Origin: Deltaproteobacteria bacterium
GTDB taxonomy: Bacteria > Desulfobacterota > Binatia > Binatales > Binataceae
Assembly (NCBI GenBank): GCA_003135135.1
Contig: PLDK01000029.1
Location: 1-64,000 of the forward strand
DNA length: 64,000 nt
Direction of reading: 5' to 3'
Below are positions 1-64,000 of the stretch, in pieces. A program made the position numbers and the translations under genes. The notes beneath the pieces were generated by a model that had not been told where the DNA came from, ran no database searches, and was given only the letters and a program-made list of their open reading frames with translations. Numbering within the stretch: the first letter of the stretch is position 1; the number at the start of each line of letters is the position of its first letter.

Positions 1-288
1 AGTTTTCGGGGTGCAGGCCACTCCCTCCTGACCTTCGGCGCGCCCTGGCAGCGCTCCGCGTCGGACCGCGTGGTGACAACCGGATTTGTCGGCGTTTCCG
101 AGCGTCAACTTCCAGCGTACAATCAAGCGATATGCGGTTATTTGGTCGCGACGATAGACGCATGCCAAATAACGCTATCAGCGATTTGCTCGAACGCATC
201 CAGCGACTCAAGCGCGGACGAAACTCCGCGCCCAAGTCGAAAGGCGAACGTCAGCTAAAATACCGCGAAGAAATCGGAGCGCCTCCTT
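1..288. other. Unassigned left edge
   Basis: No gene can be assigned here. One plus-strand frame is open from the first base to a TAA at 256-258 and could be the 3' end of a gene starting outside the window, but its translation matches nothing I recognise. A second open frame (132-347) overlaps the start of the next gene and lacks a convincing ribosome binding site, so I treat it as chance. Confidence 0.4.
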
Positions 289-1494
289 ATGCCACTGCTG
301 AACTTTTGGAAGAACAATCGAGAAGATGTTCTAAAGCTTACTATTGAGCAAATCGTCGCCAATTCAGGCGACGGTAATCTCCGCGACGGAAGTGAGTCAT
401 CGCGAGAGCTACGAGAGTTCCTGACTTTCATTCCCAGTGAGTTTCTTTTCGGATACGCGCGCCATTGTCTTGAGAACTCATTCACTCACGGCGGCTACGT
501 CTTACAGGACATCGTAAATGAATTGGGCCAGCGTCTAGACTTCAAAGTGGAGCACGGACTCTATCAGGGCAAGCGTGGCGCTATCGGGTTCGACGGGATA
601 TGGCGCTCGCAGAGCGAGCCCGACCTGATAATCGAGGTCAAGACAACTGACACTTACACGACTGCGCTTGAGATATTGGCAGACTACAAGGAAAAATTAT
701 CCTCGGCAGGCCGGGTTCAACGGAACGCATCCGTCTTGGTCGTGGTGGGGCGCGACGATACTAACGCCTTAGAGGCTCAAGTTCGTGGTTCGCGATACGC
801 CTGGGAAATGCGACTGATCAGCGTAGAGAGACTCAACAGGCTGGTTCAAATCAAGGAAAAGTCGGACGACCCCGAGACTCTCAACCAGATTCGGCAACTG
901 CTACAGCCCTTTGAATACACTAAGATCGACAAGATCATCGATGTTGTATTTACCACGGCAAGTGACGTCGAGAGCCAGCAAACCGCAGAAAACGAGACGT
1001 CGATCGACGGCCGGGAGGAAGATGGCTCTGGTCAGATACGTACCGACCTCGACCTATTGAACGCTAAGAGGCAAGAAGCCATAGATGCTTTTTCCGACCT
1101 GAAGGGCACAGAACTCGTCAGGCGAAGCCGCACGCTATTTTGGAGTCCCGACAAAGAATTTCGTGTGTCTTGCGTAGTATCGAAGCGTTACGAGGGCGAC
1201 TATCAAGCGTATTGGTATGCGTTCCATCCTAAGTGGGATAAGTTCTTGGCGGACGGTAAGAATAGCTACTATATACTGTCGTGTATGGATCGCGAAGAAG
1301 CTTTTGCGGTGCCGTACTCATGGATCGTCCAGAACAAGGGGAACCTGAGCGTGACCGATCGGGGCGAGCGCTCCTACTGGCAGATCCCCGTGACAACTTT
1401 CGAAGGGGGCAAACTCGCGATCAATCTTTCCAAAATTGGAATGAAGACCCCGCTCGAACCTTATAAATTTCTACTCAAGCCAAGTCGGCCCTGA
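289..1494 (+). CDS. PD-(D/E)XK nuclease-like protein of unknown role
   Basis: A 401-residue protein with the core signature of a restriction-endonuclease-like fold: a predicted helix and strand, then PDLIIEVKTT, giving Asp112, Glu116 and Lys118 in the D-x3-E-x-K arrangement of the active site. A hydrophobic strand (VLVVVG, about 149-154) follows as expected of the fold. Residues about 270-400 form a separate, aromatic-rich domain that I do not recognise. The ATG is preceded by GGAG nine bases upstream, which supports the start. Codon use looks less GC-biased than in the housekeeping genes further on, so the gene may be acquired. It converges on an ART-like toxin-type module, so a defence or mobile-element role is possible but is inference. 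It could equally be a solitary restriction-type or DNA-repair nuclease. Confidence 0.6.
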   Translation: MPLLNFWKNNREDVLKLTIEQIVANSGDGNLRDGSESSRELREFLTFIPSEFLFGYARHCLENSFTHGGYVLQDIVNELGQRLDFKVEHGLYQGKRGAIGFDGIWRSQSEPDLIIEVKTTDTYTTALEILADYKEKLSSAGRVQRNASVLVVVGRDDTNALEAQVRGSRYAWEMRLISVERLNRLVQIKEKSDDPETLNQIRQLLQPFEYTKIDKIIDVVFTTASDVESQQTAENETSIDGREEDGSGQIRTDLDLLNAKRQEAIDAFSDLKGTELVRRSRTLFWSPDKEFRVSCVVSKRYEGDYQAYWYAFHPKWDKFLADGKNSYYILSCMDREEAFAVPYSWIVQNKGNLSVTDRGERSYWQIPVTTFEGGKLAINLSKIGMKTPLEPYKFLLKPSRP

Positions 1495-1669
1495 AGGCTT
1501 CACTGCTCAGCGAGGGGTAAGCGCGCTCGGGGCCCACGGCGGCGTGTAGGTGCAGCCATCACGATGCTTGAGTCGTCGATCGTCGGAAGCGCCTATCCGC
1601 CAATAGTCAGCGAGATCGATTCGAGCTCGACTATCGATCGGCGTTGCTTATCTTCGGTGTCCCGGCAGT

Positions 1670-2263
1670 TTAAGGTTGGTCAGCCGACCGAAGTTGAGCC
1701 TGTGGAACGCGGAACACACCCTTGATGCAGTCGGGGTTCCGGACCGCAATCTGGATGTGAGTCTTTTCGTAGAAGCCGGAGCCCTTGTAAACCGGCTGGC
1801 CTTCGATGAAGACGCCCTTCACCGAATCGATCGGCTGATCGCCCCGCTCTCGGCGGATAGTGTGGACCATTTGAATCACGGCGCAATCCAGACGGCGCAA
1901 CAAGCCCCCGGGCGCATTTTCGGGTAATTTGCGGCCCGCTGCAGCCACGAACTTCACCAAGCTGCTATGGGCAGCTCGAACCTGCTCAATCCCAGCAGTG
2001 GTCGTCAGGTCCAGGCATAGGCCCAGAGAGATTACCGCGCCGATGACGAAGGGTTTCTTGATGTTCGGGGCGCGACGCTCTTTGGCCTCGCGAGCGAAGT
2101 CGAGACCGCGAAGCGGGTTGGCTTCCCAGAAATAGATTCCCCGACCGAGCCAGTCGTAATCGTTGTTGCTTTGCTTGAAGAGATCGCCTTCCAGGATTCG
2201 TTCGCCAACGGCCTTATCGCATCCGTGGTAGCCGAGAATGAAACTCGCAGCCAGCTGATGCAA
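1670..2263 (-). CDS. Putative ADP-ribosyltransferase-fold toxin
   Basis: A 197-residue protein. The N-terminus has LGYHGCD (His13), and residues 34-47 read NDYDWLGRGIYFWE. This resembles the H...Y...E layout of small ADP-ribosyltransferase-like toxins such as DUF3990 and RES-type proteins (YHG..., then a G-x-Y-F/L strand). Near the C-terminus, FYEKTHIQIAV (164-174) could supply the third catalytic segment. I recognise this as a widespread uncharacterised type, not a named family. The start is TTG at 2263, the first start-like codon after the upstream gene's stop. That stop (2287-2285) lies in the same frame, 21 bp away, so the two genes are probably co-translated or coupled. No strong Shine-Dalgarno is visible. 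The pairing with a small upstream gene suggests toxin-antitoxin, which is inference; target and chemistry are unknown. Confidence 0.6.
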   Translation of the reverse strand: MHQLAASFILGYHGCDKAVGERILEGDLFKQSNNDYDWLGRGIYFWEANPLRGLDFAREAKERRAPNIKKPFVIGAVISLGLCLDLTTTAGIEQVRAAHSSLVKFVAAAGRKLPENAPGGLLRRLDCAVIQMVHTIRRERGDQPIDSVKGVFIEGQPVYKGSGFYEKTHIQIAVRNPDCIKGVFRVPQAQLRSADQP

Positions 2264-2284
2264 CTGAGCGCGGTCAACGAGTGG

Positions 2285-2482
2285 TTAGGACCGGTAATTC
2301 TTGGTGAGCTTGCCGGATCCCGTGTAGATACCCGACTCAACCAGCACCTTCATCGCCGATTCCTTGGACCGCGTCCCCTTTTTCGTGAACTCCGCGGCTG
2401 CTTCACGGAAACGCTTAACCGCTTCACGGCTGCTCAGGTCCGCTGGAATCTCTGTTGTCCGTTTCTTTTCCTTCACACGCAT
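2285..2482 (-). CDS. Small basic partner of ART-like protein (possible antitoxin)
   Basis: A 65-residue protein, highly charged and probably helical, ending in a motif (AMKVLVESGIYTGSGKLTKN) that I associate with small proteins encoded beside toxins. The chosen ATG has AAGGA about eight bases upstream; the longer open frame upstream of it is arginine-rich and probably not translated. Being first in a two-gene unit and much smaller than the downstream ART-like protein fits an antitoxin. No HTH or ribbon-helix-helix DNA-binding motif is obvious, so neutralisation might be by direct binding. The function is inferred from context only. Confidence 0.6.
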   Translation of the reverse strand: MRVKEKKRTTEIPADLSSREAVKRFREAAAEFTKKGTRSKESAMKVLVESGIYTGSGKLTKNYRS

Positions 2483-2939
2483 ATCTCGAGTATCCTTCGA
2501 CCCGGCCCTTCTTTCAAGACCGCAACTCCAATTCCGCGCGGGCGCGAGGGTTTTGCGATTGCGCCGACGCGGGTTATAAACGCCGACGAGAAATCTCAAG
2601 AGGCGGAGCGCCGCGGCAATTCGCGTTCGCGCGCCAGCCACCCATAGCCGGTCTTTTCGCTGCGATCCCCCAAGCCCCGGCACAGCTCGCGCCGGTTACT
2701 TCCCGCCCGCGCACAAACACTGTCCACGAGACCGGGGCAACTCCGGTTGTTTTTTTCGGAAAATTTAGGCAGCTTCACTCGAAATCGAGAGCTGCCCATC
2801 CATCCGCCTCTTTCTTTGCGCGCAATCCGCATTGCAAAATGAAATGTTGTTTTTTTCGGAAAAGTCAGGCAGGTTCACTCGCATCTGAAAGCTGTGAAGG
2901 CTGATCGCCAAGGCTCTCGCAAGCTTGGAGGCTTCAAAC
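2483..2939. other. Intergenic region with duplicated 35-bp element
   Basis: This 457-bp stretch separates the divergent ART-like module and the ammonium transporter. No convincing gene is seen. It holds two near-identical 35-bp elements exactly 100 bp apart (listed separately), and presumably the promoters of both flanking units. I found no sigma-54 (TGGCAC-N5-TTGCA) site, which would have been expected for a nitrogen-regulated amt gene. Confidence 0.6.
2747..2881. repeat. Pair of 35-bp direct repeats, 100 bp apart
   Basis: Bases 2747-2781 and 2847-2881 match at 32 of 35 positions. Both begin TTGTTTTTTTCGGAAAA and end in TTCACTCG. The offset is exactly 100 bp. Weaker similarity continues for about 15 bp beyond, so this may be a local tandem duplication that has decayed or a pair of regulator sites. 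The second copy ends 58 bp before the amt start codon. Confidence 0.85.
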
Positions 2940-4280
2940 ATGGCCCCGAAATCGATCCGCTCGCTCGCGCGCAACCCTGTCGTGCTGAGCGTGGCATTGT
3001 GTCTGGCGTTCGCGTCGCCCGCGGCCGCGGCAATTCCCGCCGCGCCAAAAATCGAAGGCGCCGACACCGCATGGCTGCTGCTCTGCTCCGCGCTGGTTCT
3101 GATGATGACGATTCCGGGACTCGCGCTCTTTTACGGCGGGATGGTGCGGCGCAAGAACGTGCTCTCGACGTTGATGCAGAGCTTCATCCTGGTCGCGATC
3201 GTGTCGATCCAATGGGTGCTGTTCGGCTACAGCCTCGCATTCGCGCCCGGCAGCGCTTTAGTCGGCGCACTTTCGTGGGCAGGACTCCACGGCGTCAGCG
3301 CCTCACAGCCGTATGCCGCCTATTCGGCGACCGTGCCGCATCAGGCGTTCATGATTTACCAATGCATGTTTGCCGTGATCACGCCCGCACTGATCACCGG
3401 CGCGATCGCGGAGCGAATGTCATTCAAGGGGTTCCTGGTTTTCAGCCTCCTCTGGATCACTTTGATTTACGATCCGCTGGCGCACTGGGTATGGGGCGTC
3501 GACGGATGGATTCACCAAATGGGCGCGCTCGATTTTGCCGGCGGCACTGTCGTTCATATCTCGTCGGGCGTCGCCGCACTGGCCGCCGCGCTGATGGTAG
3601 GTAAGCGCCGCGGCTTCCCGCACGAGCCGATGCAGCCGCATAACCTGACGCTGACCGTCACCGGCGCGGGATTGCTGTGGGTCGGATGGTTCGGGTTCAA
3701 CGCGGGGAGTTCGCTGGCGGCCAACGGCCTGGCGGTGTCCGCATTCGTCGCGACCCATCTTGGCGCGTCGGCCGCGGCGCTGACGTGGGTGTTGGCGGAA
3801 TGGTGGATCGGCGGCAAGCCGACTGTGCTGGGCGCAGCGAGCGGCGCGGTGGCGGGCCTGGTCGCAATAACTCCGGCGTCGGGATACGTCGGCCCCATCC
3901 CGGCGATAATCATCGGCGCGGTCGCAGGCGTGCTCTGTTACAGCGCGGTCCGGATGAAGTCGCGGTTCGGGTACGACGATGCGCTCGATGTGGTCGGCGT
4001 GCACGCGGTCGGCGGAATATGGGGCGCGCTTGCGACCGGGCTGTTTGCCAGCGTGTTGGTCAACGCGGCCGGCGCCGACGGTCTGTTCTATGGAAATCCG
4101 CACCAGCTATTCGTACAGGCGACAGCCGTCGTCGCGACCATGGCGTTTTCGTTCATCGGCAGCATGATTCTGCTCAAGGTGACGGACGCACTGGTCGGGA
4201 TTCGCGTAGCGCCCGAAGGCGAGCAGGTCGGACTCGATCTCAGCGAGCATGAGGAGGCTGCCTACGCCTTCGAAGCGTAA
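2940..4280 (+). CDS. amtB: Ammonium transporter (Amt/AmtB family)
   Basis: Inner-membrane ammonium channel of 446 residues. An N-terminal signal sequence ends near residue 31 in an Ala-rich stretch, as in other Amt proteins made with a cleaved leader. About eleven membrane spans follow. The two pore histidines of the family are visible: His206 in GGTVVHISSG and His355 in GVHAVGGIWG. The ATG at 2940 is used because GGAG lies nine bases upstream; a TTG fifteen bases earlier would contain that ribosome site. Most Amt genes are paired with a PII regulator (glnK); none is adjacent here, so PII control, if present, comes from elsewhere. Confidence 0.95.
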   Translation: MAPKSIRSLARNPVVLSVALCLAFASPAAAAIPAAPKIEGADTAWLLLCSALVLMMTIPGLALFYGGMVRRKNVLSTLMQSFILVAIVSIQWVLFGYSLAFAPGSALVGALSWAGLHGVSASQPYAAYSATVPHQAFMIYQCMFAVITPALITGAIAERMSFKGFLVFSLLWITLIYDPLAHWVWGVDGWIHQMGALDFAGGTVVHISSGVAALAAALMVGKRRGFPHEPMQPHNLTLTVTGAGLLWVGWFGFNAGSSLAANGLAVSAFVATHLGASAAALTWVLAEWWIGGKPTVLGAASGAVAGLVAITPASGYVGPIPAIIIGAVAGVLCYSAVRMKSRFGYDDALDVVGVHAVGGIWGALATGLFASVLVNAAGADGLFYGNPHQLFVQATAVVATMAFSFIGSMILLKVTDALVGIRVAPEGEQVGLDLSEHEEAAYAFEA

Positions 4281-4289
4281 CCGCACTCG

Positions 4290-4535
4290 CTAGCGCTGCA
4301 TCGCCTGGAAGATGAGCGGGCCGGCCTCGGCCATCATCTCGCCCAGAATTTCGTGCAGCGGCTTGCTCGGCATGGCGAGCTTTTCGGTCAGCGATTTCAT
4401 GATCGCCAGGTAGCGCTGCTTCATCTCGGGGCTGATCGTTTCGAGCCTGATCGTCTCCATCACCTCGACGAAGCGGACATGAATTTCGGTAATTTCGATG
4501 TCGGTCGGATCGGTGAACTTTTTTTTGTGAGCCAC
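4290..4535 (-). CDS. Conserved-looking 81-residue protein at end of rod operon
   Basis: A small soluble, helical protein of 81 residues, starting at GTG 4535 with GAGG eight bases upstream. The N-terminus is lysine-rich (AHKKKF), followed by amphipathic helices with a proline-flanked segment (AMPSKPLHEILGEMMAEAG). There is no signal peptide or membrane segment. It follows rodA by 23 bp on the same strand and is likely the last gene of the mre/mrd operon. No family is recognised. Location suggests a cytoplasmic accessory of elongasome function, which is inference from position only. Confidence 0.7.
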   Translation of the reverse strand: MAHKKKFTDPTDIEITEIHVRFVEVMETIRLETISPEMKQRYLAIMKSLTEKLAMPSKPLHEILGEMMAEAGPLIFQAMQR

Positions 4536-4558
4536 GTGCTTTACCTCATCGAAAAAAC

Positions 4559-5665
4559 TCAGAACAGGTAGCGGCGGGTATTGATGCTGATGAGAATGCC
4601 CATCGCCGCCATCATCGCGATCAGCGACGAACCGCCATAACTCACCAACGGCAACGTGATTCCCACCACCGGCAGCATCCCGGTCGCCATCCCGATGTTG
4701 ACCGCCACCTGCCAGAAGACGATCGCCGTCAATCCGACCGCGAGCAACGCGCCGAAGCGGTCGCGCGCGTGTCTGGCGATCCATGCGCCACGCGCAATCA
4801 CGCCCGCATACAATGTCAACAAAAGCAGCGCGCCTGCCAAACCGAACTCCTCGGCAAAAACCGCGAAAATAAAATCGGTGCTCTGCTCGGGCAGAAAATT
4901 CAGCCGCGCCTGCGTGCCTTTCAGAAATCCCTTGCCGAAGGGACCGCCGGCGCCGATCGCGATTTCAGACTGTATGATGTGGTAGCCGGAGCCGAGCGGG
5001 TCGGCCTGCGGGTTGATGAAGCTGACCAGGCGCTGGCGCTGATAAGGCTTGAGATAGTGCCAGCTCAGCGGAGCCGCGAGCATCGCGGCCATCGCCAGCA
5101 CCAGCATCGTGCGCAAATTCAGGCCGCTCACGAAAATCAGCGTAAGGGTGATCAACACGAGGATCAGTCCCGTGCCGAGGTCGGGTTGCTTGAGCACGAG
5201 CGCAGCGGGGATGCCGAGCAGGATGAACGGGATGATCAAATGGCGCAGGCCCCATCCGCCTTTCGGCGGTTCCTCACGCAGATAACGCACCATCACGAGC
5301 ACGACGGCGAGCTTGGCCAGCTCGGAGGGTTCGAGATGGAAGGCGCCCAGATTGATCCAGCGGCGCGATCCGCCGGTGGCGTGGCCGGAGATCATCACGG
5401 CGATCAGGAGTCCGATCACCAGCACATAAAATGGGTAGGCGTAGGCCTGCAGAGTTCGATAGTCGACAAGGACCGCGATGAGCATCGCGACTATTCCGGC
5501 CCCAATCCAAATCAACTGGCGAATCACCAGTGGGTCCAAGGTCCGATGCGCACTGGTGTACGACGCGCTGATGACGCTGACCAGCCCGATTCCGGCCAAC
5601 GCGAGGACCACGATGAACAGCGTCCAGTCGAAATGAAGTATGAACCTGCGATCGCCGCCCGCCAT
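4559..5665 (-). CDS. rodA: Rod-shape peptidoglycan polymerase RodA (SEDS family)
   Basis: Polytopic SEDS glycosyltransferase of 368 residues that polymerises lipid II during lateral-wall synthesis together with PBP2. About ten membrane spans are visible, and the loop near residues 230-275 has the family hallmark (GSGYHIIQSEIAIGAGG, then EQSTDFIFAVFAEEFG). The C-terminus (GGSSLIAMMAAMGILISI) is typical of RodA/FtsW. The gene follows mrdA after 16 bp. Immediate linkage to a PBP2-type transpeptidase and mreBCD distinguishes it from FtsW. Confidence 0.95.
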   Translation of the reverse strand: MAGGDRRFILHFDWTLFIVVLALAGIGLVSVISASYTSAHRTLDPLVIRQLIWIGAGIVAMLIAVLVDYRTLQAYAYPFYVLVIGLLIAVMISGHATGGSRRWINLGAFHLEPSELAKLAVVLVMVRYLREEPPKGGWGLRHLIIPFILLGIPAALVLKQPDLGTGLILVLITLTLIFVSGLNLRTMLVLAMAAMLAAPLSWHYLKPYQRQRLVSFINPQADPLGSGYHIIQSEIAIGAGGPFGKGFLKGTQARLNFLPEQSTDFIFAVFAEEFGLAGALLLLTLYAGVIARGAWIARHARDRFGALLAVGLTAIVFWQVAVNIGMATGMLPVVGITLPLVSYGGSSLIAMMAAMGILISINTRRYLF

Positions 5666-5681
5666 CAGGGCCGCACTCCTG

Positions 5682-7568
5682 TCATTGAGATGGCGAGGCG
5701 TCTTCGAGCACGCGCGCTATTTCAGGTTTGGGCGGGGGAGGATTGAGCTGGAAGTAGCGCTGGAAGACGTCGTGAATCACCGGCGCCGACGCGCTGCCGC
5801 CATGACCGCCGTGCTCTATGATGCAGGCTGCGGCGATGGTCGGATGATCCTTTGGCGCGAACGCGATGAACCACGCGTGGTCCTTGAACTGATCGGGCGT
5901 CTTGTCCTCTTCCTCGCTCTCGCCGACCGGAGCATTGTTGCCGACGACCTGAGCCGTGCCGGTTTTGCCGCACACGACGACATTGTCGAGATGGGCTTTG
6001 TGCGCGGTACCGCCGGCGCCGTTGACGACGTCGGCCATCGCATCCTTGACGACTTCGAGGGCGTCGGGATCGATCTTGATTCGGTTTTCGATCACCGGCG
6101 GATATGACTTGGCGATATTGCCGTCGAGTCCCTCGACGTACTTGACGAATTGCGGCCGATAGCGGATGCCGCCGCTGGCGACCTGGGCGGCGACCTGCGC
6201 CATCTGGAGCGGCGTGGTCGCGACGTAACCCTGGCCGATGGCGACCGAGAGCGTTTCCGCGGGATACCATCGCTCGTGGAAGCGCTTCTGCTTCCACGCC
6301 GACGACGGGATGGTGCCGGGATTCTCGTGATCGAGATCGATGCCGCTCTTGATTCCGAGTCCGAGCTGATTGGACCATTTCGCAATCCGATCGACGCCGA
6401 GCTTTGCTCCGACGTTGTAAAAATAAACGTCGCACGACCGCACGATCGCATCGTGCAGCTCGATGGTGCCGTGGCCCTGATGGCGCCAGCAATGATACTC
6501 GCGTCCGCCGAACCACAACCCGCCGGGGCAATTGTAGGCAGTTTCAGGATTCAGCGTGCCTTCCTGAAGTCCGGCGATCGTATCGACGATTTTGAAAGTC
6601 GAACCGGGCGGATAAATTCCCTGGATGACGCGATTTTGCAGTGGATGGTTCGGGTCGGTCGTCAGTTCGCGCCACGCCGACGCTTTCACGCCGCCGCCAA
6701 AGATGTCGGGGTCGAAGGCTGGATGCGAGACCATCGCGAGCACGTCGCCGTTTCTCGGATCGAGCGCGACGAAGGCGCCGTTCTTCCCGGCCATCGCCTG
6801 CTCGGCGGCCTGCTGGAGATTGAGATCGATGGTCATGACGATGCTTTCGCCGGGCTTGTCGGGAATTTCCTTGAGCACGCGCAGGCGGCGCCCGACGGCG
6901 TCAACTTCGATCTCCTGTCCGCCGGCGTCGCCGCGCAGAGAACTTTCCCACACGCGCTCGAGGCCGAATTTTCCGATCTCGTCGCCCATGTGGTAGTCGG
7001 CCTTCTGGATCAGATCGTTCTTGGTGACCTCGCCGACGTAGCCGAGCAGATGCGCGGCGAGCTGGCCGTACAGGTAATGGCGCGCGGGGGTGATTTGGAG
7101 ACTGACGCCGGGCAGCTCGAGCTGATGCGCCTCGAGCGCCACCACCTGTTGCCATCCAAGACGCTCGGCGACGGTGACGGGCTCGTAGGGCGGGCGGCCT
7201 TCCTCGTCGGCGTCGGAAATTTTGCCGGCGATTTGATCTGCGCCGGTGTAGCGCTCGAGCCTTTCGATCGTGAGCGAAAGATTGTCGGAATCCTCGGGCA
7301 CGAGCTGCGCGTCGAAGGACGGCTTCGTATCGACCAGCGGACGGTGATTGCGATCGAAAACCAGCCCGCGCGGCGCGGGCAGGCGTTGGATGCGAATCCG
7401 GTTGCGATCGGCCAGCTCGACATTTTCCTTGTGATGCAGAACCTGCAGGTAGTACAGGCGCACGGAGACCAGGCCGAGCACCGCAAACATCACGGCGGTC
7501 AACGCCGCGATTCGCGGTTCCAGGAGCGGAACGGGCCGATTGCTTTTAGGGATGTGGAACTTCGCCAC
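5682..7568 (-). CDS. mrdA: Penicillin-binding protein 2 (elongasome transpeptidase)
   Basis: Class B PBP of 628 residues, the cross-linking partner of RodA. One N-terminal membrane helix (about 20-42) is followed by a pedestal domain and the transpeptidase domain. The three active-site motifs are S323-T-F-K326, S378-C-D380 and K535-T-G537. The Cys/His-rich stretch at about 347-366 (NCPGG...YHCWRHQGHG) corresponds to the region that binds zinc in some PBP2 proteins. Length is normal for the family. It sits between mreD (23 bp upstream) and rodA (16 bp downstream). Confidence 0.95.
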   Translation of the reverse strand: MAKFHIPKSNRPVPLLEPRIAALTAVMFAVLGLVSVRLYYLQVLHHKENVELADRNRIRIQRLPAPRGLVFDRNHRPLVDTKPSFDAQLVPEDSDNLSLTIERLERYTGADQIAGKISDADEEGRPPYEPVTVAERLGWQQVVALEAHQLELPGVSLQITPARHYLYGQLAAHLLGYVGEVTKNDLIQKADYHMGDEIGKFGLERVWESSLRGDAGGQEIEVDAVGRRLRVLKEIPDKPGESIVMTIDLNLQQAAEQAMAGKNGAFVALDPRNGDVLAMVSHPAFDPDIFGGGVKASAWRELTTDPNHPLQNRVIQGIYPPGSTFKIVDTIAGLQEGTLNPETAYNCPGGLWFGGREYHCWRHQGHGTIELHDAIVRSCDVYFYNVGAKLGVDRIAKWSNQLGLGIKSGIDLDHENPGTIPSSAWKQKRFHERWYPAETLSVAIGQGYVATTPLQMAQVAAQVASGGIRYRPQFVKYVEGLDGNIAKSYPPVIENRIKIDPDALEVVKDAMADVVNGAGGTAHKAHLDNVVVCGKTGTAQVVGNNAPVGESEEEDKTPDQFKDHAWFIAFAPKDHPTIAAACIIEHGGHGGSASAPVIHDVFQRYFQLNPPPPKPEIARVLEDASPSQ

Positions 7569-7591
7569 TGATGCGTTCCCGTGCTTACAAT

Positions 7592-8098
7592 CTATTCGCG
7601 CTTCGCTCTCACAGGCAATCCCGTCATCCGCTTGCTTGCGGCCAGCATCGAAAAGATGAACGGGGCGACTATCGCGGAGACGGCGGCCTCGAGGGTCAGT
7701 CCCGGAAGCATCGAGCCGGTGTCGGAAAGCGCGTTGAACCCATCGGCGAAGGCAACGGTGGCCAGCGCGGTTGCGATCACACCAAAGAACACCACGGTCG
7801 CGCCGACCAACGCGTTGGTCACCATCAGCCGGGTCGAAATTTCGTAGCTCACCAGGAAGACCATCGTCATCATGAAGGCGTTGAGGCCGGGATGCGAGCC
7901 GGCGAGTGCGTCGGTCGCGTAGCCTATCGCGAACGCCAGCATCGCGGGCACGACGCCGTGATGGCGCAGGCCGAGATCGACAACCAGTATGATGATCAGA
8001 TTGGGAATCAGCGCGCGAAACGAAACCAGGTGCGGGACCGCGGATTCAAACGCCAATCCCAGCACCACGAACGCCGCGAACAGCAGGGTGAGGCGCAA
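7592..8098 (-). CDS. mreD: Rod shape-determining protein MreD
   Basis: Small hydrophobic protein of 168 residues with about five predicted membrane helices, as usual for MreD. It is part of the inner-membrane elongasome scaffold with MreC. Similarity within the family is low, so the assignment rests on size, hydropathy and position between mreC (5 bp upstream) and mrdA. Such tight spacing indicates co-transcription. Confidence 0.85.
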   Translation of the reverse strand: MRLTLLFAAFVVLGLAFESAVPHLVSFRALIPNLIIILVVDLGLRHHGVVPAMLAFAIGYATDALAGSHPGLNAFMMTMVFLVSYEISTRLMVTNALVGATVVFFGVIATALATVAFADGFNALSDTGSMLPGLTLEAAVSAIVAPFIFSMLAASKRMTGLPVRAKRE

Positions 8099-8103
8099 AT
8101 CCG

Positions 8104-8952
8104 TCAGTCCTTGGCCGGGTCGTCGAGGTGGGGCGGCGGTTGGGTGACGATCAGCACCTGTTCGAGTTCGCGAAAATCAACCGCCGGTTCGATCCTCACG
8201 CCAAGGAACAAGCCCGGCGCTCCGCGGTGCACGCTTTGGATCGTTCCGACCAGCAGGCCACGCGGGAAAATGCCATCGAGGCCCGAGGTCACGATAGTGT
8301 CGCCGATGCGGATGTCCTGCGAGCGATCGGCGTACTTCAGTATCAATCCATCATCGACCAGCCCGGCGACGATTCCGCGCGCGCGCGAGCGTTGATCGAA
8401 GCCGTCGAGCGCGGAGTTGTGGTCGTCGATCAACAGCACTCGCGAGGCGTGCGGACTGATGGCGATGATCTTGCCGACCACGCCCTGGTTGGCGAGCACG
8501 GCCATGCCGGGACGAAGTCCGTCGCTGGAACCCGAGGCGAGCATCAGGGTGCGTGAAAGGCCGGTGGCGTCGCTGCCGATCACGTTGGCGGCAACTGCTT
8601 TGGCGCCGAGCACGTCCTTGAGTTCGAGCAGTTCGCCGAGGTGGCGATTTTCGACCTCGAGTTCGGCCAGGCGCGCGCGATCGCTGTTGACCCGCGCCAG
8701 CTCGTTGCGCAGGCGGGCGTTTTCCTCGCGCACGTGAAGCAGGTCAAGGTAGCCGGTGGCAATCGATGAAAGGCCGTCGCTGAGACGGGTAAACGCAGCG
8801 TCAACGGGACTGATGATTTCCAGAAATGCGGACTCCGGGCGCGCCGCGAGATCGCCGGGATGGACTCCGGTCGAGATCAGATGAAGCGACACAATGAGGA
8901 GCGCGCCGCTGGTCAGCAGCACGCGATTACGCCAGAGAAAGCTGCCTCTCAC
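8104..8952 (-). CDS. mreC: Rod shape-determining protein MreC
   Basis: Bitopic periplasmic scaffold protein of 282 residues. An N-terminal membrane helix (about 8-27) precedes a coiled coil (about 65-105) and a beta-rich C-terminal domain with typical MreC phrases (VIGSDATGLSRTLMLASGSSDGL, shortened here: VIGSDATGLSR; and IGDTIVTSGLDGIFPRGLLVG at about 218-238, in part). MreC links MreB and MreD to PBP2. It starts 54 bp after mreB and ends 5 bp before mreD. Confidence 0.93.
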   Translation of the reverse strand: MRGSFLWRNRVLLTSGALLIVSLHLISTGVHPGDLAARPESAFLEIISPVDAAFTRLSDGLSSIATGYLDLLHVREENARLRNELARVNSDRARLAELEVENRHLGELLELKDVLGAKAVAANVIGSDATGLSRTLMLASGSSDGLRPGMAVLANQGVVGKIIAISPHASRVLLIDDHNSALDGFDQRSRARGIVAGLVDDGLILKYADRSQDIRIGDTIVTSGLDGIFPRGLLVGTIQSVHRGAPGLFLGVRIEPAVDFRELEQVLIVTQPPPHLDDPAKD

Positions 8953-9006
8953 GTCAATAGGGCCCGACGCGCCGGCTCAAGTTTCGAGAGATATCCGGCG
9001 GGTCGA

Positions 9007-10173
<1,167 letters not shown>

Positions 10174-10271
10174 CTACCGCTGCGCGACACGCTAACAGAG
10201 GACGGGCGGCCCAGGCAAGTAACCGGGTGCAATTGCGCATCGAAAAGGCGGTCAAGTATGATATCGCGGCA

Positions 10272-12188
10272 ATGTTAGAAGGAATCCGCCGTTACCAGTA
10301 CTCGTGGCAAGTGCAAGTCACGTTCGCCTTCCTGGCGCTCATCATGGCGTTTTGGGGTTTCGGTGGCGGTGGATTATTCAACACCGTCCATCCCATCGCG
10401 ACCATTAATGGCCGGCAGATACTTGGCGACCAGGTCGATCGCGAAGCCACGCAAATCCGCCAGGCCGTGCAACAGATATACGGCGCCAACGCGCAAGCCG
10501 TGCTCAAGAGCATCAACGTTCGCCAGGAAGCGATGGACCGGTTGATCGAGCAACAACTGATCGGCGAGGAGGCGCGCCATCTCGGCATCAGCATCAGCGA
10601 CGCGGCGCTGCAGGATAAAATCGCCAAGGAGCCCGCTTTTCAGCACGACGGCCAGTTCGACTTCGATACTTACCAGGACGTGCTGCGCAACAACAATCTG
10701 CAGCCCAGTGAGTACGAAAACGGTGAGCGCGACCGCATGCTCGCCGACACGCTGCGCAACATGATCGACACCGGCGTGCAGGTGAGCGACGACGAGGCGC
10801 GCCACGCCTACAATCTCCGCAACGAACGGATCGGATTGCGCTACGCCGAGATACCCTACAGCGACTTCACCGCAAAGATCTCGCCTACCGAAAGTCAAAT
10901 CGCCGACTACTACAAAAAGAACGCAGAGCAATTCCGCGAGCCCGAGCGCGTCAAGCTGCTCTACGTCCATTACGAGCCGCTGGTGCTGGCCGCCAAGTAC
11001 ACGCCGCCCGACAAGGAAATCGAGAGCTACTACAAGCGCAACGCCAAGACCCGCTTCAACCATCCCGACCAGGCTCACGCGCAGCACATCCTGATCGCGG
11101 TGCCGGCGGGCGCGACCGACAAGGAGAAGGCCGCGGCGAAGACCAAGGCGCTCGACGTGCTCAAGCAGGCGCAATCGGGGGGCGACTTCGCAAAGCTGGC
11201 GGCGAAGTATTCGGACGATCCATCCAACAAGCTCGAAGGCGGAGACCTCGGGACGTTTGGCCGCGGCCAGATGGTCAAGCCGTTCGAAGACGCGGTGTTC
11301 GCGATGAAGCCGGGACAGATCGCGATGGTCGAGACGCGCTTCGGCTTTCATGTCGTCAAGCTCGAGGAGTTCAAGCCCGCGCATACCGACACCTTGGCCG
11401 AGGCGAAGCCAAAGATAATTGACGAGCTGCGCACGCAGGCTGGAGCGAAGCTCGGGCGCGCGGCGGCGCAGGAGGACCTGACGGCAGGGCTCGCGGGCGG
11501 CAGTTTGCAGGAGCTTGCGAAGAAGCGGGGGATCGACGCGGTCGAGACGCCGCTGTTCGCGCAGGGTGAACCGGCGGGCGGCGCCGAGCGGGACCGGGAA
11601 CTGATGGAGGCGGCGTTCAAACTCGAAGCGGGACAGGTGGCGATCGTGCCGGAGAAGGGCGCGCCATACGTGATCAAGCTGCTGGTGAAGCAAGCGTCGC
11701 GAATTCCCGCGCTCAAGGAGATCGAACCGCAGGTGCGTGAGGCGCTGATTCGCTCGACGGCCGAAACCGACGCGAGCCAGCAGGCTGAAAAAATACTCGC
11801 CACGATCAAGAGCCCGGCCGACTTTGACAAAGCAGCAGCCGCCAACAAGCTCACGATTAAAAATGTCGATCCGTTTCTGCGCGCCGACCACAGAGTCCCC
11901 GGTATCGGCGAATTTCCCGAGGCGACCGACGCCGCCGCGGTGGTGCCGGCAATTCCGGGCGTGATCGATCGCGCGATGGAGAACGGCGGCAATTCGTACC
12001 TGCTCGAAGTCGCCTCGCGCGCCGAGCCGGCCGACGACGAATGGAAGAGCGCGCAGAAATCGTTCATGCAGGAATACGTCGAGCAGCGCCGCGCGGAGGC
12101 ATGGACGCGCTTCCTCGACGAACTCAAAGACCAGGCCAGGATACAAATCGACTCCGACCAGCTCGCAGCCGCCGGGTCGTCAAGCTGA
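10272..12188 (+). CDS. PpiD-like membrane-anchored peptidyl-prolyl isomerase
   Basis: A 638-residue SurA/PpiD-type periplasmic foldase. It has an N-terminal transmembrane anchor (about 12-33), a SurA-like chaperone domain (about 40-190), a parvulin domain (about 262-365, with AHAQHILIAV, FAKLAAKYSDDPS, GGDLGTFGRGQMVKPFE and FGFHVVKLEE) and a C-terminal chaperone-like region. The ATG at 10272 gives the MLEGIRR start common in PpiD; longer in-frame extensions into the intergenic region are not supported by composition. It would assist folding of outer-membrane and secreted proteins at the inner-membrane surface. The shared 224-bp region with mreB holds two divergent promoters. Confidence 0.9.
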   Translation: MLEGIRRYQYSWQVQVTFAFLALIMAFWGFGGGGLFNTVHPIATINGRQILGDQVDREATQIRQAVQQIYGANAQAVLKSINVRQEAMDRLIEQQLIGEEARHLGISISDAALQDKIAKEPAFQHDGQFDFDTYQDVLRNNNLQPSEYENGERDRMLADTLRNMIDTGVQVSDDEARHAYNLRNERIGLRYAEIPYSDFTAKISPTESQIADYYKKNAEQFREPERVKLLYVHYEPLVLAAKYTPPDKEIESYYKRNAKTRFNHPDQAHAQHILIAVPAGATDKEKAAAKTKALDVLKQAQSGGDFAKLAAKYSDDPSNKLEGGDLGTFGRGQMVKPFEDAVFAMKPGQIAMVETRFGFHVVKLEEFKPAHTDTLAEAKPKIIDELRTQAGAKLGRAAAQEDLTAGLAGGSLQELAKKRGIDAVETPLFAQGEPAGGAERDRELMEAAFKLEAGQVAIVPEKGAPYVIKLLVKQASRIPALKEIEPQVREALIRSTAETDASQQAEKILATIKSPADFDKAAAANKLTIKNVDPFLRADHRVPGIGEFPEATDAAAVVPAIPGVIDRAMENGGNSYLLEVASRAEPADDEWKSAQKSFMQEYVEQRRAEAWTRFLDELKDQARIQIDSDQLAAAGSSS

Positions 12189-12220
12189 AGGAGCGCGCCG
12201 GGCGCGCGGCAATAACAGGG

Positions 12221-13054
12221 ATGAGTTCCGATTCCGACGAGGCTGCATCGCGCAACTCAGCGGGCGTCGATACGCACGAGTTTTTCCTACCCGGCGCGGG
12301 CGTGAGCGCGCTGCTGATCCACGGTCTGACCGGAACTCCATACGAGATGCGCTACCTCGGCGAGCGGCTGGCGGCGCGCGGCGTACGCGTGCGAGGCGTC
12401 AAGCTGGCGGGTCACGCGGGAACGCCCGAGGAGTTGGGGGCGGCGGGCTACGACAACTGGTACGAAAGCGTCGTCAACGGCCTGGAGGAGCTGCGGCAGT
12501 TCGGCGAGCCGAACGTGGTGGTGGGACTGTCGATGGGAGCCGTGCTGGCGGCGCGGCTGGCCGCCGATCAGGGCGAGGCGGTCGCGGGACTCGCGATGCT
12601 TGCGCCGGGGTTTTTTCTGCCGGCCTCAACGACCATCATGCTGCGGGGCGCGCGCGGGATACTCGGCTCGTTGGTGGACAGGATCTACCTGTTCAATCCG
12701 GGCGGGTCGGATATCCACGATGCGGCTGCGCGGTCGATCCATCCCAACTGCCGTCTGATACCGTTGTCGGCGCCGCTGAAGCTGCTCGATTTAAGCGCGA
12801 TGGTGAAGCCGATGCTGGCGCGTATCACGCAGCCCGCGCTGGTGATGCACGCCAGGGGCGATCACACGTGCCCGATGCGCAAAAATGTCGACTACGTGAT
12901 GAAACATCTCGGCGGTCCCGAGAAACGCGCGGTCGAGCTCGAGGAGAGCTACCACGTGATTACCGTGGACAGCGAGAAAGAGCGCGTCGCCGGCGAGGTG
13001 ATCGAATTCGTCCAGCGGTTTCGCGTCGCACCGCAAAAGCGCGCGGCGGGCTAG
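12221..13054 (+). CDS. Alpha/beta hydrolase, carboxylesterase/monoacylglycerol lipase type
   Basis: A 277-residue cytoplasmic hydrolase. The oxyanion-region LLIHGLTGTP (31-40) and nucleophile elbow GLSMG (Ser104) are followed by an acid (Asp214 in HARGDHTCP) and a histidine (His245 in ESYHVITVD). This arrangement matches Est30-type carboxylesterases acting on short or medium acyl esters. The ATG at 12221 comes 33 bp after the ppiD-like gene, so the two may be co-transcribed. The physiological substrate is not evident. Confidence 0.85.
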   Translation: MSSDSDEAASRNSAGVDTHEFFLPGAGVSALLIHGLTGTPYEMRYLGERLAARGVRVRGVKLAGHAGTPEELGAAGYDNWYESVVNGLEELRQFGEPNVVVGLSMGAVLAARLAADQGEAVAGLAMLAPGFFLPASTTIMLRGARGILGSLVDRIYLFNPGGSDIHDAAARSIHPNCRLIPLSAPLKLLDLSAMVKPMLARITQPALVMHARGDHTCPMRKNVDYVMKHLGGPEKRAVELEESYHVITVDSEKERVAGEVIEFVQRFRVAPQKRAAG

Positions 13055-13076
13055 AATCGCGGCTGCGCGCGCCGGC

Positions 13077-13397
13077 TCAGCTCTGCGCGTCGTAAAATTC
13101 TTCGAGCAGGTACTTCACGTCGGGACGGCCAAGCACCTCGATGAAGCAGATCTCGTCGTCGGCGTTCAGATCGATGATGACCTGTCCTTCCATCGATTGC
13201 AGCTCGACATAGTTGGCGACCTTGACTTCGGCGGCGGTCGCGAAGCTCGCACAATTCTCGTCGCCACAGTCGCAGACCGACTCGATTCGGAGAGCGCGCA
13301 GCTTGGATTCCAGCGGATCGGCGCCCTGTTGCTTGAGCAGATAAACTATCTCCTCGAGCAGGTCGGGCAATACGTCGTTCATCATCGGTGCAGCCAT
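13077..13397 (-). CDS. Small Cys-containing protein of unknown function
   Basis: A 106-residue protein with an acidic profile and a cysteine cluster (Cys42, Cys44, Cys49 in VCDCGDENCASF), followed by a beta-rich stretch (VIIDLNADDEICFIEVLGRPDVK). This may bind metal or form a redox centre. The ATG at 13397 has GGAAAG a few bases upstream; further methionines at codons 5 and 6 are alternatives. Convergent with the esterase gene and divergent from trxA. No family is recognised. Confidence 0.6.
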   Translation of the reverse strand: MAAPMMNDVLPDLLEEIVYLLKQQGADPLESKLRALRIESVCDCGDENCASFATAAEVKVANYVELQSMEGQVIIDLNADDEICFIEVLGRPDVKYLLEEFYDAQS

Positions 13398-13512
13398 GGC
13401 TTTCCAAGGGTAATGGATTCGGCGCGCGGATTCCAAGTGAAAAATGAAAGGTGCAAATCACCGTGCGCACGATTTACGCTCGCCGCGCTCGAGCGATCGC
13501 GCCTTACCTGCC

Positions 13513-13541
13513 TTGACTGGGTACCCCACCGTACTTATGTT
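13513..13541 (+). promoter_or_regulatory. Sigma-70-type promoter of trxA
   Basis: TTGACT (13513-13518) and TATGTT (13536-13541) are separated by 17 bp, close to the sigma-70 consensus, and lie 36 bp before the thioredoxin start. AGGAG at 13562-13566 then serves as the ribosome site. Confidence 0.55.
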
Positions 13542-13576
13542 CAAAGTGCGACGAGCCCAGCAGGAGATAAGTTCCG

Positions 13577-13909
13577 ATGTCCAGCGACAAAATCGTTCAT
13601 GTTACCGACGCGAGCTTCGACGAGGAAGTTCTGAAATCGTCCACTCCTGTTTTGATCGATTTCTGGGCGCCGTGGTGCGGACCATGCCGCACGATTGCGC
13701 CGATACTCGACGATCTTGCGGGCGAGTACTCCGGGCGCCTCAAGATCGTGAAGATCAACGTTGACGACAATCCGCAGACGCCGGGACGTTACGGCGTCAG
13801 GGGCATCCCCAACCTGCTGATCATCAAGGGCGGCCAGGTCAAGGAACAGATCATCGGCGCGGTGCCCAAGGGCAGACTGGTCCAGGCCGTGGACAGCGCT
13901 ATCGCGTAA
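13577..13909 (+). CDS. trxA: Thioredoxin
   Basis: A 110-residue cytoplasmic thiol-disulfide reductant. The active site WCGPC has Cys34 and Cys37, and the cis-proline loop appears as GIPNLLI. Length and sequence are standard for thioredoxin 1. It would donate electrons to reductases such as the APS/PAPS reductase encoded about 3 kb downstream. The gene has its own promoter and converges with the CvpA-like gene. Confidence 0.95.
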   Translation: MSSDKIVHVTDASFDEEVLKSSTPVLIDFWAPWCGPCRTIAPILDDLAGEYSGRLKIVKINVDDNPQTPGRYGVRGIPNLLIIKGGQVKEQIIGAVPKGRLVQAVDSAIA

Positions 13910-13938
13910 GCGCGAACAGCGAAAACGAATCTCCCCGA

Positions 13939-14535
13939 TCACTTCGTGGAGGGTGAGGGCGACGCAGCCGGCGACGGCGCGGAGTTCGCGCCCTTCATCG
14001 CATTCTGGACCCAGTATCTCATCAGGTCATCGCGATTGCGCTCGTAGGCGAGTCGCGCGTCGCCGGGGATGTATCCCACCAGCATCTCGTTGTAGGCCAG
14101 CAGCATCGGCACCAGTTGCGAGTTGCGCAGGATCGCCGCGTCCGGCGGCATCACGGCTGCCATCAGCATCACGGCCAGACCCGCAAAGAAAGCCGCGATT
14201 CCCGCGCCGAGCAGGCCGCCGGCCAGGCGATCCAGCGGGCTCAGGTGAACGATCTGCATCAGCCGGATCGCCGACGTGCCGATTATCTCCACGGCCGTGA
14301 AGATCAAAGCGAAGATCGCGATGTAGCCGATTACCGCGCCGACTGAGTGCGAGGATCCGAACTGCGCCTGGGCGAACGCCCCGGCCCTGGGGTAATAGAG
14401 CGACGCGAAATAGACGGCTGCGGCCAGCGACACCACCGACGTCACCATCCTGAGTGCGCCCCTTTGCAGTCCGAAGATTGCCCCGACCGCGAACAGTACG
14501 ATCCCAACGTAGTCGAGTCCGTTCAGCCCGTTCAT
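13939..14535 (-). CDS. CvpA family inner-membrane protein
   Basis: A 198-residue membrane protein with four predicted helices (about 8-27, 30-48, 62-85, 103-128) and the conserved CvpA patterns: N-terminal LDYVGIVLFAVGAIFGLQRG and the loop SPLDRLAGGLLG. CvpA proteins are named for colicin V production, and in other bacteria they affect envelope robustness. The C-terminal 50 residues are soluble and end in a Pro/Ser tail. Divergent from asnS. Confidence 0.85.
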   Translation of the reverse strand: MNGLNGLDYVGIVLFAVGAIFGLQRGALRMVTSVVSLAAAVYFASLYYPRAGAFAQAQFGSSHSVGAVIGYIAIFALIFTAVEIIGTSAIRLMQIVHLSPLDRLAGGLLGAGIAAFFAGLAVMLMAAVMPPDAAILRNSQLVPMLLAYNEMLVGYIPGDARLAYERNRDDLMRYWVQNAMKGANSAPSPAASPSPSTK

Positions 14536-14632
14536 CCGCCTCCTCTCCCGTTATCGAGCCTAGCTGATGAACGCAAAGCGCGCGACGCGTCCGGGCTCCT
14601 GTACTTGCGCGGCGATATGCTTAAATGGGCAC

Positions 14633-15931
14633 ATGACGCGAGTTTATATCGAAGAACTATCGCATCATGCGGGAAACCGGGTCACGCTCAAGGGCTGGCT
14701 TGCGGGCAAGCGCTCGAGCGGCAAGATACATTTTCTCCAGGTGCGCGACGGCACCGGGATATGCCAATGCGTGGCGTCGCTCGCCGATCTCGGCGCCGAC
14801 CGTTTCGCGGCGGCCGATCACATGGGCCAGGAAACGTCGCTCGAAGTGACCGGGATCGTGCGCGAGGACAAGCGCGCGCCGGGCGGATTCGAACTCACGT
14901 TGAAGTCACTCGAGATCGTGTCGCCGGCGACCGACTATCCGATCACGCCCAAGGATCACGGCGTGGCGTTTTTGCTCGACAACCGCCATCTGTGGATCCG
15001 CTCCTCGCGCCAGCACGCCATCCTGCGCGTCCGCAGCGAAGTGGAATCGGCGTGCCGCGATTTTTTCCACGAGCGCGGCTTCGTCTTGTTCGACGCGCCG
15101 ATTCTGACTCCGACTTCATGCGAGGGGACCACCAACCTGTTTGAGCTCGACTACTTCGGCGAGCGCAAGGCGTACCTGACGCAGAGCGGACAGCTCTACG
15201 CGGAAGCGGGCGCGCTCGCATTCGGCAAGGTGTACTGCTTCGGCCCGACGTTTCGCGCCGAGAAATCCAAAACGCGGCGTCATCTGACGGAATTCTGGAT
15301 GGTCGAGCCCGAAGTGGCGTACTGCGACCTCGACGGCGACATGGAACTGGCCGAGCAGTTCGTGTCCTACATCGTCGGCCGCGTGCTCCAGCGCCGTGGC
15401 GCCGAGCTCAAGACGCTCGAGCGCGATACGACCAAGCTGCAGTCCGCGGCGCAGCTCCCCTATCCGCGCATCAGCTACGACGAAGCGATCGAGCGGCTGA
15501 AGAACAAAGGCGTCGCGGTCAACTGGGGCGACGACTTCGGCGGCGACGAGGAAACCGCGCTGTCCGAGGAATTCGATCGCCCCGTGATGGTGCATCGCTA
15601 CCCGACCGCCTGCAAGGCGTTCTACATGAAGCAGGATCCCGCGCGTCCCGACGTTGCGCTATGCGTCGATATGCTCGCGCCGGAGGGCCACGGCGAGATA
15701 ATAGGTGGCGGGCAGCGCGAGGACGATTACGAAACGCTGCGCACCAAGATCACGTCGCACGGGCTGCCGCTTGAGCCCTTCGAATGGTACCTCGACTTGC
15801 GCCGCTACGGCTCGGTGCCGCACGCGGGCTTCGGGATGGGCATCGAGCGCATGACGGGGTGGCTGTGCGGGATTAATCACATTCGCGAGACGGTGCCGTT
15901 CCCGCGCCTGATGGAGCGCCTGGAGCCGTAG
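14633..15931 (+). CDS. asnS: Asparaginyl-tRNA synthetase
   Basis: A 432-residue class IIb synthetase that charges tRNA-Asn. An N-terminal OB-fold anticodon-binding domain (about 1-110, [26 protein letters not shown] in part) precedes the catalytic core. Class II motif 2 ([20 protein letters not shown] in part) and motif 3 ([11 protein letters not shown]) are present. TEFWM(V/L)EPE distinguishes AsnRS from AspRS. The ATG at 14633 gives the expected length; upstream codons in frame are not SD-supported. Confidence 0.95.
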
Positions 15932-16022
15932 CGTGAGTTGCGGATTGGGGCGCGCTTGCGCGCGAGATCCTTCGCATAGCTCAGGACGGCGGAAAGAGAG
16001 ACTCCGCTCGGGTTGATGACAG
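15932..16022. repeat. Short intergenic palindrome region
   Basis: This 91-bp gap between asnS and a convergent unknown gene contains a strong GC palindrome (GCGCGC-TT-GCGCGC) and a mirrored GATCCTTCGC...AGGACGG segment. It has the look of an intergenic repeat and may act as a bidirectional stop, though there is no T tract. Confidence 0.4.
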
Positions 16023-16520
16023 CTAGCGGCCGAGGTCCACGTCCAGGCTCTCGACGCGGACGCCGGCTTGCTCGAAGCGAATCACTATCTGGCATCCGCT
16101 GGTCTTGAGCGTGAGTGCGTACGCGCCGGGACTCCGCTGCGTGGACGTTATCTGCTCGACGGTTTGGCCTTTGAGTGTTGCCAGCGCCTTGTTTAGTTCG
16201 GCGAGTGATTGAGCTACTTCGCGGCCGCGCGGCGTTTTCATGAACAGTGCGTTGAGCGACAGCTCCGCGCCGGGACCGAACAGCCGCCTGACGCGGCCGC
16301 TGGTCAGCGCGACCTCGACGATCGCGCCGAGACGAAGCTGGAGGTCGGCCGGCACTTCGAGCGACTCGATCGCCGACTTGAGCAAGAGATAGACCTCGCA
16401 CGCCTGCGGATCGATTGTCGCGTCGAGGAACGCCTGAATTTGCGCAATGAGGATGTCGCGCTGGAGACTATCGAGCGTGATCGATTCGCCCGCTTGGGGC
16501 TGGTCGTCGCTCGCCATCAC
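16023..16520 (-). CDS. Hypothetical protein, 165 residues
   Basis: A soluble protein with a helical N-terminal half and a beta-rich C-terminal stretch (ALTLKTSGCQIVIRFEQAGVRVESLDVDL in part). No signal peptide, membrane span or recognised domain is seen. It ends the same-strand run sulfite reductase, cysH, this gene, starting 3 bp after the cysH stop, so it is probably co-transcribed with sulfur assimilation genes. A role there is only suggested by position. Confidence 0.7.
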   Translation of the reverse strand: MMASDDQPQAGESITLDSLQRDILIAQIQAFLDATIDPQACEVYLLLKSAIESLEVPADLQLRLGAIVEVALTSGRVRRLFGPGAELSLNALFMKTPRGREVAQSLAELNKALATLKGQTVEQITSTQRSPGAYALTLKTSGCQIVIRFEQAGVRVESLDVDLGR

Positions 16521-16523
16521 CGT

Positions 16524-17357
16524 CTACGATTTGTGTCCGCCGTCGTCTTGACCGAGCAACGCCGCCAGCTCGTGCTCGAAGCCGCCCGTCTCGATCGAGC
16601 AATGCATCCCGCATTCTTTCGGCGCGCCTGTTTCCCACCACCACCTGCCCGCGCGAGCATCCTGGCCCTCGCCTACCACGCGCGTGCATGGCGCGCACCC
16701 GATCGACTTGTAGCCCTTGTCGTAGAGCGCGTTGTACGGCACGTCGTTGGCGCGGATGTAACCCCAGACCTCGTCTTCAGTCCAGTCGGCCAAAGGTGCG
16801 AGCTTGACGATACCGCCGTGGTCGTGATCGATTTCAACTTTGCGGATGTTCGAGCGCGTCGCCCACTGATCGCGGCGCAGCCCCGTCACCCACGCGCCGT
16901 AATTCATGAGCGCGCGGCGCAGCGGCAGCACCTTGCGCACCTGGCAGCATAGCAGGCGCAGGTTGACGTCGTTGTAGAAAAGATTGTTGCCGTGCTTGGT
17001 AACCATCTGCTGCACGACTTCAGTATCGGGCGTGAAAATTTCGACCTTGATTCCGTAGCGCTGGCGATACTTGTCGATCAGGTCGTAGGTCTCTTGCGGC
17101 ATACGCCCCGTATCGATCGTAAAGACGCGGATGTTGGGATCGATCTTGTGCGCCATGTCGATCAGCGCACAGCCGTCGGCCTGGAAGCTGCAGCATATCG
17201 CCAGCTCCTTGCCGAACCGATCGATGGCCCAGGCCAGAACTTCCTGAGGTTCTTTGTCGTCGAGCTCCACTGCCGCTTCACCCGCTTCGAGTTCATCCAT
17301 GATAAGACTCTGCGCGGGGTTTTCAAGCGGTTGGTTAAATTGGGGGCCTGCGGCCAT
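16524..17357 (-). CDS. cysH: Adenylyl-/phosphoadenylyl-sulfate reductase
   Basis: Cytoplasmic enzyme of 277 residues that reduces activated sulfate to sulfite with thioredoxin. Four [4Fe-4S] cysteines are visible as CC (137-138) and CxxC (221, 224), the mark of APS-type reductases, plus the catalytic cysteine in KECGMHC (249; a further Cys at 253). The ATG at 17357 has AAGGA seven bases upstream, so I prefer it to a longer frame that would overlap the preceding gene. It follows the sulfite reductase gene after 28 bp in one operon. No ATP sulfurylase is present in the window. Confidence 0.92.
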   Translation of the reverse strand: MAAGPQFNQPLENPAQSLIMDELEAGEAAVELDDKEPQEVLAWAIDRFGKELAICCSFQADGCALIDMAHKIDPNIRVFTIDTGRMPQETYDLIDKYRQRYGIKVEIFTPDTEVVQQMVTKHGNNLFYNDVNLRLLCCQVRKVLPLRRALMNYGAWVTGLRRDQWATRSNIRKVEIDHDHGGIVKLAPLADWTEDEVWGYIRANDVPYNALYDKGYKSIGCAPCTRVVGEGQDARAGRWWWETGAPKECGMHCSIETGGFEHELAALLGQDDGGHKS

Positions 17358-17385
17358 GACGGAGTCCTTGGGGCGATTACCCGGT

Positions 17386-19008
17386 TCAGGCGGCGGCGAC
17401 ATCGGCGCCGGTTGCGTCTCCACTTGCGATTGAAATCAGGTCAGCGTCGGAAGTGCGCACGCAAAAATGCGTGAAGCTCTCGTTGGTGTTGCGCCGCTCG
17501 AGGTAAGTCCCGAACAGCCGCGACACGTAGTCTTCGACCATCGCCGACGGCACGCGCCGTATAATCGGCTTGCCGATCGCCGCGTCCTTGCCCAGCCCGC
17601 CGCGCAATATAATGTCGAAAGCCGCGAGCGGCTCGCCCGCCGGTCCGCGGCCTGTCGTGCCCTGCAACCCGATATCGCCGGTCCAGTGCTGCGCGCACGC
17701 ATGGGGGCATCCGTCGAGATTCAGCTTGAGACCGCCGACCTGCTCGCCGAACTGATTCACCAGCCGCTCGATGATTGTCGCGAGCTTGGTCTTGGTCGGA
17801 GTGACGGCGTAGTTGCAATGCGGATCGCCGATGCATCCGATCGACGACGCATAGAGGCCGTTCGCATTCAGCGGGAAACCGATCGCGCCGACTTGTGCGA
17901 TCACGTCGTCGAGCTGCGCGGTCGGAATCCCGGTGATGATGAAATTCTGGCGGCGCGTGAGGCGGATGTCGCCGCCGAATGAGGCCGTGAGCGCCGCAAT
18001 CTCGCGCATCTGCCGCCCGCTCATCAGGCCCAGGTAAACCGGAAAGCCAACATAGTTGAGCCCCGGCTGTCTTTGCTCGCGGATGCCCATGTGATCGCTC
18101 TCGGTCTCAGGGAGCGGCATCGCGGCAAGATTCTCGAGCGCGAAGCCGAGCCGCGCTTCGACCAGCCGGCGAAATTCCTCCGGCCCGTAATCATCGATCA
18201 TGAACTTGAGCCGCGCCTTGACGCGCGAGATTCGGTACTCGGTCGTCCCCTGCCACACGTCGATGATCGCGCGCATCACCGGCATCGCCTGCTCGCGCGT
18301 GATGAACACGCCGAGGTGCCGCGACAGGCGCGGCGTGGACGACTGTCCGCCGCCGACGCGCACCGCAAAGCCCTCGCGTCCGTCCTTCACCATCCCGACC
18401 AGCGCGACGCAGTTGATCTCGGGGGCGTTGCACTGATGCCGGCATGCGGCGATCGATATCTTGTGCTTGCGCGGCAGGTCCGAATACTCGCGATTGCCGA
18501 AGAAAAATCCCGCGGCCTCGGCGACCAGCGGCGTCACGTCGAAAACTTCGTCCCGATCCACGCCCGCGACCGGGCATCCCGTGATGTTGCGCACCACGTC
18601 GCCGCATCCGCCCATCGTCGTTAGCCCGGCGCTCTTGAGCTTCTCCAGAATCTCGGGGAACTTGTCAAGCGTGATGTAATGGAGCTGGAAATTCTGGCGT
18701 GTGGTCAGCTCGCCCTGGTTGCGCCCGTAGGTCTCGGAGATTTCACCGATTACCCGCAGCCCCTCGGCACTGAGGATGCCGCTGGGGATTTTCACCCGCA
18801 TCATGAACGTTCCGATCTTCGGCTTGTCATGGTACATGCCGAACCACTGGAGCCGCACGATATCTTCTTCGGGAAGCTTTTCATACGAGGTCTGCGCCAG
18901 CCGGTCCCATTGACCCGCCAGTTCAGTCGGAAACAACTCGTGCTTGAGGCGCTCGACTGAATTGCGCTTCAAGACCATTTCCCAAGCCGGCGGCTCTCTC
19001 TTCGGCAC
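17386..19008 (-). CDS. Ferredoxin-type sulfite/nitrite reductase
   Basis: Siroheme-[4Fe-4S] reductase of 540 residues with two half-domains, each starting in a parachute-like segment (TTRQNFQLH; LTRRQNFIIT). The cluster and siroheme ligands are read in CIGDPHC and in GCPHACA, separated by about 35 residues. Enzymes of this type reduce sulfite to sulfide or nitrite to ammonia; co-transcription with cysH favours sulfite. I chose GTG 19008 because AGGAG is nine bases upstream, rather than a TTG eight codons earlier. Expression likely responds to the divergent Rrf2 regulator through the operator over its promoter. Confidence 0.88.
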   Translation of the reverse strand: MPKREPPAWEMVLKRNSVERLKHELFPTELAGQWDRLAQTSYEKLPEEDIVRLQWFGMYHDKPKIGTFMMRVKIPSGILSAEGLRVIGEISETYGRNQGELTTRQNFQLHYITLDKFPEILEKLKSAGLTTMGGCGDVVRNITGCPVAGVDRDEVFDVTPLVAEAAGFFFGNREYSDLPRKHKISIAACRHQCNAPEINCVALVGMVKDGREGFAVRVGGGQSSTPRLSRHLGVFITREQAMPVMRAIIDVWQGTTEYRISRVKARLKFMIDDYGPEEFRRLVEARLGFALENLAAMPLPETESDHMGIREQRQPGLNYVGFPVYLGLMSGRQMREIAALTASFGGDIRLTRRQNFIITGIPTAQLDDVIAQVGAIGFPLNANGLYASSIGCIGDPHCNYAVTPTKTKLATIIERLVNQFGEQVGGLKLNLDGCPHACAQHWTGDIGLQGTTGRGPAGEPLAAFDIILRGGLGKDAAIGKPIIRRVPSAMVEDYVSRLFGTYLERRNTNESFTHFCVRTSDADLISIASGDATGADVAAA

Positions 19009-19033
19009 TGATCGAATCTCCTGTGGAGACAAA

Positions 19034-19061
19034 AGATAACTTAGATTACTGACTTAGTCAA
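19034..19061 (-). promoter_or_regulatory. Promoter of sulfite reductase-cysH operon
   Basis: On the minus strand, TTGACT (complement of 19056-19061) and TTATCT (complement of 19034-19039) are spaced by 16 bp, giving a good sigma-70 promoter 26 bp upstream of the GTG start. The -35 box lies inside the palindrome described next, which suggests repression by a bound regulator. Confidence 0.6.
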
Positions 19062-19079
19062 TTAAGTAGATGACTAAGC
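19050..19079. promoter_or_regulatory. Dyad operator for Rrf2-type regulator
   Basis: TGACTTAGTCA (19050-19060) is a palindrome apart from its central base. Its inner TAGTCA pairs as an inverted repeat with TGACTA at 19071-19076 (10-bp gap). The site lies between divergent genes in an unusually AT-rich stretch and overlaps the -35 box of the sulfite reductase operon. Binding by the adjacent Rrf2 protein is inference. Confidence 0.5.
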
Positions 19080-19143
19080 TAGTAGCCTATTCCATGTACT
19101 AACTCATTATGCTAATAAGAATAAGCGGGGAGTTGCGGAAAAA

Positions 19144-19578
19144 ATGAAGTTCGGCGTCGGCGTTGACTACTCCTTGAAGGCCCTTCTGCTACTAGCAGAG
19201 CGTTATCCTACCACTTTGCCCATTCGAGTCGAGGAAATAGCAGCGGTCCAGGGCATCCCGGAAAACTACCTGCGCCGGCTCCTGATCGAACTCAAGCGCG
19301 GCGGTCTGGTCGCCAGCCAGAAAGGGCCCAGCGGCGGATACATGTTGGCCAAGCCGCCGGCGCGAATCACGATGGCGGACGTGGTCGAAATAATCGAGGG
19401 CGACTACACCCCGGTTGAATGCCTGGAGGAAAGTTCGTCGATGTGCCCACGCGGACAGCCGTGCGCGATGCGCGACGTATGGAGCGAGGTCCGCGACTGC
19501 GTCAACGGCATCCTGCGCCGAGTGACGCTGCAAGCGCTATCGGAAAAGCACAAGCTCGCAATCAACTACAGCATCTAG
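19144..19578 (+). CDS. Rrf2 family transcriptional regulator, Fe-S type
   Basis: A 144-residue winged-helix regulator. The HTH lies at about 28-68 (VEEIAAVQGIPENYLRRLLIEL in part, then LVASQKGPSGGYML). Three cysteines (Cys93, Cys101, Cys107, in a C-x7-C-x5-C layout) resemble the [2Fe-2S] ligands of IscR (C-x5-C-x5-C) and related cluster-sensing Rrf2 proteins. Divergent from the sulfite reductase-cysH operon, which it probably controls, like CymR or IscR homologues that couple cysteine or Fe-S status to sulfur uptake. A partial second copy of its 3' end lies 620 bp downstream. Confidence 0.88.
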   Translation: MKFGVGVDYSLKALLLLAERYPTTLPIRVEEIAAVQGIPENYLRRLLIELKRGGLVASQKGPSGGYMLAKPPARITMADVVEIIEGDYTPVECLEESSSMCPRGQPCAMRDVWSEVRDCVNGILRRVTLQALSEKHKLAINYSI

Positions 19579-19597
19579 CACGAGAGGTCTTTGCGCC

Positions 19598-20050
19598 ATG
19601 CACGCATGCGCCGCGACCGGGGCCGGATTTATGATCGCAGTATTGTGGTTCGACCTTATGTTCGATGTGCAGACGCGAAAGCACGCCGGCGACATGCTTC
19701 CAACCGAGGCGTTGGCGTCAATCTCGGCCTACTATCGGCGCGTCACTATCGAAGCATGGCCGATGAACCGGCTGATCGCGGTGGTGATGGGGCTGACCCT
19801 GTTGGCGATCGTGGCTGAAATTGTGCAGAACGCGGATCATTGGTGGATCGGATGGATCTCGCTTGCCGCTGCCGCAAGCGCGATCGGACTAGCCCGGGCG
19901 CGCACCCTTCCAAACGCCGTGCGGCTCGGAGGAGCAGCGGAATCACTCGACATGCAAACCCGTCTCGCCCGTGCGATCTATCGGGATCATCTCTACTGCC
20001 TCGCGGCCATTGCCGTTGTGCTCGGCCTCCAGCTAAGCGCGGCGCTTTGA
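19598..20050 (+). CDS. Four-helix membrane protein of unknown function
   Basis: A 150-residue integral membrane protein with hydrophobic segments at about 5-20, 57-78, 85-102 and 132-149. The charged loop SAYYRRVTIEAWPMNRL (about 42-58 in part) is distinctive. GAGAGG lies about ten bases before the ATG; an in-frame methionine at codon 12 is an alternative. It starts 19 bp after the Rrf2 gene and lies exactly between that gene and a partial copy of it, so it may have arrived with, or caused, the duplication. Confidence 0.65.
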   Translation: MHACAATGAGFMIAVLWFDLMFDVQTRKHAGDMLPTEALASISAYYRRVTIEAWPMNRLIAVVMGLTLLAIVAEIVQNADHWWIGWISLAAAASAIGLARARTLPNAVRLGGAAESLDMQTRLARAIYRDHLYCLAAIAVVLGLQLSAAL

Positions 20051-20080
20051 CATTCGCGAATAAGAATATCGCCTTCAGTC

Positions 20081-20197
20081 GTGCGCGATGCGCGACGCAT
20101 GGAGCGAGGTCCGCGACTGCGTCAACGGCATCCTGCGCCGAGTGACGCTGCAAGCGCTGTCGGAAAAGCGCAAGCACGCAATCAACTACAGCATCTG
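20081..20197 (+). pseudogene. Duplicated 3' fragment of the Rrf2 regulator gene
   Basis: Bases 20081-20195 repeat 19461-19575 at an offset of exactly 620 bp with only a few mismatches, covering the last 38 codons or so of the regulator. There is no start codon or HTH part, and the original stop codon TAG reads TGG here. It is a non-functional fragment and a useful substrate for recombination that would delete the membrane gene between the copies. Confidence 0.85.
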
Positions 20198-20234
20198 GAA
20201 CGGGTCTCGCGATGAGCTGTCGCGATCCAAGTCG

Positions 20235-22145
20235 TCAACGTCGATGCAGATTTGAAAATCCAAAGCGCGTGTGCAGGAGATATTCCATGTTCTGCTTGGC
20301 GGGTGTGAAGTTTGGATCCTCCCGCAGCACCCCCGCATAGAGCGACATCGCTTCGTTCGTGCGTCCCGCCTCCTGGTCCAGGACGCCGAGGTCATAGCGG
20401 GCAAATTCATTCGACGGATAGAGCGAGAGCACCACGGCATAATCTTCCTCCGCAGCCACCGCGTGTCCCGCCCGCTGCTCCGCGAGCCCGGCATTGAGCA
20501 ATTTGTATGCTTGGATGCTGGGAGCTTCGATGACCGGGCGGGCCATCGCGAACCCGAGCAAAATCGGCAGCACTGTGGCCGACACGATTGCGATTGGAAG
20601 TGCGCGCGAGCTGCGGTTGGCAAGTTGCGCTTCTGGCGCCCGCAAGTACTGGAGTATCCGCCGACTGCCGAGCCACACAATCACAACCAGGATTGTCAAT
20701 AGAAACAGCGCCGCGTCGGGAATTGACAACGCCCGGATTGCCCAGGGACTCAGATTCCTGCCGGCGACGAGTTCTCTAAGATCGTAAACAATCGGCGAGG
20801 CGCTCGGAACAAAGACCCATGCGTTGTTGGCCACGATTCCTGCGGCGGTACGATCCCACTCGTTGACGGTAACGTACACGGCGACGCCGATTAGTTGCAC
20901 CACGAATCCCAGGGACACCACTGCGGCTACCGCGATCGCCGCTCGCCGCGATGCGAGATCGGCGGCCATCTCGAAGGCAGGCAGCGTCAGCGGCATCAGC
21001 AACACGATCGCCTCCAGCATGTACCTGGGTCCGTACGATAAATCGCCGCCCCAGGTCTTGTTGGACGAAATCATCAATAGATGCGCCGTCGCCGCCGACA
21101 GGAGAGCCACGGTCTCCAGTGGCCATCGGCGGTAGGCGCGGCGTCCTAGCGCGAGCGCAAGAATTAGCGGCGGAGCGAACACAAAGATGCTTAGCGCGGG
21201 GCTGACAAGGTAACCGCCGATCGCCTTTGCAATCTGGCCCGCGTCGAGCACGAAACGCGCTCGGTCCTCCGTATATCCGAACTGAATCACGCTCCCAAAT
21301 CTCAGGTAGTTGAAATACATAGAGCCGGCCACTGCGCCGAGCGGGCCGACCGTCGCGAGCACCGCTTGGCGTATCATTCGCGACCATCGATCACCCAAAG
21401 TCCGAACCAGCTTCCATGCCACCGCCGCGCCGTACAGCCATAAGACGACCGCGGCGGGAACGGCGTCCGGACGCGCCAGGATAGCCACCCCAAGGCTCAA
21501 GCCCCCGAAAATAGAGCCGCTCGAGAGCTCACCGGGGTTTTTCACTGAAAAGAACCAAAACGCCAGGATTACCATCAGCGCGTCCAGCGCGTGCTGATAG
21601 AAGTGGGTCGCCTCCGACATGACCAGGGTCGCAAGCCCCGCCGCTATTGCCATCAACAGTACGGCCCGCGGCTTCGGCGAGAGTTGCGTCCCGACCATGA
21701 ACAGGACGGCGACAATCGCGCCGCCCACCAGCGCGTTGACAATCAGTGAAGCCGAGATTGCCAGCCGTCCGCCCCAGCGTAGCGGATGCTCCTCCACCCC
21801 GATCGGAGGCCCCGCAAGCTGACCACCGTTCATCGAGCCAAACGCATCGTCGAGTTTCAGCCCGAGATATACGAACGGAAGTGAGACCAACGGAAGGCCC
21901 GGTCCCTTTACCGTATAGAAGGTCGGCCCGCGGCCGAACCGTGCATCGGGCATAGCCGGGATGTCAATCGTGCGTCTGAGGATCAGCGCCTGCGCCGTCT
22001 CCTGCTCCATTGCCTCGTCGACCGCGAAGTAGTTGCCGGGTCCGATCGCAAAATAGAAGCTCGCGAATGTCACCAGCAGCACCGCCTGCGGCGGCAAGCG
22101 GCGGAACATGCGATACAATCGCGTCTTTGCTTCGACCGCGTTCAC
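20235..22145 (-). CDS. GT-C type membrane glycosyltransferase with TPR tail
   Basis: A 636-residue protein. About eleven membrane spans start at residue 20, and the first extracytoplasmic loop has FAVDEAMEQETA, an Asp-Glu motif typical of ArnT/PMT-like GT-C transferases that use polyprenyl-linked sugars. The last 100 residues are soluble and read as two or three tetratricopeptide units (AYKLLNAGLAEQRAGHAVAA; FARYDLGVLDQEAGRTNEAM). A TPR tail suggests docking to a partner protein. The substrate is unknown. Stands alone on the minus strand, 52 bp after the LLM oxidoreductase gene. Confidence 0.75.
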   Translation of the reverse strand: MNAVEAKTRLYRMFRRLPPQAVLLVTFASFYFAIGPGNYFAVDEAMEQETAQALILRRTIDIPAMPDARFGRGPTFYTVKGPGLPLVSLPFVYLGLKLDDAFGSMNGGQLAGPPIGVEEHPLRWGGRLAISASLIVNALVGGAIVAVLFMVGTQLSPKPRAVLLMAIAAGLATLVMSEATHFYQHALDALMVILAFWFFSVKNPGELSSGSIFGGLSLGVAILARPDAVPAAVVLWLYGAAVAWKLVRTLGDRWSRMIRQAVLATVGPLGAVAGSMYFNYLRFGSVIQFGYTEDRARFVLDAGQIAKAIGGYLVSPALSIFVFAPPLILALALGRRAYRRWPLETVALLSAATAHLLMISSNKTWGGDLSYGPRYMLEAIVLLMPLTLPAFEMAADLASRRAAIAVAAVVSLGFVVQLIGVAVYVTVNEWDRTAAGIVANNAWVFVPSASPIVYDLRELVAGRNLSPWAIRALSIPDAALFLLTILVVIVWLGSRRILQYLRAPEAQLANRSSRALPIAIVSATVLPILLGFAMARPVIEAPSIQAYKLLNAGLAEQRAGHAVAAEEDYAVVLSLYPSNEFARYDLGVLDQEAGRTNEAMSLYAGVLREDPNFTPAKQNMEYLLHTRFGFSNLHRR

Positions 22146-22197
22146 GCGGCTTCCCCTTGAGCCGAGCGCGCAAGGCTATCGATACATGCGCGCTTGC

Positions 22198-23184
22198 TCA
22201 CACGTGCGCGAGGACGTCCTCGTGCAGCTTGCGCATCAGCTTTTCGTCCTGCGCGACCTCGCCGGTAAAGATAACCTGCGACGTGCCCCAGTCCTTAGCG
22301 CGCCGCTTCAGCTCGACGATCAATTCCTGCGCCGTTCCGATCAGCATCATCGGCGAAGCCAGCAGATCATCGGCGGTCTGGCCGAACATCGGCGCCATCA
22401 TCTCGGCGGTCTTGCGGGTAGCTTCGCGGGAGTCCGCAATAATCGTCGAGAAAATGAAGTTGCTGACGCGGATGGCGTCGGGTTTGCGGCCCAGCCGCTT
22501 GGCTTCCTCGCGGACGAAGCGCACCTTCTCGCGGAACGAGTCGTCGGTGGTGCGCTTCACGACCTCCATCGAGATGTGGCCGCGCTTGCCCGCATCCGGA
22601 ATGATGTTGATGTAGTCCGCGTACTTGGCCGCCAGCCGCAGCAGACCTTTCCCACCGCCGCCAAGGATTATCGGCGGATGCGGCTCCTGTATCGGCTTGG
22701 GCCACAGGATCGCATCTTTGAAATGGTAGAACTCACCGTCGAAAGTCGTGCGTTCGTTCTTCCACAGCGACAGGATGCAGGTCATCGCTTCGTCAAGCAT
22801 CCGCAGCCGCTCGGTGATTGGCGGGAACGCAATCCCGCTCATCTTGAATTCCGTCTCGGTCCATCCGGTGCCGAGTCCCGCTACCAGCCGGCCACCGCTC
22901 AGTCGGTCCAGCGTCATCAGGCTCTGCGCCGTGATTGCAGGATGACGAAACAAATTGCACAGCACGAGATGGCCGACGCGGATCTTTTTGGTGGCTTCGA
23001 TAACTGCGGCAGCCATCACGATATGGTCATACGCCAGCGACTTCGGATCGTATTGCCGCTCCGGACCTTCGTTAACGAGATGGTCGGGAAAGACGATCAG
23101 GTCGTAGCCGAGCGCCTCCGCGGCTTGCGCGTTGGCCCGATACTGGGCCGGCTCCATGTTGCCAAGCTGAATTCCAAACTCCAT
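22198..23184 (-). CDS. LLM-class F420-dependent oxidoreductase
   Basis: A 328-residue TIM-barrel flavin/F420 oxidoreductase of the luciferase-like family. Typical segments are the N-terminal MEFGIQLGN, the substrate-side VFPDHLVNEG, HLVLCNLFRHPAITAQ (in part) and GRLVAGLGTGWTETEF, a signature of F420-linked members. Such enzymes reduce or oxidise small molecules with coenzyme F420 or FMN. The substrate cannot be read from sequence. F420 dependence is inferred from subfamily resemblance; no F420 biosynthesis gene is in the window. Confidence 0.88.
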   Translation of the reverse strand: MEFGIQLGNMEPAQYRANAQAAEALGYDLIVFPDHLVNEGPERQYDPKSLAYDHIVMAAAVIEATKKIRVGHLVLCNLFRHPAITAQSLMTLDRLSGGRLVAGLGTGWTETEFKMSGIAFPPITERLRMLDEAMTCILSLWKNERTTFDGEFYHFKDAILWPKPIQEPHPPIILGGGGKGLLRLAAKYADYINIIPDAGKRGHISMEVVKRTTDDSFREKVRFVREEAKRLGRKPDAIRVSNFIFSTIIADSREATRKTAEMMAPMFGQTADDLLASPMMLIGTAQELIVELKRRAKDWGTSQVIFTGEVAQDEKLMRKLHEDVLAHV

Positions 23185-23628
23185 TTGTACCTCGCAAAAA
23201 AACCGGGATTTGAGTCGGCTAGGCTAGCAAACCGGCCTGCCCAAAGAACACCCAATTGGGCCCGAACTGTTGAGCTCTCTCCAACGCACGACGCAACGTT
23301 TCCCTGGTGAAAAATCGCGGCACATTCTGTCATGCGCGACGAGGCTACGCGTCGGCGCTGCCGGAAAATAAAACAGCGCTTTAGCAAGCTTCAATAGTTT
23401 TTTTCACTCTTAGGCGGACGGTTGCCGCGTCAGTGCGCAAGCCGTTGGGTACCGTAAGCTGCCGATGCCTACGAAATCATCAAAAGCTGCATTAGAGATC
23501 ATTGAACGCTCGGTTAAGAAATGTTATCTTACATCAGCGGATGAATGGGATGACGAGGTTGCGGTTTCGCCGTGCATGCGCCTGCCATTTGAGACGTTGC
23601 CTGCGCGAACTGCCGAAAAAGGAGACAA
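23185..23628. other. Intergenic region between divergent genes
   Basis: A 444-bp gap with no credible gene. It includes a stem GCGCTG...CAGCGC near 23355-23380 followed by a T-rich stretch (about 23397-23405) and a plausible plus-strand promoter, TTGAAC (23502-23507) and TTATCT (23524-23529) with 16-bp spacing, ahead of the hydrolase gene. Confidence 0.45.
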
Positions 23629-24453
23629 ATGACTCCAGGTAGCGCGCAGATTTCTTCGCGAAACACCCCGCAACCACAACGGCCCTCACTGCTCGACGCC
23701 CTTGGCGAGTTCCGACTTCCGCTCGAGGCCTCCATTTATTGGCTCGGCGCACTCACCCATCCCTGGCCACACGTACAGCCGCTCAACAGCAAAGTCGTCA
23801 TGCTTATTCCGGGCTTCATGGCTGGCGACGTCACGCTTGCGCCATTGGCGAATTTTTGCCGATGGCTCGGCCATCGCGCAGTCCACGCGGGAATCTGGTC
23901 GAACTCCGAGTGCCCGCGCGAAACGATGCAGAAATTGAACGCACGGATTGCTCTCACCCATGAGAAATTCGACCAGCCGATCGTTGTGATCGGCCAGAGT
24001 CTCGGCGGCGTTTACGCGCGCGAGATTGCCCGCGAGCAGCCCGAAATGGTCGAGCGGGTGATCTCGCTTGGATCGCCGCTGAGACAACCGCGCCACGCGG
24101 CCAACCTTGCCGTGCAGGCGGTTGCGCGATCGATCGCCGCACTTCGCGGCAAGGCTGACGGATGCCTCAGCGAGTCGTGCAAGTGCGGACTTATATTGAG
24201 CGACGAATCGCCCGCGCACGTTCCAGCCACCCACGTTTACTCGCGCACCGACGGTGTCGTGCATTGGCAAAGCTGTGTCGATTTGAGCGGCGCGCCGACG
24301 GTGGAAAACGTCGAGGTGACGGGCAGTCACGTCGGGATGGGATTGAACGCCGATGTGTACCGCGTGATCGCGGATCGGCTGGCGATGCCGCATAGATCGC
24401 GGCTCCGTTTGGTGGATTCACACGCCTCGGCCGCGCAGGCCGCGCAGAGTTGA
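23629..24453 (+). CDS. Alpha/beta hydrolase (lipase-like)
   Basis: A 274-residue hydrolase with oxyanion region MLIPGFMAGD (58-67) and nucleophile elbow GQSLGG (Ser124). A later acid (YSRTDGVVHW) and histidine (GSHVGMGLN) complete a triad. The domain resembles triacylglycerol-lipase/PGAP1-like acyl hydrolases. AAGGAG five bases before the ATG supports the start. No signal peptide is seen, so it likely acts in the cytoplasm or at the inner face of the membrane. Substrate unknown. Confidence 0.8.
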   Translation: MTPGSAQISSRNTPQPQRPSLLDALGEFRLPLEASIYWLGALTHPWPHVQPLNSKVVMLIPGFMAGDVTLAPLANFCRWLGHRAVHAGIWSNSECPRETMQKLNARIALTHEKFDQPIVVIGQSLGGVYAREIAREQPEMVERVISLGSPLRQPRHAANLAVQAVARSIAALRGKADGCLSESCKCGLILSDESPAHVPATHVYSRTDGVVHWQSCVDLSGAPTVENVEVTGSHVGMGLNADVYRVIADRLAMPHRSRLRLVDSHASAAQAAQS

Positions 24454-24493
24454 ATCCGGCGCGCGCTCTTATGCGCGTCCGTAAACACGGTGT

Positions 24494-26686
24494 TCAGGCG
24501 CCGGGTTCGCAGGTCCAACCAAACGGCACGGTGCCCTCTCCAATCTTGAGCGTATTGTCGTCGGCCACAACGATGAGGTCTCCTGGCGGGCAATCGCCTT
24601 GAACAATCGGTTGATCAGTGCACGGAACGGTGATCGTGCCCGGAACACTGCCCGCAGTCACCGTACTATTGCAGACAATAAAGTCGCTATCGCTTCCTAG
24701 GGTCACAACGAGGTCGCCGCTTGGAATAGCGCATTTGACATCGACCGTGACGCTACCGGTACAAGTGTCGAAGGCGCCGAAGCCGGACCCAGAAACTGAG
24801 CAATCTGCACCTCCGCCCAGATAGGACACCTTGCAGCCGTTCACGCCAATCGATATGGGCGTCGGAGTCGAGGTGGGCGTCTGCGTCGGAGTGCGCGTCG
24901 GAGTTGCGGAGCGTGTCGGAGTCCCAGTCGCGGTGCGCGTCGCAGTCGCGGTGGGCGGCGGCGGCGTGGCCGTCCCCGTGGGCGTCGGAGTCATGGTCCT
25001 TGTCGCGGTTGCGGTCGCCGGCGCGGTGGAAGTCGGAGTCGGCGAGGCGATCTTGGTCGGCGTCGAAGTAGGCGTCAGAGTCGGGGTGGGGGTCGCGTTG
25101 ACCTTTCGGACTTTGCCGGTGCCCTTAAGTGTCACCGAAAGCGACGGGTCGGTCGCATTGCTGGCGATGACGAGCTGCGCGGTGCGATGACCGGCGACGG
25201 CGGGGGCAAAGGTGATCGCGGCCTCGCACTTGGCGCCCGCGGCGAGCTGACCCAGGCAGTTCCGCGAAGCGGAGAACTCGTCCGTGCTCGGCTGGATCGA
25301 CGTGATCGTGATGGGCGCGTCTTGCTTCTTGTTCTTTACGTCGATGAGCGCGAGCTTTTTGGGCTTGCTTGTCACCCCAACGAAAACCGTGCCGAATTTA
25401 ATCACCTGCGGCTCGGCCTTGAGCGCGGCTTGCACCGGGGTTGGCGTGGCCGTCGGCGTGATGGTTGGAGTCGGCGTCGTGCTCGCCGTGGCGGTCGCCG
25501 TCGGCGTGGGGGAAGCCGTACCCGTCGCTGTGGCGGTTGCCGTAGCCGTTGGCGTTGCGGTGGAAGTCTCAGTTGGCGACGCGGTGGCCGTGCCGGTTGC
25601 AGTTGAGGTGGTAGTTGGTGTCGCCCTGGGAGTGGGTGTCGGGGTTGCGCCGGTTGGGGCGGCGGTTGGAGTGGCGGTTGGCGTAGGGGTCGGGGAGGGC
25701 GAAACCGCCGTGTACTGTTCGTTGGTCCCGAGCGCGCCCCCACTATTGCTGCCGTCGATCACATATAGCTGCGAGTTGACCACACTCCCGGTCGTGGCGC
25801 TCCGAGCGGTGGGCATCGAGGTGCGCTCCGTCCACGTATCGCTCGGAGGGTCATAGCTTTCATTGACTGCCAGCGGGAGAGTGCTGCTTCCCCCGACCAC
25901 GTAGATGTCTCCATTGATCACACCTGCGGCCGCTGCCTGCCGCGAAGTCGGCATCGCCAAACCCGTCGACCAACTGTCGGCAGTAGGGTCGTACACTTGC
26001 ACGTTACCTACCACGGCGTTGACCGAGCCCCGTTCGTAGCCTCCGATCGTATAGAGCAGTCCGCCTGCGACAGCACCCGTCATGAGGTCGCACGACAGCG
26101 GGATTGAGGCGCCTGTTGTCCAGGTGTTCGTGATCGGGTTGTAAATCTCAGTTGTGTTCGTGTTAGCGCATGGCGGACACGCCGTCGTTCCGCCGGTGAC
26201 GTACAGCTTGCCCCCGATGACACCCGCCGCGGCTCCATAGCGCGCCGTCGCCATCGACGCCCCGGTTGACCACGAGTTGGCAACGGGGTCGTAGATTTCA
26301 AGCGCGTTGGTGACGCCGATTCTGCAGTCCGAGCTCAGGCAGCCGCCGACCACGTACATCAGGCCGCCGATGACGCCGGCGCTTACGTACGCGCGAGTGA
26401 GACTCGGCGCCGCCCCGGTTGTCCACGAATCCATTGCTGGGTTATAGATGCTAAGCAGAGGGCCGGTGGTGTCGTACCCATACACGTAGATGAGCCCGCC
26501 GATCTCGCCGCTGGCGACACTGGCTTGGGGGTTCGGATCCGAGGTCCGGCTCGCCCAACTATCCTGGGCGCACGCGCGACCTGCCAAAAACATCGTCAGA
26601 ACCACGACGATCGCCGCGTATCTTGCCGCACTTCCTGTTCTGTATGGTCTCAAGTTAGGGGGTTGATATAGTTGACACACAAGCAT
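24494..26686 (-). CDS. Secreted Kelch-repeat protein with Thr/Pro linkers, start hit by IS
   Basis: About 730 residues read from the present hybrid start. A signal peptide (TGSAARYAAIVVVLTMFLAG, cut after ACAQ) leads to six Kelch blades (IGGLIYVYGY, IGGLMYVVGG, IGGKLYVTGG, AGGLLYTIGG, INGDIYVVGG, VNSQLYVIDG). Then come a Thr/Pro/Ala-rich linker, an immunoglobulin-like choice-of-anchor/ASH domain (VIKFGTVFVGVTSKPKKLAL in part), a second Thr/Pro linker, and a Cys-containing C-terminal domain of about 90 residues. This fits an extracellular or surface protein. The native start was probably TTG 26653, whose ribosome site has been moved 2.5 kb away by the IS1595 element. The ATG at 26686 lies inside the inserted element and is the first in-frame start with the sequence as it stands. 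Whether it is expressed is uncertain. Confidence 0.75.
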   Translation of the reverse strand: MLVCQLYQPPNLRPYRTGSAARYAAIVVVLTMFLAGRACAQDSWASRTSDPNPQASVASGEIGGLIYVYGYDTTGPLLSIYNPAMDSWTTGAAPSLTRAYVSAGVIGGLMYVVGGCLSSDCRIGVTNALEIYDPVANSWSTGASMATARYGAAAGVIGGKLYVTGGTTACPPCANTNTTEIYNPITNTWTTGASIPLSCDLMTGAVAGGLLYTIGGYERGSVNAVVGNVQVYDPTADSWSTGLAMPTSRQAAAAGVINGDIYVVGGSSTLPLAVNESYDPPSDTWTERTSMPTARSATTGSVVNSQLYVIDGSNSGGALGTNEQYTAVSPSPTPTPTATPTAAPTGATPTPTPRATPTTTSTATGTATASPTETSTATPTATATATATGTASPTPTATATASTTPTPTITPTATPTPVQAALKAEPQVIKFGTVFVGVTSKPKKLALIDVKNKKQDAPITITSIQPSTDEFSASRNCLGQLAAGAKCEAAITFAPAVAGHRTAQLVIASNATDPSLSVTLKGTGKVRKVNATPTPTLTPTSTPTKIASPTPTSTAPATATATRTMTPTPTGTATPPPPTATATRTATGTPTRSATPTRTPTQTPTSTPTPISIGVNGCKVSYLGGGADCSVSGSGFGAFDTCTGSVTVDVKCAIPSGDLVVTLGSDSDFIVCNSTVTAGSVPGTITVPCTDQPIVQGDCPPGDLIVVADDNTLKIGEGTVPFGWTCEPGA
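26652..26657. repeat. Target site duplication, left copy
   Basis: AAGTTA directly abuts the left inverted repeat of the IS1595-family element and recurs at 29205-29210 beside the right repeat, marking a simple insertion. Confidence 0.85.
26658..26681 (+). repeat. Left terminal inverted repeat of IS1595 element
   Basis: 24 bp, exact reverse complement of 29181-29204. Starts with five Gs next to the AAGTTA target duplication. Confidence 0.9.
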
Positions 26687-26707
26687 TGTGTGTGTAGTAT
26701 CTAGGGT

Positions 26708-27640
26708 ATGAAGACGCCACGAACATTGATTGAAGCGATTCGATATTTCGCGGACCCGGAAATCTGCCGCAATTATCTGGCCGAATGCCGCTGGCCGAAT
26801 GGCGTAACCTGCCCGCGTAAGGGTTGCGGATCGAAGGAAGTATGGTTCATCCGAACGCGGGCGATCTGGCGCTGCAAATCCAAATCTTGCAACAAGCAAT
26901 TTTCCGTCAAGGTTGGGAGCATCTTCGAGGATTCCCCAATCTCATTGGATAAATGGCTCCCTGCCGTCTGGCTGCTCACTTGCTCGACAAAGGGTTATAG
27001 TTCCCATCGGTTGGCAAAGGCGTTAGGGGTCACACAGAAAACCGCATGGTTCATGCTCCATCGTATCCGGCTCGCCTTGCGTGCGGGCAGTTTCGAGCCA
27101 CCCATGTCAGGGCCGGTCGAGGGCGACACTACTGGCATCGGCGGACTAGAAAAGAACAAGCATCGCAGCCAGCGATTACATCGCGGAACGGGTAACGTCG
27201 GTAAGGCTGTAGTATTCGGCCTTCTCGCTCGGCACGGCCAGATTCGAGCGAAGCGCGTACCCAACGAGCGAGCAGAGACACTTCAATCTGTCATTCGCCA
27301 TAACGTTGAATCGGGCGCGATTCTCTACACCGACGAAGCAGCGTCCTTTCGCGGGCTGAACGCGGATTACGCGCACGAAGTCATCAATCATTCCGAAGAG
27401 TATGTGCGCGGCGCGGTCCATACGAACGGGATCGAGAGCTTCTGGGCGAACTTCAAGCGGACGATATACGGTACGCATCATTTCGTGATGCCGTGGCAGC
27501 TTGACCGATACCTTGACGACGCAACCTTCCGGTTCAATCAGCGAAAAATTGGAGATGGGGATCGCTTCGCTCTGGCGCTTGCACAGTCCGATAGTCGAAG
27601 GCTCACGTATAAGGAATTGACCGCCAACGAGGAAATTTAA
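26708..27640 (+). CDS. IS1595-family transposase
   Basis: A 310-residue transposase. An N-terminal zinc ribbon has Cys35, Cys40, Cys56 and Cys61, followed by a helix-turn-helix (SSHRLAKALGVTQKTAWFML in part) and an ISXO2-like DDE domain. Catalytic candidates are Asp140 (VEGDTTGIGG), Asp209 (ILYTDEAASF) and Glu243 (HTNGIESFW). The first motif departs from the usual VEVDETYIGG: the residue after Asp140 is Thr and the tyrosine is lost. Its stop codon overlaps the start of the next gene, so transposase and first cargo protein are translationally linked. Confidence 0.92.
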   Translation: MKTPRTLIEAIRYFADPEICRNYLAECRWPNGVTCPRKGCGSKEVWFIRTRAIWRCKSKSCNKQFSVKVGSIFEDSPISLDKWLPAVWLLTCSTKGYSSHRLAKALGVTQKTAWFMLHRIRLALRAGSFEPPMSGPVEGDTTGIGGLEKNKHRSQRLHRGTGNVGKAVVFGLLARHGQIRAKRVPNERAETLQSVIRHNVESGAILYTDEAASFRGLNADYAHEVINHSEEYVRGAVHTNGIESFWANFKRTIYGTHHFVMPWQLDRYLDDATFRFNQRKIGDGDRFALALAQSDSRRLTYKELTANEEI

Positions 27641-28536
27641 TGAAACACTATTTTTCTGAATTGCGCCGATGGGTACGAACTTCTCTTCTGGGCGCGACTA
27701 AAACCCAAGAACTGCCCGGAGAAGAAGTTGATCAACTTCTTGCGAAATATCCGTCGGAAGATGTGACAAAGGAACTGTTTGATTTTGGGCAAATGCTGCT
27801 TACAACGGATGACGAGCGTGTTGGACTTATCGATTCTAAAGCCACTACTCTCATCGGCTATAGCAGCGCGATACTGGCGTTTTTGCTCATGCGCGGCGCT
27901 AGTTGGACTCATTCATGGATTGAACTGATTGCAATTGCGCTTGTGGCCGTCCTCGCTGGCCTCGCATGTGTCGCTGCTTTTATGGCAGTACGCGGCGCAC
28001 AGAATTGGAGCCAGTTAAGCGAAGCAACTTGGTTTCCGCGCGATCAGGTATTAGCAGGCCCCGATCAACTCAAGAGGTTTTATATCAGCGCGATGCATCA
28101 AGTTCTCCAAGACAATCATCGGATCGCAAATCGCAAAGCCGATCAAATGATTGTAGCTCAAATCCTCGTCGCGGCAGCGGGCGTGCTTCTGGCAATTATA
28201 CTGACCGTGGCCATCGCAACCACGCTCATTCGGTCCTTCACTTGCCGCCCTTCTGAATTATATTCAGCGAGCGCCGCGCCGGTGACTGCTCATTGTGTTG
28301 CGATGTATTCAGGGTATCGCGGGCTACTCCCTTTTGCTCGGTGTTCAATGTCTCCCGAGGAGCAACTACGGGGACCACGGGAACTACAGGAACTACAGGA
28401 ACTACAGGAACTACTACAGGGACCACCACGGGAGTCGCTACAACAGGCTTGGCACCTTGCCCTTGCTGCTGTTGATTTCCCTGTCCGGCACCGCCGCCCG
28501 TGTTCCCTGTGTTTTGATTATCGTCAGGCATCTTGA
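27640..28536 (+). CDS. Three-helix membrane protein carried by IS1595 element (Pycsar/SLATT effector-like)
   Basis: The ATG shares a base with the transposase stop (TAATG), with GAGGAA just upstream. The body, residues 1-200, has a soluble N-terminus and three membrane helices (about 68-86, 93-116, 173-196). The segment LIDSKATTLIGYSSAI just before and into the first helix resembles the D-x-K-A motif at the membrane entry of PycTM and SLATT-type effectors of nucleotide-signalled abortive infection; that similarity is by eye. No cyclase or sensor gene is nearby. Residues after about 205 are low-complexity (a run of QELQEL repeats) and overlap an opposite-strand gene, so the reading frame there may be accidental or the natural stop may have been lost. 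Up to 298 residues as it stands. Confidence 0.6.
   Translation: MKHYFSELRRWVRTSLLGATKTQELPGEEVDQLLAKYPSEDVTKELFDFGQMLLTTDDERVGLIDSKATTLIGYSSAILAFLLMRGASWTHSWIELIAIALVAVLAGLACVAAFMAVRGAQNWSQLSEATWFPRDQVLAGPDQLKRFYISAMHQVLQDNHRIANRKADQMIVAQILVAAAGVLLAIILTVAIATTLIRSFTCRPSELYSASAAPVTAHCVAMYSGYRGLLPFARCSMSPEEQLRGPRELQELQELQELLQGPPRESLQQAWHLALAAVDFPVRHRRPCSLCFDYRQAS
28238..28531 (-). CDS. Small low-complexity protein with TLNT repeats (IS cargo)
   Basis: A 97-residue protein. A Gln/Gly/Asn-rich start (MPDDNQNTGNTGGGAGQGNQ) is followed by a Pro/Val repeat block (about 30-55) and three related units (RETLNTEQKG, RDTLNTSQHN, RRSLNIIQKG). GGGAG lies about eleven bases before the ATG. The internal repeats in this frame make it more gene-like than the overlapping tail of the membrane protein on the other strand. 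I recall similar tails in unannotated small proteins of soil bacteria, but no function is known. Confidence 0.5.
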   Translation of the reverse strand: MPDDNQNTGNTGGGAGQGNQQQQGQGAKPVVATPVVVPVVVPVVPVVPVVPVVPVVAPRETLNTEQKGVARDTLNTSQHNEQSPARRSLNIIQKGGK

Positions 28537-28548
28537 AGGTATCTCCCT

Positions 28549-28737
28549 ATGAAAAAGTTAACTTCGATCTCGCGCGCACATAATCTCAGAACGGTGCTAC
28601 GACGCGGCACTACCCAAAATGCAGCGCGCCCGGAATTGGGATTCGCTGGCAGCAGCGAGATACCTGACGGTCTCAGGGAAGTCATGCGGAAAAACTCATT
28701 GGCGCTGAAGAAAATCACCAAGAAAGTTCCTTATTGA
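28549..28737 (+). CDS. Possible small basic protein (IS cargo)
   Basis: A 62-residue, lysine/arginine-rich frame. GAAGG lies nine bases upstream of the ATG, and the start is 17 bp from the divergent 97-residue gene. The C-terminus overlaps the end of the converging 94-residue gene by 23 bp. No motif is recognised, and it may not be a real gene. Confidence 0.35.
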   Translation: MKKLTSISRAHNLRTVLRRGTTQNAARPELGFAGSSEIPDGLREVMRKNSLALKKITKKVPY

Positions 28738-28999
28738 TATTGGCGAATACGAATTGAAGGTTAAGGCTCGTGAAGAAGGGATGCCATTGATGCGGTGCTA
28801 TAAATGCCATGCGCCCACCGGCGCCGTCCCACACGGGAACGACGATACCGGCCAAGCCAGCCGACCGCGAATGTATTTGCAGATCGGCGATGATCGCTTG
28901 CTGGTCTTGTGAGGATTTACTGCCGAATGATGATTCGAGCGGAATTATGACCATATCTTGGCCTTGCTCGCGAAGATGGGCGACCTTAAATCGAGGCAT
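28715..28999 (-). CDS. 94-residue protein of a widespread uncharacterised type (IS cargo)
   Basis: Starts MPRFKVAHLREQGQDMVIIP and ends in QFVFANINKELSW. The central part (LQIHSRSAGLAGIVVPVWD, GGRMAFIAPHQWHPFF) is well ordered and mixed alpha/beta. I recall close relatives as hypothetical proteins near mobile elements in soil proteobacteria. AGGA precedes the ATG by about nine bases, which supports this start rather than a 42-codon extension upstream. Function unknown; its place inside the IS marks it as cargo. Confidence 0.65.
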   Translation of the reverse strand: MPRFKVAHLREQGQDMVIIPLESSFGSKSSQDQQAIIADLQIHSRSAGLAGIVVPVWDGAGGRMAFIAPHQWHPFFTSLNLQFVFANINKELSW

Positions 29000-29012
29000 A
29001 TAAAACCGTCCT

Positions 29013-29141
29013 ATGAAGAAAAAATCGTTACCCCTATCGAAGTTTCGCGATGCTCTCCGGCGCATTGCCGCCGTTCCCAAGGACGAAGTGAAACAACTGC
29101 TGGCCGACGAACGAGCGGCGCGCAAACGGCGGAAATCTTAA
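29013..29141 (+). CDS. 42-residue basic protein (IS cargo)
   Basis: A very short gene reading MKKKSLPLSKFRDALRRIAA and ending in RAARKRRKS. It starts 13 bp from, and divergent to, the 94-residue gene. The amphipathic helix followed by a Lys/Arg tail is similar to small proteins I have seen near mobile elements. No ribosome site is obvious. Coding is supported by ordered composition only. Confidence 0.5.
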   Translation: MKKKSLPLSKFRDALRRIAAVPKDEVKQLLADERAARKRRKS

Positions 29142-29180
29142 AATTCGTGGCACTAAATTCACCATATCGCAGCGAGGCTC

Positions 29181-29204
29181 TGTGTGTCAACTATATCAAC
29201 CCCC
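29181..29204 (-). repeat. Right terminal inverted repeat of IS1595 element
   Basis: 24 bp, exact reverse complement of 26658-26681. The outer edge abuts AAGTTA at 29205-29210. Confidence 0.9.
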
Positions 29205-29210
29205 AAGTTA
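29205..29210. repeat. Target site duplication, right copy
   Basis: AAGTTA, matching 26652-26657. Joining the two copies in silico restores a minus-strand GCAGG followed five bases later by TTG AGA CCA, the likely original ribosome site and start of the Kelch gene. Confidence 0.8.
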
Positions 29211-29516
29211 GCCTGCTTAATCGTCTGAGAGACATTCGAATCGATGATCCCTGGTTTTCCGGATAGCCAAATGGCTGGAAATTCCCCGAAAAGAAAAAAC
29301 ACAGAAAGCCTGAAACCTCACCAAGGTTTCAGACTTTCCGGGGCACTCCTGTTCGCGGTCTGGAAAGAAACGAACTACCTGATAGCGCGAGTTCCCTGAA
29401 GGCGGGACGCCACTACCGGTATCCAATGGCAGCGTCAAGGCCTAAATGAACGACAATCAGCGACAATCAGCCAGACTCTTCGCTCAAGCCCGAGATTTGA
29501 TCATCGCCACTGTTGA
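29211..29516. other. Displaced upstream region of Kelch gene and sodB 3' region
   Basis: This 306-bp stretch has no gene. Before the IS inserted, its left end was the leader of the Kelch gene on the minus strand. It also holds the minus-strand terminator of sodB (listed separately) and a short tandem repeat CGACAATCAG x2 near 29451-29470. Confidence 0.6.
29290..29340 (-). terminator. Rho-independent terminator after sodB
   Basis: On the minus strand a stem of about 15 bp with one mismatch (complement of 29304-29318 with 29324-29338, GAAAGTCTGAAACCT paired with AGGTTTCAGGCTTTC) is followed by TGTGTTTTTTCTTTT. It lies about 180 bp beyond the sodB stop on the same strand. Confidence 0.75.
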
Positions 29517-30098
29517 CTACTTGAAATTCGCGTTTGCGAAATCCCAGTTGGCCAGCTCCCACCACGCTTCGACATACTTGGGACGCGCGTTGCGATAGTC
29601 AATGTAGTACGCATGCTCCCAAACGTCGCAGGTGATTATCGGCGTATGGCCCTCGCGTATCGGGCATCCCGCGTCATGGGTCGCGATCACTTGCAACGAG
29701 CCGTCCTTCGCGCGCACCAGCCACGCCCATCCGCTGCCGAAGTGGCCGGCGGCAATCTCGCTGAATTTTTTCTTGAACGCATCAAAACTGCCGAAGTCTT
29801 TCTTGATCGCGTCGGCGACTGGTCCCTTCGCTTCGCCGCCGCCCTTCGGACTCAAGGATTTCCAGTAAAAGGAATGATTCCAATGCTGCCCCGCGCTGTT
29901 GAACAGCGGCCCCGGTTCAGCCGTCTTCACAATCTCTTCGAGCGAGGCGCTCGCGAATTTGCCGCCCACGATCAGTTCGTTGAGCTTGGTGACGTAGGCC
30001 TTGTGATGCTTGCCGTGGTGATACTCGAGCGTCTCGGCGGAGATATGGGGTTTCAGCGCGTCCAAACTGTACGGGAGGTTCGGAAGTTCAAAAGCCAT
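29517..30098 (-). CDS. sodB: Iron superoxide dismutase
   Basis: A 193-residue cytoplasmic enzyme that dismutates superoxide. Metal ligands are visible in the family positions: His in LEYHHGKHHKAYV, His in AGQHWNHSFYW, and Asp/His in DVWEHAYYIDY. The Gln in AGQHWNHSFYW is the placement typical of Fe rather than Mn enzymes. AAAGGA lies about nine bases before the ATG at 30098. A terminator follows on the same strand. Confidence 0.95.
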   Translation of the reverse strand: MAFELPNLPYSLDALKPHISAETLEYHHGKHHKAYVTKLNELIVGGKFASASLEEIVKTAEPGPLFNSAGQHWNHSFYWKSLSPKGGGEAKGPVADAIKKDFGSFDAFKKKFSEIAAGHFGSGWAWLVRAKDGSLQVIATHDAGCPIREGHTPIITCDVWEHAYYIDYRNARPKYVEAWWELANWDFANANFK

Positions 30099-30228
30099 GG
30101 CGAAATATCCTTTCGGGTGCGGACGCGAAATGCGATGCGCCGCCACCCTGTTGCGGGTAAAAGATCGATCCCTAAATTGGGCTACTAAGCTTACGCCCGA
30201 TTCGGAGTTAGCGCCAACCGCGGCTGCT

Positions 30229-30711
30229 TCATTTCTTCTTCGCCGCCTCGGTCTTCGCTGCGTCGCTCTTTGCCGCCTCGTTCTTCGCTGCCTCGGTCTT
30301 CACCGGCTCGTTCTTCGCCGCGTCAGTCTTCTTCGCGGCCTCGGCCAGAAAAGCCACCAGGTCGTCGATCTTATTCTTAAGCTGAGGCTGCGCACGCATG
30401 TTATGCGTCGTGCGCTTGGGTTTGTACCCGGCCGGATACTTGAGATACAGAATGCGATCGGCAACCAACTCGCGCGACGAACCCGCGATCGGCGGTCCCT
30501 TGCTGCCGGCCAGATTGGGATCGCGATTATGGCAAGCCATGCAGGTGGTCACGTACGCGATTCGCCCCCTCTGTGCCGGCGTCATCGGCTTCGACGGACC
30601 GCACGCCGACACTGCTATCGCGAACATCGTCGCGCATACGCCGAGCCGCAATCGCCGTTGCGATCGCGCCGCGGGTCCTGAGCTGATGGAGCGGCCGAAG
30701 ATGGTTTGCAC
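30229..30711 (-). CDS. Mono-heme cytochrome c lipoprotein with Ala/Lys-rich tail
   Basis: A 160-residue exported protein. Residues 22-37 form a lipoprotein signal ending in VSAC (Cys37). The single heme site is CMACH (57-61), with Met105 (THNMRAQPQ) as a likely sixth ligand, giving a compact class I cytochrome domain of about 80 residues. The C-terminus (about 127-160) is a run of imperfect A-A-K-x-E/D repeats, probably an extended helix reaching from the membrane. It presumably carries electrons in the periplasm; partners are unknown. Lies just downstream of recR by 5 bp on the same strand. Confidence 0.82.
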   Translation of the reverse strand: MQTIFGRSISSGPAARSQRRLRLGVCATMFAIAVSACGPSKPMTPAQRGRIAYVTTCMACHNRDPNLAGSKGPPIAGSSRELVADRILYLKYPAGYKPKRTTHNMRAQPQLKNKIDDLVAFLAEAAKKTDAAKNEPVKTEAAKNEAAKSDAAKTEAAKKK

Positions 30712-30716
30712 GTGGA

Positions 30717-31355
30717 CTAGAGTTCGCGGCGGCCGCTCAGCGCACTGGTCAGAGTCGCAGAATCGCTGTATTCGAGGTCTCCGCCTGCCGGCAGTCCGCG
30801 CGCCAGCCGCGTCGTCTTCACGCCGAGCGGTTTCAGTGCGCGCGCGATGTAAAGCGCGGTCGCCTCGCCCTCGACCGTCGCATTGGTGGCGATTATCACC
30901 TCGCGAACGACCGCGGGCGGACTCACACGCGTAATTAGTTCCTTCATCTTGATGTCGTCAGGGCCGATGCCATCCAGCGGCGCCAGCGCCCCATTAAGTA
31001 CGTGATATACGCCGCTAAAAATACGCGCCCGCTCGATGGCCATCAAGTCCGCCGGCCCCTCCACTACGCAAATCACCTCGCGTTCCCGCCTCTCATCGTC
31101 GCAAATCTCACAGCGTGGATGGTCCGACAGCCCGAAGCATCCCGAGCACAGACCGACACGCTCTTTCATTTCGAGCAGCGCTTCGGCCAGCGCGATTACC
31201 TGGTCGCGCGGCCGATTGAGCAGATTGAACACCAGCCGCGACGCTGTCTTCTCGCCGATTCCGGGCAGTCGCGACAGTTCTTTGACAAGCCGCGTCATCG
31301 CAGGCGGCAGTCCGTCCTGACGCTTCAGGTTTTCCGGCATCCCGCGCTCCGTCAT
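30717..31355 (-). CDS. recR: Recombination protein RecR
   Basis: A 212-residue component of RecFOR, which loads RecA at gaps. The N-terminal helix-hairpin-helix (LSRLPGIGEKTASRLVFNLL in part), a C4 zinc finger (CSGCFGLSDHPRCEIC) and a Toprim domain (VICVVEGPADLMAIE) are in the usual order. The start overlaps the ebfC stop (ATGA); a second ATG five codons in, with GGAG before it, is an alternative. Part of the dnaX-ebfC-recR operon conserved across many bacteria. Confidence 0.95.
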   Translation of the reverse strand: MTERGMPENLKRQDGLPPAMTRLVKELSRLPGIGEKTASRLVFNLLNRPRDQVIALAEALLEMKERVGLCSGCFGLSDHPRCEICDDERREREVICVVEGPADLMAIERARIFSGVYHVLNGALAPLDGIGPDDIKMKELITRVSPPAVVREVIIATNATVEGEATALYIARALKPLGVKTTRLARGLPAGGDLEYSDSATLTSALSGRREL

Positions 31356-31681
31356 TCGGCGCCGAAGCCGGGAATCTGCAGACCCTGGAGCGGACCGAGC
31401 TTGCCCATCTCGTCGGCGAGCATCCTCTGCGCGCGAGCCAGACCGTCATTGACGGCGACCAGGATCAGGTCTTCGAGCATCGACTTGTCGTTGGCCGCGA
31501 CGATCGCGGCGTCGATTTCTATTTTGCGCAGGCGCAGCGAGCCGTCCAAGACCACCCGCACCATCCCGCCGCCCGATTGAGCCTCAACGGTTCTGGCTGA
31601 CGCCGTTTCCTGCATCTCCTTCATTCGCAACTGCAGCTCTTGCGCCTGTTGCATCAATGCCGACAAATCTATTTCTGCCAT
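31352..31681 (-). CDS. ebfC: Nucleoid-associated protein YbaB/EbfC family
   Basis: A 109-residue helical DNA-binding protein, probably a homodimer. The first helix (LMQQAQELQLRMKEMQE in part) and the following strand VRVVLDGSLRLRKIEID (in part) are typical. It lies between dnaX (39 bp upstream) and recR (4-bp overlap), the standard arrangement for this family. Confidence 0.92.
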   Translation of the reverse strand: MAEIDLSALMQQAQELQLRMKEMQETASARTVEAQSGGGMVRVVLDGSLRLRKIEIDAAIVAANDKSMLEDLILVAVNDGLARAQRMLADEMGKLGPLQGLQIPGFGAE

Positions 31682-31720
31682 TCTGATTGCTCCTTGCCGC
31701 TGGCTCCCCTGCGCGGCGTA

Positions 31721-33634
31721 CTACTTTGGTTCCGGGCCGCCGCCTTCCTTCGCCGAAGCGGGCGCGAGATTCGGTATCCTGAGTTCCACCAGCCGCGCGT
31801 CCAGCGTATCGAACACTCTTCGCACTGCGGGATCCGCAAGCACCGCTTGCCGTTCCTCGGGTGTCGCTGCGCGCAGCCGAGCATTCATCGCCGGCGGTGT
31901 CGGCGCGGTTTCTCTGGTTGATTCAACAGGCTTCGATCGCGCAATCGCTTTTTGCGCGTTCTCGATGGCTGCCTTATTAGTTGTGTCCGCCGCCGCCGCA
32001 GACGGCAATTCCCGCGTCCGGCCGTTGCCGCCGAGCGGAATCGTAACGCGGCCGGCATCAGCAAGCTTCGCCGCTCCGTTGGTCGCAAGCTCGACTCGAA
32101 TCGCGCGGCCGAGATGCTCGCTCGCAAGCTCCGCGATCACCAGCTTGTTGTCGTTCAGATAGCGGACGTAAATATCGTTTCGCGCCGTGACCGTCAGCAG
32201 GTCGCCGTCGAGCGCAAGTCCCGCGCCCTGCTCCATGAAACCGGCCAGCGCGGCGCGCCGGCCCCGGATAAAATCGCGCAGCTCGGGAAGCTCGCGCGGG
32301 CTGTCGTCTTGAACCTCATGGCGCAGCGGCGCATCGGCCTTGACTTCGCCCTCGACGCGCAGCCGCCGCGCACCGCTGGGTTGTTCCTTCGATGAGGCCT
32401 CCGGCTTCGCCGCGCCCAGGCTGCTCGCGCCGCCGCCGGACGGCGCGGGTGGAGTCCCCGAGCTTGGCGGCGCCGCAGTCTTGTCCGAGCCGATCGCACG
32501 CAGCAATTCGTCGGCGTCGATCACCGCCGCCAGCGACGCCATCCGCACCACCGCCATTTCGAGCAGCAGGTCCGGGTACGGCGAGCGCAAAATCTGTTCC
32601 TGCGAATCGGCCATCAGACGAAACAGCCGCATGATGTCGCGTGAGCTCGCGCCCGCGGCCAGCCGCTTGAGCTCCGTCACTTCGTGATCGGGAATATCGT
32701 CGAGCGGGCTATCCGCGTCGCTGGCGGGAAGTTTCGCGACCGCGAGATTTCTGAACGTTTCGAGCAAATCGCGCCCCAGCGATTCGAGGTTTGCGCCGCG
32801 GCTCTTGAGCTCACGCACGTGCGCCAGCGCTGCGGCCGCGTTCTTCTCCAAAATCGCGTCGGCCAGTTTCAAAACCGTAGTCCGGCTCGCGACCCCGAGC
32901 GACGATGCCACCGCGGCCTCCGTCACCTGCTCCGGCGCCGTTGCCATCGCGGTCTCGAGCATCCGCTCCGCATCGCGCATGCTGCCGCCGGCCTCGCGCG
33001 CGAGCAGCCGCAGCGCGCCCTCCTCGGCCTCGATCTCTTCGCGCCGTGCGAGATCCTTCAGCCGTTCGAGAATCGTCAGGTACGGGATGCGCCGAAAGTC
33101 GTAGCGCTGCAGCCGCGACAGGATCGTCTCAGGCATCTTCTGCGGCTCGGTCGTCGCGAGGATAAACTTGACGTGCGGCGGCGGCTCCTCGAGCGTCTTG
33201 AGCAGCGCGTTGAAGGCCGAATCGGTCAGCTGATGCGCCTCGTCAATAATGTAAATCTTGAAACGGTCGCGCGCCGGGCGGTAGCTCAGGTTTTCGATTA
33301 TCGCGCGCGCGTCCTCGATCTTGCGGTAGGTGGCGCCGTCGATCTCGCTGACGTCGAGCGAGCGGCCGCCGCGAATCTCCACGCACGCCGCACATTCGCC
33401 GCACGGCTCCGCGGTCGGACCTTTCTCGCAATTGAGGCATCGCGCGAGAATTCGCGCCGCCGTGGTCTTGCCGACGCCCCGAATCCCGGTGAACAGAAAC
33501 GCGTGCGCTATTCGGCCCCGCTTCAGCGCCTCGCCGAGCGTGCGCGTCACGTGCTCCTGGCCCACCAGCTCCGAGAAGCGCTCCGGGCGCCATTTGCGCG
33601 CAAGTACGAGATGTGTCGTCTGGGATTCGGCCAT
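31721..33634 (-). CDS. dnaX: DNA polymerase III tau/gamma subunit
   Basis: A 637-residue clamp-loader ATPase. The Walker A motif is GIRGVGKT (50-57). The zinc-binding cysteines lie in the CLNCEKG...CGECAAC stretch (Cys66, 69, 78, 81, 84). The DEAH box is visible in IIDEAHQL, followed by the sensor segment FILATTEPQKMPETILSR (in part). The C-terminal third is Pro/Ala-rich with a tau-like end domain. I chose ATG 33634 since it gives the family's MAESQTTHLVLARKWRP-type start. First gene of the operon, 36 bp from the SRP RNA gene. Confidence 0.95.
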   Translation of the reverse strand: MAESQTTHLVLARKWRPERFSELVGQEHVTRTLGEALKRGRIAHAFLFTGIRGVGKTTAARILARCLNCEKGPTAEPCGECAACVEIRGGRSLDVSEIDGATYRKIEDARAIIENLSYRPARDRFKIYIIDEAHQLTDSAFNALLKTLEEPPPHVKFILATTEPQKMPETILSRLQRYDFRRIPYLTILERLKDLARREEIEAEEGALRLLAREAGGSMRDAERMLETAMATAPEQVTEAAVASSLGVASRTTVLKLADAILEKNAAAALAHVRELKSRGANLESLGRDLLETFRNLAVAKLPASDADSPLDDIPDHEVTELKRLAAGASSRDIMRLFRLMADSQEQILRSPYPDLLLEMAVVRMASLAAVIDADELLRAIGSDKTAAPPSSGTPPAPSGGGASSLGAAKPEASSKEQPSGARRLRVEGEVKADAPLRHEVQDDSPRELPELRDFIRGRRAALAGFMEQGAGLALDGDLLTVTARNDIYVRYLNDNKLVIAELASEHLGRAIRVELATNGAAKLADAGRVTIPLGGNGRTRELPSAAAADTTNKAAIENAQKAIARSKPVESTRETAPTPPAMNARLRAATPEERQAVLADPAVRRVFDTLDARLVELRIPNLAPASAKEGGGPEPK

Positions 33635-33670
33635 CGCGAAATCTTTTCGCACTGGAACTGCCCGTCGAAT

Positions 33671-33772
33671 GATAGCCAGGCACCCCTGCGGCACAGGGTG
33701 GCAGCCGGTACCGTTGCTTCCTTCCGGACCTGGCGGGGTTCGCGGCCTTCCCTTGCGCAGGACCCGGCTATC
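33671..33772 (-). ncRNA. ffs: Signal recognition particle RNA (small bacterial type)
   Basis: Read on the minus strand, the conserved apical loop CAGGTCCGGAAGGAAGCA is present, complementary to about 33715-33733. The RNA ends pair: GATAGCC at the 5' end (complement of 33766-33772) with GGCTATC at the 3' end (complement of 33671-33677). The length of about 102 nt fits the 4.5S class that binds Ffh. It lies just upstream of dnaX, a location seen in many proteobacteria. The exact ends are estimated from the closing stem. Confidence 0.93.
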
Positions 33773-33983
33773 AGCGGCGGGCAGTCCCGATAAATTGCTC
33801 CAGCGCGCGTTCCTGGTGCGCGCTCTATTAGAATATCACGGCGCCGCTCATGCAACTGCTGATTAAGAAAATGTTTCGTGCCGCATGTAACTCGATTGTG
33901 CTGCAACGACGCGAGTCTTCCAGTGTCGCAAGAGGCTAAGGGTGATGGCGTGCGCCGCGCCCGGTTGCTATCACAATATTGTC

Positions 33984-34859
33984 ATGGGATCGCACGCCGA
34001 CAAGGTCACCATTGGCCTCATCCAGATGAGCTGTGCGCCCGAGCCACGCCTCAATCTCGACAAGGCAATCGCCAAAATCGAGGAGGCCGCACAGCGCGGC
34101 GCGCAAATCGTCTGCACCCAGGAGCTGTTCGGCGCGCACTACCCGTGTCAGACCGAGGACCCGAAATTTTTCGATCTCGCCGAGCCGATTCCCGGCCCCA
34201 CCACCGAAGCGCTCGGCGCCGTGGCGAAAGCGCGGAAAATTATCATCGTCGCGTCGATCTTCGAGCGTCGCGCGGCGGGCGTCTATTACAACGCTGCCGC
34301 CGTCATCGATGAGGCCGGGAAAATTGTCGGCCGCTACCGCAAGATGCATATCCCCGACGATCCCCGCTATTACGAAAAATATTATTTCAGCCCCGGCGAT
34401 CTCGATTTCGTAGCGCACACCACCTCGCGCGGCCCGCTCGGCGTGCTCGTATGCTGGGATCAATGGTTCCCCGAAGCCGCACGGCTCACTGCGATGGCTG
34501 GCGCGCAGATCCTGTTCTATCCGACCGCGATCGGATGGTGGCATGGCGAGCCGGAAAAAGTCCGCCCCAAACAGCAAAACGCCTGGGAGACGATCCAGCG
34601 CAGCCACGCCATCGCCAACGGCGTCTTCGTCGCTGCAGTCAATCGCGTCGGCGTCGAGGGTGAACTCGAGTTCTGGGGCGATTCTTTTGTCGCCGATCCG
34701 TTTGGCGAAGTAATCGCGCGCGCCAGCACCAGCGCCGAGGAAACCCTGGTCGTCGAATGCGACCTCGCCAGGATCGAGGAAGTCCGCCGCAACTGGCCCT
34801 TCCTGCGCGATCGCCGAATCGACGCCTACACGGACCTGACGCGCCGCTTTCGATCGTAG
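33984..34859 (+). CDS. aguB: N-carbamoylputrescine amidase
   Basis: A 291-residue nitrilase-superfamily amidase that converts N-carbamoylputrescine to putrescine, CO2 and ammonia. The Glu-Lys-Cys triad is seen in TQELFG, RYRKMHIPDD and LVCWDQWFPE; the latter two segments are diagnostic of this branch. I use ATG 33984, giving the common short N-terminus before VTIGLIQMS; an ATG at 33945 with AAGGG close by would add 13 residues. Two base pairs separate it from aguA, which makes its substrate. Confidence 0.92.
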   Translation: MGSHADKVTIGLIQMSCAPEPRLNLDKAIAKIEEAAQRGAQIVCTQELFGAHYPCQTEDPKFFDLAEPIPGPTTEALGAVAKARKIIIVASIFERRAAGVYYNAAAVIDEAGKIVGRYRKMHIPDDPRYYEKYYFSPGDLDFVAHTTSRGPLGVLVCWDQWFPEAARLTAMAGAQILFYPTAIGWWHGEPEKVRPKQQNAWETIQRSHAIANGVFVAAVNRVGVEGELEFWGDSFVADPFGEVIARASTSAEETLVVECDLARIEEVRRNWPFLRDRRIDAYTDLTRRFRS

Positions 34860-34861
34860 CC

Positions 34862-35965
34862 GTGAATCCCATTTCACCTGAGCATCGCCGCCTGCTCTCG
34901 GCCTATCGGATGCCGCCCGAATGGGCGCCGCATCTCGCCTGTTACCTCGCATGGCCGCACAATCTCGACACCTGGCCCGGCAAGTTCGACGTCATCCCGC
35001 CGATCTATGCGGATATGGTCGCGGCCGTCGCGCGATTCGAGCCCGTCCGCCTGATGGTCAACAACGAACCGCAGATCGATGAAGTGCGCGCGATGATTCG
35101 CGACGCCGCCCGCCGCCGGGGCGATAGCGATGACGCCGCGAATCGGGCTGTCGATATATTTTATCTGCCCACCAACGACGCATGGGCGCGCGACCACGGC
35201 CCGATTTTCGTCAACCGCCTCGCAACCGATTCGTCTGTCGGCCCAAATCAGATCGCGCTCGACTGGCGCTTCAACTCGTGGGGCCAGAAGTACGGCGCCT
35301 TCGATCTCGACGATGTCGTCCCGCAAAAGCTTGGGGGCCGCTACGGCTTCGATGTGATCGAGCCGGGAATCGTGCTCGAGGGCGGCTCGATCGACGTCAA
35401 CGGCGCCGGCTCCGTGCTCACCACCGAGTCATGCCTGCTCAACCCCAATCGAAATCCCGCGCTCAGCCGCGCCGGCATCGAGGATTACCTGCGCACGTAT
35501 CTCGGCGTGACCAACGTGCTATGGCTCGGCGACGGAATCGCGGGCGACGACACCGACGGCCACATCGACGACCTCGCGCGCTTCGTCGCCCCCGACACTA
35601 TCGTCACCGTCCTCGAGGACGATCCCGCCGACGTGAACTACCCTGTCCTGCGCGACAACCTCGAGCGCCTGCGCGCGATGCGCGATCAGGACGGCCGCCC
35701 CTTCAACATCGAAACTATCCCGATGCCCCCGGCTGTCATCTACGACGGTACGCGCCTGCCCGCCTCCTACGCGAACTTCTATATAGCCAACCGCGCAGTC
35801 CTGATGCCGACCTTCGACGCCGCCACCGATACCGTCGCGGCCGCGACGCTCTCCCGACTCTTGCCCGGCCGCCGCGTCGTCGGCGTCCCGTCGACGGACC
35901 TGGTCTGGGGCCTCGGCTCCGTTCATTGCCTGAGCCAGCAGCACCCTGCGCCCCCAACCACCTGA
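34862..35965 (+). CDS. aguA: Agmatine deiminase
   Basis: A 367-residue guanidino-group-modifying enzyme producing N-carbamoylputrescine from agmatine. Substrate and catalytic segments are visible: NDAWARDHGP, VLEGGSIDVNG, GIAGDDTDGHIDDLARF (in part) and the C-terminal nucleophile Cys in GSVHCLSQQ. The GTG start at 34862 lies two bases after the aguB stop, indicating a two-gene polyamine operon. No arginine decarboxylase is in the window. Confidence 0.93.
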   Translation: MNPISPEHRRLLSAYRMPPEWAPHLACYLAWPHNLDTWPGKFDVIPPIYADMVAAVARFEPVRLMVNNEPQIDEVRAMIRDAARRRGDSDDAANRAVDIFYLPTNDAWARDHGPIFVNRLATDSSVGPNQIALDWRFNSWGQKYGAFDLDDVVPQKLGGRYGFDVIEPGIVLEGGSIDVNGAGSVLTTESCLLNPNRNPALSRAGIEDYLRTYLGVTNVLWLGDGIAGDDTDGHIDDLARFVAPDTIVTVLEDDPADVNYPVLRDNLERLRAMRDQDGRPFNIETIPMPPAVIYDGTRLPASYANFYIANRAVLMPTFDAATDTVAAATLSRLLPGRRVVGVPSTDLVWGLGSVHCLSQQHPAPPTT

Positions 35966-36009
35966 ACCCCTGCTCGCTTCGTCAGCCCGTCCGTTCATTC
36001 TTGTGTTAA

Positions 36010-36057
36010 TAATCTTAAGTTTAGACTTGACAATCTTAATATTTGGGTCAATATTCT
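36010..36057 (+). promoter_or_regulatory. AT-rich promoter of DUF2089 gene, likely leaderless
   Basis: TTGACA (36027-36032) and TATTCT (36052-36057) are 19 bp apart in an AT-rich island. The -10 box ends five bases before the ATG at 36063, so transcription would start at or next to the start codon. The word AATCTTAA occurs twice (36011-36018 and 36032-36039), which could be operator half-sites. Confidence 0.5.
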
Positions 36058-36062
36058 CCTCC

Positions 36063-36464
36063 ATGCGGCCAATAATTCTTAAATGCCCATCATGCGATGG
36101 AAATCTGACAGTCGCGCGCCTGCGATGCCCTGATTGCTCGATCTCCATCGACGGCGAATTCGCCCCGCCCGCCCTGCTCAAGCTCAGCGGTGCGCAAATC
36201 GATTTCGTCGAGGTCTTCATCAAGAACCGCGGCGTAATCCGCGAAGTCGAGCGCGAACTCGGCGTCTCGTACCCGACCGTGCGCGCCCGACTCGACGAAG
36301 TCATCACCGCGCTCGGCTACTCCGTCAAGTCCGCTCCCGAGGCCGCGCCTTCCGACGACGACGGCTCGCGGCGCCGCTCGGTCCTGGCCGATCTGAAGGG
36401 CGGCAAGCTCACCCCCGAAGAAGCGCTCGCTGCGCTCAACGAGCCCCGCGCAAAAGACGACTGA
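36063..36464 (+). CDS. DUF2089 family zinc-ribbon/HTH protein
   Basis: A 133-residue protein. An N-terminal zinc ribbon (Cys8, Cys11, Cys22, Cys25) is followed by a helix-turn-helix-like segment (FIKNRGVIREVERELGVSYP in part) and a C-terminal motif LADLKGGKLTPEEALAALN. This is the layout of DUF2089 proteins, which are probable transcription factors. The start has no Shine-Dalgarno and sits right at the predicted transcription start. The next gene shares the same kind of C-terminal motif, so the two likely act together. Confidence 0.85.
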   Translation: MRPIILKCPSCDGNLTVARLRCPDCSISIDGEFAPPALLKLSGAQIDFVEVFIKNRGVIREVERELGVSYPTVRARLDEVITALGYSVKSAPEAAPSDDDGSRRRSVLADLKGGKLTPEEALAALNEPRAKDD

Positions 36465-36519
36465 GCAAGTGAAAAACTAAAAAAGTGAAAAATGAAAAAA
36501 TCAAAGGAGGAAATCCGCC

Positions 36520-38244
36520 ATGGCCATCTCGACGCTCGAAGGAGTTGAATCAATCCGCATCCTGCGCGCAGCCGGAAATCTGAAAATCACCGGCGTCGGC
36601 GCCGATCATGCCGCCGTCGAGATCGATTCGAACACCGCGCCGGATATCACTCGCGACGCCGGCGTCGCCGAAGTGACGCTGCGCGACAACGCCGCCGTCA
36701 CGGTCCCCGCCGGTGTCGCCGTCGAAATCGAAGATCTCGCCGGCAACCTCGACGTCTCCGATCTCGCCACCCCCTTCGTCGTCAAGCGCGTTCGCGGCAA
36801 TCTCCACGCGCGCCGCCTCGGCGCCATCTCCATTGGCGACACCGTCAGCGGCAACGTCTCCATCAAGGAAGCCGGTTCGGTTGAAGGCCTCAAAGTCCGC
36901 GGTGCGCTCTCGGTCGAATCCGCGCGCGCGGTCACCTTCAGCCTGGTCGCCGGCGAATTCGATTGCCGCGCCATCGACGGCGAAGTCGCGATCGAAAAAA
37001 TCGCCGGCGGTGCGCGGCTGCGTGGCCTGCGCGCGCCGTTCATCGCCCGCGTCGTCGGTGGACATCTCGAAATCGAAGACGCCGCCCACGTCGAAGCCGG
37101 CGTCGTCGGCGGCAAAGTGCGCGCCGCCAACCTGTCCGGCGGAGTCCGGATTGGCAAAATAGGCGGCAAGCTCGCGGCCGACAGCGTCGCCGGCGAAATC
37201 GCAGTGGGCTTTGTCGACGGCAGCGTGCGTATCGCCCGCCTCGGCGGCGCGCTCAATCTCGAGGATGTGGGCGGCGCGGTCTATCTCGCCGGTCCGTTTC
37301 CGGCCGATAAAACCTGGAGCGTTAGAAGCCGTGGACGGGTCAACGTCGAGGTGGACGCCAACGCTTCGCTCGAGCTCGACGCCGCCGCGGGATGGGGCCG
37401 AATCCGCACCTACGGCGTCGACGCCGCGGGGCTTGAGCGCCTCGGCCGCAATCACGTTCACGGTCCGATCGGTCCCGACCCGATCTTGGGCGCGCGCCTG
37501 AAACTTGCCGTCGAGACTCGCGGCGCCGACGTGATTGTCGCCAGCGCCGACGCGCGCGAGCGCGATTTCTCCGGCCGCGGCTACCGCTCGCGCATGGGCG
37601 GCTCATTCTCCGCCCCGTTCGAGGATCTCGCCGGCGAGCTTGGCGGCGAGATTCCCGCCTTTGTGCGCAGCGTGCTCGACGCCGCCGGCCAGTTCGTTGC
37701 CGAGAGCGGCGGGATGTCCAGCACCATCGTGCGCGAAGTTACCCGCGACGTGAAACGCAGCGTCAGCGAGGGACTCCGCGAAGTCGAGCGTGCGGTCTCC
37801 GAAATCCAGGAGTCGATCCCCGGCGATGTCGGCGATCGGCTCGGCAAGCTTGGCAAGGAAGTCGGCGACCTGGTGGCCGACGCCGTGCGCGGCGGTTCGC
37901 GCGAGGCCCGCCATGAGATGCGCGAGCGGGTGCGCCAGGCCGCGCGCGAGATGCGCGACAAGATCCGCGAAGCCGCGCGCAACGTGCGCAACCGTTCGCA
38001 TGATCAGGCCGGCGGCACTACTCAGTCCACTACTCAATCAACTACTCAGTCCACCGCTGAAAAGCCGGCCTCTGATAGTCAGGCGGCCCGGTTCACGCCA
38101 GGCGCGACTGAAAAACTCGGTCGCGACGACGCGATCCTTGAAATTCTCGCCGCCGTGAAAGATGGCCGCCTCGAGCCCGACGAGGCCGACGATCTCATCA
38201 ACGCCTGGATGGAGGTTTCCCGCGACGCCGACGCCCGCCGCTGA
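36520..38244 (+). CDS. Large beta-repeat protein with amphipathic helix and SHOCT-like end
   Basis: A 574-residue protein with AAAGGAGG upstream. Residues 1-270 are a ladder of short beta repeats (for example NLKITGVGAD, NLDVSDLATP, NVSIKEAGSV, GVRIGKIGG), like DUF4097/YvlB-type adhesin folds. Residues about 360-490 are helical, with a strongly basic/acidic alternating segment (ARHEMRERVRQAAREMRDKI, in part). A TTQS repeat linker follows. The final 50 residues (ILEILAAVKDGRLEPDEADD in part) resemble the oligomerisation motif of YvlB/LiaX envelope-stress proteins. No signal peptide is seen. Partner of the DUF2089 protein 55 bp upstream. Confidence 0.65.
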   Translation: MAISTLEGVESIRILRAAGNLKITGVGADHAAVEIDSNTAPDITRDAGVAEVTLRDNAAVTVPAGVAVEIEDLAGNLDVSDLATPFVVKRVRGNLHARRLGAISIGDTVSGNVSIKEAGSVEGLKVRGALSVESARAVTFSLVAGEFDCRAIDGEVAIEKIAGGARLRGLRAPFIARVVGGHLEIEDAAHVEAGVVGGKVRAANLSGGVRIGKIGGKLAADSVAGEIAVGFVDGSVRIARLGGALNLEDVGGAVYLAGPFPADKTWSVRSRGRVNVEVDANASLELDAAAGWGRIRTYGVDAAGLERLGRNHVHGPIGPDPILGARLKLAVETRGADVIVASADARERDFSGRGYRSRMGGSFSAPFEDLAGELGGEIPAFVRSVLDAAGQFVAESGGMSSTIVREVTRDVKRSVSEGLREVERAVSEIQESIPGDVGDRLGKLGKEVGDLVADAVRGGSREARHEMRERVRQAAREMRDKIREAARNVRNRSHDQAGGTTQSTTQSTTQSTAEKPASDSQAARFTPGATEKLGRDDAILEILAAVKDGRLEPDEADDLINAWMEVSRDADARR

Positions 38245-38360
38245 CGCGGTCCAGTCGCGCCGGTGCAACGGGCGCTTGGCCGGCGCAGGCCCCCCTCGTG
38301 GCGCTTTGGCAGGGATGCGTCTTGCGCTAGATTGCCCGCAGCGGAGCCGATCCTCGTCGA

Positions 38361-39599
38361 TTGCAGTTGTGGGGGAGACTCGCGCGCAGCTTAGTGGGTA
38401 GTTCGATACTCGACTTCTTCAGACGAGCGCCGTGGCTCACACGCCGGCGCCTCGTCGTATATCCGAAACTGTTCCTCACGGTTTACCTCGTAAGCGCCAT
38501 CGCCTGGCTGATGTCGAGCAAGGGTCTCGTCGATCCCGCCGGGCATCCCATCGGCGCCGACTTCATCGACCCGTGGTCTGCCTCCTGGCTGACGCTCCAC
38601 GGCGCTCCGGCCGCCGTTTACGACGTCGCACGCCTGTGGTCCGTCGAACGCTGGGCGGTCGCCGACCCGGCGGTTGGCTTCGCCGGCTTTCACTACCCGC
38701 CGATGTATCTGCTGGCAATCTTGCCGCTCGCACTTGCGCCGTACGTCTGGTCTTTGCTCGCATGGACCGCGGCAACCTTCGCCGCTTATCTCGGGGTCAT
38801 GTGGAAGATCGATCCCGAGCGCGATTCGCTTTGGCTGGCGATCGCTTTTCCCGGCGCGATGGTCAACCTGACCAACGGGCAGAATGGATTTATCACTCTC
38901 GGCTTGCTCGGAGCCGCCCTGCTGACGCTTGAGCGCCGCCCGATTCTCGCCGGCGTGATGTTCGGGCTGATGAGTTACAAGCCGCAATACGGCGCGCTCG
39001 TGCCGATATTTCTGCTCGCCACCGGCCGCTGGCGCGCGATCGGATCGGCGTCGCTCACGGTGGTATTGTTCGCAGCTCTGTCGCTGGCGATATTCGGTGA
39101 GCAAAGCTGGCAGGCTTTTTTTACCAGCGTCAGCTTCACCCGCCATGTCGTGCTCGAGCAGGGCGGCAGTGGATTCGAGAAACTGCAGAGCGCGTTTGCG
39201 GCCGCGCGCCTGTGGGGAGTCGGCGTCGCGACAGCTTATGCCTTCCAGGCCGCGGTAAGCTTGACAACCGCGCTCTCCCTCATCTGGATATGCCGCCGAA
39301 CCGCCAAATTTGAGCTTCACGCCGCCGCGCTCGCAACCGCCATTTTGCTGGTGACGCCCTACATGATGGACTACGACCTGGTCGTGCTTGCGCTGCCCAT
39401 TGCATGGGTTGCCATTGAAGGGCGGCGCTCGGGTTTCCTCCCGTGGGAAAAATCGCTGCTCGCATTCGTATGGCTCCTGCCGCTGTTCGCGCGCTCACTG
39501 GCCGGTCACGCGATGATTCCAATCGCACCGCTTGCGATGCTGTTGCTGATGGCCGACATCGCGCGGCGCGCGCAGTTGCCCGCCCCCGCACCGGGGTAG
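38361..39599 (+). CDS. DUF2029/GT87-type membrane glycosyltransferase
   Basis: A polytopic membrane protein of up to 412 residues. About ten helices begin at residue 37; an extracytoplasmic segment has GADFIDPWSASWLTL and, further on, FHYPPMYLL, typical of GT87 polyprenyl-phosphate-mannose transferases. The first start is TTG 38361 with a weak ribosome site; a GTG eleven codons later is possible. Substrate is unknown. Stands alone between the beta-repeat gene and an unknown membrane gene. Confidence 0.78.
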   Translation: MQLWGRLARSLVGSSILDFFRRAPWLTRRRLVVYPKLFLTVYLVSAIAWLMSSKGLVDPAGHPIGADFIDPWSASWLTLHGAPAAVYDVARLWSVERWAVADPAVGFAGFHYPPMYLLAILPLALAPYVWSLLAWTAATFAAYLGVMWKIDPERDSLWLAIAFPGAMVNLTNGQNGFITLGLLGAALLTLERRPILAGVMFGLMSYKPQYGALVPIFLLATGRWRAIGSASLTVVLFAALSLAIFGEQSWQAFFTSVSFTRHVVLEQGGSGFEKLQSAFAAARLWGVGVATAYAFQAAVSLTTALSLIWICRRTAKFELHAAALATAILLVTPYMMDYDLVVLALPIAWVAIEGRRSGFLPWEKSLLAFVWLLPLFARSLAGHAMIPIAPLAMLLLMADIARRAQLPAPAPG

Positions 39600-39737
39600 A
39601 ATGTCGTTGAGCTTGGACATTTCGGCTCATCAAGGTCCTTTGGCGGCGAAGTTCCGTTCTCTATCTTTATCCTGTCGGGATTCCGATAATCGGCTGGGCG
39701 CTGATTGGCGCGATTGTCAGTGAAGGAGGGCGCGTGC

Positions 39738-40355
39738 GTGGCGGAGGATAAGAAACTTTCGGGCGTTGTAATCGGCCTGATGGCGTTCGGGCCCTTCGTC
39801 CTCTACGGCTTTGCTTCCGGCGCCAATCACTGGCGCGTGGCGACCGGCGGCGGGTTAATCCTCTGTCTGGTATTTATCGCCGTGCGGCTGCGCCACCGTA
39901 TCCCCGTCAGACTGATGGACTGGACCGGGCTCGGCTTCTTCGCGATCGCCTCAGTCCTGGCGATAGGGCTGCACTCGGCCGCGTTTCCGATTTACAACGT
40001 GGTCGTCATCTGGTCATGCTTCGCGGTTGCGGCGTGGAGCTCGATCGCGATCGGCCATCCGTTCACCGCCGCCTACGCCCGCGAAAACACGCCGCCCGAA
40101 TTCTGGGTTCATCCGGTCTTCATCCGGCTCAATCTGGTGATGACTCTTGTCTGGTGCGGATTGATGACCGTCAACGTCGGCTTCGCTGTCACAGGTGTCG
40201 TCATCGGCGGCAACTTCGGCAAGCTGGTACCAGGATTTGCGCTGCCGACGGCATTGTTGATTGCCGGGTTCGTCTTCAACAGTCGTTTTCCCGCCCGCTA
40301 CCTGGCGCGAGCCGGTGACCTCGGCGGCGGCGCAAGCCCGGCGGTTCCCGGGTAG
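39738..40355 (+). CDS. Six-helix membrane protein of unknown function
   Basis: A 205-residue protein with hydrophobic helices at about 8-27, 31-45, 57-73, 80-98, 125-150 and 160-180. AAGGAGGG before the GTG at 39738 fixes the start. Between helices 4 and 5 lies a polar loop, AYARENTPPEFWVHP, similar to loops in DUF-type septation or permease-like proteins. Nothing more specific can be said. Confidence 0.75.
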   Translation: MAEDKKLSGVVIGLMAFGPFVLYGFASGANHWRVATGGGLILCLVFIAVRLRHRIPVRLMDWTGLGFFAIASVLAIGLHSAAFPIYNVVVIWSCFAVAAWSSIAIGHPFTAAYARENTPPEFWVHPVFIRLNLVMTLVWCGLMTVNVGFAVTGVVIGGNFGKLVPGFALPTALLIAGFVFNSRFPARYLARAGDLGGGASPAVPG

Positions 40356-40456
40356 GGAGTTTCGCTTTCGGGTAAGCGCGGGCGAAGCCGGCAAGCGCGA
40401 TCGCCGCGATGAGAATTCGCCCAGTGGAGAAATTGTACGGCGCCCGGGCGGCGCGG

Positions 40457-41068
40457 CTACAGCTTCACAGTTTTGAGCGCGTCCAGGATTCTTGCCGTCA
40501 GCTTCGGGTTCATCGTCTGACCCTTGAGCGTCATCGCTTCGAGGATCAGGAACACGATTTGCGGGATCAGTTCGTAGTCGGCGCCGGCCGCGTCGGGACT
40601 CGGGAACAGTTCCTTGTAGGATTGACCGATGAATTCCGACATCCGGTCGTTCGCTGCGCGCACCGACTCGCGCAGATACAAATCGGTACGGCTCGCGACC
40701 ACCAGTTCGAGCCACGCGGTCGCCAGCCGGCCGTTGGCAATCTCCCACAGCAAATCGATCGCCATGGCCCGCCGATCGTTCTCATTGGTCAGCCGGCTGA
40801 CCTTCTCCTTCATCTCGCCGAACATCAACTCGAAGAGGTGCTCGATCGCGCTGGTGAGCAATTCCTCTTTCTTGGGGAAATGGTAGAGCTGCGCGCCGCG
40901 CGAAAGGCCGGCGCGCTCCGCGATTTCGGAAGTCGTCGTGTTCGCATAGCCGCGATCGATCAGGCACACAATCGCCGCGTCGAGCAGGCGGCGCCGCGTT
41001 TCCGCGGTTTTCTCTTCCTGCGTCAGTCGCGGCCTGAAACTGCTTCCGGTTGGTGAAGAGGCGCCCAT
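40457..41068 (-). CDS. TetR family transcriptional regulator
   Basis: A 203-residue repressor-type protein. The N-terminal HTH reads TTTSEIAERAGLSRGAQLYH with the following FPKKEELL, typical of TetR. The C-terminal 140 residues form the ligand-binding helical domain. It is divergent from the hotdog-fold gene. No operator palindrome is clear in the gap, which also holds a dispersed repeat. Confidence 0.92.
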   Translation of the reverse strand: MGASSPTGSSFRPRLTQEEKTAETRRRLLDAAIVCLIDRGYANTTTSEIAERAGLSRGAQLYHFPKKEELLTSAIEHLFELMFGEMKEKVSRLTNENDRRAMAIDLLWEIANGRLATAWLELVVASRTDLYLRESVRAANDRMSEFIGQSYKELFPSPDAAGADYELIPQIVFLILEAMTLKGQTMNPKLTARILDALKTVKL

Positions 41069-41371
41069 CGCGGCGACAATCGTAGCAGACCCGCAATCGC
41101 GATCAAGGAAGCTCTGTCCGAATCGAATCGATCGTCAAGACGTTTACCCGCGATATCGGCATTTCAGGCGATCTGAAGCCGGCAGCGCACGACGCCGCGA
41201 AAATCCGCCGTAGACGCGCAAGCAAGCGGCAAATGCGCAGTTGGCGCCCACCTGCGCAGGCCGGAGCCGGACGCGAGCGTCAGCCGGATCGCGACTTGAC
41301 GATGGGTTGGGTAAGCGACTACGAATCGGATGTTTGCAAAGTCAAAATGGAAATTCCGGGGATCTGATACC
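41069..41371. other. Intergenic region with dispersed repeat
   Basis: This 303-bp gap between the TetR gene and the hotdog gene contains no gene. Segments 41071-41103 and 41151-41178 recur, in the same order, at 46465-46494 and 46503-46530. Confidence 0.6.
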
Positions 41372-41869
41372 GTGAGCACACCTTCGAAGCTTGAACTCGA
41401 GCGCTTCGTCTCGACGTTTCCATATTCGAGCGAGGCATTCCTGGTCGACGAGGTGCTGTCTGTCGACCTCGCGCAGCGAGAGATCGAAGCGCGTATGGAC
41501 ACGACGCGCTCGCTGCCCGTCGGGCGGTATCAAGTGGGCGATCCGGGCGTCCATCCTCGGCACGTATCGGGGCCCGACCTTATACTGCTGACCGGCAACC
41601 TCGGATGCCTTCACGGCTACTTCCTGCACGGCTGTCGTTGGGAGGAGGGATGGGTCGGGTTCGGCAACCGCATCCATCGTGCTGATTTCCGAAGTCTGGT
41701 AACCATTGGACCGCCGCTGCGGCTCCATTCCAAAGAGACCAAGGTCCGCGAAGGGCCGAAGCGGGTTGTGCTGCGCTTCGAGTTTCGCTTCTGGCAGGAG
41801 GAGCGGCTGGTCTACTTTGGCGACCAGTCGGCAATCTTCGTTAAAGGTCGGGAGTTCGAGGGAGATTAG
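41372..41869 (+). CDS. FabZ-like hotdog-fold protein
   Basis: A 165-residue protein of the hotdog type. The order EAFLVDEVLSVD, then a strand REIEARMDT, then the long helix (PDLILLTGNLGCLHGYFLHG) and C-terminal strands resembles FabZ/PhaJ-like acyl dehydratases and thioesterases. The FabZ catalytic histidine may be the His in HPRHVSGPD; the glutamate is not obvious, so activity is doubtful. The start is GTG 41372 with GGGGA upstream. Divergent from the TetR gene and possibly regulated by it. Confidence 0.6.
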   Translation: MSTPSKLELERFVSTFPYSSEAFLVDEVLSVDLAQREIEARMDTTRSLPVGRYQVGDPGVHPRHVSGPDLILLTGNLGCLHGYFLHGCRWEEGWVGFGNRIHRADFRSLVTIGPPLRLHSKETKVREGPKRVVLRFEFRFWQEERLVYFGDQSAIFVKGREFEGD

Positions 41870-41955
41870 CCGGCGCTCTTATTAACCCTGCCCCGCAGCA
41901 CGCCCTGGCACGCCGGAACCATCGCATCACCGCTTCCGCGCGTCTTGCGTATAAC

Positions 41956-42300
41956 CTAATTCACCTTGAGGTCGGCGGCCGCGACGCACCGTTGCTGCAT
42001 CGACGGCGGACCGGGGAATATAGGGTTATCTTCCTGTAAAAGATTTTTGCCGCGCTGAGCTTCACACTGCGGATAGGTATCGAAAACGCCAATCCCCGAC
42101 CACTGTGAAAACGGCGTGTCGAAGTCGGCGACCTTGCCCCACTTGGTGCAATTATCCATACGCTTATTGGATCCAATCCATGCGTCGAATATCCGGCCCT
42201 CAAAGCCTCCAGCGCAGCTGCAGGAGGTTTTCGCAAGGTTCGGCGGCACCATCAGATACCAGCCCACAAGCGCGATAGCGACGGTGTGGCGGACATTCAT
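41956..42300 (-). CDS. Small secreted Cys-containing protein
   Basis: A 114-residue protein with a signal peptide (VRHTVAIALVGWYLMVPP, cut near NLAKTS) and cysteines at several positions in the mature part (SCSC, DNCTKW, PQCEA, QRC), suggesting disulfide bonds in the periplasm or outside. No family is recognised. The ATG at 42300 is not preceded by a strong ribosome site. Confidence 0.5.
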   Translation of the reverse strand: MNVRHTVAIALVGWYLMVPPNLAKTSCSCAGGFEGRIFDAWIGSNKRMDNCTKWGKVADFDTPFSQWSGIGVFDTYPQCEAQRGKNLLQEDNPIFPGPPSMQQRCVAAADLKVN

Positions 42301-42368
42301 ACCCACGATTTAGCAGACTTCCACCCTGCCGATAAATGGCGGAGCGCATCTTCGACAGCTGTGCTCCG

Positions 42369-42386
42369 GCAGGGGTGACCCCTGGC
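42369..42386. repeat. Palindromic REP-like unit
   Basis: GCAGGGGTGACCCCTGGC, one of four related palindromes in the window (others at 42482-42498, 53623-53639, 53722-53738), all intergenic and able to form a 6-7 bp stem. Confidence 0.7.
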
Positions 42387-42440
42387 CGTTGGCACGGCTG
42401 GCCACTATTAAGACCCGTTGGCACGGGAGGCCAGTATTAA

Positions 42441-42499
42441 GAGAGCGCGCGCGACAACGGAGCGCGGCGTTAACGGTGGGTGCAGGGCTCACCCCTGCC
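42441..42499 (+). repeat. 59-bp dispersed repeat, copy 1
   Basis: Matches 53582-53640 at about 54 of 59 positions. It ends in the palindrome GCAGGGCTCACCCCTGC (42482-42498). Both copies lie between genes in the same orientation. Confidence 0.8.
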
Positions 42500-42730
42500 G
42501 GCGCGTTGGCGACTTTTCTAAGCGACATTTGCCACGTCGCTTGCGTCGCTCGAATCTGGCCGACTATCGGAGACACTTTGCAGACACCATCGCGAAAAAC
42601 CCTGCGCAGATGCGCGACTAATGTGGGGCTGCCAGACTGGCAATCTGGTGGCGGAGCCGATTGCGCGTGATTACGAGCGGATGGCGCGCGAGAAGGCGGC
42701 GGTGGGCCGCTCCAGCGCGCAGGCACTCCA

Positions 42731-42870
42731 TCACGGAGAGTATAGCTCCGTGCTGCTGAGACTCCCGTCAACGCCAGGGTTGCCATCGAAGCCGCCGGCG
42801 ATCAGCACGTTGCCGTTGGGCAGCAGCGTCGCGGTAGCAATACTACGCGCGGTGTTCATCACCGGCGTCG
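42731..42870 (-). pseudogene. Remnant of a Kelch-repeat gene
   Basis: The minus strand encodes TPVMNTARSIATATLLPNGN followed by VLIAGGF...STELYSP and a stop. This is one blade of the Kelch type found in large secreted soil-bacterial proteins. There is no start or other blade, and the upstream part is repeat sequence, so it is a gene remnant about 160 bp downstream of an intact Kelch gene on the same strand. Confidence 0.65.
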
Positions 42871-43026
42871 ATGTCGATGGCGCGAAGCTGTCCGAGATTC
42901 TTCGACTTCGTTCGCGGTCGCTCACTTCGCTCAGAAAGACAAACCCCCAGTCAAGCGCGTGGTGGGCGGCTTTAAGGCGACGGTCCGCGGACCTAGGGAA
43001 ATCGCGCGCGGATAGGTTTTGCCAGA

Positions 43027-44571
43027 TTACTTAGAGGTACTTCGTGCAAGACCCGTCCCCACTGCCGGGACAAAGACTTCGACTGCGTTGGTGGCGGTAT
43101 CTCCCGCCGCGTCAATCGCTCCTCCAATCGCCCAGATGCCCGTAGCGAGGGAGGTGTCCATCTCAGACGCCGGAGCGACGAGGGCCGCCAAACCCCATCG
43201 CGCCGTCGGCATCGGAAGTTGCGGCGTCCAGCTATTGGTGGCCGGGTTGTACGCCTCGACTGAGGCCAGCGGATTGCCGTCCGCGCCACGGCCACCGATC
43301 GCGTAGAGCAAGCCGTTTAAAGCCACGACGGCAAGGTCAGCCCGCGGCGTGAGCATCGGCGCCTCCGTTGACCAGCTATTGGTTGCGGGATTGTAAGCTT
43401 CCAGCGTCGCCAGAGTTTGACTGGAGGCATCGATCCCGCCGGCGGCGTAGATGATGCCGTCGATCACGTCGGCGCCGAGATCCGAACGGGGAGTAATCAT
43501 CGGAGCGGCGCTGGTCCAGGAATTCGAGGAAGTGTTGTAGACCTCAAGTACGCCGGTCAGTCCACTGCCGGTGTTGCCGCCCATCACGTAAAACAGTCCG
43601 GCGTTGAATGCGCCGGCGGGAGCGCTTCGCGCCGTCGGCATTGCGGTCAGCGTCGAAAAAGAGATTGGCCAGATCATTTCGGTTAGCGTTGCCACCGGGC
43701 CCGAGCCATCATCACCCCCTGCCACGTAGAGCAAGGCTGAATCGCCGGGCCCGGGGGCATAGGCAGGGAAGGATTGCGGACTCAGCATCGGGGGCTTCCC
43801 CTCCCAGCCGCCGCTTAACGGCCAGTCGGGGAGTGCCGGCGTACACAAGAGACAGGCGTAGGCCGCTTCCGAGACTCCGCTGCCGGGAATGTAGCCGCCC
43901 GCGGCGACAACCTCTCCCGGGCTGCCCGCCGCCAAGCCGTAGAGCGAAAGCGGCATTGGCCGTAATTCGAGCCACGCTGGGCCCGGGGTTGGCGTTGGCG
44001 TCGGCGTCATGCTCGGCGTCGGGGTTGCAGTTACCGTGGCAGTGGCAGTCGACGTCGCCGTGGCAGTCGGGGTCGGCTTCTTCTGCGTGGCTTTGCCCTT
44101 CAGCTCGACGGTCACCGAGGTCGGCCCGGTGGTCGAGCCAGTGCTGATATTGGCGATGCTGATGCTTGCGTCCAGCTTCTTGTCGGCTCCGGTGGGGCTG
44201 AACGAAACGTCAACCTCCTGGGCTATCCCGGCCGGAAGCGTCAGCGTTCCGCCCGCGCCATGAGAAAGTATGGGGGGGAATACAATCGTATAGTCGGAAG
44301 CGTCGGTGCCGGTGGACGCGCCGACGGTTACGGTCATCGGCAGCGTACCTTTGTTGGTGATGCTGAAATGCTTGGTCTCGTAGGTAACTTTGTCGAGGTT
44401 GACGTTGAAGCTCAGCGAGGTGGGTGAAACAGAAAGTTTACTTACTGCTGTCTTGCTGTCCGGCAACGCATCATCCGAATGCGCCAACGCCGGGCGCGCA
44501 AACGCGGCCAGCACAAACAACAGCGAGAAGCTCAAGGTGGCGATGGACCGCGTGAACGAATTGAAGCGCAT
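43027..44571 (-). CDS. Secreted protein with ASH-like domain, Thr/Pro linker and Kelch repeats
   Basis: A 514-residue exported protein. The signal peptide is about 1-30 (LSFSLLFVLAAFARPALA). A choice-of-anchor/ASH-like beta domain (about 40-150, LSVSPTSLSFNVNLDK, then VSFSPTG) is followed by a Thr/Pro/Ala linker (about 155-190) and a C-terminal Kelch propeller (AGSPGEVVAAGGYIPG, AGLFYVMGG, IDGIIYAAGG, LNGLLYAIGG, ATGIWAIGG). The same modules occur in the Kelch protein at 24494-26686 but in the reverse order. The ATG at 44571 is chosen since a typical signal peptide starts there. Likely surface or extracellular. Confidence 0.8.
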   Translation of the reverse strand: MRFNSFTRSIATLSFSLLFVLAAFARPALAHSDDALPDSKTAVSKLSVSPTSLSFNVNLDKVTYETKHFSITNKGTLPMTVTVGASTGTDASDYTIVFPPILSHGAGGTLTLPAGIAQEVDVSFSPTGADKKLDASISIANISTGSTTGPTSVTVELKGKATQKKPTPTATATSTATATVTATPTPSMTPTPTPTPGPAWLELRPMPLSLYGLAAGSPGEVVAAGGYIPGSGVSEAAYACLLCTPALPDWPLSGGWEGKPPMLSPQSFPAYAPGPGDSALLYVAGGDDGSGPVATLTEMIWPISFSTLTAMPTARSAPAGAFNAGLFYVMGGNTGSGLTGVLEVYNTSSNSWTSAAPMITPRSDLGADVIDGIIYAAGGIDASSQTLATLEAYNPATNSWSTEAPMLTPRADLAVVALNGLLYAIGGRGADGNPLASVEAYNPATNSWTPQLPMPTARWGLAALVAPASEMDTSLATGIWAIGGAIDAAGDTATNAVEVFVPAVGTGLARSTSK

Positions 44572-45140
44572 TGTAAACTGAAAGTTTCCGATTATACGTT
44601 CGGTTCGTCGTGTTGGCAGCTTATATACGCCCACAGAGCAAGTTTTCCAAGCGTCTGTTCTCGCGCGGGACGCGGTCTGCTGCCGAAGTGTATCTGGCCC
44701 GAAACAATCGCCCCGCTCGTCCGAAAAAAGTGTCTCGAGAGTGTCTGAGGCGAGCAAATCCGATACGATGCGAGGGCTCCACGATTTGGGAAACCCTCGC
44801 ATTTCCTATCCAATCCGATGCGAGCCGATGCCGTAAGATGCCCCCGACCACCTTAGCAATCTGGTGCCTTCGACAATCTAATATTGCTCCCGCGAGGGAC
44901 AGCGGACCACGTGAACACCGCTCAGATCGCTGCCAAACGACTGCCGATCACGACCGAACAGGACCGGACCGGCAAAAAAGAGCATGGGGCTGATATGAAC
45001 TCAGAATCGCACGACGCCGTGGCAATCCGGCGCAGATGCGGATGGAAGCGGCAAATGGGCAGGTGTTGTGATACTGTCCTCGCCGAGAGGAGCATGGAGA
45101 GCGGATTGGCGAAGCCGTATACCTCTGCGGGACCTTCGTA
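44572..45140. other. Intergenic region with a perfect inverted repeat
   Basis: 569 bp without a convincing gene. It contains ATGCGAGGG (44768-44776) and CCCTCGCAT (44794-44802), a perfect 9-bp inverted repeat with a 17-base loop, and presumably the promoters of the divergent flanking genes. Confidence 0.5.
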
Positions 45141-46447
45141 ATGAGCGCAAGCCTCGGGGCCGATGCGCCGGCTGCCGAATCGGCAAACGTCGAACCGGCG
45201 GCGCCCTCGCCGCTCAAGAGGGTCTCACTTTTCCATTACTCACCCGCCTTAATCTTCTTAGTCATCGTCGTTGCGGATATCACGCGACTGGCGGACCCGG
45301 ACCTATGGGGTCACGTGCGATTCGGACAGGACGTGCTCGCGCAGCGCCACCTGATTTTTTACGATCGGTATTCGTATTCGGCGCCGGGACATCTGTGGCT
45401 CAACCATGAATGGCTGAGCGAAGTCCTGATGGCCGCGATATACAACGCCTTCGGCACGGTCGGACTCAAGCTGATGAAGTTCGCCTGCTCGGCTGCGACG
45501 ATCCTTTTCCTCGCGCTGGCATTGGAGGAAACCGAATCGCCGGCGCGCGTCCAGTTCGCAATCCTCATCGCCGCAAGCGCGCCCCTGGCTACCCACCTCC
45601 AGTTCAGACCTCGGATCTTCACCTTCGCCCTGATGAGTTCCATCCTCGCGATTCTTTCCCGCTACAACTACCGTGGCCGCGCCCCCGTGTGGCTCGCGAT
45701 TCCGATTCTCGCGCTGTGGGCGAATCTGCATGGCGGCTTCATCATGGGGCTGGCCGCGCTGGGCACGTTCACCGCCGTGGTATTCGCTCAGGACCTGGCG
45801 GCGCGCCGCGGGATGCGGCGCGCGATGTGGCTGTTGGCAATCACCGCCGCTTCCACGATCGCGACGCTCGCGCGGCATACGGCGTTGGCGCTCAGGGCTC
45901 GTCGCGAGCGCTTGGGGTTGCCGGTGGCGCATGCGAAAGACCGCTCTCCAACGATAAATCAGTTGGCGGTCGCGGTTGCGGCGTTCGAGTTGCTGATCCT
46001 GACCGGGCTTTTCTCGAAAAAGATGGCGGCAGGCGATCCTTATCCGGTCGGCGCAATCTCTTACATGGGGAACATCGCTTGAGCGGCAACATCCTGGCCG
46101 ACTTCCAATGGGGCGAGTACGTCATCTGGCACATGCCGCCCGCCAGCAAAGTATTCATCGACGGGCGCTACGACACCGTGTATCCGCCCAGGGTTATTGA
46201 CTATTACCTGCCGTTCACCAACGGGGAAGCCGCCGGCAAAGAAATTCTGGTCAACTATCCGCACGATTTCGTCCTCGTTGGGCAAAAGAACGACCCCGCG
46301 TACAAACTGATCGTCGCGCAACCCGGGTGGAAGCAGATCTATCGCGACGATTCCTGCATCCTGTTCGCCCGTGACACTTCGGCCGCGGCAAAGCTTGCGC
46401 CCATAATCGTTTCGGTCAAAGACACCCCTGGGAATTCTTTCCCTTGA
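45141..46447 (+). pseudogene. Frameshifted membrane protein gene (glycosyltransferase-like)
   Basis: The first frame (45141-46082) encodes a signal-anchored polytopic protein with ITRLADPDLWGHVRFGQDVL and FYDRYSYSAPGHLWLNHEWL, segments typical of large GT-C-like membrane proteins. It stops at TGA 46080-46082 after ISYMGNIA. The next frame continues without a break of sense as GLSGNILADFQWGEYVIWHM and on to 46447. One extra G in the GGGG run at 46067-46070 would join them. The middle part (about residues 235-270, HTALALRARRERLGLP) also looks degraded or internally deleted. Either a real pseudogene or, less likely, a base-call error in a homopolymer. Confidence 0.75.
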
Positions 46448-46464
46448 TTTCCCCGCCTTCGCGG

Positions 46465-46530
46465 CGGCGACCGTAGCAGCCCGCAAATCGCGATTTTATG
46501 TGCGATCTCGGCATTTCAGGTGATATGAAG
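46465..46530. repeat. Dispersed repeat, copy 2
   Basis: 46465-46494 and 46503-46530 repeat 41071-41103 and 41151-41178. The 28-bp second segment, CGATCTCGGCATTTCAGGTG and onward, differs at 3 positions. The gap between the two segments is 8 bp here and 47 bp in the other copy. Confidence 0.7.
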
Positions 46531-46553
46531 TCTCCACGGCGGGATTACAGGGT

Positions 46554-47873
46554 GTGACAACAGAAGCAAAGGACATGAATCCCTGGCGGCATTCGATCGC
46601 GGATTACACCGATCGGCGCGTGCTGCTGATCCTGCCACTCGGCTTCGCCAGCGGCATCCCACTGCTGCTGACCTTTTCGACATTGTCGGCCTGGTTCGCC
46701 ACCGCCGGCGTGAGCCGTGCCGCCATCGGCGCCTTCGCGCTGGTCGGCACACCGTATGCCTTCAAGTTCCTGTGGTCGCCGCTGATCGATCGGCTGCCGC
46801 CGCCAATTCCGCTTGGGCGACGGCGCGGCTGGGGCATTACGATTCAGCTCGCACTCATTGCCGCGACGCTCGCCCTGGGCTCTTGTCAACCAAAGTTCGA
46901 TCTCGCGCTCATGGGGGCGCTGGCGCTGCTGGTCGCATTCCTTTCGGCGAGCCAGGATGTCGTTATCGACGCGTATCGGGTCGAGATCCTCACGCCCGAG
47001 CAGCAAGGGCCCGGCGCCGCCATGATCCAGACCGGGTACCGGATCGCGATGCTGGTCTCGGGCGCCGGCGCGCTGATCGTTGCGGCCCGCTACGGTTGGT
47101 TTGCGGCTTACGCCACGATGGCGGCGCTGCTGGGCGTGGGCATGCTCGTGTTCATCTTCGGGCCCGAGCCGCCGCCGCCGCCAGAGGCGGCGGCGCATAT
47201 CGCAACCGGAGGATGGGATTCGATCCGCGATTGGCTCGCGACTGCGGTTACGGGGCCGTTCGCCGACTTCATGCGGCGGCCGAGGTGGCCGGCGATCGTC
47301 CTTTTCATCATCGGTTACAAGCTCGGCGAAGCGATGGCGGGCGTGATGGCGATGCCGCTCTACATCTCGCTCGGTTACTCACTCAACGAGATCGCCGCCG
47401 TCTCCAAACTGGTCGGATTCTTCGCGACCGTTGTCGGTGCGCTGATCGGTGGCGTGGTGACCTCGAAGCTCGGCGTGATGCGCGCGCTCATACTGTTCGG
47501 GCTGCTCCAGTCGGCCGGCAATTTGTTCTATGTGCTGCAGGCAGTCGGCGGCCATCGGCTCGACTACCTCGCGCTGTGCGTCGCCGCCGAGAATCTGACG
47601 GGCGCGATGGCGGGCACCGCGCTGGTGGCCTATCTCTCCGGCCTATGCTCACCGGCGTTCACCGCGACTCAGTACGCGCTGCTCTCTTCACTGGCAGCGG
47701 TGGGGCGCACGATGGTCGCGTCTTCGGGCGGCGTGCTGGCCGACAAGCTCGGTTGGGTGCCGTTCTTCATCCTCACGACGGTCGCGACGATCCCGGCGCT
47801 TGTGCTGCTGATCTGGATCGCGCGGCGCGACGCCGGGCCCTTGGCTGGGAGCCGGAACACTACATTTGGGTGA
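46554..47873 (+). CDS. ampG: AmpG-type MFS muropeptide permease
   Basis: A 439-residue major facilitator protein with about twelve to fourteen helices. Characteristic AmpG segments are LPLGFASGIPLLLTFSTLSA (in part), GTPYAFKFLWSPLIDR, ASQDVVIDAYRVE and LSGLCSPAFTATQYALLSSL (in part). AmpG imports anhydro-muropeptides released during wall growth. The GTG at 46554 and an ATG at 46575 are both possible starts. Related sugar or acetyl-CoA permeases share these motifs, so the substrate is not certain. The first 50 bp upstream carry the dispersed repeat. Confidence 0.85.
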   Translation: MTTEAKDMNPWRHSIADYTDRRVLLILPLGFASGIPLLLTFSTLSAWFATAGVSRAAIGAFALVGTPYAFKFLWSPLIDRLPPPIPLGRRRGWGITIQLALIAATLALGSCQPKFDLALMGALALLVAFLSASQDVVIDAYRVEILTPEQQGPGAAMIQTGYRIAMLVSGAGALIVAARYGWFAAYATMAALLGVGMLVFIFGPEPPPPPEAAAHIATGGWDSIRDWLATAVTGPFADFMRRPRWPAIVLFIIGYKLGEAMAGVMAMPLYISLGYSLNEIAAVSKLVGFFATVVGALIGGVVTSKLGVMRALILFGLLQSAGNLFYVLQAVGGHRLDYLALCVAAENLTGAMAGTALVAYLSGLCSPAFTATQYALLSSLAAVGRTMVASSGGVLADKLGWVPFFILTTVATIPALVLLIWIARRDAGPLAGSRNTTFG

Positions 47874-47904
47874 TCCGCACAGCCATTGAGCATCAGCGCG
47901 AATT

Positions 47905-47920
47905 TGTTACATAGATAACA
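47905..47920. promoter_or_regulatory. CRP-like dyad upstream of first Crp/Fnr paralogue
   Basis: TGTTA-N6-TAACA has the 5-6-5 spacing of Crp/Fnr sites (compare TGTGA-N6-TCACA). It lies 74 bp before the start codon at 47994. Binding by one of the two neighbouring regulators is inference. Confidence 0.5.
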
Positions 47921-47993
47921 GAATTCGTCGAATGAAGTTTATGTCGCGCGCGTTATTCTGCTCGTGCATCAATCCGTCTGCTAGGGTGACTGG

Positions 47994-48740
47994 ATGCGCC
48001 CTGTTCGAGCATCCGGTATCCGAAAACTGCGGGGCCTTAAAAATATCTCCTGGCTCACGGCGCGCCAGCTCGAAAGGCTGGCCAACGCGCTGACGGTCAG
48101 CACGGTCGAAAAACGCGGGATCATTTTCGACGAAAAACACTCACCCGATTCCGCATACATCTTGCTGGCAGGAGTGGCGCGAATCACCTGCCGCAATCGC
48201 AAGGGTCAGCGCACATTGGTGATCATGGTCGCGCCCGGCATGATCCCCGGCTTCCCGCCGCCAGTTCCCGGCATCAGTTACAATTTTCGCTGCGAAGCGG
48301 TTACCCCTTGTCATATAGGGGCGATTGACCTCGAGTCGTTCGTCGAAATATCGCTGGGAATCGCTTCGGCAGACTTCAAACGGATGGCGGCGAGCTACAT
48401 GGGCCGCTGGGATTTGGTTCAATTGCGCTGCGCAAATTTCATGAACTGCACTTTGGAAGAGCGTTTGGCTCTGATTCTGCTCGAATTGAGCGAAAATTTC
48501 GGCGTCCCCGAGGGAAAATCGGTACGGCTAACAATGCCGGCCCGCCACCGGGATCTGGCTGAACTAGTCGGCGCCTCGCGGCCCCGAATCACCGAACATT
48601 TGAGTATGTTCGAGCGCAAGCATCTGATTTCGCGCGACAATCGTCAACTCCTTGTCAATCGCGATCGATTGGAAAGTTTTCTCGCGCAAACTCATATTTC
48701 TGGTGATGGCCAGGAATTCCGCAAAGCCGCCACCCGGTAG
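47994..48740 (+). CDS. Crp/Fnr family regulator, paralogue 1
   Basis: A 248-residue regulator with a cyclic-nucleotide-type beta-barrel (about 20-125), dimer helix (about 130-155) and winged HTH (DLAELVGASRPRITEHLSMF in part, near 185-205). Three cysteines (Cys66 in ITCRN, Cys100 in FRCEA and Cys106 in TPCHIG) recur at matching sites in the downstream paralogue. They are not in the Fnr N-terminal arrangement. They could bind a metal, cluster or heme, or sense redox state. The start ATG is 74 bp from a CRP-like palindrome. Confidence 0.88.
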   Translation: MRPVRASGIRKLRGLKNISWLTARQLERLANALTVSTVEKRGIIFDEKHSPDSAYILLAGVARITCRNRKGQRTLVIMVAPGMIPGFPPPVPGISYNFRCEAVTPCHIGAIDLESFVEISLGIASADFKRMAASYMGRWDLVQLRCANFMNCTLEERLALILLELSENFGVPEGKSVRLTMPARHRDLAELVGASRPRITEHLSMFERKHLISRDNRQLLVNRDRLESFLAQTHISGDGQEFRKAATR

Positions 48741-49042
48741 TTTGCCTTAACCGATATTTGCCGGCTGATTACGATGCGCCGGTTTCTCTGTTGCGCCGGG
48801 GTCTGTCCTTGCGCAGACCAGGCAAAGGCATGGGCAGGGCTTATTCGAGTCTATTTGTATTTAAGCTATGCTAATGTTATATTAGCTCCCAGAGCCGAGG
48901 TGCGCGAACCAGCTGTACCAGAACCAGCAGGTTCTTTAGAGCACCGAGCATTCGTTATGCGGGTAACATCGCGCTTCTCTTTTCGGCGCCACTGGAGTAT
49001 GGTCAGCCCTCTTCCCGGTGCGGCTCTGCACGAGGTGCGATT
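48741..49042. promoter_or_regulatory. Leader of second Crp/Fnr gene with promoter and dyad
   Basis: This 302-bp gap holds TTGTAT (48855-48860) and TATATT (48878-48883), 17 bp apart, a good promoter in an AT-rich patch. A perfect inverted repeat GCTAAT-N5-ATTAGC (48870-48886) covers the -10 box, as expected of a repressor site. The leader to the start codon would be about 150 nt. Confidence 0.55.
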
Positions 49043-49801
49043 TTGAATGAAAGAACTACTTCCCGTGAAACCGACCTCGACAGACTGAGCAGGCTCAAGG
49101 CTCTGGCGTGGCTCTCTGCTCCTGAACTTGCGCTTCTCGTCAGCGCACTTGCGCTGGTCAATTATAAACGACACGCCGTCATTATGCGCGAGGCCGCGAT
49201 GGCCCAGGATGCTCACATCCTGTTAGCAGGAATCGCGCGTATCACCTGCTTGAACGCCCGCAATGAACGGGTCACGGTGGCGATGCTCGCGCCGGGACCA
49301 ATCCCCGAATTCCCTGCGCTGCCGCTTAGCCAGTCCGTTTTTCAGTGCGAGGCTTACAACGATTGCCGCGTCGGCACTGTCAGTTGGGATGATTTCGACG
49401 GCATTACCGCAAATGCTCACGAGTCCGCCTTCAAGCAATTCCATCGCAACGATTTGAAGCAGTGGTATCGCCTGCTGCTGCGCAGCTCGAGTTTCCTGAA
49501 CCTTGGCCTGCACGAACGAATCGCCGTTGCGCTGCTGGAACTGTGCTCAGACTTTGGAATCGAGGAATCGCGCGGCACGCTGCTGCGCGTATCTTTCAGC
49601 CATAAGGATATCGCCAACCTGGTCGGCGCCTCGCGGCCCAGAGTGACCGAGCATCTGGCACGATTGGAGCGCGAAAAGTTCGTCATTCGCCAGGGACGGC
49701 AGATGGTCGTGCAGGTGGCCAAGCTTTTCGATTCCATGAAGGATGTGCAAGCTGCCGCGCAGCTGACTGGTGCGCAAATAGCTGGTGCGCGTCAGAATTG
49801 A
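49043..49801 (+). CDS. Crp/Fnr family regulator, paralogue 2
   Basis: A 252-residue paralogue of the preceding regulator, with the same layout and an HTH reading DIANLVGASRPRVTEHLARL. Cys69 (ITCLN), Cys102 (FQCEA) and Cys108 (NDCRVG) match the three cysteines of paralogue 1. The start is TTG 49043, giving MNERTT; no strong Shine-Dalgarno is visible, so a nearby start is possible. The second gene of a tandem pair that may regulate each other. Confidence 0.87.
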   Translation: MNERTTSRETDLDRLSRLKALAWLSAPELALLVSALALVNYKRHAVIMREAAMAQDAHILLAGIARITCLNARNERVTVAMLAPGPIPEFPALPLSQSVFQCEAYNDCRVGTVSWDDFDGITANAHESAFKQFHRNDLKQWYRLLLRSSSFLNLGLHERIAVALLELCSDFGIEESRGTLLRVSFSHKDIANLVGASRPRVTEHLARLEREKFVIRQGRQMVVQVAKLFDSMKDVQAAAQLTGAQIAGARQN

Positions 49802-49926
49802 GTGACGACCACCGACAAACAGGTGGCGGCTTAAAGGCGTACGATCCGAAATCGCTGACCGAGGGCGTCGCAAAAGGAATCGCAAGACTTGGCTCCGTGT
49901 GATCTGCGAGTTTACCGGGTGAAGCT

Positions 49927-50139
49927 TTGGAAACTGGCCCCAACTATGTACGGGTCGAGTTGATCGACGATCCAGCCGCGATTGCTGAGTTCGGGTTCGA
50001 AACCAGCTGCGAGGGCGACGACTTGATTTGCCGTCGCTGTGGCGATGCGAAGCTGTCAATCGCGGCGATCCTGGTTGTGCCGGCGGGAGGACACGCGCGA
50101 TGGGCTCTGTGCTCCAAGTGTTTGCTCGATATGCCCTGA
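49927..50139 (+). CDS. Small CxxC zinc-ribbon-like protein
   Basis: A 70-residue frame with two CxxC pairs (ICRRCGD and LCSKC, about 31 residues apart), suggesting a zinc ribbon. It opens with TTG at 49927 and has no strong ribosome site. It could be a small regulator or a fragment. Function unknown. Confidence 0.45.
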   Translation: METGPNYVRVELIDDPAAIAEFGFETSCEGDDLICRRCGDAKLSIAAILVVPAGGHARWALCSKCLLDMP

Positions 50140-50226
50140 AGCAGCGCAGTCTCCGAACGGTTCAGATTTGAAAACTGAAATCTTTGTATCGTCAGTCAAC
50201 CTCCAGGCAGAGTGCATCTTATCGAA

Positions 50227-50622
50227 ATGAAAACGGGATTTATCGGCAGTCGGAAAGTGATGCTCCTTGCAACGCTGCTCTTCGCAACTCTGGTGTCGGG
50301 TTGTTACGGCCCTGGCTGGGGAGGCGGGGGTTACGGCGGGGGTTACGGCGGAGGCGGCGGTTGGTGGGGTGGTGGGCCGGGCTACTACTCGAACAACGGC
50401 TATCGCGGCTGGGGCGGTGGCGGTCGGGATTACGGTGGAGGCAGAGGCGCATTTGGCGGCTCTGCTCCGGCTCACGACACCTTTGCCGCGAGCAGTCGCG
50501 GGCGCAGCAGCGTTGGCGGCGGAGGCGGTGGACATGCCAGCGGCGGCGGAGGCGGTGGACATGCCAGCGGTGGCGGAGGCGGTGGACACGGTGGTGGAGG
50601 AGGCAGCAGTCATGGCCGCTAA
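50227..50622 (+). CDS. Glycine-rich lipoprotein
   Basis: A 131-residue lipoprotein. The signal (GSRKVMLLATLLFATLVSGC, in part) ends in a lipobox with Cys26. The mature part is almost wholly Gly with Tyr/Trp early and repeated GGGGGGHASG units late. It resembles the Gly/His-rich end of DUF3300-type proteins, which are often encoded beside DUF2950 genes as here. Its last 11 bp overlap the next start, so the two are coupled. Likely a structural or metal-binding surface protein. Confidence 0.7.
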   Translation: MKTGFIGSRKVMLLATLLFATLVSGCYGPGWGGGGYGGGYGGGGGWWGGGPGYYSNNGYRGWGGGGRDYGGGRGAFGGSAPAHDTFAASSRGRSSVGGGGGGHASGGGGGGHASGGGGGGHGGGGGSSHGR

Positions 50623-51625
50623 TCGTCGATGGCAGGGAAAAGCAATGCGTCAACCAATAGATGGTAATCGAATAAGCACGACCGGTCGGCTGGCTCTGTG
50701 GGTCTTGTCGGTCAGCCTCGTACTTGGCTTTGGGATCGTTCCGGCAGCCTTGGCGCAAGCGCCCGGCCAGAAGACCTTCGGTTCGGCTACGGAGGCGACC
50801 GACGCTTTCGCCGCAGCCGTACAGAATCACGATGAAACGGCGATGCTGGCGATTCTGGGCCCATCCGGACGCGACGTGATTTCGTCGGGCGATCCGGTCG
50901 CCGACAAGGACAATCAGAATGCCTTTGTCGCCAAGTATCGTGCGTCGCATCAGTTTGCCAGCGCTCCCGATGGACTGACCTTCCTTTACATAGGCGACGA
51001 GAATTGGCCGACTCCGATACCGCTGCAGCACAATCAATCGCAGTGGTACTTCGACACGGCTTACGGCAAGCAGGAAATTTTATATCGGCGGATCGGCTTC
51101 AATGAACTGGACGTGATCAAAGTCTGCGCTGCGATCGCCGATGCCCAGCGAGACTATTTCAACGCGCTGCACGACGGCGCCTCGGAGCATCAATACGCCC
51201 AGAAGTTCCGCAGCACGGCGGGCACGCAGGACGGCTTATACTGGCAGGTCAAGGGTTCGCAGGGCGAAAGTCCTCTCGGTCCCCTGGTCGCGGAAGCGGC
51301 TAGCGAAGGCTATCAACACACCAGCCAGCCGCATCCCTTCCACGGCTACATGTACCGGTTGCTGACCAGTCAGGGAGCCAACGCGCCCGGTGGCGCCAAG
51401 AGCTATATCGTCGCGGGCAAGATGACCGGAGGATTCGCGCTGGTTGCCTATCCTGACAGCTATCGCGACTCCGGAGTGATGACTTTCATCGTCAACCAGG
51501 GCGGTCAGGTCTATCAAAAGGATTTGGGCCCCAATACCGCCCAGCTAGCCGGCGCGATGACGGCGTACGATCCGGATGCGACGTGGCAACCAGCGAGCAA
51601 AGCGACTGTTGCCGCGTCACAATAA
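50612..51625 (+). CDS. DUF2950 family periplasmic protein
   Basis: A 337-residue exported protein. The signal sequence (LALWVLSVSLVLGFGIVPAA) is cut near LAQAPG. Diagnostic DUF2950 segments are present: TFGSATEATDAFAAAVQNHD (in part), DGLYWQVKGSQGESPLGPLV (in part), HPFHGYMYRLLTSQG and AYPDSYRDSGVMTFIVN. The ATG at 50612 has GGAGGAGG about eight bases upstream and overlaps the end of the Gly-rich gene. The function of the family is unknown. Confidence 0.88.
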   Translation: MAANRRWQGKAMRQPIDGNRISTTGRLALWVLSVSLVLGFGIVPAALAQAPGQKTFGSATEATDAFAAAVQNHDETAMLAILGPSGRDVISSGDPVADKDNQNAFVAKYRASHQFASAPDGLTFLYIGDENWPTPIPLQHNQSQWYFDTAYGKQEILYRRIGFNELDVIKVCAAIADAQRDYFNALHDGASEHQYAQKFRSTAGTQDGLYWQVKGSQGESPLGPLVAEAASEGYQHTSQPHPFHGYMYRLLTSQGANAPGGAKSYIVAGKMTGGFALVAYPDSYRDSGVMTFIVNQGGQVYQKDLGPNTAQLAGAMTAYDPDATWQPASKATVAASQ

Positions 51626-51733
51626 GCAAAGGATCGCGAGCTACCAGCCAAGCCGCATGCTGGCCCATAGTTCGTCGGAATTATCGAGCGCGAGCCGCGC
51701 TCGGATTGCCTTGGCCCACGACAGCGTCAAGCA

Positions 51734-52492
51734 TCACCATCCCTGTGGAGCGTCCGGGAACCAGCACAGACCGAGCAGGGAGTCGCCCCGGTTGCGGTTG
51801 ACCGGGGCGAAGACCTCCCACTCTTCCGGTCGGACATCCATTTCGATTCTGGGATAGCCGATTGGTGTGCCACTGCCGACGCAAACGAAAGTCTCCGGAT
51901 CGAAGTCATGGACGCCGTACGCTTGGGCGATGATCGCGCCAATTTCCCGCTGCCAGGGCGTCGGCCGGATGTGACGCTTTGGGACGTGCGTCGGATTGCT
52001 GGTCAAGGTGCGAAAGCTTGCAGGATGCGCCATGCGTCCGCAGCTCAATACGCGTGACCCGGACGCGAGGCCCGCGGCCATAAACGCACGCCGCTCGAGT
52101 TCACGGAATAGGCCGTGGCGCCGCAACCTGGCATCGACGCAACACATGCCCGCCAGCGCGACCGCCTGCTGCGCCGCGCGCGGCAGATCCATGATGCGCA
52201 TCTCGCCTAACGCAAAGCCTGCCAGTGCGCCGGCCGACGTTGCGGTCGCGATGAAGCGCAGCCGGGCAAGCGAGCGCTCGAGATACGCCTCGTTGGCTTC
52301 GCGATACGACGCGCGGAACAGCGCCATGATGCGCGCGCGGGCTGGCTCTCCGAGAGTGCTCGTCGCTACGACCTCGAACTCTAAGTCTGCGATCCTGTCG
52401 CGCCCGGACAAATACTGACACTCCCGCGATAGCCTGAGCCGGAATTTCCGTTTTGGCTCACGGTTACTCGACGGGTTTAGGGCAAGCGGCAT
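51734..52492 (-). CDS. GNAT/FeeM-like N-acyltransferase
   Basis: A 252-residue protein. An N-terminal half with LRFIATATSAGALAGFALGE and a cofactor-site-like turn (CCVDARLRRHGLFRELERRA in part) resemble the acyltransferases that make N-acyl amino acids (FeeM) or act beside exosortase systems. The C-terminal third is Trp/Pro-rich. It could produce an acylated small molecule. It is divergent from a secreted esterase with only 42 bp between, suggesting joint regulation. The length of the N-terminus before the first conserved part is uncertain. Confidence 0.55.
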   Translation of the reverse strand: MPLALNPSSNREPKRKFRLRLSRECQYLSGRDRIADLEFEVVATSTLGEPARARIMALFRASYREANEAYLERSLARLRFIATATSAGALAGFALGEMRIMDLPRAAQQAVALAGMCCVDARLRRHGLFRELERRAFMAAGLASGSRVLSCGRMAHPASFRTLTSNPTHVPKRHIRPTPWQREIGAIIAQAYGVHDFDPETFVCVGSGTPIGYPRIEMDVRPEEWEVFAPVNRNRGDSLLGLCWFPDAPQGW

Positions 52493-52534
52493 CTCTTTTC
52501 AAGCGCGTGCTCCTTGATATGCTAAACCAGAGTC

Positions 52535-53581
52535 GTGAAGAGAATCATTTGCTTGGGCGTGATCGCCTGCCTGTTTTCATGCAGCAGCGCGGCCGGGCCG
52601 GCTGCGTCCGGGCCATTTGGCGATCCGTCAGCCGCGGTAATCTCGGAAGTCAAACCCAATTGCGGCACAGGTGAGTTGATCGGTCCGTGGAAGGACGCGG
52701 ACCGCATCGACCGCTACGCTTGCCTCTACCAGCCCAAATCCGCAGGCGCAAATCGCAAGCTGCCAATGATCGTTTACTTGCATCCGTCGCTGTTTTCGGC
52801 CGGATGGATTACTCAGACCAATATACTTGACCTCCAAAATTCCGTCTCACTCACCGATGATCCGAACAACGTCGGATACATCGTGTTGGCTCCCGAGGGG
52901 CGCAAGACGACGCACTACTACCCGTTTCCGGACAACACGGGAGTTGGGTGGGATAATTGGTATCGCCAGTTGAACCCAGGCGGTGACGTAAAGATCGGAG
53001 ACACCACCTGGCGTGAAAATGCGGATGCGGCCGCGATCGATCATTTCATTGCAGCCGAGCTCGCGACCGGCAACGTCGATGCCGCCCGCATTTACGTCTC
53101 CGGATGGTCCAACGGAGCCGCGATGGGTCTTCTGTATGCGGTGAATCGTCCGAACATCGCGGCGGCGGCGGTTTATTCGGGACCCGATCCGTTCGGCGCC
53201 TTCGACGATCCTTGTCAGCAGCGGCCGGTCGCCGGACCGCCCGGCAATAACGCGCAGCTTCAAATCTTCAATCCGGCCGCGCGAGTCATGCATATCCATA
53301 ACAGCTGCGACGTCGGCGGCATCTGTCCCAATGACGAGCGGCTGGCGACCGAATTAAACGCAGCCGGAGTAGTTGTCGATGACGTGATACTCGACGATCA
53401 CCATCGCCGGGTTCACTCATGTACCGATTCGTGCGGAACTGATCCAAAGGCTCCCGATAAATCAACCGCCAGTATTATGGGATCGCTGATTGGCCTTGGT
53501 AATCACATGCGATGGCCCAAAGAATCGACGACTGCGATGCTGGACTTTTTCCGGCAGCATCCGCTGAAGCCTACGCCCTAG
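52535..53581 (+). CDS. Exported PHB-depolymerase-type esterase
   Basis: A 348-residue protein starting at GTG 52535. The signal has a lipobox-like SCSS near residue 16. The catalytic domain has an oxyanion segment MIVYLHPSLF, a nucleophile elbow GWSNGAAM (about 188-195), and late Asp/His candidates in DDVILDDHHRRVHSC (in part). This matches poly(3-hydroxybutyrate) depolymerase/feruloyl esterase-like enzymes. Several Cys residues suggest disulfides outside the cytoplasm. The natural ester substrate is unknown. Confidence 0.78.
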   Translation: MKRIICLGVIACLFSCSSAAGPAASGPFGDPSAAVISEVKPNCGTGELIGPWKDADRIDRYACLYQPKSAGANRKLPMIVYLHPSLFSAGWITQTNILDLQNSVSLTDDPNNVGYIVLAPEGRKTTHYYPFPDNTGVGWDNWYRQLNPGGDVKIGDTTWRENADAAAIDHFIAAELATGNVDAARIYVSGWSNGAAMGLLYAVNRPNIAAAAVYSGPDPFGAFDDPCQQRPVAGPPGNNAQLQIFNPAARVMHIHNSCDVGGICPNDERLATELNAAGVVVDDVILDDHHRRVHSCTDSCGTDPKAPDKSTASIMGSLIGLGNHMRWPKESTTAMLDFFRQHPLKPTP

Positions 53582-53640
53582 GAGACCGCGCGCGACAGCG
53601 GAGCGCGGCCTTAACGGTGGGTGCAGGGCTCAGCCCTGCT
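53582..53640 (+). repeat. 59-bp dispersed repeat, copy 2
   Basis: Pairs with 42441-42499. Contains the palindrome GCAGGGCTCAGCCCTGC (53623-53639); a further palindrome, GCAGGGGTCACCCCTGC, lies at 53722-53738 just before the hldD stop on the opposite strand. Confidence 0.8.
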
Positions 53641-53721
53641 CACCCGTGCCTGTTGGCTCTTCCATCGCGTAGTCGCGAAAAGATGCGCTGCGCAGATTTT
53701 CGCGTCTTCTCACTACTGGGT

Positions 53722-53738
53722 GCAGGGGTCACCCCTGC
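53722..53738. repeat. Palindromic REP-like unit
   Basis: GCAGGGGTCACCCCTGC, a perfect palindrome apart from its central base. Sits between the convergent esterase and hldD genes and could act as a transcription stop. Confidence 0.7.
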
Positions 53739-53755
53739 CACGGTGGGTTTCGCAT

Positions 53756-54721
53756 TCAATTAAGTTCTCCTGTCGCTCTGTTGAATTCTTGATCCCAAGC
53801 CTTGATCGACTGCGCGATTCCAACTTCCAGGCTCGCAAAGGGCTCGATGTACCCGGCACTCCTCAGCGCGGAGAGCTCGGCTTGCGTGAAGCTTTGATAC
53901 CTGCCCGCCAGGTTCTCGGGAAACGGCACATACTCGATCTCACCCGCGCCGATCTGCGCGATTATTATCCTGGCGGCGTCGTTGAAGCTGCGCGGCTGTC
54001 CGGTGCCGACGTTAAAGATGCCGTTGCGCACGGGACCTTCGGCAAGCGCCAGGTTTACGCGAACGATGTCGTCGACAAAAATAAAATCGCGCCGTTGCTC
54101 TCCGTCGGCGTATCCATCGGTGCCCTTGAACAGCCGTGCGCGTCCGCTCGCCTTCAAATCCCGGTACAACTGATACACCATCGATGCCATTTTGCCCTTG
54201 TGGGATTCGCGCGGACCATAGACGTTGAAGTATCGGAGACCGGCCACCGTACTCTCGGAACTGGCGGCAGCGCTGCGGACATGATTGTCGAAAGCGAGCT
54301 TGGACAGCCCGTAGAGGTTGAGTGGGCGTTCATTTTCGGGTGACGGCGCAAACGCATTCGATGAGCCGTACACGGCTGCGCTTGACGCATACACCAGTGG
54401 CACTTTGCTCGAGAGGGCAAACTGCAGAATCGACTTCGAAAACGTGAAGTTGTTTTCGATCATGTAGCGGCCGTCGTCGCAGGTGGTGTCGGCGCACGCG
54501 CCCTGGTGAAAGATCGCTTCGATTCGGTCGGGCAGAATCCCGCGCTCGATTGCCCGCACGAATTCCCCGGGCTGCATGAAGTCCGAAAACCGCAGATCGC
54601 AAAGATTGCGGAAATTATCGCCCAGCCGATCGACTACCAGCACGTCGGTGACGCCCTTGGCATTCAGCGCGCCCAGGATATTGCTGCCGATAAAGCCTGC
54701 CCCGCCGGTTAGTATGATCAT
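53756..54721 (-). CDS. hldD: ADP-L-glycero-D-manno-heptose 6-epimerase
   Basis: A 321-residue extended SDR enzyme that makes ADP-L-glycero-D-manno-heptose for LPS inner core. The NAD(P) loop TGGAGFIGSN is near the N-terminus, the active-site YGLSK follows later, and NFRNLCDLRFSDF and HQGACADTT are typical of HldD. The ATG at 54721 is chosen; another ATG seven codons upstream is possible. It lies 42 bp after a WYL regulator gene on the same strand. Evidence that the cell makes heptose-containing LPS. Confidence 0.9.
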   Translation of the reverse strand: MIILTGGAGFIGSNILGALNAKGVTDVLVVDRLGDNFRNLCDLRFSDFMQPGEFVRAIERGILPDRIEAIFHQGACADTTCDDGRYMIENNFTFSKSILQFALSSKVPLVYASSAAVYGSSNAFAPSPENERPLNLYGLSKLAFDNHVRSAAASSESTVAGLRYFNVYGPRESHKGKMASMVYQLYRDLKASGRARLFKGTDGYADGEQRRDFIFVDDIVRVNLALAEGPVRNGIFNVGTGQPRSFNDAARIIIAQIGAGEIEYVPFPENLAGRYQSFTQAELSALRSAGYIEPFASLEVGIAQSIKAWDQEFNRATGELN

Positions 54722-54763
54722 GGCTTGCCCGCCCGCAAGCATATAATGGATTTCGCCATTGCA

Positions 54764-55792
54764 CTAACTGGCGCGGTAAAGACGGGAGGCTACAGCATGG
54801 CGCTGCGCAATTTCCTTGCGCAAAGACGCAGGCTTGAGCACCTCGATCCACGGCCCCATGCTCATTATCCAGTTCGCCAACTCCGTCGTGCCCCTGACGG
54901 TCATCGTCATGATCGTCGTACCGTCGCGGCGATGCGAGAAACGCTGGCTGCGATGAATCGTGCGCGAACGGACGTACGCTTCGGTTTGTTCGCTGTGAAT
55001 CTTCAGCTCGACCCTGGTCTCGGGGCCTTCGACAATTCCAAAAGTCCCTTCGGTGTGCGCCGCCGGGTCGAAGCCGCGCGGATAGATGAACCGCGTCGAG
55101 CTCCCGTCGGGTTGACGAATGAATTCGACCGAGCGGATTCGCTCCACCGCGAGATAGATGATTGCGCTGACTCGATGGCTGTAGCCGAGAATGTAAAGAC
55201 CGCCGCGGTAGGCGATCAGCGAGTATGGATCGAACTCGTGACGGCGCCCCTCGCCGGTCAGACCGGCGTAATCGACTTTGAGCCGAACCTGATCCAGCAG
55301 CGCTCGCAAAATTACGTCGAGTTGCTCGCTGAACTCACCGTAGTCCTTCGGCGCGTAAGGGACCGCGTAGAACTTGCGCTCGAGGTCGGACAGCCGCGTC
55401 TGCTGGGTAAGGCTCAGGTTCTGATAAATCTTCTCCCACAGCCCTTCAACGCCCTCTTCCAACACCGTGCCCTCCAGGAACTTGAGCACGGTCAGCGAGA
55501 AATACAGCAGCGCGACCTGGTACGAGGATGCCTCCGCGGCTTTCATCGAACTGACCAGCCGAAGTTTGCGCTCGCCGCCCGTGCCGGCAACTTCAACGAT
55601 CGGAGCGCCGCGCCAGTCGAGCAGATCGCTGCGGATCACCGACACGTAACGGGCAAGTGTGCGCTCGGAAATTTCCAGGCTTTCCTCGATCGCCTTGAAA
55701 CTCCAGCCGTATGGTTTCGAGAACAATCCAACGGCGATTCGTGCCAGCCGAATCGCGGCGCCGTAGGTGGGTTTGCGGCCGGGTTTCTTCAT
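54764..55792 (-). CDS. HTH/WYL-domain transcriptional regulator
   Basis: A 342-residue protein. An N-terminal HTH (about 15-60, WSFKAIEESLEISERTLARY) precedes a WYL domain (about 160-245, with RLKVDYAGLTGEGRRHEFDP in part, and RGGLYILGYSHR) and a C-terminal WCX-like region. WYL proteins sense small ligands or nucleic acid and regulate DNA-damage, defence or metabolic genes. It is followed by hldD and is divergent from recC by 118 bp. Confidence 0.88.
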   Translation of the reverse strand: MKKPGRKPTYGAAIRLARIAVGLFSKPYGWSFKAIEESLEISERTLARYVSVIRSDLLDWRGAPIVEVAGTGGERKLRLVSSMKAAEASSYQVALLYFSLTVLKFLEGTVLEEGVEGLWEKIYQNLSLTQQTRLSDLERKFYAVPYAPKDYGEFSEQLDVILRALLDQVRLKVDYAGLTGEGRRHEFDPYSLIAYRGGLYILGYSHRVSAIIYLAVERIRSVEFIRQPDGSSTRFIYPRGFDPAAHTEGTFGIVEGPETRVELKIHSEQTEAYVRSRTIHRSQRFSHRRDGTTIMTMTVRGTTELANWIMSMGPWIEVLKPASLRKEIAQRHAVASRLYRAS

Positions 55793-55910
55793 GATCGCAT
55801 CCTCTCCGAAACTTTGCCGATCGAATTATCCCGCCCATCCCATGTCAACCGTTGTCAGCACCACAATATATGTTCCTAAAAGCTGATCCGCGATCCATAG
55901 TTGTGCCGCG

Positions 55911-58900
55911 ATGATTCGTCTTTACTATTCCAATCGCCTCGAAAACCTGATCGCGCCGCTGGCCAACGCGGTAGCCGCGCATCAGCGCCACGAGCCGCTC
56001 GACCCCGTCTCGATTGTCGTACCCAACCGCATCGTCGAGCAATTCGTCCGCTATCGGCTGGCCGAATCGATCGGCGTCGCGGCGAATCTGAAATTTCCGT
56101 TTCTGCGAAATTATCTGGCCGAACTTCTCCAATCGACCGATAAGAACCTGAAGATCCTGGACGCCGATGAGCTCCAACTGATCTTGTTCGAATGCCTTCG
56201 AAGTTCGAGCCATCGCGACGACCCCGACTTGAAGCCGGCGCGCGATTACATCCAGGCGGGATCCGGGACCGACGCCGACGTCGAGCTCAGAACGATCCTG
56301 CTTGCCTCACAGTTGGCGCGGTTGTTTCGCGAGTATTCGATTTCGAGGCGGCGCATGATCGAGAAATGGCGCACTGCCCGCCGATCTGACCTTGATGCGA
56401 TGGGCGAGACTGAGCGATGGCAGCGGCATTTGTGGCAGTCGGTATTCGATTTGCACGGCCGCGTGCGCGAGGATTGGCTGTTGGAGCGCGAGACTCGATT
56501 GATGATGCTGCCCGATGCGTTCGAGGCGGGCGACAGCCGCCACCTCAAATCTGCCCTGCCGGTGGCGCTTCACGTGTTCGGCGCGTCGTACGCGGGAAAT
56601 GCTTATGCGGAAATTTTTGCGCGACTCGGCGCACTCGGCGATATTCGAATCTACGCGCTCAATCCGTGCCGCGAGTTTTGGGAAGACCTGGATACTTCGC
56701 GCCGCGGCGCGCTCACCGCATGGGCTCATCGTCAGGACAAAGTCGGAGAAAAACTCGCTGAATCCGAAGACCCGTTCGCGTTGAATGAATCATCCGACCC
56801 GCCTGCGCTGAGGCTCTGGGGGCGGCCAGGCCGTGAATACATTCGGCTGCTCAACGAACTCTCTCAATGCGATTTCGCGCCGCTCTTTTACGATCCGGCT
56901 TCTCGCGAGCCATCGACCCTGCTCGAAGCTCTTCAGCAAAACATCCTCGATCGCGAACCGCAGACCCCGGACGTCGAGGATGGCAAGGGCAGACCATACG
57001 AAGCGCGAATCCGGTTCCTTGCGGCCCCGGGGATTCGACGCGAGGCCGAAATCGTCGCAAACGAGATATGGTCGATCGTTCGCGACAACGAGAAACTCGC
57101 CTCCAGCGGCGCCGCCGGGCGCATTCGGTTTCACGAAATCGCCGTGCTGATTCCTGACGCGGCGGTTGACGACTACCTGGCGCACATCGAGAGCGTTTTT
57201 CGAAAGCAGCACCGAATACCAATCGACCTCGTCGGCCGCAGCATCGCTGGCGCGAGCCGCGTCGCCGAAGCCGTCGATTTGCTTCTCGATCTGCCCCGCG
57301 GGCGCTTTTCGCGCGCGGAAATGATCCGGCTGCTGACACATCCCGCGTTGAACAGCGAAAGCGAAACCCGAATCGACGTCAAGATGTGGCCTCGATGGAG
57401 CGAGGCGCTGGGCATTTTCTTCGGCGCCGACGACGACGAACTGGAAGAAACGTACATTCCGCGCGGCCTCTATCACTGGGATCAGGCGATCAAACGCCTC
57501 GCGCTGGGCGCCATGCTGACCGGTCGGAGTGGCGGGAATCCTGCATTCTATGAGACAGGGGCGACAGCGCCGAGTTACCTGCCGTTTGAAGTGGCGCAGG
57601 ATGAACTCCAGACGGCGGCGCGATTCATGCGCAGGGCACGCTCGCTCATCGCCGACGCGCTCTCGATGCGCAATGCGCGGCTCACGCCCCAGCAATGGTC
57701 GCGAATGCTCATCGAATTCTTGAACACATACCTTTGCCCAGCGAGCGCGCTCGATGAACGGGTTAGGGACACTTTCCTCGAGGCGATCGAGGCTATCGGG
57801 AACTCAGAACTGAACATCGGTCCAATGTCGTACGAATCGGCGCGCGAGATGATCGCAACGCGAATCACCGATCTCGAATCGCGTCACGGACAATTTTCCT
57901 CGCGGGGTGTTGCGGTTGGATCGCTTTCCTCGCTTCGGTCGATCCCATTCAAAGTCATCTTTGCGCTGGGGCTGAACGAAGCTGCCTTTCCCGAGCGTGA
58001 ACGTCGCGACCCGCTTGATTTGCGGATGCTCAAGCGCGGCGCGGGCGATGTCACTCCGGCCGAGCGCGACCGTTATCTATTCCTCGAAACGATCCTGGCC
58101 GCGCGCGAGCGGATTTTTTTCTCCTACATTGCTCGCGACGCGAAAACTGGCGACGCTCTCGAACCCTCGTCCGTCATTCGCGAACTGCAATACATACTGC
58201 GGGGATTCATCGATGAAAAGACGCTCGCGACGCTGACGGTGAAACATCCAGTCAGCCGTTATGATTTGAAATATTTTCCTGAATTCGCCGATCGCGCAAC
58301 TTCAAACAGCGATCATGAATTAGCGAGCTTCGATCCCGACGCGCGTCGCGGCGCACGGATGCTCGCGCTACGGCAAAAACTCGATGCCGCTGCGACGCAT
58401 CGAGCAAAGCCGCAGCATGAGCGCCTGCTGGATCGTCTCGGCGAGAAGTTGCGCGATCGCCTGCAAGGGGATTTGCAATTCGCCGAATTCGAAACAACGC
58501 CCGCCGCGGCACTCCACGCGCCGGTGGAAGAGTGCGCGCTTCCGATAGCAGCGATTCGAAAATATCTCGAATGTCCCTTGCAGGGCGCTGCGCGTTATTC
58601 GCTCGGAATGCTGGAGGACGAAGATGCGCCTGAGCAGGCGGAAGACGAGCCGGTCCAGCAGTCGCGGCTCGATCGTACGGTGATGCTGCGCGAGGTCTTT
58701 TGGCGCGCCGGCGCCAAGCCTGAAGCGCTCGATGAAGAGTACGCGCGCCAGGTTCGGATTGCGCAGGCCAATGGGCACGCGCCTGCGGGACAGTTTGCGG
58801 AGATCGCTGCAAAGGCTGATGCTGCGGCGGTTCATCGATGGATCGCACAGGCTTCCCAAGCCGGCGTCACCGATTTCGGCGGATGGAAGGACATCCAGAT

Positions 58901-59519
58901 CGGACGCGCCGACGAATTCGCCGACGCCGCAGAGATTCTTGCCCCAATCGCGCTGAACGCCAATGTCCGCCACCGCGACGCAGCGATAGTGACGCAGCGC
59001 GCGAGTCTCTACGGCACGATTCGGGGCGCGTCGCCGGAGGCAGGCGCCGCGATCACCTGCGTACTTCACAAGAACGTCAAGCCGAAAGATTTTCTCCCGG
59101 CTTTTCTGAACGCAATTGTCCTTGCCGCCAGCGGAGCGAAACTGCCGGAAAGATTTCGCGCAATCGTGATCGGAACACAGTCCACGAAGCAGAGCGAATT
59201 TATTCGCGAGTTCGCGCCGATGGACCGGGATTCGGCGCTCGGCTTCCTGAGCACGGTCGTAGGTGATCTGCTTTCGACGGGCAATGAATATTTTTTGCCG
59301 ATCGAGGCGGTTGCGGAAGTCGTCAAGGAATCGCGCGAGCCTGTGGATCGTCGCGACTTGGTCGAAGCTGTCGAGCGCATCCGCTTAAATGAGTCCTCGA
59401 AGAGCAGCTCCGAATACGGACCAGTGCGCAACGCGACCCGTTTCGAACCGCCGGACGAAGAAGAGATCGCGAAAATCGTCGCGCGTCGCTTCAACCCAAT
59501 CATCGGGATATTCAAATGA
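55911..59519 (+). CDS. recC: Exodeoxyribonuclease V subunit gamma (RecC)
   Basis: A 1202-residue subunit of the RecBCD DNA-repair nuclease-helicase. The start MIRLYYSNRLENLIAPLANA and the segments GASYAGNAYAEIFARLG, HEIAVLIPD and SSLRSIPFKVIFALGLNEAA (in part) follow RecC. The helicase-like fold lacks a Walker A motif, as expected for RecC, which splits the strands and recognises Chi. The stop overlaps the recB start. No thyA/ptrA neighbours as in enterobacteria. Confidence 0.93.
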   Translation: MIRLYYSNRLENLIAPLANAVAAHQRHEPLDPVSIVVPNRIVEQFVRYRLAESIGVAANLKFPFLRNYLAELLQSTDKNLKILDADELQLILFECLRSSSHRDDPDLKPARDYIQAGSGTDADVELRTILLASQLARLFREYSISRRRMIEKWRTARRSDLDAMGETERWQRHLWQSVFDLHGRVREDWLLERETRLMMLPDAFEAGDSRHLKSALPVALHVFGASYAGNAYAEIFARLGALGDIRIYALNPCREFWEDLDTSRRGALTAWAHRQDKVGEKLAESEDPFALNESSDPPALRLWGRPGREYIRLLNELSQCDFAPLFYDPASREPSTLLEALQQNILDREPQTPDVEDGKGRPYEARIRFLAAPGIRREAEIVANEIWSIVRDNEKLASSGAAGRIRFHEIAVLIPDAAVDDYLAHIESVFRKQHRIPIDLVGRSIAGASRVAEAVDLLLDLPRGRFSRAEMIRLLTHPALNSESETRIDVKMWPRWSEALGIFFGADDDELEETYIPRGLYHWDQAIKRLALGAMLTGRSGGNPAFYETGATAPSYLPFEVAQDELQTAARFMRRARSLIADALSMRNARLTPQQWSRMLIEFLNTYLCPASALDERVRDTFLEAIEAIGNSELNIGPMSYESAREMIATRITDLESRHGQFSSRGVAVGSLSSLRSIPFKVIFALGLNEAAFPERERRDPLDLRMLKRGAGDVTPAERDRYLFLETILAARERIFFSYIARDAKTGDALEPSSVIRELQYILRGFIDEKTLATLTVKHPVSRYDLKYFPEFADRATSNSDHELASFDPDARRGARMLALRQKLDAAATHRAKPQHERLLDRLGEKLRDRLQGDLQFAEFETTPAAALHAPVEECALPIAAIRKYLECPLQGAARYSLGMLEDEDAPEQAEDEPVQQSRLDRTVMLREVFWRAGAKPEALDEEYARQVRIAQANGHAPAGQFAEIAAKADAAAVHRWIAQASQAGVTDFGGWKDIQIGRADEFADAAEILAPIALNANVRHRDAAIVTQRASLYGTIRGASPEAGAAITCVLHKNVKPKDFLPAFLNAIVLAASGAKLPERFRAIVIGTQSTKQSEFIREFAPMDRDSALGFLSTVVGDLLSTGNEYFLPIEAVAEVVKESREPVDRRDLVEAVERIRLNESSKSSSEYGPVRNATRFEPPDEEEIAKIVARRFNPIIGIFK

Positions 59520-62500
59520 GCGCGACTTCAGCTTCGGCAAAGATTAATTACTATCGGCCCGCGATTCTCGATGAAATTCTCGACGGCGGGCACAAGGTTA
59601 TCGACGCGTGCGCCGGTACCGGCAAGACGTTTACGATCGAGCATATCGTCGTCGACCTTCTCCTCACCGGCGCGGCTCTGCTCGATCAGATCCTGGTCGT
59701 GACGTTTACCGAAAAGGCGGCGGCCGAGTTGCGCTCGCGAATCCGCGCTACGATCGAAGGCGTCCTGTCCGGGCATAGTGCGGACGCCACGCACCCATCG
59801 CAGCGCAAGCAATTGGGTGGCGACGAGCGGGAAAGACTGAAGACCGCATTGTTTTCGTTTCATCATTCGCCCATCCACACGATTCACAGCTTCTGCCGCC
59901 GAATGCTTGTCGAACTCGCTTTTGACAGCGGAGTGCGTTTCGGAATTGACCTCACCAGCGGCCGTCTCGAGTTCCACGAGGCGCTGCGCGCTGAATTGCG
60001 CGAGCGGCTGAAGTCGGACGTTCGAGTCGAGCGGCTTATCGGTGAATGGCTCTCGGATGAGAGACGCACTTCAGATGACCTCGAGGAACTGCTCTGGCAG
60101 GCTCACTCTCAACGCTACTTGCGGACGGCGGGGCGCGAACTCAGTAAGCAAGCGTTGACCGATCTGGCGAACGCGTTCGATGCAAGCACTTTGATGGACG
60201 CATTCGAGAGCGCAGCGATTACAGATGATGCCCGGCGCGACGCGATCGCCGCGACGGGTGAACTCGAGCTGCTCGTCAAACGCGCCAATGGATCGACCGC
60301 GATGCTGGCCGAAGGCTTGTGCGGCTTCGATCTCGATCGCATCTGCCGTCCCAGAAACGCACGCCGGACGCGATCCGAAACGCGGCCGATTTTCCCCGGC
60401 GAGATGCCCGAGCGCGTGCGTGCGATCGTCAGCGCGGGGGATCGGGTTCAGGCAGCGCTGACTATCGAGCAACGCGTGGTTGACGAACTGCTGCTCGCTA
60501 TCGCTACGCGAATGGACGCGCGAAAACGCGAGCGCGGGACACTGGACTACGAAGACATGCTGGCGTGGCTTGCAGACGCACTTGACGGTCCTCGCGGCAA
60601 ATCGCTCGCGGCGACTTTGCGCGAGCGCTATCGGGTGACGCTGATCGACGAATTCCAGGATACGGACGAACTTCAGTGGAAGATCTTTCGGCAGGTGTTC
60701 ATCGAAGGCGGCGCCAGCAACACTGTCTACGTAATCGGGGATCCCAAGCAGGCGATTTACGGGTTTCGCGGCGCCGACGTGCACGCTTACCTGGAAGCGC
60801 GCGAGCAGCTTTCCAAGTCAGGAGCGACGGTTGTTCACTTGCGCGAAAATTTCCGTTCGACCGGCGCCGTGATCGAGGCGTGCAACCTGATATTCGATCA
60901 GAATGCTGCGGCGCCATTGTTTACCGGTCAGATCACTTACAACCATCCGGTAAAATGCGGGCGTCCCGCTCTGCGAGCCATCGCGGCGAATAGCCAGCCG
61001 ATCGCACCAGTGACGCTCATGAAGTTCCTGCCGCTTGACGATCGCTACAAGTCTTCGCGGCCGATGCGCGAAGCGATAGGTCCGCGAATCGCGCAAGCGA
61101 TACGGCGAATTATTGCGGACCCGGATCACGCGATTGAAATTTGTGATGACAAGCAGGAGCCGCGCAAGATTACAGCCAGGGACGTTTACGTCCTTACCCG
61201 GACCAACCGCGACAGCGCGGAAATTGGTAAGTACCTGCGTCAGGCGGGAGTCCCGTTTGCCTTTTACAAGCAGGACGGGCTGTTCCAGACCCGCGAGGCC
61301 GCCGACATTCTCGACCTGCTCAGAGGAATTGATGAACCCGGGCGCCGCTCGAACCGGCTTAAGGCGTGGGCTTCGCCTTTCTTCGCGGTCGAATACGGGG
61401 AACTTGCGCGGCTTGACGACGAGCGCAACTCGCATCCGATGCTCGAAAGACTGTTCGAATGGCGCGCACTTGCGGAGGCCGGGCGTTTCGCCGACTTGTT
61501 CGACGCCTTGCTCCATCAAAGCGGACTGGTCGAACGTGAATTGCTGTTGTCAGACGATCGCCGCGAACTCACCAACTACGAACACATCTTCGAGATTTTA
61601 ACTCAGGATGCATCACGGCAAGGAATCTCGCTCGCGGAAATAATCGAACTTCTCGACGCCTACATCACGGGGCGAGCGACTCCGGCAGGCGACGATCCAG
61701 ATGTGCAACGCCTGGAAGACGATCGCGACGCCGTGCAAATCATGACGATCCACAAAAGCAAAGGGCTCGAAGCCGACGTCGTAGCTCTGTACGGAGGATT
61801 TTTCGCAAACAACCGACCTGATTGGGTCAGCGTCTACCACGACGGAAATCAACGGCGTCTTGCGATTGGCAAACCGGCGCGGGACGTGGAAAAGACGGCG
61901 CTCAACAAAGAGCAGGACGAGGAGGATCAGCGATTGCTCTACGTCGCGCTGACCCGCGCGCGCGCCAAACTGATACTGCCCTACGTCCCGGATGGAGCGC
62001 TGAATCGAGACCTGTCGGGCTGCTATGCGCAACTGAACGATCGGCTGCGCGCCCTCGATCGCGAAGTTCGATTGGATACGCTCTTCACGACGGAAGCTGT
62101 AGTCGCTCCGGCATCGATCGATTCACAAGGTGAAAAAGACGACGAAACTGGGCCTGACGAGAATGCCTTGTGCGACTGGCTCGAATCGACGTCACAGACC
62201 GCCGGCCTTGACCGCGAATTCGCCGAGCTGGGCGCAGGGCATCGCGCCTTGATGATAGAATCCTACACCTCGCTTCAGACGGCGCGCGAAACTGGGTTGG
62301 CGACCGCTTTCGATCCCGATGAATTCAAAACCAGCGTCGATGCGATCGAGTCGCGTGCCGACAACGTCGATTTGCCCGGCGGCCGCCACGTCGGCATTTT
62401 CCTCCATGAGGCGATCGAGAAGCTCGATTTCAAGTCCTTTGGCGATGCTCCGGATCTGAAATCCTGGATGGTGCGGGACGACGTGCGCGAGTTGTTTGCG

Positions 62501-63085
62501 AGTGCCATGCGCCGCCACGGCGTGAATGATCCGCGATGGCTGGTCCGCGGACGCGAGATGGTTTTCAACGCGCTCACCTCACCGGTCGCGCTGGGCGAAA
62601 CCGTACTCGAAAGCGCACTGTACCGGCTGCCCGCGGTCCGCGAAATGGAATTCGCGTATCCAATTCCCGAGAAACATCACTCGTTGCTCGGTGAGGGCCC
62701 GGACGGCGCGTGGATCGTCGGACGGGGCTACATAAAGGGTTTTATCGACTTGGTATTCCGCCGCGACAGGCTAATATACTTCGCCGACTGGAAGGGCGAT
62801 CTTCTGCCTTCGTACGAGCCTACCGCAGTCGCACGGCACGTCGAACGCCACTATCGGTTGCAAGCGCAAATATACTCAGTCGGTATCGTGCGCCTGCTCG
62901 ATATACACACCGAGCGCGACTACGATTTGAGGTTTGGCGGTCTTTTGTACGTCTTTCTTCGTGGCGTCTCGCAGGCTGGCGATGGACGATCTGGATTTTA
63001 CTTCGCAAGACCATCGTGGAATGAAATAGTCACTTATGAATCCGAGCTATTGACTCGCGAACCAGACTCCGAGCTACGCGTTTGA
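59516..63085 (+). CDS. recB: Exodeoxyribonuclease V subunit beta (RecB)
   Basis: A 1189-residue 3'-5' helicase and nuclease. Walker A is ACAGTGKT (31-38); LIDEFQDTDELQWKIF contains the DEXX-type box, with later helicase motifs in GDPKQAIYGFRGADVHAYL and MTIHKSKGLEADVV. The C-terminal nuclease has GFIDLVF (about 1075-1081) and YFADWKGD (about 1089-1096), the Asp...Asp-x-Lys core. It overlaps recC by 4 bp (ATGA). Confidence 0.95.
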   Translation: MSATSASAKINYYRPAILDEILDGGHKVIDACAGTGKTFTIEHIVVDLLLTGAALLDQILVVTFTEKAAAELRSRIRATIEGVLSGHSADATHPSQRKQLGGDERERLKTALFSFHHSPIHTIHSFCRRMLVELAFDSGVRFGIDLTSGRLEFHEALRAELRERLKSDVRVERLIGEWLSDERRTSDDLEELLWQAHSQRYLRTAGRELSKQALTDLANAFDASTLMDAFESAAITDDARRDAIAATGELELLVKRANGSTAMLAEGLCGFDLDRICRPRNARRTRSETRPIFPGEMPERVRAIVSAGDRVQAALTIEQRVVDELLLAIATRMDARKRERGTLDYEDMLAWLADALDGPRGKSLAATLRERYRVTLIDEFQDTDELQWKIFRQVFIEGGASNTVYVIGDPKQAIYGFRGADVHAYLEAREQLSKSGATVVHLRENFRSTGAVIEACNLIFDQNAAAPLFTGQITYNHPVKCGRPALRAIAANSQPIAPVTLMKFLPLDDRYKSSRPMREAIGPRIAQAIRRIIADPDHAIEICDDKQEPRKITARDVYVLTRTNRDSAEIGKYLRQAGVPFAFYKQDGLFQTREAADILDLLRGIDEPGRRSNRLKAWASPFFAVEYGELARLDDERNSHPMLERLFEWRALAEAGRFADLFDALLHQSGLVERELLLSDDRRELTNYEHIFEILTQDASRQGISLAEIIELLDAYITGRATPAGDDPDVQRLEDDRDAVQIMTIHKSKGLEADVVALYGGFFANNRPDWVSVYHDGNQRRLAIGKPARDVEKTALNKEQDEEDQRLLYVALTRARAKLILPYVPDGALNRDLSGCYAQLNDRLRALDREVRLDTLFTTEAVVAPASIDSQGEKDDETGPDENALCDWLESTSQTAGLDREFAELGAGHRALMIESYTSLQTARETGLATAFDPDEFKTSVDAIESRADNVDLPGGRHVGIFLHEAIEKLDFKSFGDAPDLKSWMVRDDVRELFASAMRRHGVNDPRWLVRGREMVFNALTSPVALGETVLESALYRLPAVREMEFAYPIPEKHHSLLGEGPDGAWIVGRGYIKGFIDLVFRRDRLIYFADWKGDLLPSYEPTAVARHVERHYRLQAQIYSVGIVRLLDIHTERDYDLRFGGLLYVFLRGVSQAGDGRSGFYFARPSWNEIVTYESELLTREPDSELRV

Positions 63086-63108
63086 AAGAGAAATACTCAT
63101 TACTCGGA

Positions 63109-64000
63109 ATGGATACCGCGTGGCAACGCTTTGATTCAGCCAGCGGCGGTGGCCGCTGCGCATTCAACGCTCGCATGCGCGCGCTCGAAGCCTCGGTATC
63201 CGGGCTTAATCTAGCGCCTGAGTCGGTTCACTTGGCGGCCGAGCTCGCGGCCCTTGAACCGGCTCTGAAAGACGACGACCGAATCGCACTCATCGTGCTC
63301 ATCCTCATCTCGCTGGTAGCGCTTCAGGACGGAAGCACCCGCTTCCCGGTAACGGGTCCGCTTTCGCAAGCGCCGATGCGGAGCGTGCTCGGTTCGCTCT
63401 GCGCCAATGGCTTTGGTGATGACGCCATCGCTACGATCGCGACTTCGATCGAAGCGCTTATACAATCCGACCGCGCATCAGCGGTGGTCGGCCGGCGGGA
63501 GGATGAATACAAACCCTTATTATATATTGCGCCTTACATAGTTCATCACCGCATTTACCACTACGAATGTGAACTGGCTATTCGGCTTGCCGCGCTATTG
63601 ACTACGGATACACAAGCGCAGGCGGACGCGGAGAAACTCAGTCGCGCGCTTCAGAGTGTGATTGCTCGCCCGGTCATTGTGCAGGGCAAACAGATTGTGA
63701 TGTCTGATGAACAGCGCAACGTCGTTGCCGCTTCGGCACGCACGGGACTAACAGTTGTTTCAGGCGGCCCGGGCACCGGTAAGACTTCGATTATCGTTGC
63801 GATCATGCGTCTGATGGTGCGGCTCGGCGTCGATCCCTCCCAGATTGCTTTGGCTGCCCCGACGGGAAAAGCCGCCTATCGGATGGGCGAGTGCATCGGC
63901 GAGTCGCTGACGCGAATAGGACGGCTCGACAGTGTAGACCAGGCGCTCCTGGATGCGCATCTCGAGCCCGCGACGATTCATCGCATGCTCGGTTACTCAC
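63109..64000 (+). CDS. recD: Exodeoxyribonuclease V subunit alpha (RecD), 3' end cut by window
   Basis: The first 297 codons are in the window; the frame is open at its end. Residues 215-223 or so give the Walker A GGPGTGKTS, and LAAPTGKAAYRM and PATIHRMLGY are RecD helicase segments. RecD is the fast 5'-3' motor of RecBCD. The ATG at 63109 is used; a TTG at 63082 in the same frame overlaps the recB stop (TTGA) and would add nine residues. Same operon as recC and recB. Confidence 0.93.
   Translation, partial: MDTAWQRFDSASGGGRCAFNARMRALEASVSGLNLAPESVHLAAELAALEPALKDDDRIALIVLILISLVALQDGSTRFPVTGPLSQAPMRSVLGSLCANGFGDDAIATIATSIEALIQSDRASAVVGRREDEYKPLLYIAPYIVHHRIYHYECELAIRLAALLTTDTQAQADAEKLSRALQSVIARPVIVQGKQIVMSDEQRNVVAASARTGLTVVSGGPGTGKTSIIVAIMRLMVRLGVDPSQIALAAPTGKAAYRMGECIGESLTRIGRLDSVDQALLDAHLEPATIHRMLGYS

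Follow-up and report, generated by a model that had tools for sequence, protein, structure and literature searches.

The IS1595 family of insertion sequences (IS) was founded by Siguier et al. (2009). It is common for an IS to insert ahead of a start codon or on it, with silencing or activation of the gene concerned. According to the available part of its description, ISApl4 generates mostly AT-rich 8-bp target duplications (PMC12561309), while IS elements with passenger genes have been termed tIS, two examples of IS1595 type being given in the available part of PMC5704250. In Tn3-family transposons, toxin-antitoxin genes belong to the transposition module, as stated in the available part of PMC7157771.

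The locus described here lies within a 64,000-nucleotide stretch of DNA (the window) and contains a Kelch-repeat gene with an element inserted at its 5' end. Like members of the IS1595 family and tIS such as tISCpe8 and MTnSag1, the window element possesses a zinc-ribbon IS1595 transposase and terminal inverted repeats, is flanked by 8-bp AT-rich duplications and carries passenger genes. Unlike those described, it belongs to a group whose cargo is partly defence-like or of no known family; furthermore, the small VPK protein and the inward-facing -35 hexamers of this group find no mention in the available parts of PMC12561309 and PMC5704250. A literature search for IS1595 together with ‘defense system’ and ‘cargo’ returned no paper. 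The insertion itself differs from the usual start-codon insertions in that the whole probable start codon has been duplicated and the coding sequence left untouched, with displacement of the Shine-Dalgarno sequence. The features of the locus are as follows.

24494-26653, minus strand: Kelch-repeat gene, 719 aa if read from the probable native TTG (from the open reading frame, Pfam and the joined flanks)
26651-26658, no strand: left target-site duplication, CAAGTTAG; CTAACTTG on the minus strand, with TTG inside
26659-29203, plus strand: IS1595-family passenger-carrying element, 2,545 bp (from inverted repeats, duplication and transposase domains)
26659-26681, plus strand: left inverted repeat, 23 bp
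26672-26700, plus strand: left-end inward promoter-like site, TTGACA-17-TAGTAT, with the -35 in the inverted repeat
26684-26686, minus strand: hybrid ATG within the IS end, in frame with Kelch, 730 aa if used
26708-27640, plus strand: IS1595 transposase, 310 aa (PF12762 E 1.3e-38, PF12760 E 3.1e-10, NF033547 E 9.6e-54)
27640-28536, plus strand: passenger ORF, 298 aa, with a weak PADLOC PycTM match (E 6.4e-4)
28715-28999, minus strand: possible passenger ORF, 94 aa from ATG or 136 aa from a further TTG
29013-29141, plus strand: VPK protein, 42 aa, basic, common to most elements of the group
29161-29190, minus strand: right-end inward promoter-like site, TTGACA-18-TATGGT, with the -35 in the inverted repeat
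29181-29203, minus strand: right inverted repeat, 23 bp
29204-29211, no strand: right target-site duplication, CAAGTTAG
29212-29217, minus strand: AGCAGG, Shine-Dalgarno-like, at present 2.5 kb away from the Kelch gene to which it belonged
29302-29340, minus strand: terminator-like hairpin, between sod and the site where Kelch formerly began

The two terminal inverted repeats are identical across all 23 bp, a length that can also be counted as 24 bp, one G being assignable either way. In combination with the 8-bp duplication, such repeats are far beyond chance. The transposase contains an ISXO2-like/IS1595 transposase domain (PF12762, 132.9 bits against a cut-off of 27; NF033547, 182.5 bits against 75) preceded by an N-terminal zinc-ribbon domain (PF12760, 40.3 bits against 25.4). 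Membership of the IS1595 family is thus accompanied by both an 8-bp target duplication and terminal inverted repeats, and genes unrelated to the transposase lie between the repeats, as in tIS. Only one copy of the element is present in its 3.73-Mb genome, where the sole other DNA matches are those of its two repeats to each other. Among 58 genomes, its own included, the closest relative has a transposase 91% identical, resides in a same-genus genome (G004) and is flanked by its own 8-bp duplication. The landing of an IS at the start of the Kelch gene is an ordinary event.

An earlier note on this DNA had placed an IS at the start codon of a Kelch gene; the perfect 23-bp repeats and the 8-bp duplication with TTG inside it bear this out. 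The encoded protein shows matches to Kelch_1 (PF01344, E 9e-41) in four stretches and to an Ig-like domain (PF22544), and is laid out as a signal-peptide-like N terminus (judged by eye), Kelch repeats, PT-rich linkers and the Ig-like domain. The window has another Kelch-like region at 43168-43758 (minus strand), which shares 39% identity with the interrupted gene. The flanks as joined by script give ...GATTAAGCAGGCTAACTTGAGACC..., and the minus strand of the joined flanks reads ...TTAAGCAGG CTAAC TTG AGA CCA... As the note had stated, GCAGG, the complement of 29212-29216, falls five bases before TTG AGA. The longer AGCAGG matches AGGAGG at 5 of 6 positions with a spacing of 5 to the TTG, a match equalled or exceeded at 89 of 3000 random window positions. 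Thus, the TTG that the note took for the native start is plausible and probably correct, judging from the joined flanks. This TTG, at 26653-26651, survives wholly within the duplicated 8 bp; hence, the coding sequence of the Kelch gene is intact. An undamaged frame fits a recent insertion and, equally, continued use of the gene.

In its present context the TTG has a Shine-Dalgarno match of 2 of 6, as against 5 of 6 in the native one. The note had further proposed a hybrid start at an ATG inside the IS end, and this ATG (26686-26684) is indeed in register with the Kelch protein, to which an open frame leads across the IS end and the duplication; its use as a start is not supported, the Shine-Dalgarno match again being 2 of 6, when the commonest score at random window positions is 3. 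By itself, the presence within an IS end of a codon that could start an open frame is weak evidence, because one frame in three would be in register and there are three possible start codons. The suggestion that the gene might be driven from the near end of the IS is not supported: the one promoter-like site found there is on the plus strand and points into the element, away from Kelch. Since the promoter-like sites of both ends face inward, the near end offers Kelch no evident promoter. Together with the displaced Shine-Dalgarno sequence, this suggests that the gene is most likely silent or nearly so, and silencing is the likelier outcome than drive from the IS. Part of this reading, the loss of a native promoter, is counted against by a scan for sigma-70 type sites, which found no promoter-like site in the native upstream stretch (29205-29530).

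Taken together, these findings make it probable, in our judgement, that an IS1595 insertion at the Kelch 5' end duplicated the start codon, displaced the Shine-Dalgarno sequence and left the gene silent or almost so. The 8-bp site that this passenger-carrying element entered is rich in A and T and partly palindromic. Its duplication included the whole probable TTG and left the Shine-Dalgarno sequence, with an upstream stretch of about 90 bp reaching to the terminator-like hairpin, some 2.5 kb off, past the far end of the element. With the promoter-like sites of its ends directed inward, the element would leave Kelch without an evident promoter at the near end, and the gene silent or nearly so. 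Of this account, the element with its ends, the duplication, the frame and the displaced ribosome-binding sequence are shown directly, and the native start, the promoter loss and the silencing are inferred.

It may be asked whether Kelch is still expressed, by minus-strand read-through from the right end (29190-29161) or from a weak internal site, with translation starting at the ATG at 26686 or at the TTG. The right-end promoter-like site is indeed directed toward Kelch, the frame from 26686 is open into the gene, and 19 of 58 related elements have a similar right-end arrangement. However, the transcript would need to cross the whole element, about 2.5 kb and partly antisense to the transposase, and either start would have to function with a Shine-Dalgarno match of just 2 of 6. 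No minus-strand promoter-like site occurs in 26560-26960 at the threshold of the tool, and the best minus-strand pairs inside the element are weaker (8 of 12). We therefore regard continued expression as unlikely, albeit the strongest of the alternatives.

More doubtful still is a native start further upstream, which would place the element inside the coding region. Above the TTG, 37 codons of the joined frame are open before a TGA is reached, and the only other ATG, GTG or TTG in it is a GTG at the 32nd codon. That GTG sits at the foot of the terminator-like hairpin, which about 90 bp separate from the Kelch gene in the joined flanks, whereas the TTG has the good Shine-Dalgarno match and opens the stretch that resembles, by eye, a signal peptide. 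We consider the upstream start improbable.

A wrong join of the element into the contig is conceivable in a draft genome of 51 contigs, but the exact 8-bp duplication on both sides, the single copy of the element in the genome and the occurrence of both flanks as neighbours in relatives make it exceedingly improbable. Indeed, the sod and hydrolase genes that bracket the region are close neighbours in relatives. In one of these (G006) the conserved end of the hydrolase gene begins about 95 bp past sod, where the contig ends; in another (G001) a single ORF, metallo-beta-lactamase-like as named by eye, lies between the two genes. The sod-hydrolase interval (24454-29516 of the window) is thus a variable slot, occupied by Kelch here, by the metallo-beta-lactamase-like ORF in G001 and by about 0.1 kb in G006.

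Neither the sod-anchored loci of relatives nor searches with Kelch at the protein and DNA levels turned up an uninterrupted Kelch gene. In eight relatives (G001, G002, G003, G004, G006, G015, G025 and G034), the syntenic slot gave no Kelch DNA match, the BLAST matches in these loci ending at or just past the hydrolase gene, before Kelch. Protein searches of 58 genomes, its own included, revealed no orthologue and, besides the gene product itself, nothing above 39% identity. DNA searches of 41 genomes of the family, its own included and with 7 candidates scored per genome, gave partial matches only, the best among the matches listed being 82% over 259 bp. No repeats of at least 12 nt other than the terminator-like hairpin were found within the two edge stretches of the Kelch segment, 24400-24520 and 29200-29530, each searched alone. 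From these comparisons, the Kelch gene looks like an addition to the variable slot.

To place the insertion in a wider setting, we examined loci with a related transposase: of 112 with a match, 110 passed E 1e-20. Inverted repeats with an exact 8-bp duplication were present in 62 of these 110; the other 48 had no such pair, at least some of them being incomplete loci. Two loci (L151 and L152) were re-fetches of the places of L035 and L036. After removal of L151, of L060, L089 and L096 (each lacking TTGAC in the left repeat) and of L083 (identical to L044), and with addition of the window element, the final set comprised 58 bounded elements from several phyla. Their duplications have a mean GC content of 38%, compared with 58% in the flanks, and contain 2.03 palindromic pairs of 4, compared with 1.05 in controls; base counts give approximately CWAWTTWG, which is close to CAAGTTAG. 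The target of the window element therefore falls, in composition, within the preference of the group. In the 35 elements whose flanks both extend for at least 900 nt, open frames of at least 120 codons were present at both edges in 3, at one edge in 13 and at neither in 19; on this rough measure, elements usually insert next to long frames and not within them. Given an AT-rich palindromic preference and insertion beside frames, a start-codon hit requires no special mechanism.

The ends of these elements share a further property. The most frequent repeat bases over the 58 elements are approximately GGCAATAATATACTTGACTC, and a hexamer matching TTGACA at 5 or more of 6 positions is located at positions 14-16 in 55 left ends and 35 right ends. 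Where a hexamer matched at 4 or more positions, a -10-like hexamer followed 16-18 nt later at the left end of 42 elements and at the right end of 19, out of 58; with eleven shifted spacings as a control, one was found in 0 to 5 left and 0 to 4 right ends. It appears, then, that the inverted repeats also serve as -35 elements for promoters facing inward, and that they do so more often on the left. In the window element, the transposase ATG comes only 7 nt after the -10-like hexamer (26695-26708), a spacing at which the mRNA may be leaderless. Among the 42 left ends with a -10, 15 have no more than 9 nt between it and the extrapolated start.

Between the ends, the cargo is diverse. Elements range from 1.7 to 4.4 kb in length (59 elements). 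As cargo we took up to two of the longest non-overlapping ORFs of at least 110 aa from each element, a mechanical choice that takes in some false genes and that yielded 87 ORFs, with none from one element (L102). Pfam assigned ten of these to DUF3800, four to GmrSD_N and two to SocA/Panacea, with single matches to cytosine methylase, HEPN, RelA/SpoT, HNH and others. PADLOC gave matches to 128 models, some of them variants of one system; among the best 25 of these 128, at least three cargo ORFs matched NsnA, at least three PD-T4-2_A, at least two a type II restriction enzyme model and at least two, weakly, PycTM. On this basis, the cargo of the group is variable and partly defence-like.

In the window element, the first 210 or so residues of the 298-aa passenger resemble a membrane protein by eye; its weak PycTM match covers residues 61-115 only, it has no Pfam family at E 0.001, and a Pfam search of ORFs of the element revealed no nucleotide cyclase. 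The 3' part of this ORF may not be real coding sequence. A minus-strand ORF with a PVVPVV repeat (28238-28531) overlaps that part. The closest relative, in G004, has counterparts of the 298-aa passenger (27% identity over 180 positions) and of the VPK protein, and lacks one for the 94-aa ORF, which has no Pfam match at E 1, no NCBIfam match above cut-off and no relative in other elements.

Most elements also share the VPK protein. Small ORFs in most of them carry the pattern ~F..A(L/M)..I..VPK.E followed by a basic tail; as a seed, this pattern matched 25 of 1349 element ORFs and 0 of 2902 flank ORFs. An iterated profile, trained on the very elements counted, was positive in 53 of the 58 at E <0.01 (absent in 5) and again in 0 of 2902 flank ORFs. 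Six split-half tests, which are fairer, matched 23 to 27 of 29 held-out elements, with 0 of 2902 flank ORFs. In 42 aligned copies, the conserved residues use several synonymous codons, V and P all four, and the net charge ranges from 0 to +11. Where an element has both this ORF and a cargo ORF (52 elements), the small ORF follows the longest cargo ORF on the same strand in 24, precedes it in 3 and is encoded on the other strand in 25.

A whole-genome profile built from 42 small proteins gave 29 matches in the 58 genomes, 26 of them within 1.4 kb of an IS1595 transposase match, three of those 26 being training copies (the window, G003 with the coordinates of L069 and probably G054, L074). The remaining three had no transposase match near, one of them lying no more than 310 bases from the start of a contig. 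In 20 genomes picked as sources of elements (18 of the 20 loci being in the training set, and G065 being the same genome as G003), 43 of 51 matches lay within 5 kb of a transposase match and 8 did not; about 33 of the 51 were other copies, and no more than roughly 1% of these genomes lies within that distance. The small ORF was found within 5 kb for 38 of the 44 closest transposase rows, but for only 7 among the 44 that are more distant. In G006, the element (L040) was positive by the iterated profile and missed by the 42-protein (A2) profile at E 0.01.

Searches of Pfam, NCBIfam, PHROGs and PDB sequences with the VPK protein gave nothing convincing, only weak and scattered matches, and from these family libraries and the literature searched the protein is apparently undescribed. 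AlphaFold2 predicts two helices hinged at VPK (mean pLDDT 85, pTM 0.40). It is tempting to speculate that the protein assists the transposition module, perhaps by binding DNA or the transposase; we hold this view tentatively, and favour it because the small protein stays while the cargo changes. The case resembles that of the Tn3-family toxin-antitoxin genes, in that a small gene is retained with the transposition module (PMC7157771, in the part available), and differs in the transposase family. A role in cargo control, or as an antitoxin-like protein, is somewhat less likely and forms the chief alternative; no toxin partner for the VPK protein was identified here.

The insertion accounts for one secreted-type gene being probably off, and supplies a case in which a target duplication copies the start codon while displacing the ribosome-binding sequence. 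Of greater interest than the insertion is the element group itself, with its VPK protein and promoter-bearing repeats. We would cautiously picture a widespread IS1595 group in which a constant module, consisting of a transposase, repeats that double as inward -35 elements and a two-helix VPK protein that may serve transposition or restrain the cargo, accompanies an exchangeable slot filled mostly with anti-phage or toxin-like genes. Found across phyla, the VPK protein is a testable candidate for an unrecognised factor in transposition or cargo control, and a handle for locating small mobile defence genes.
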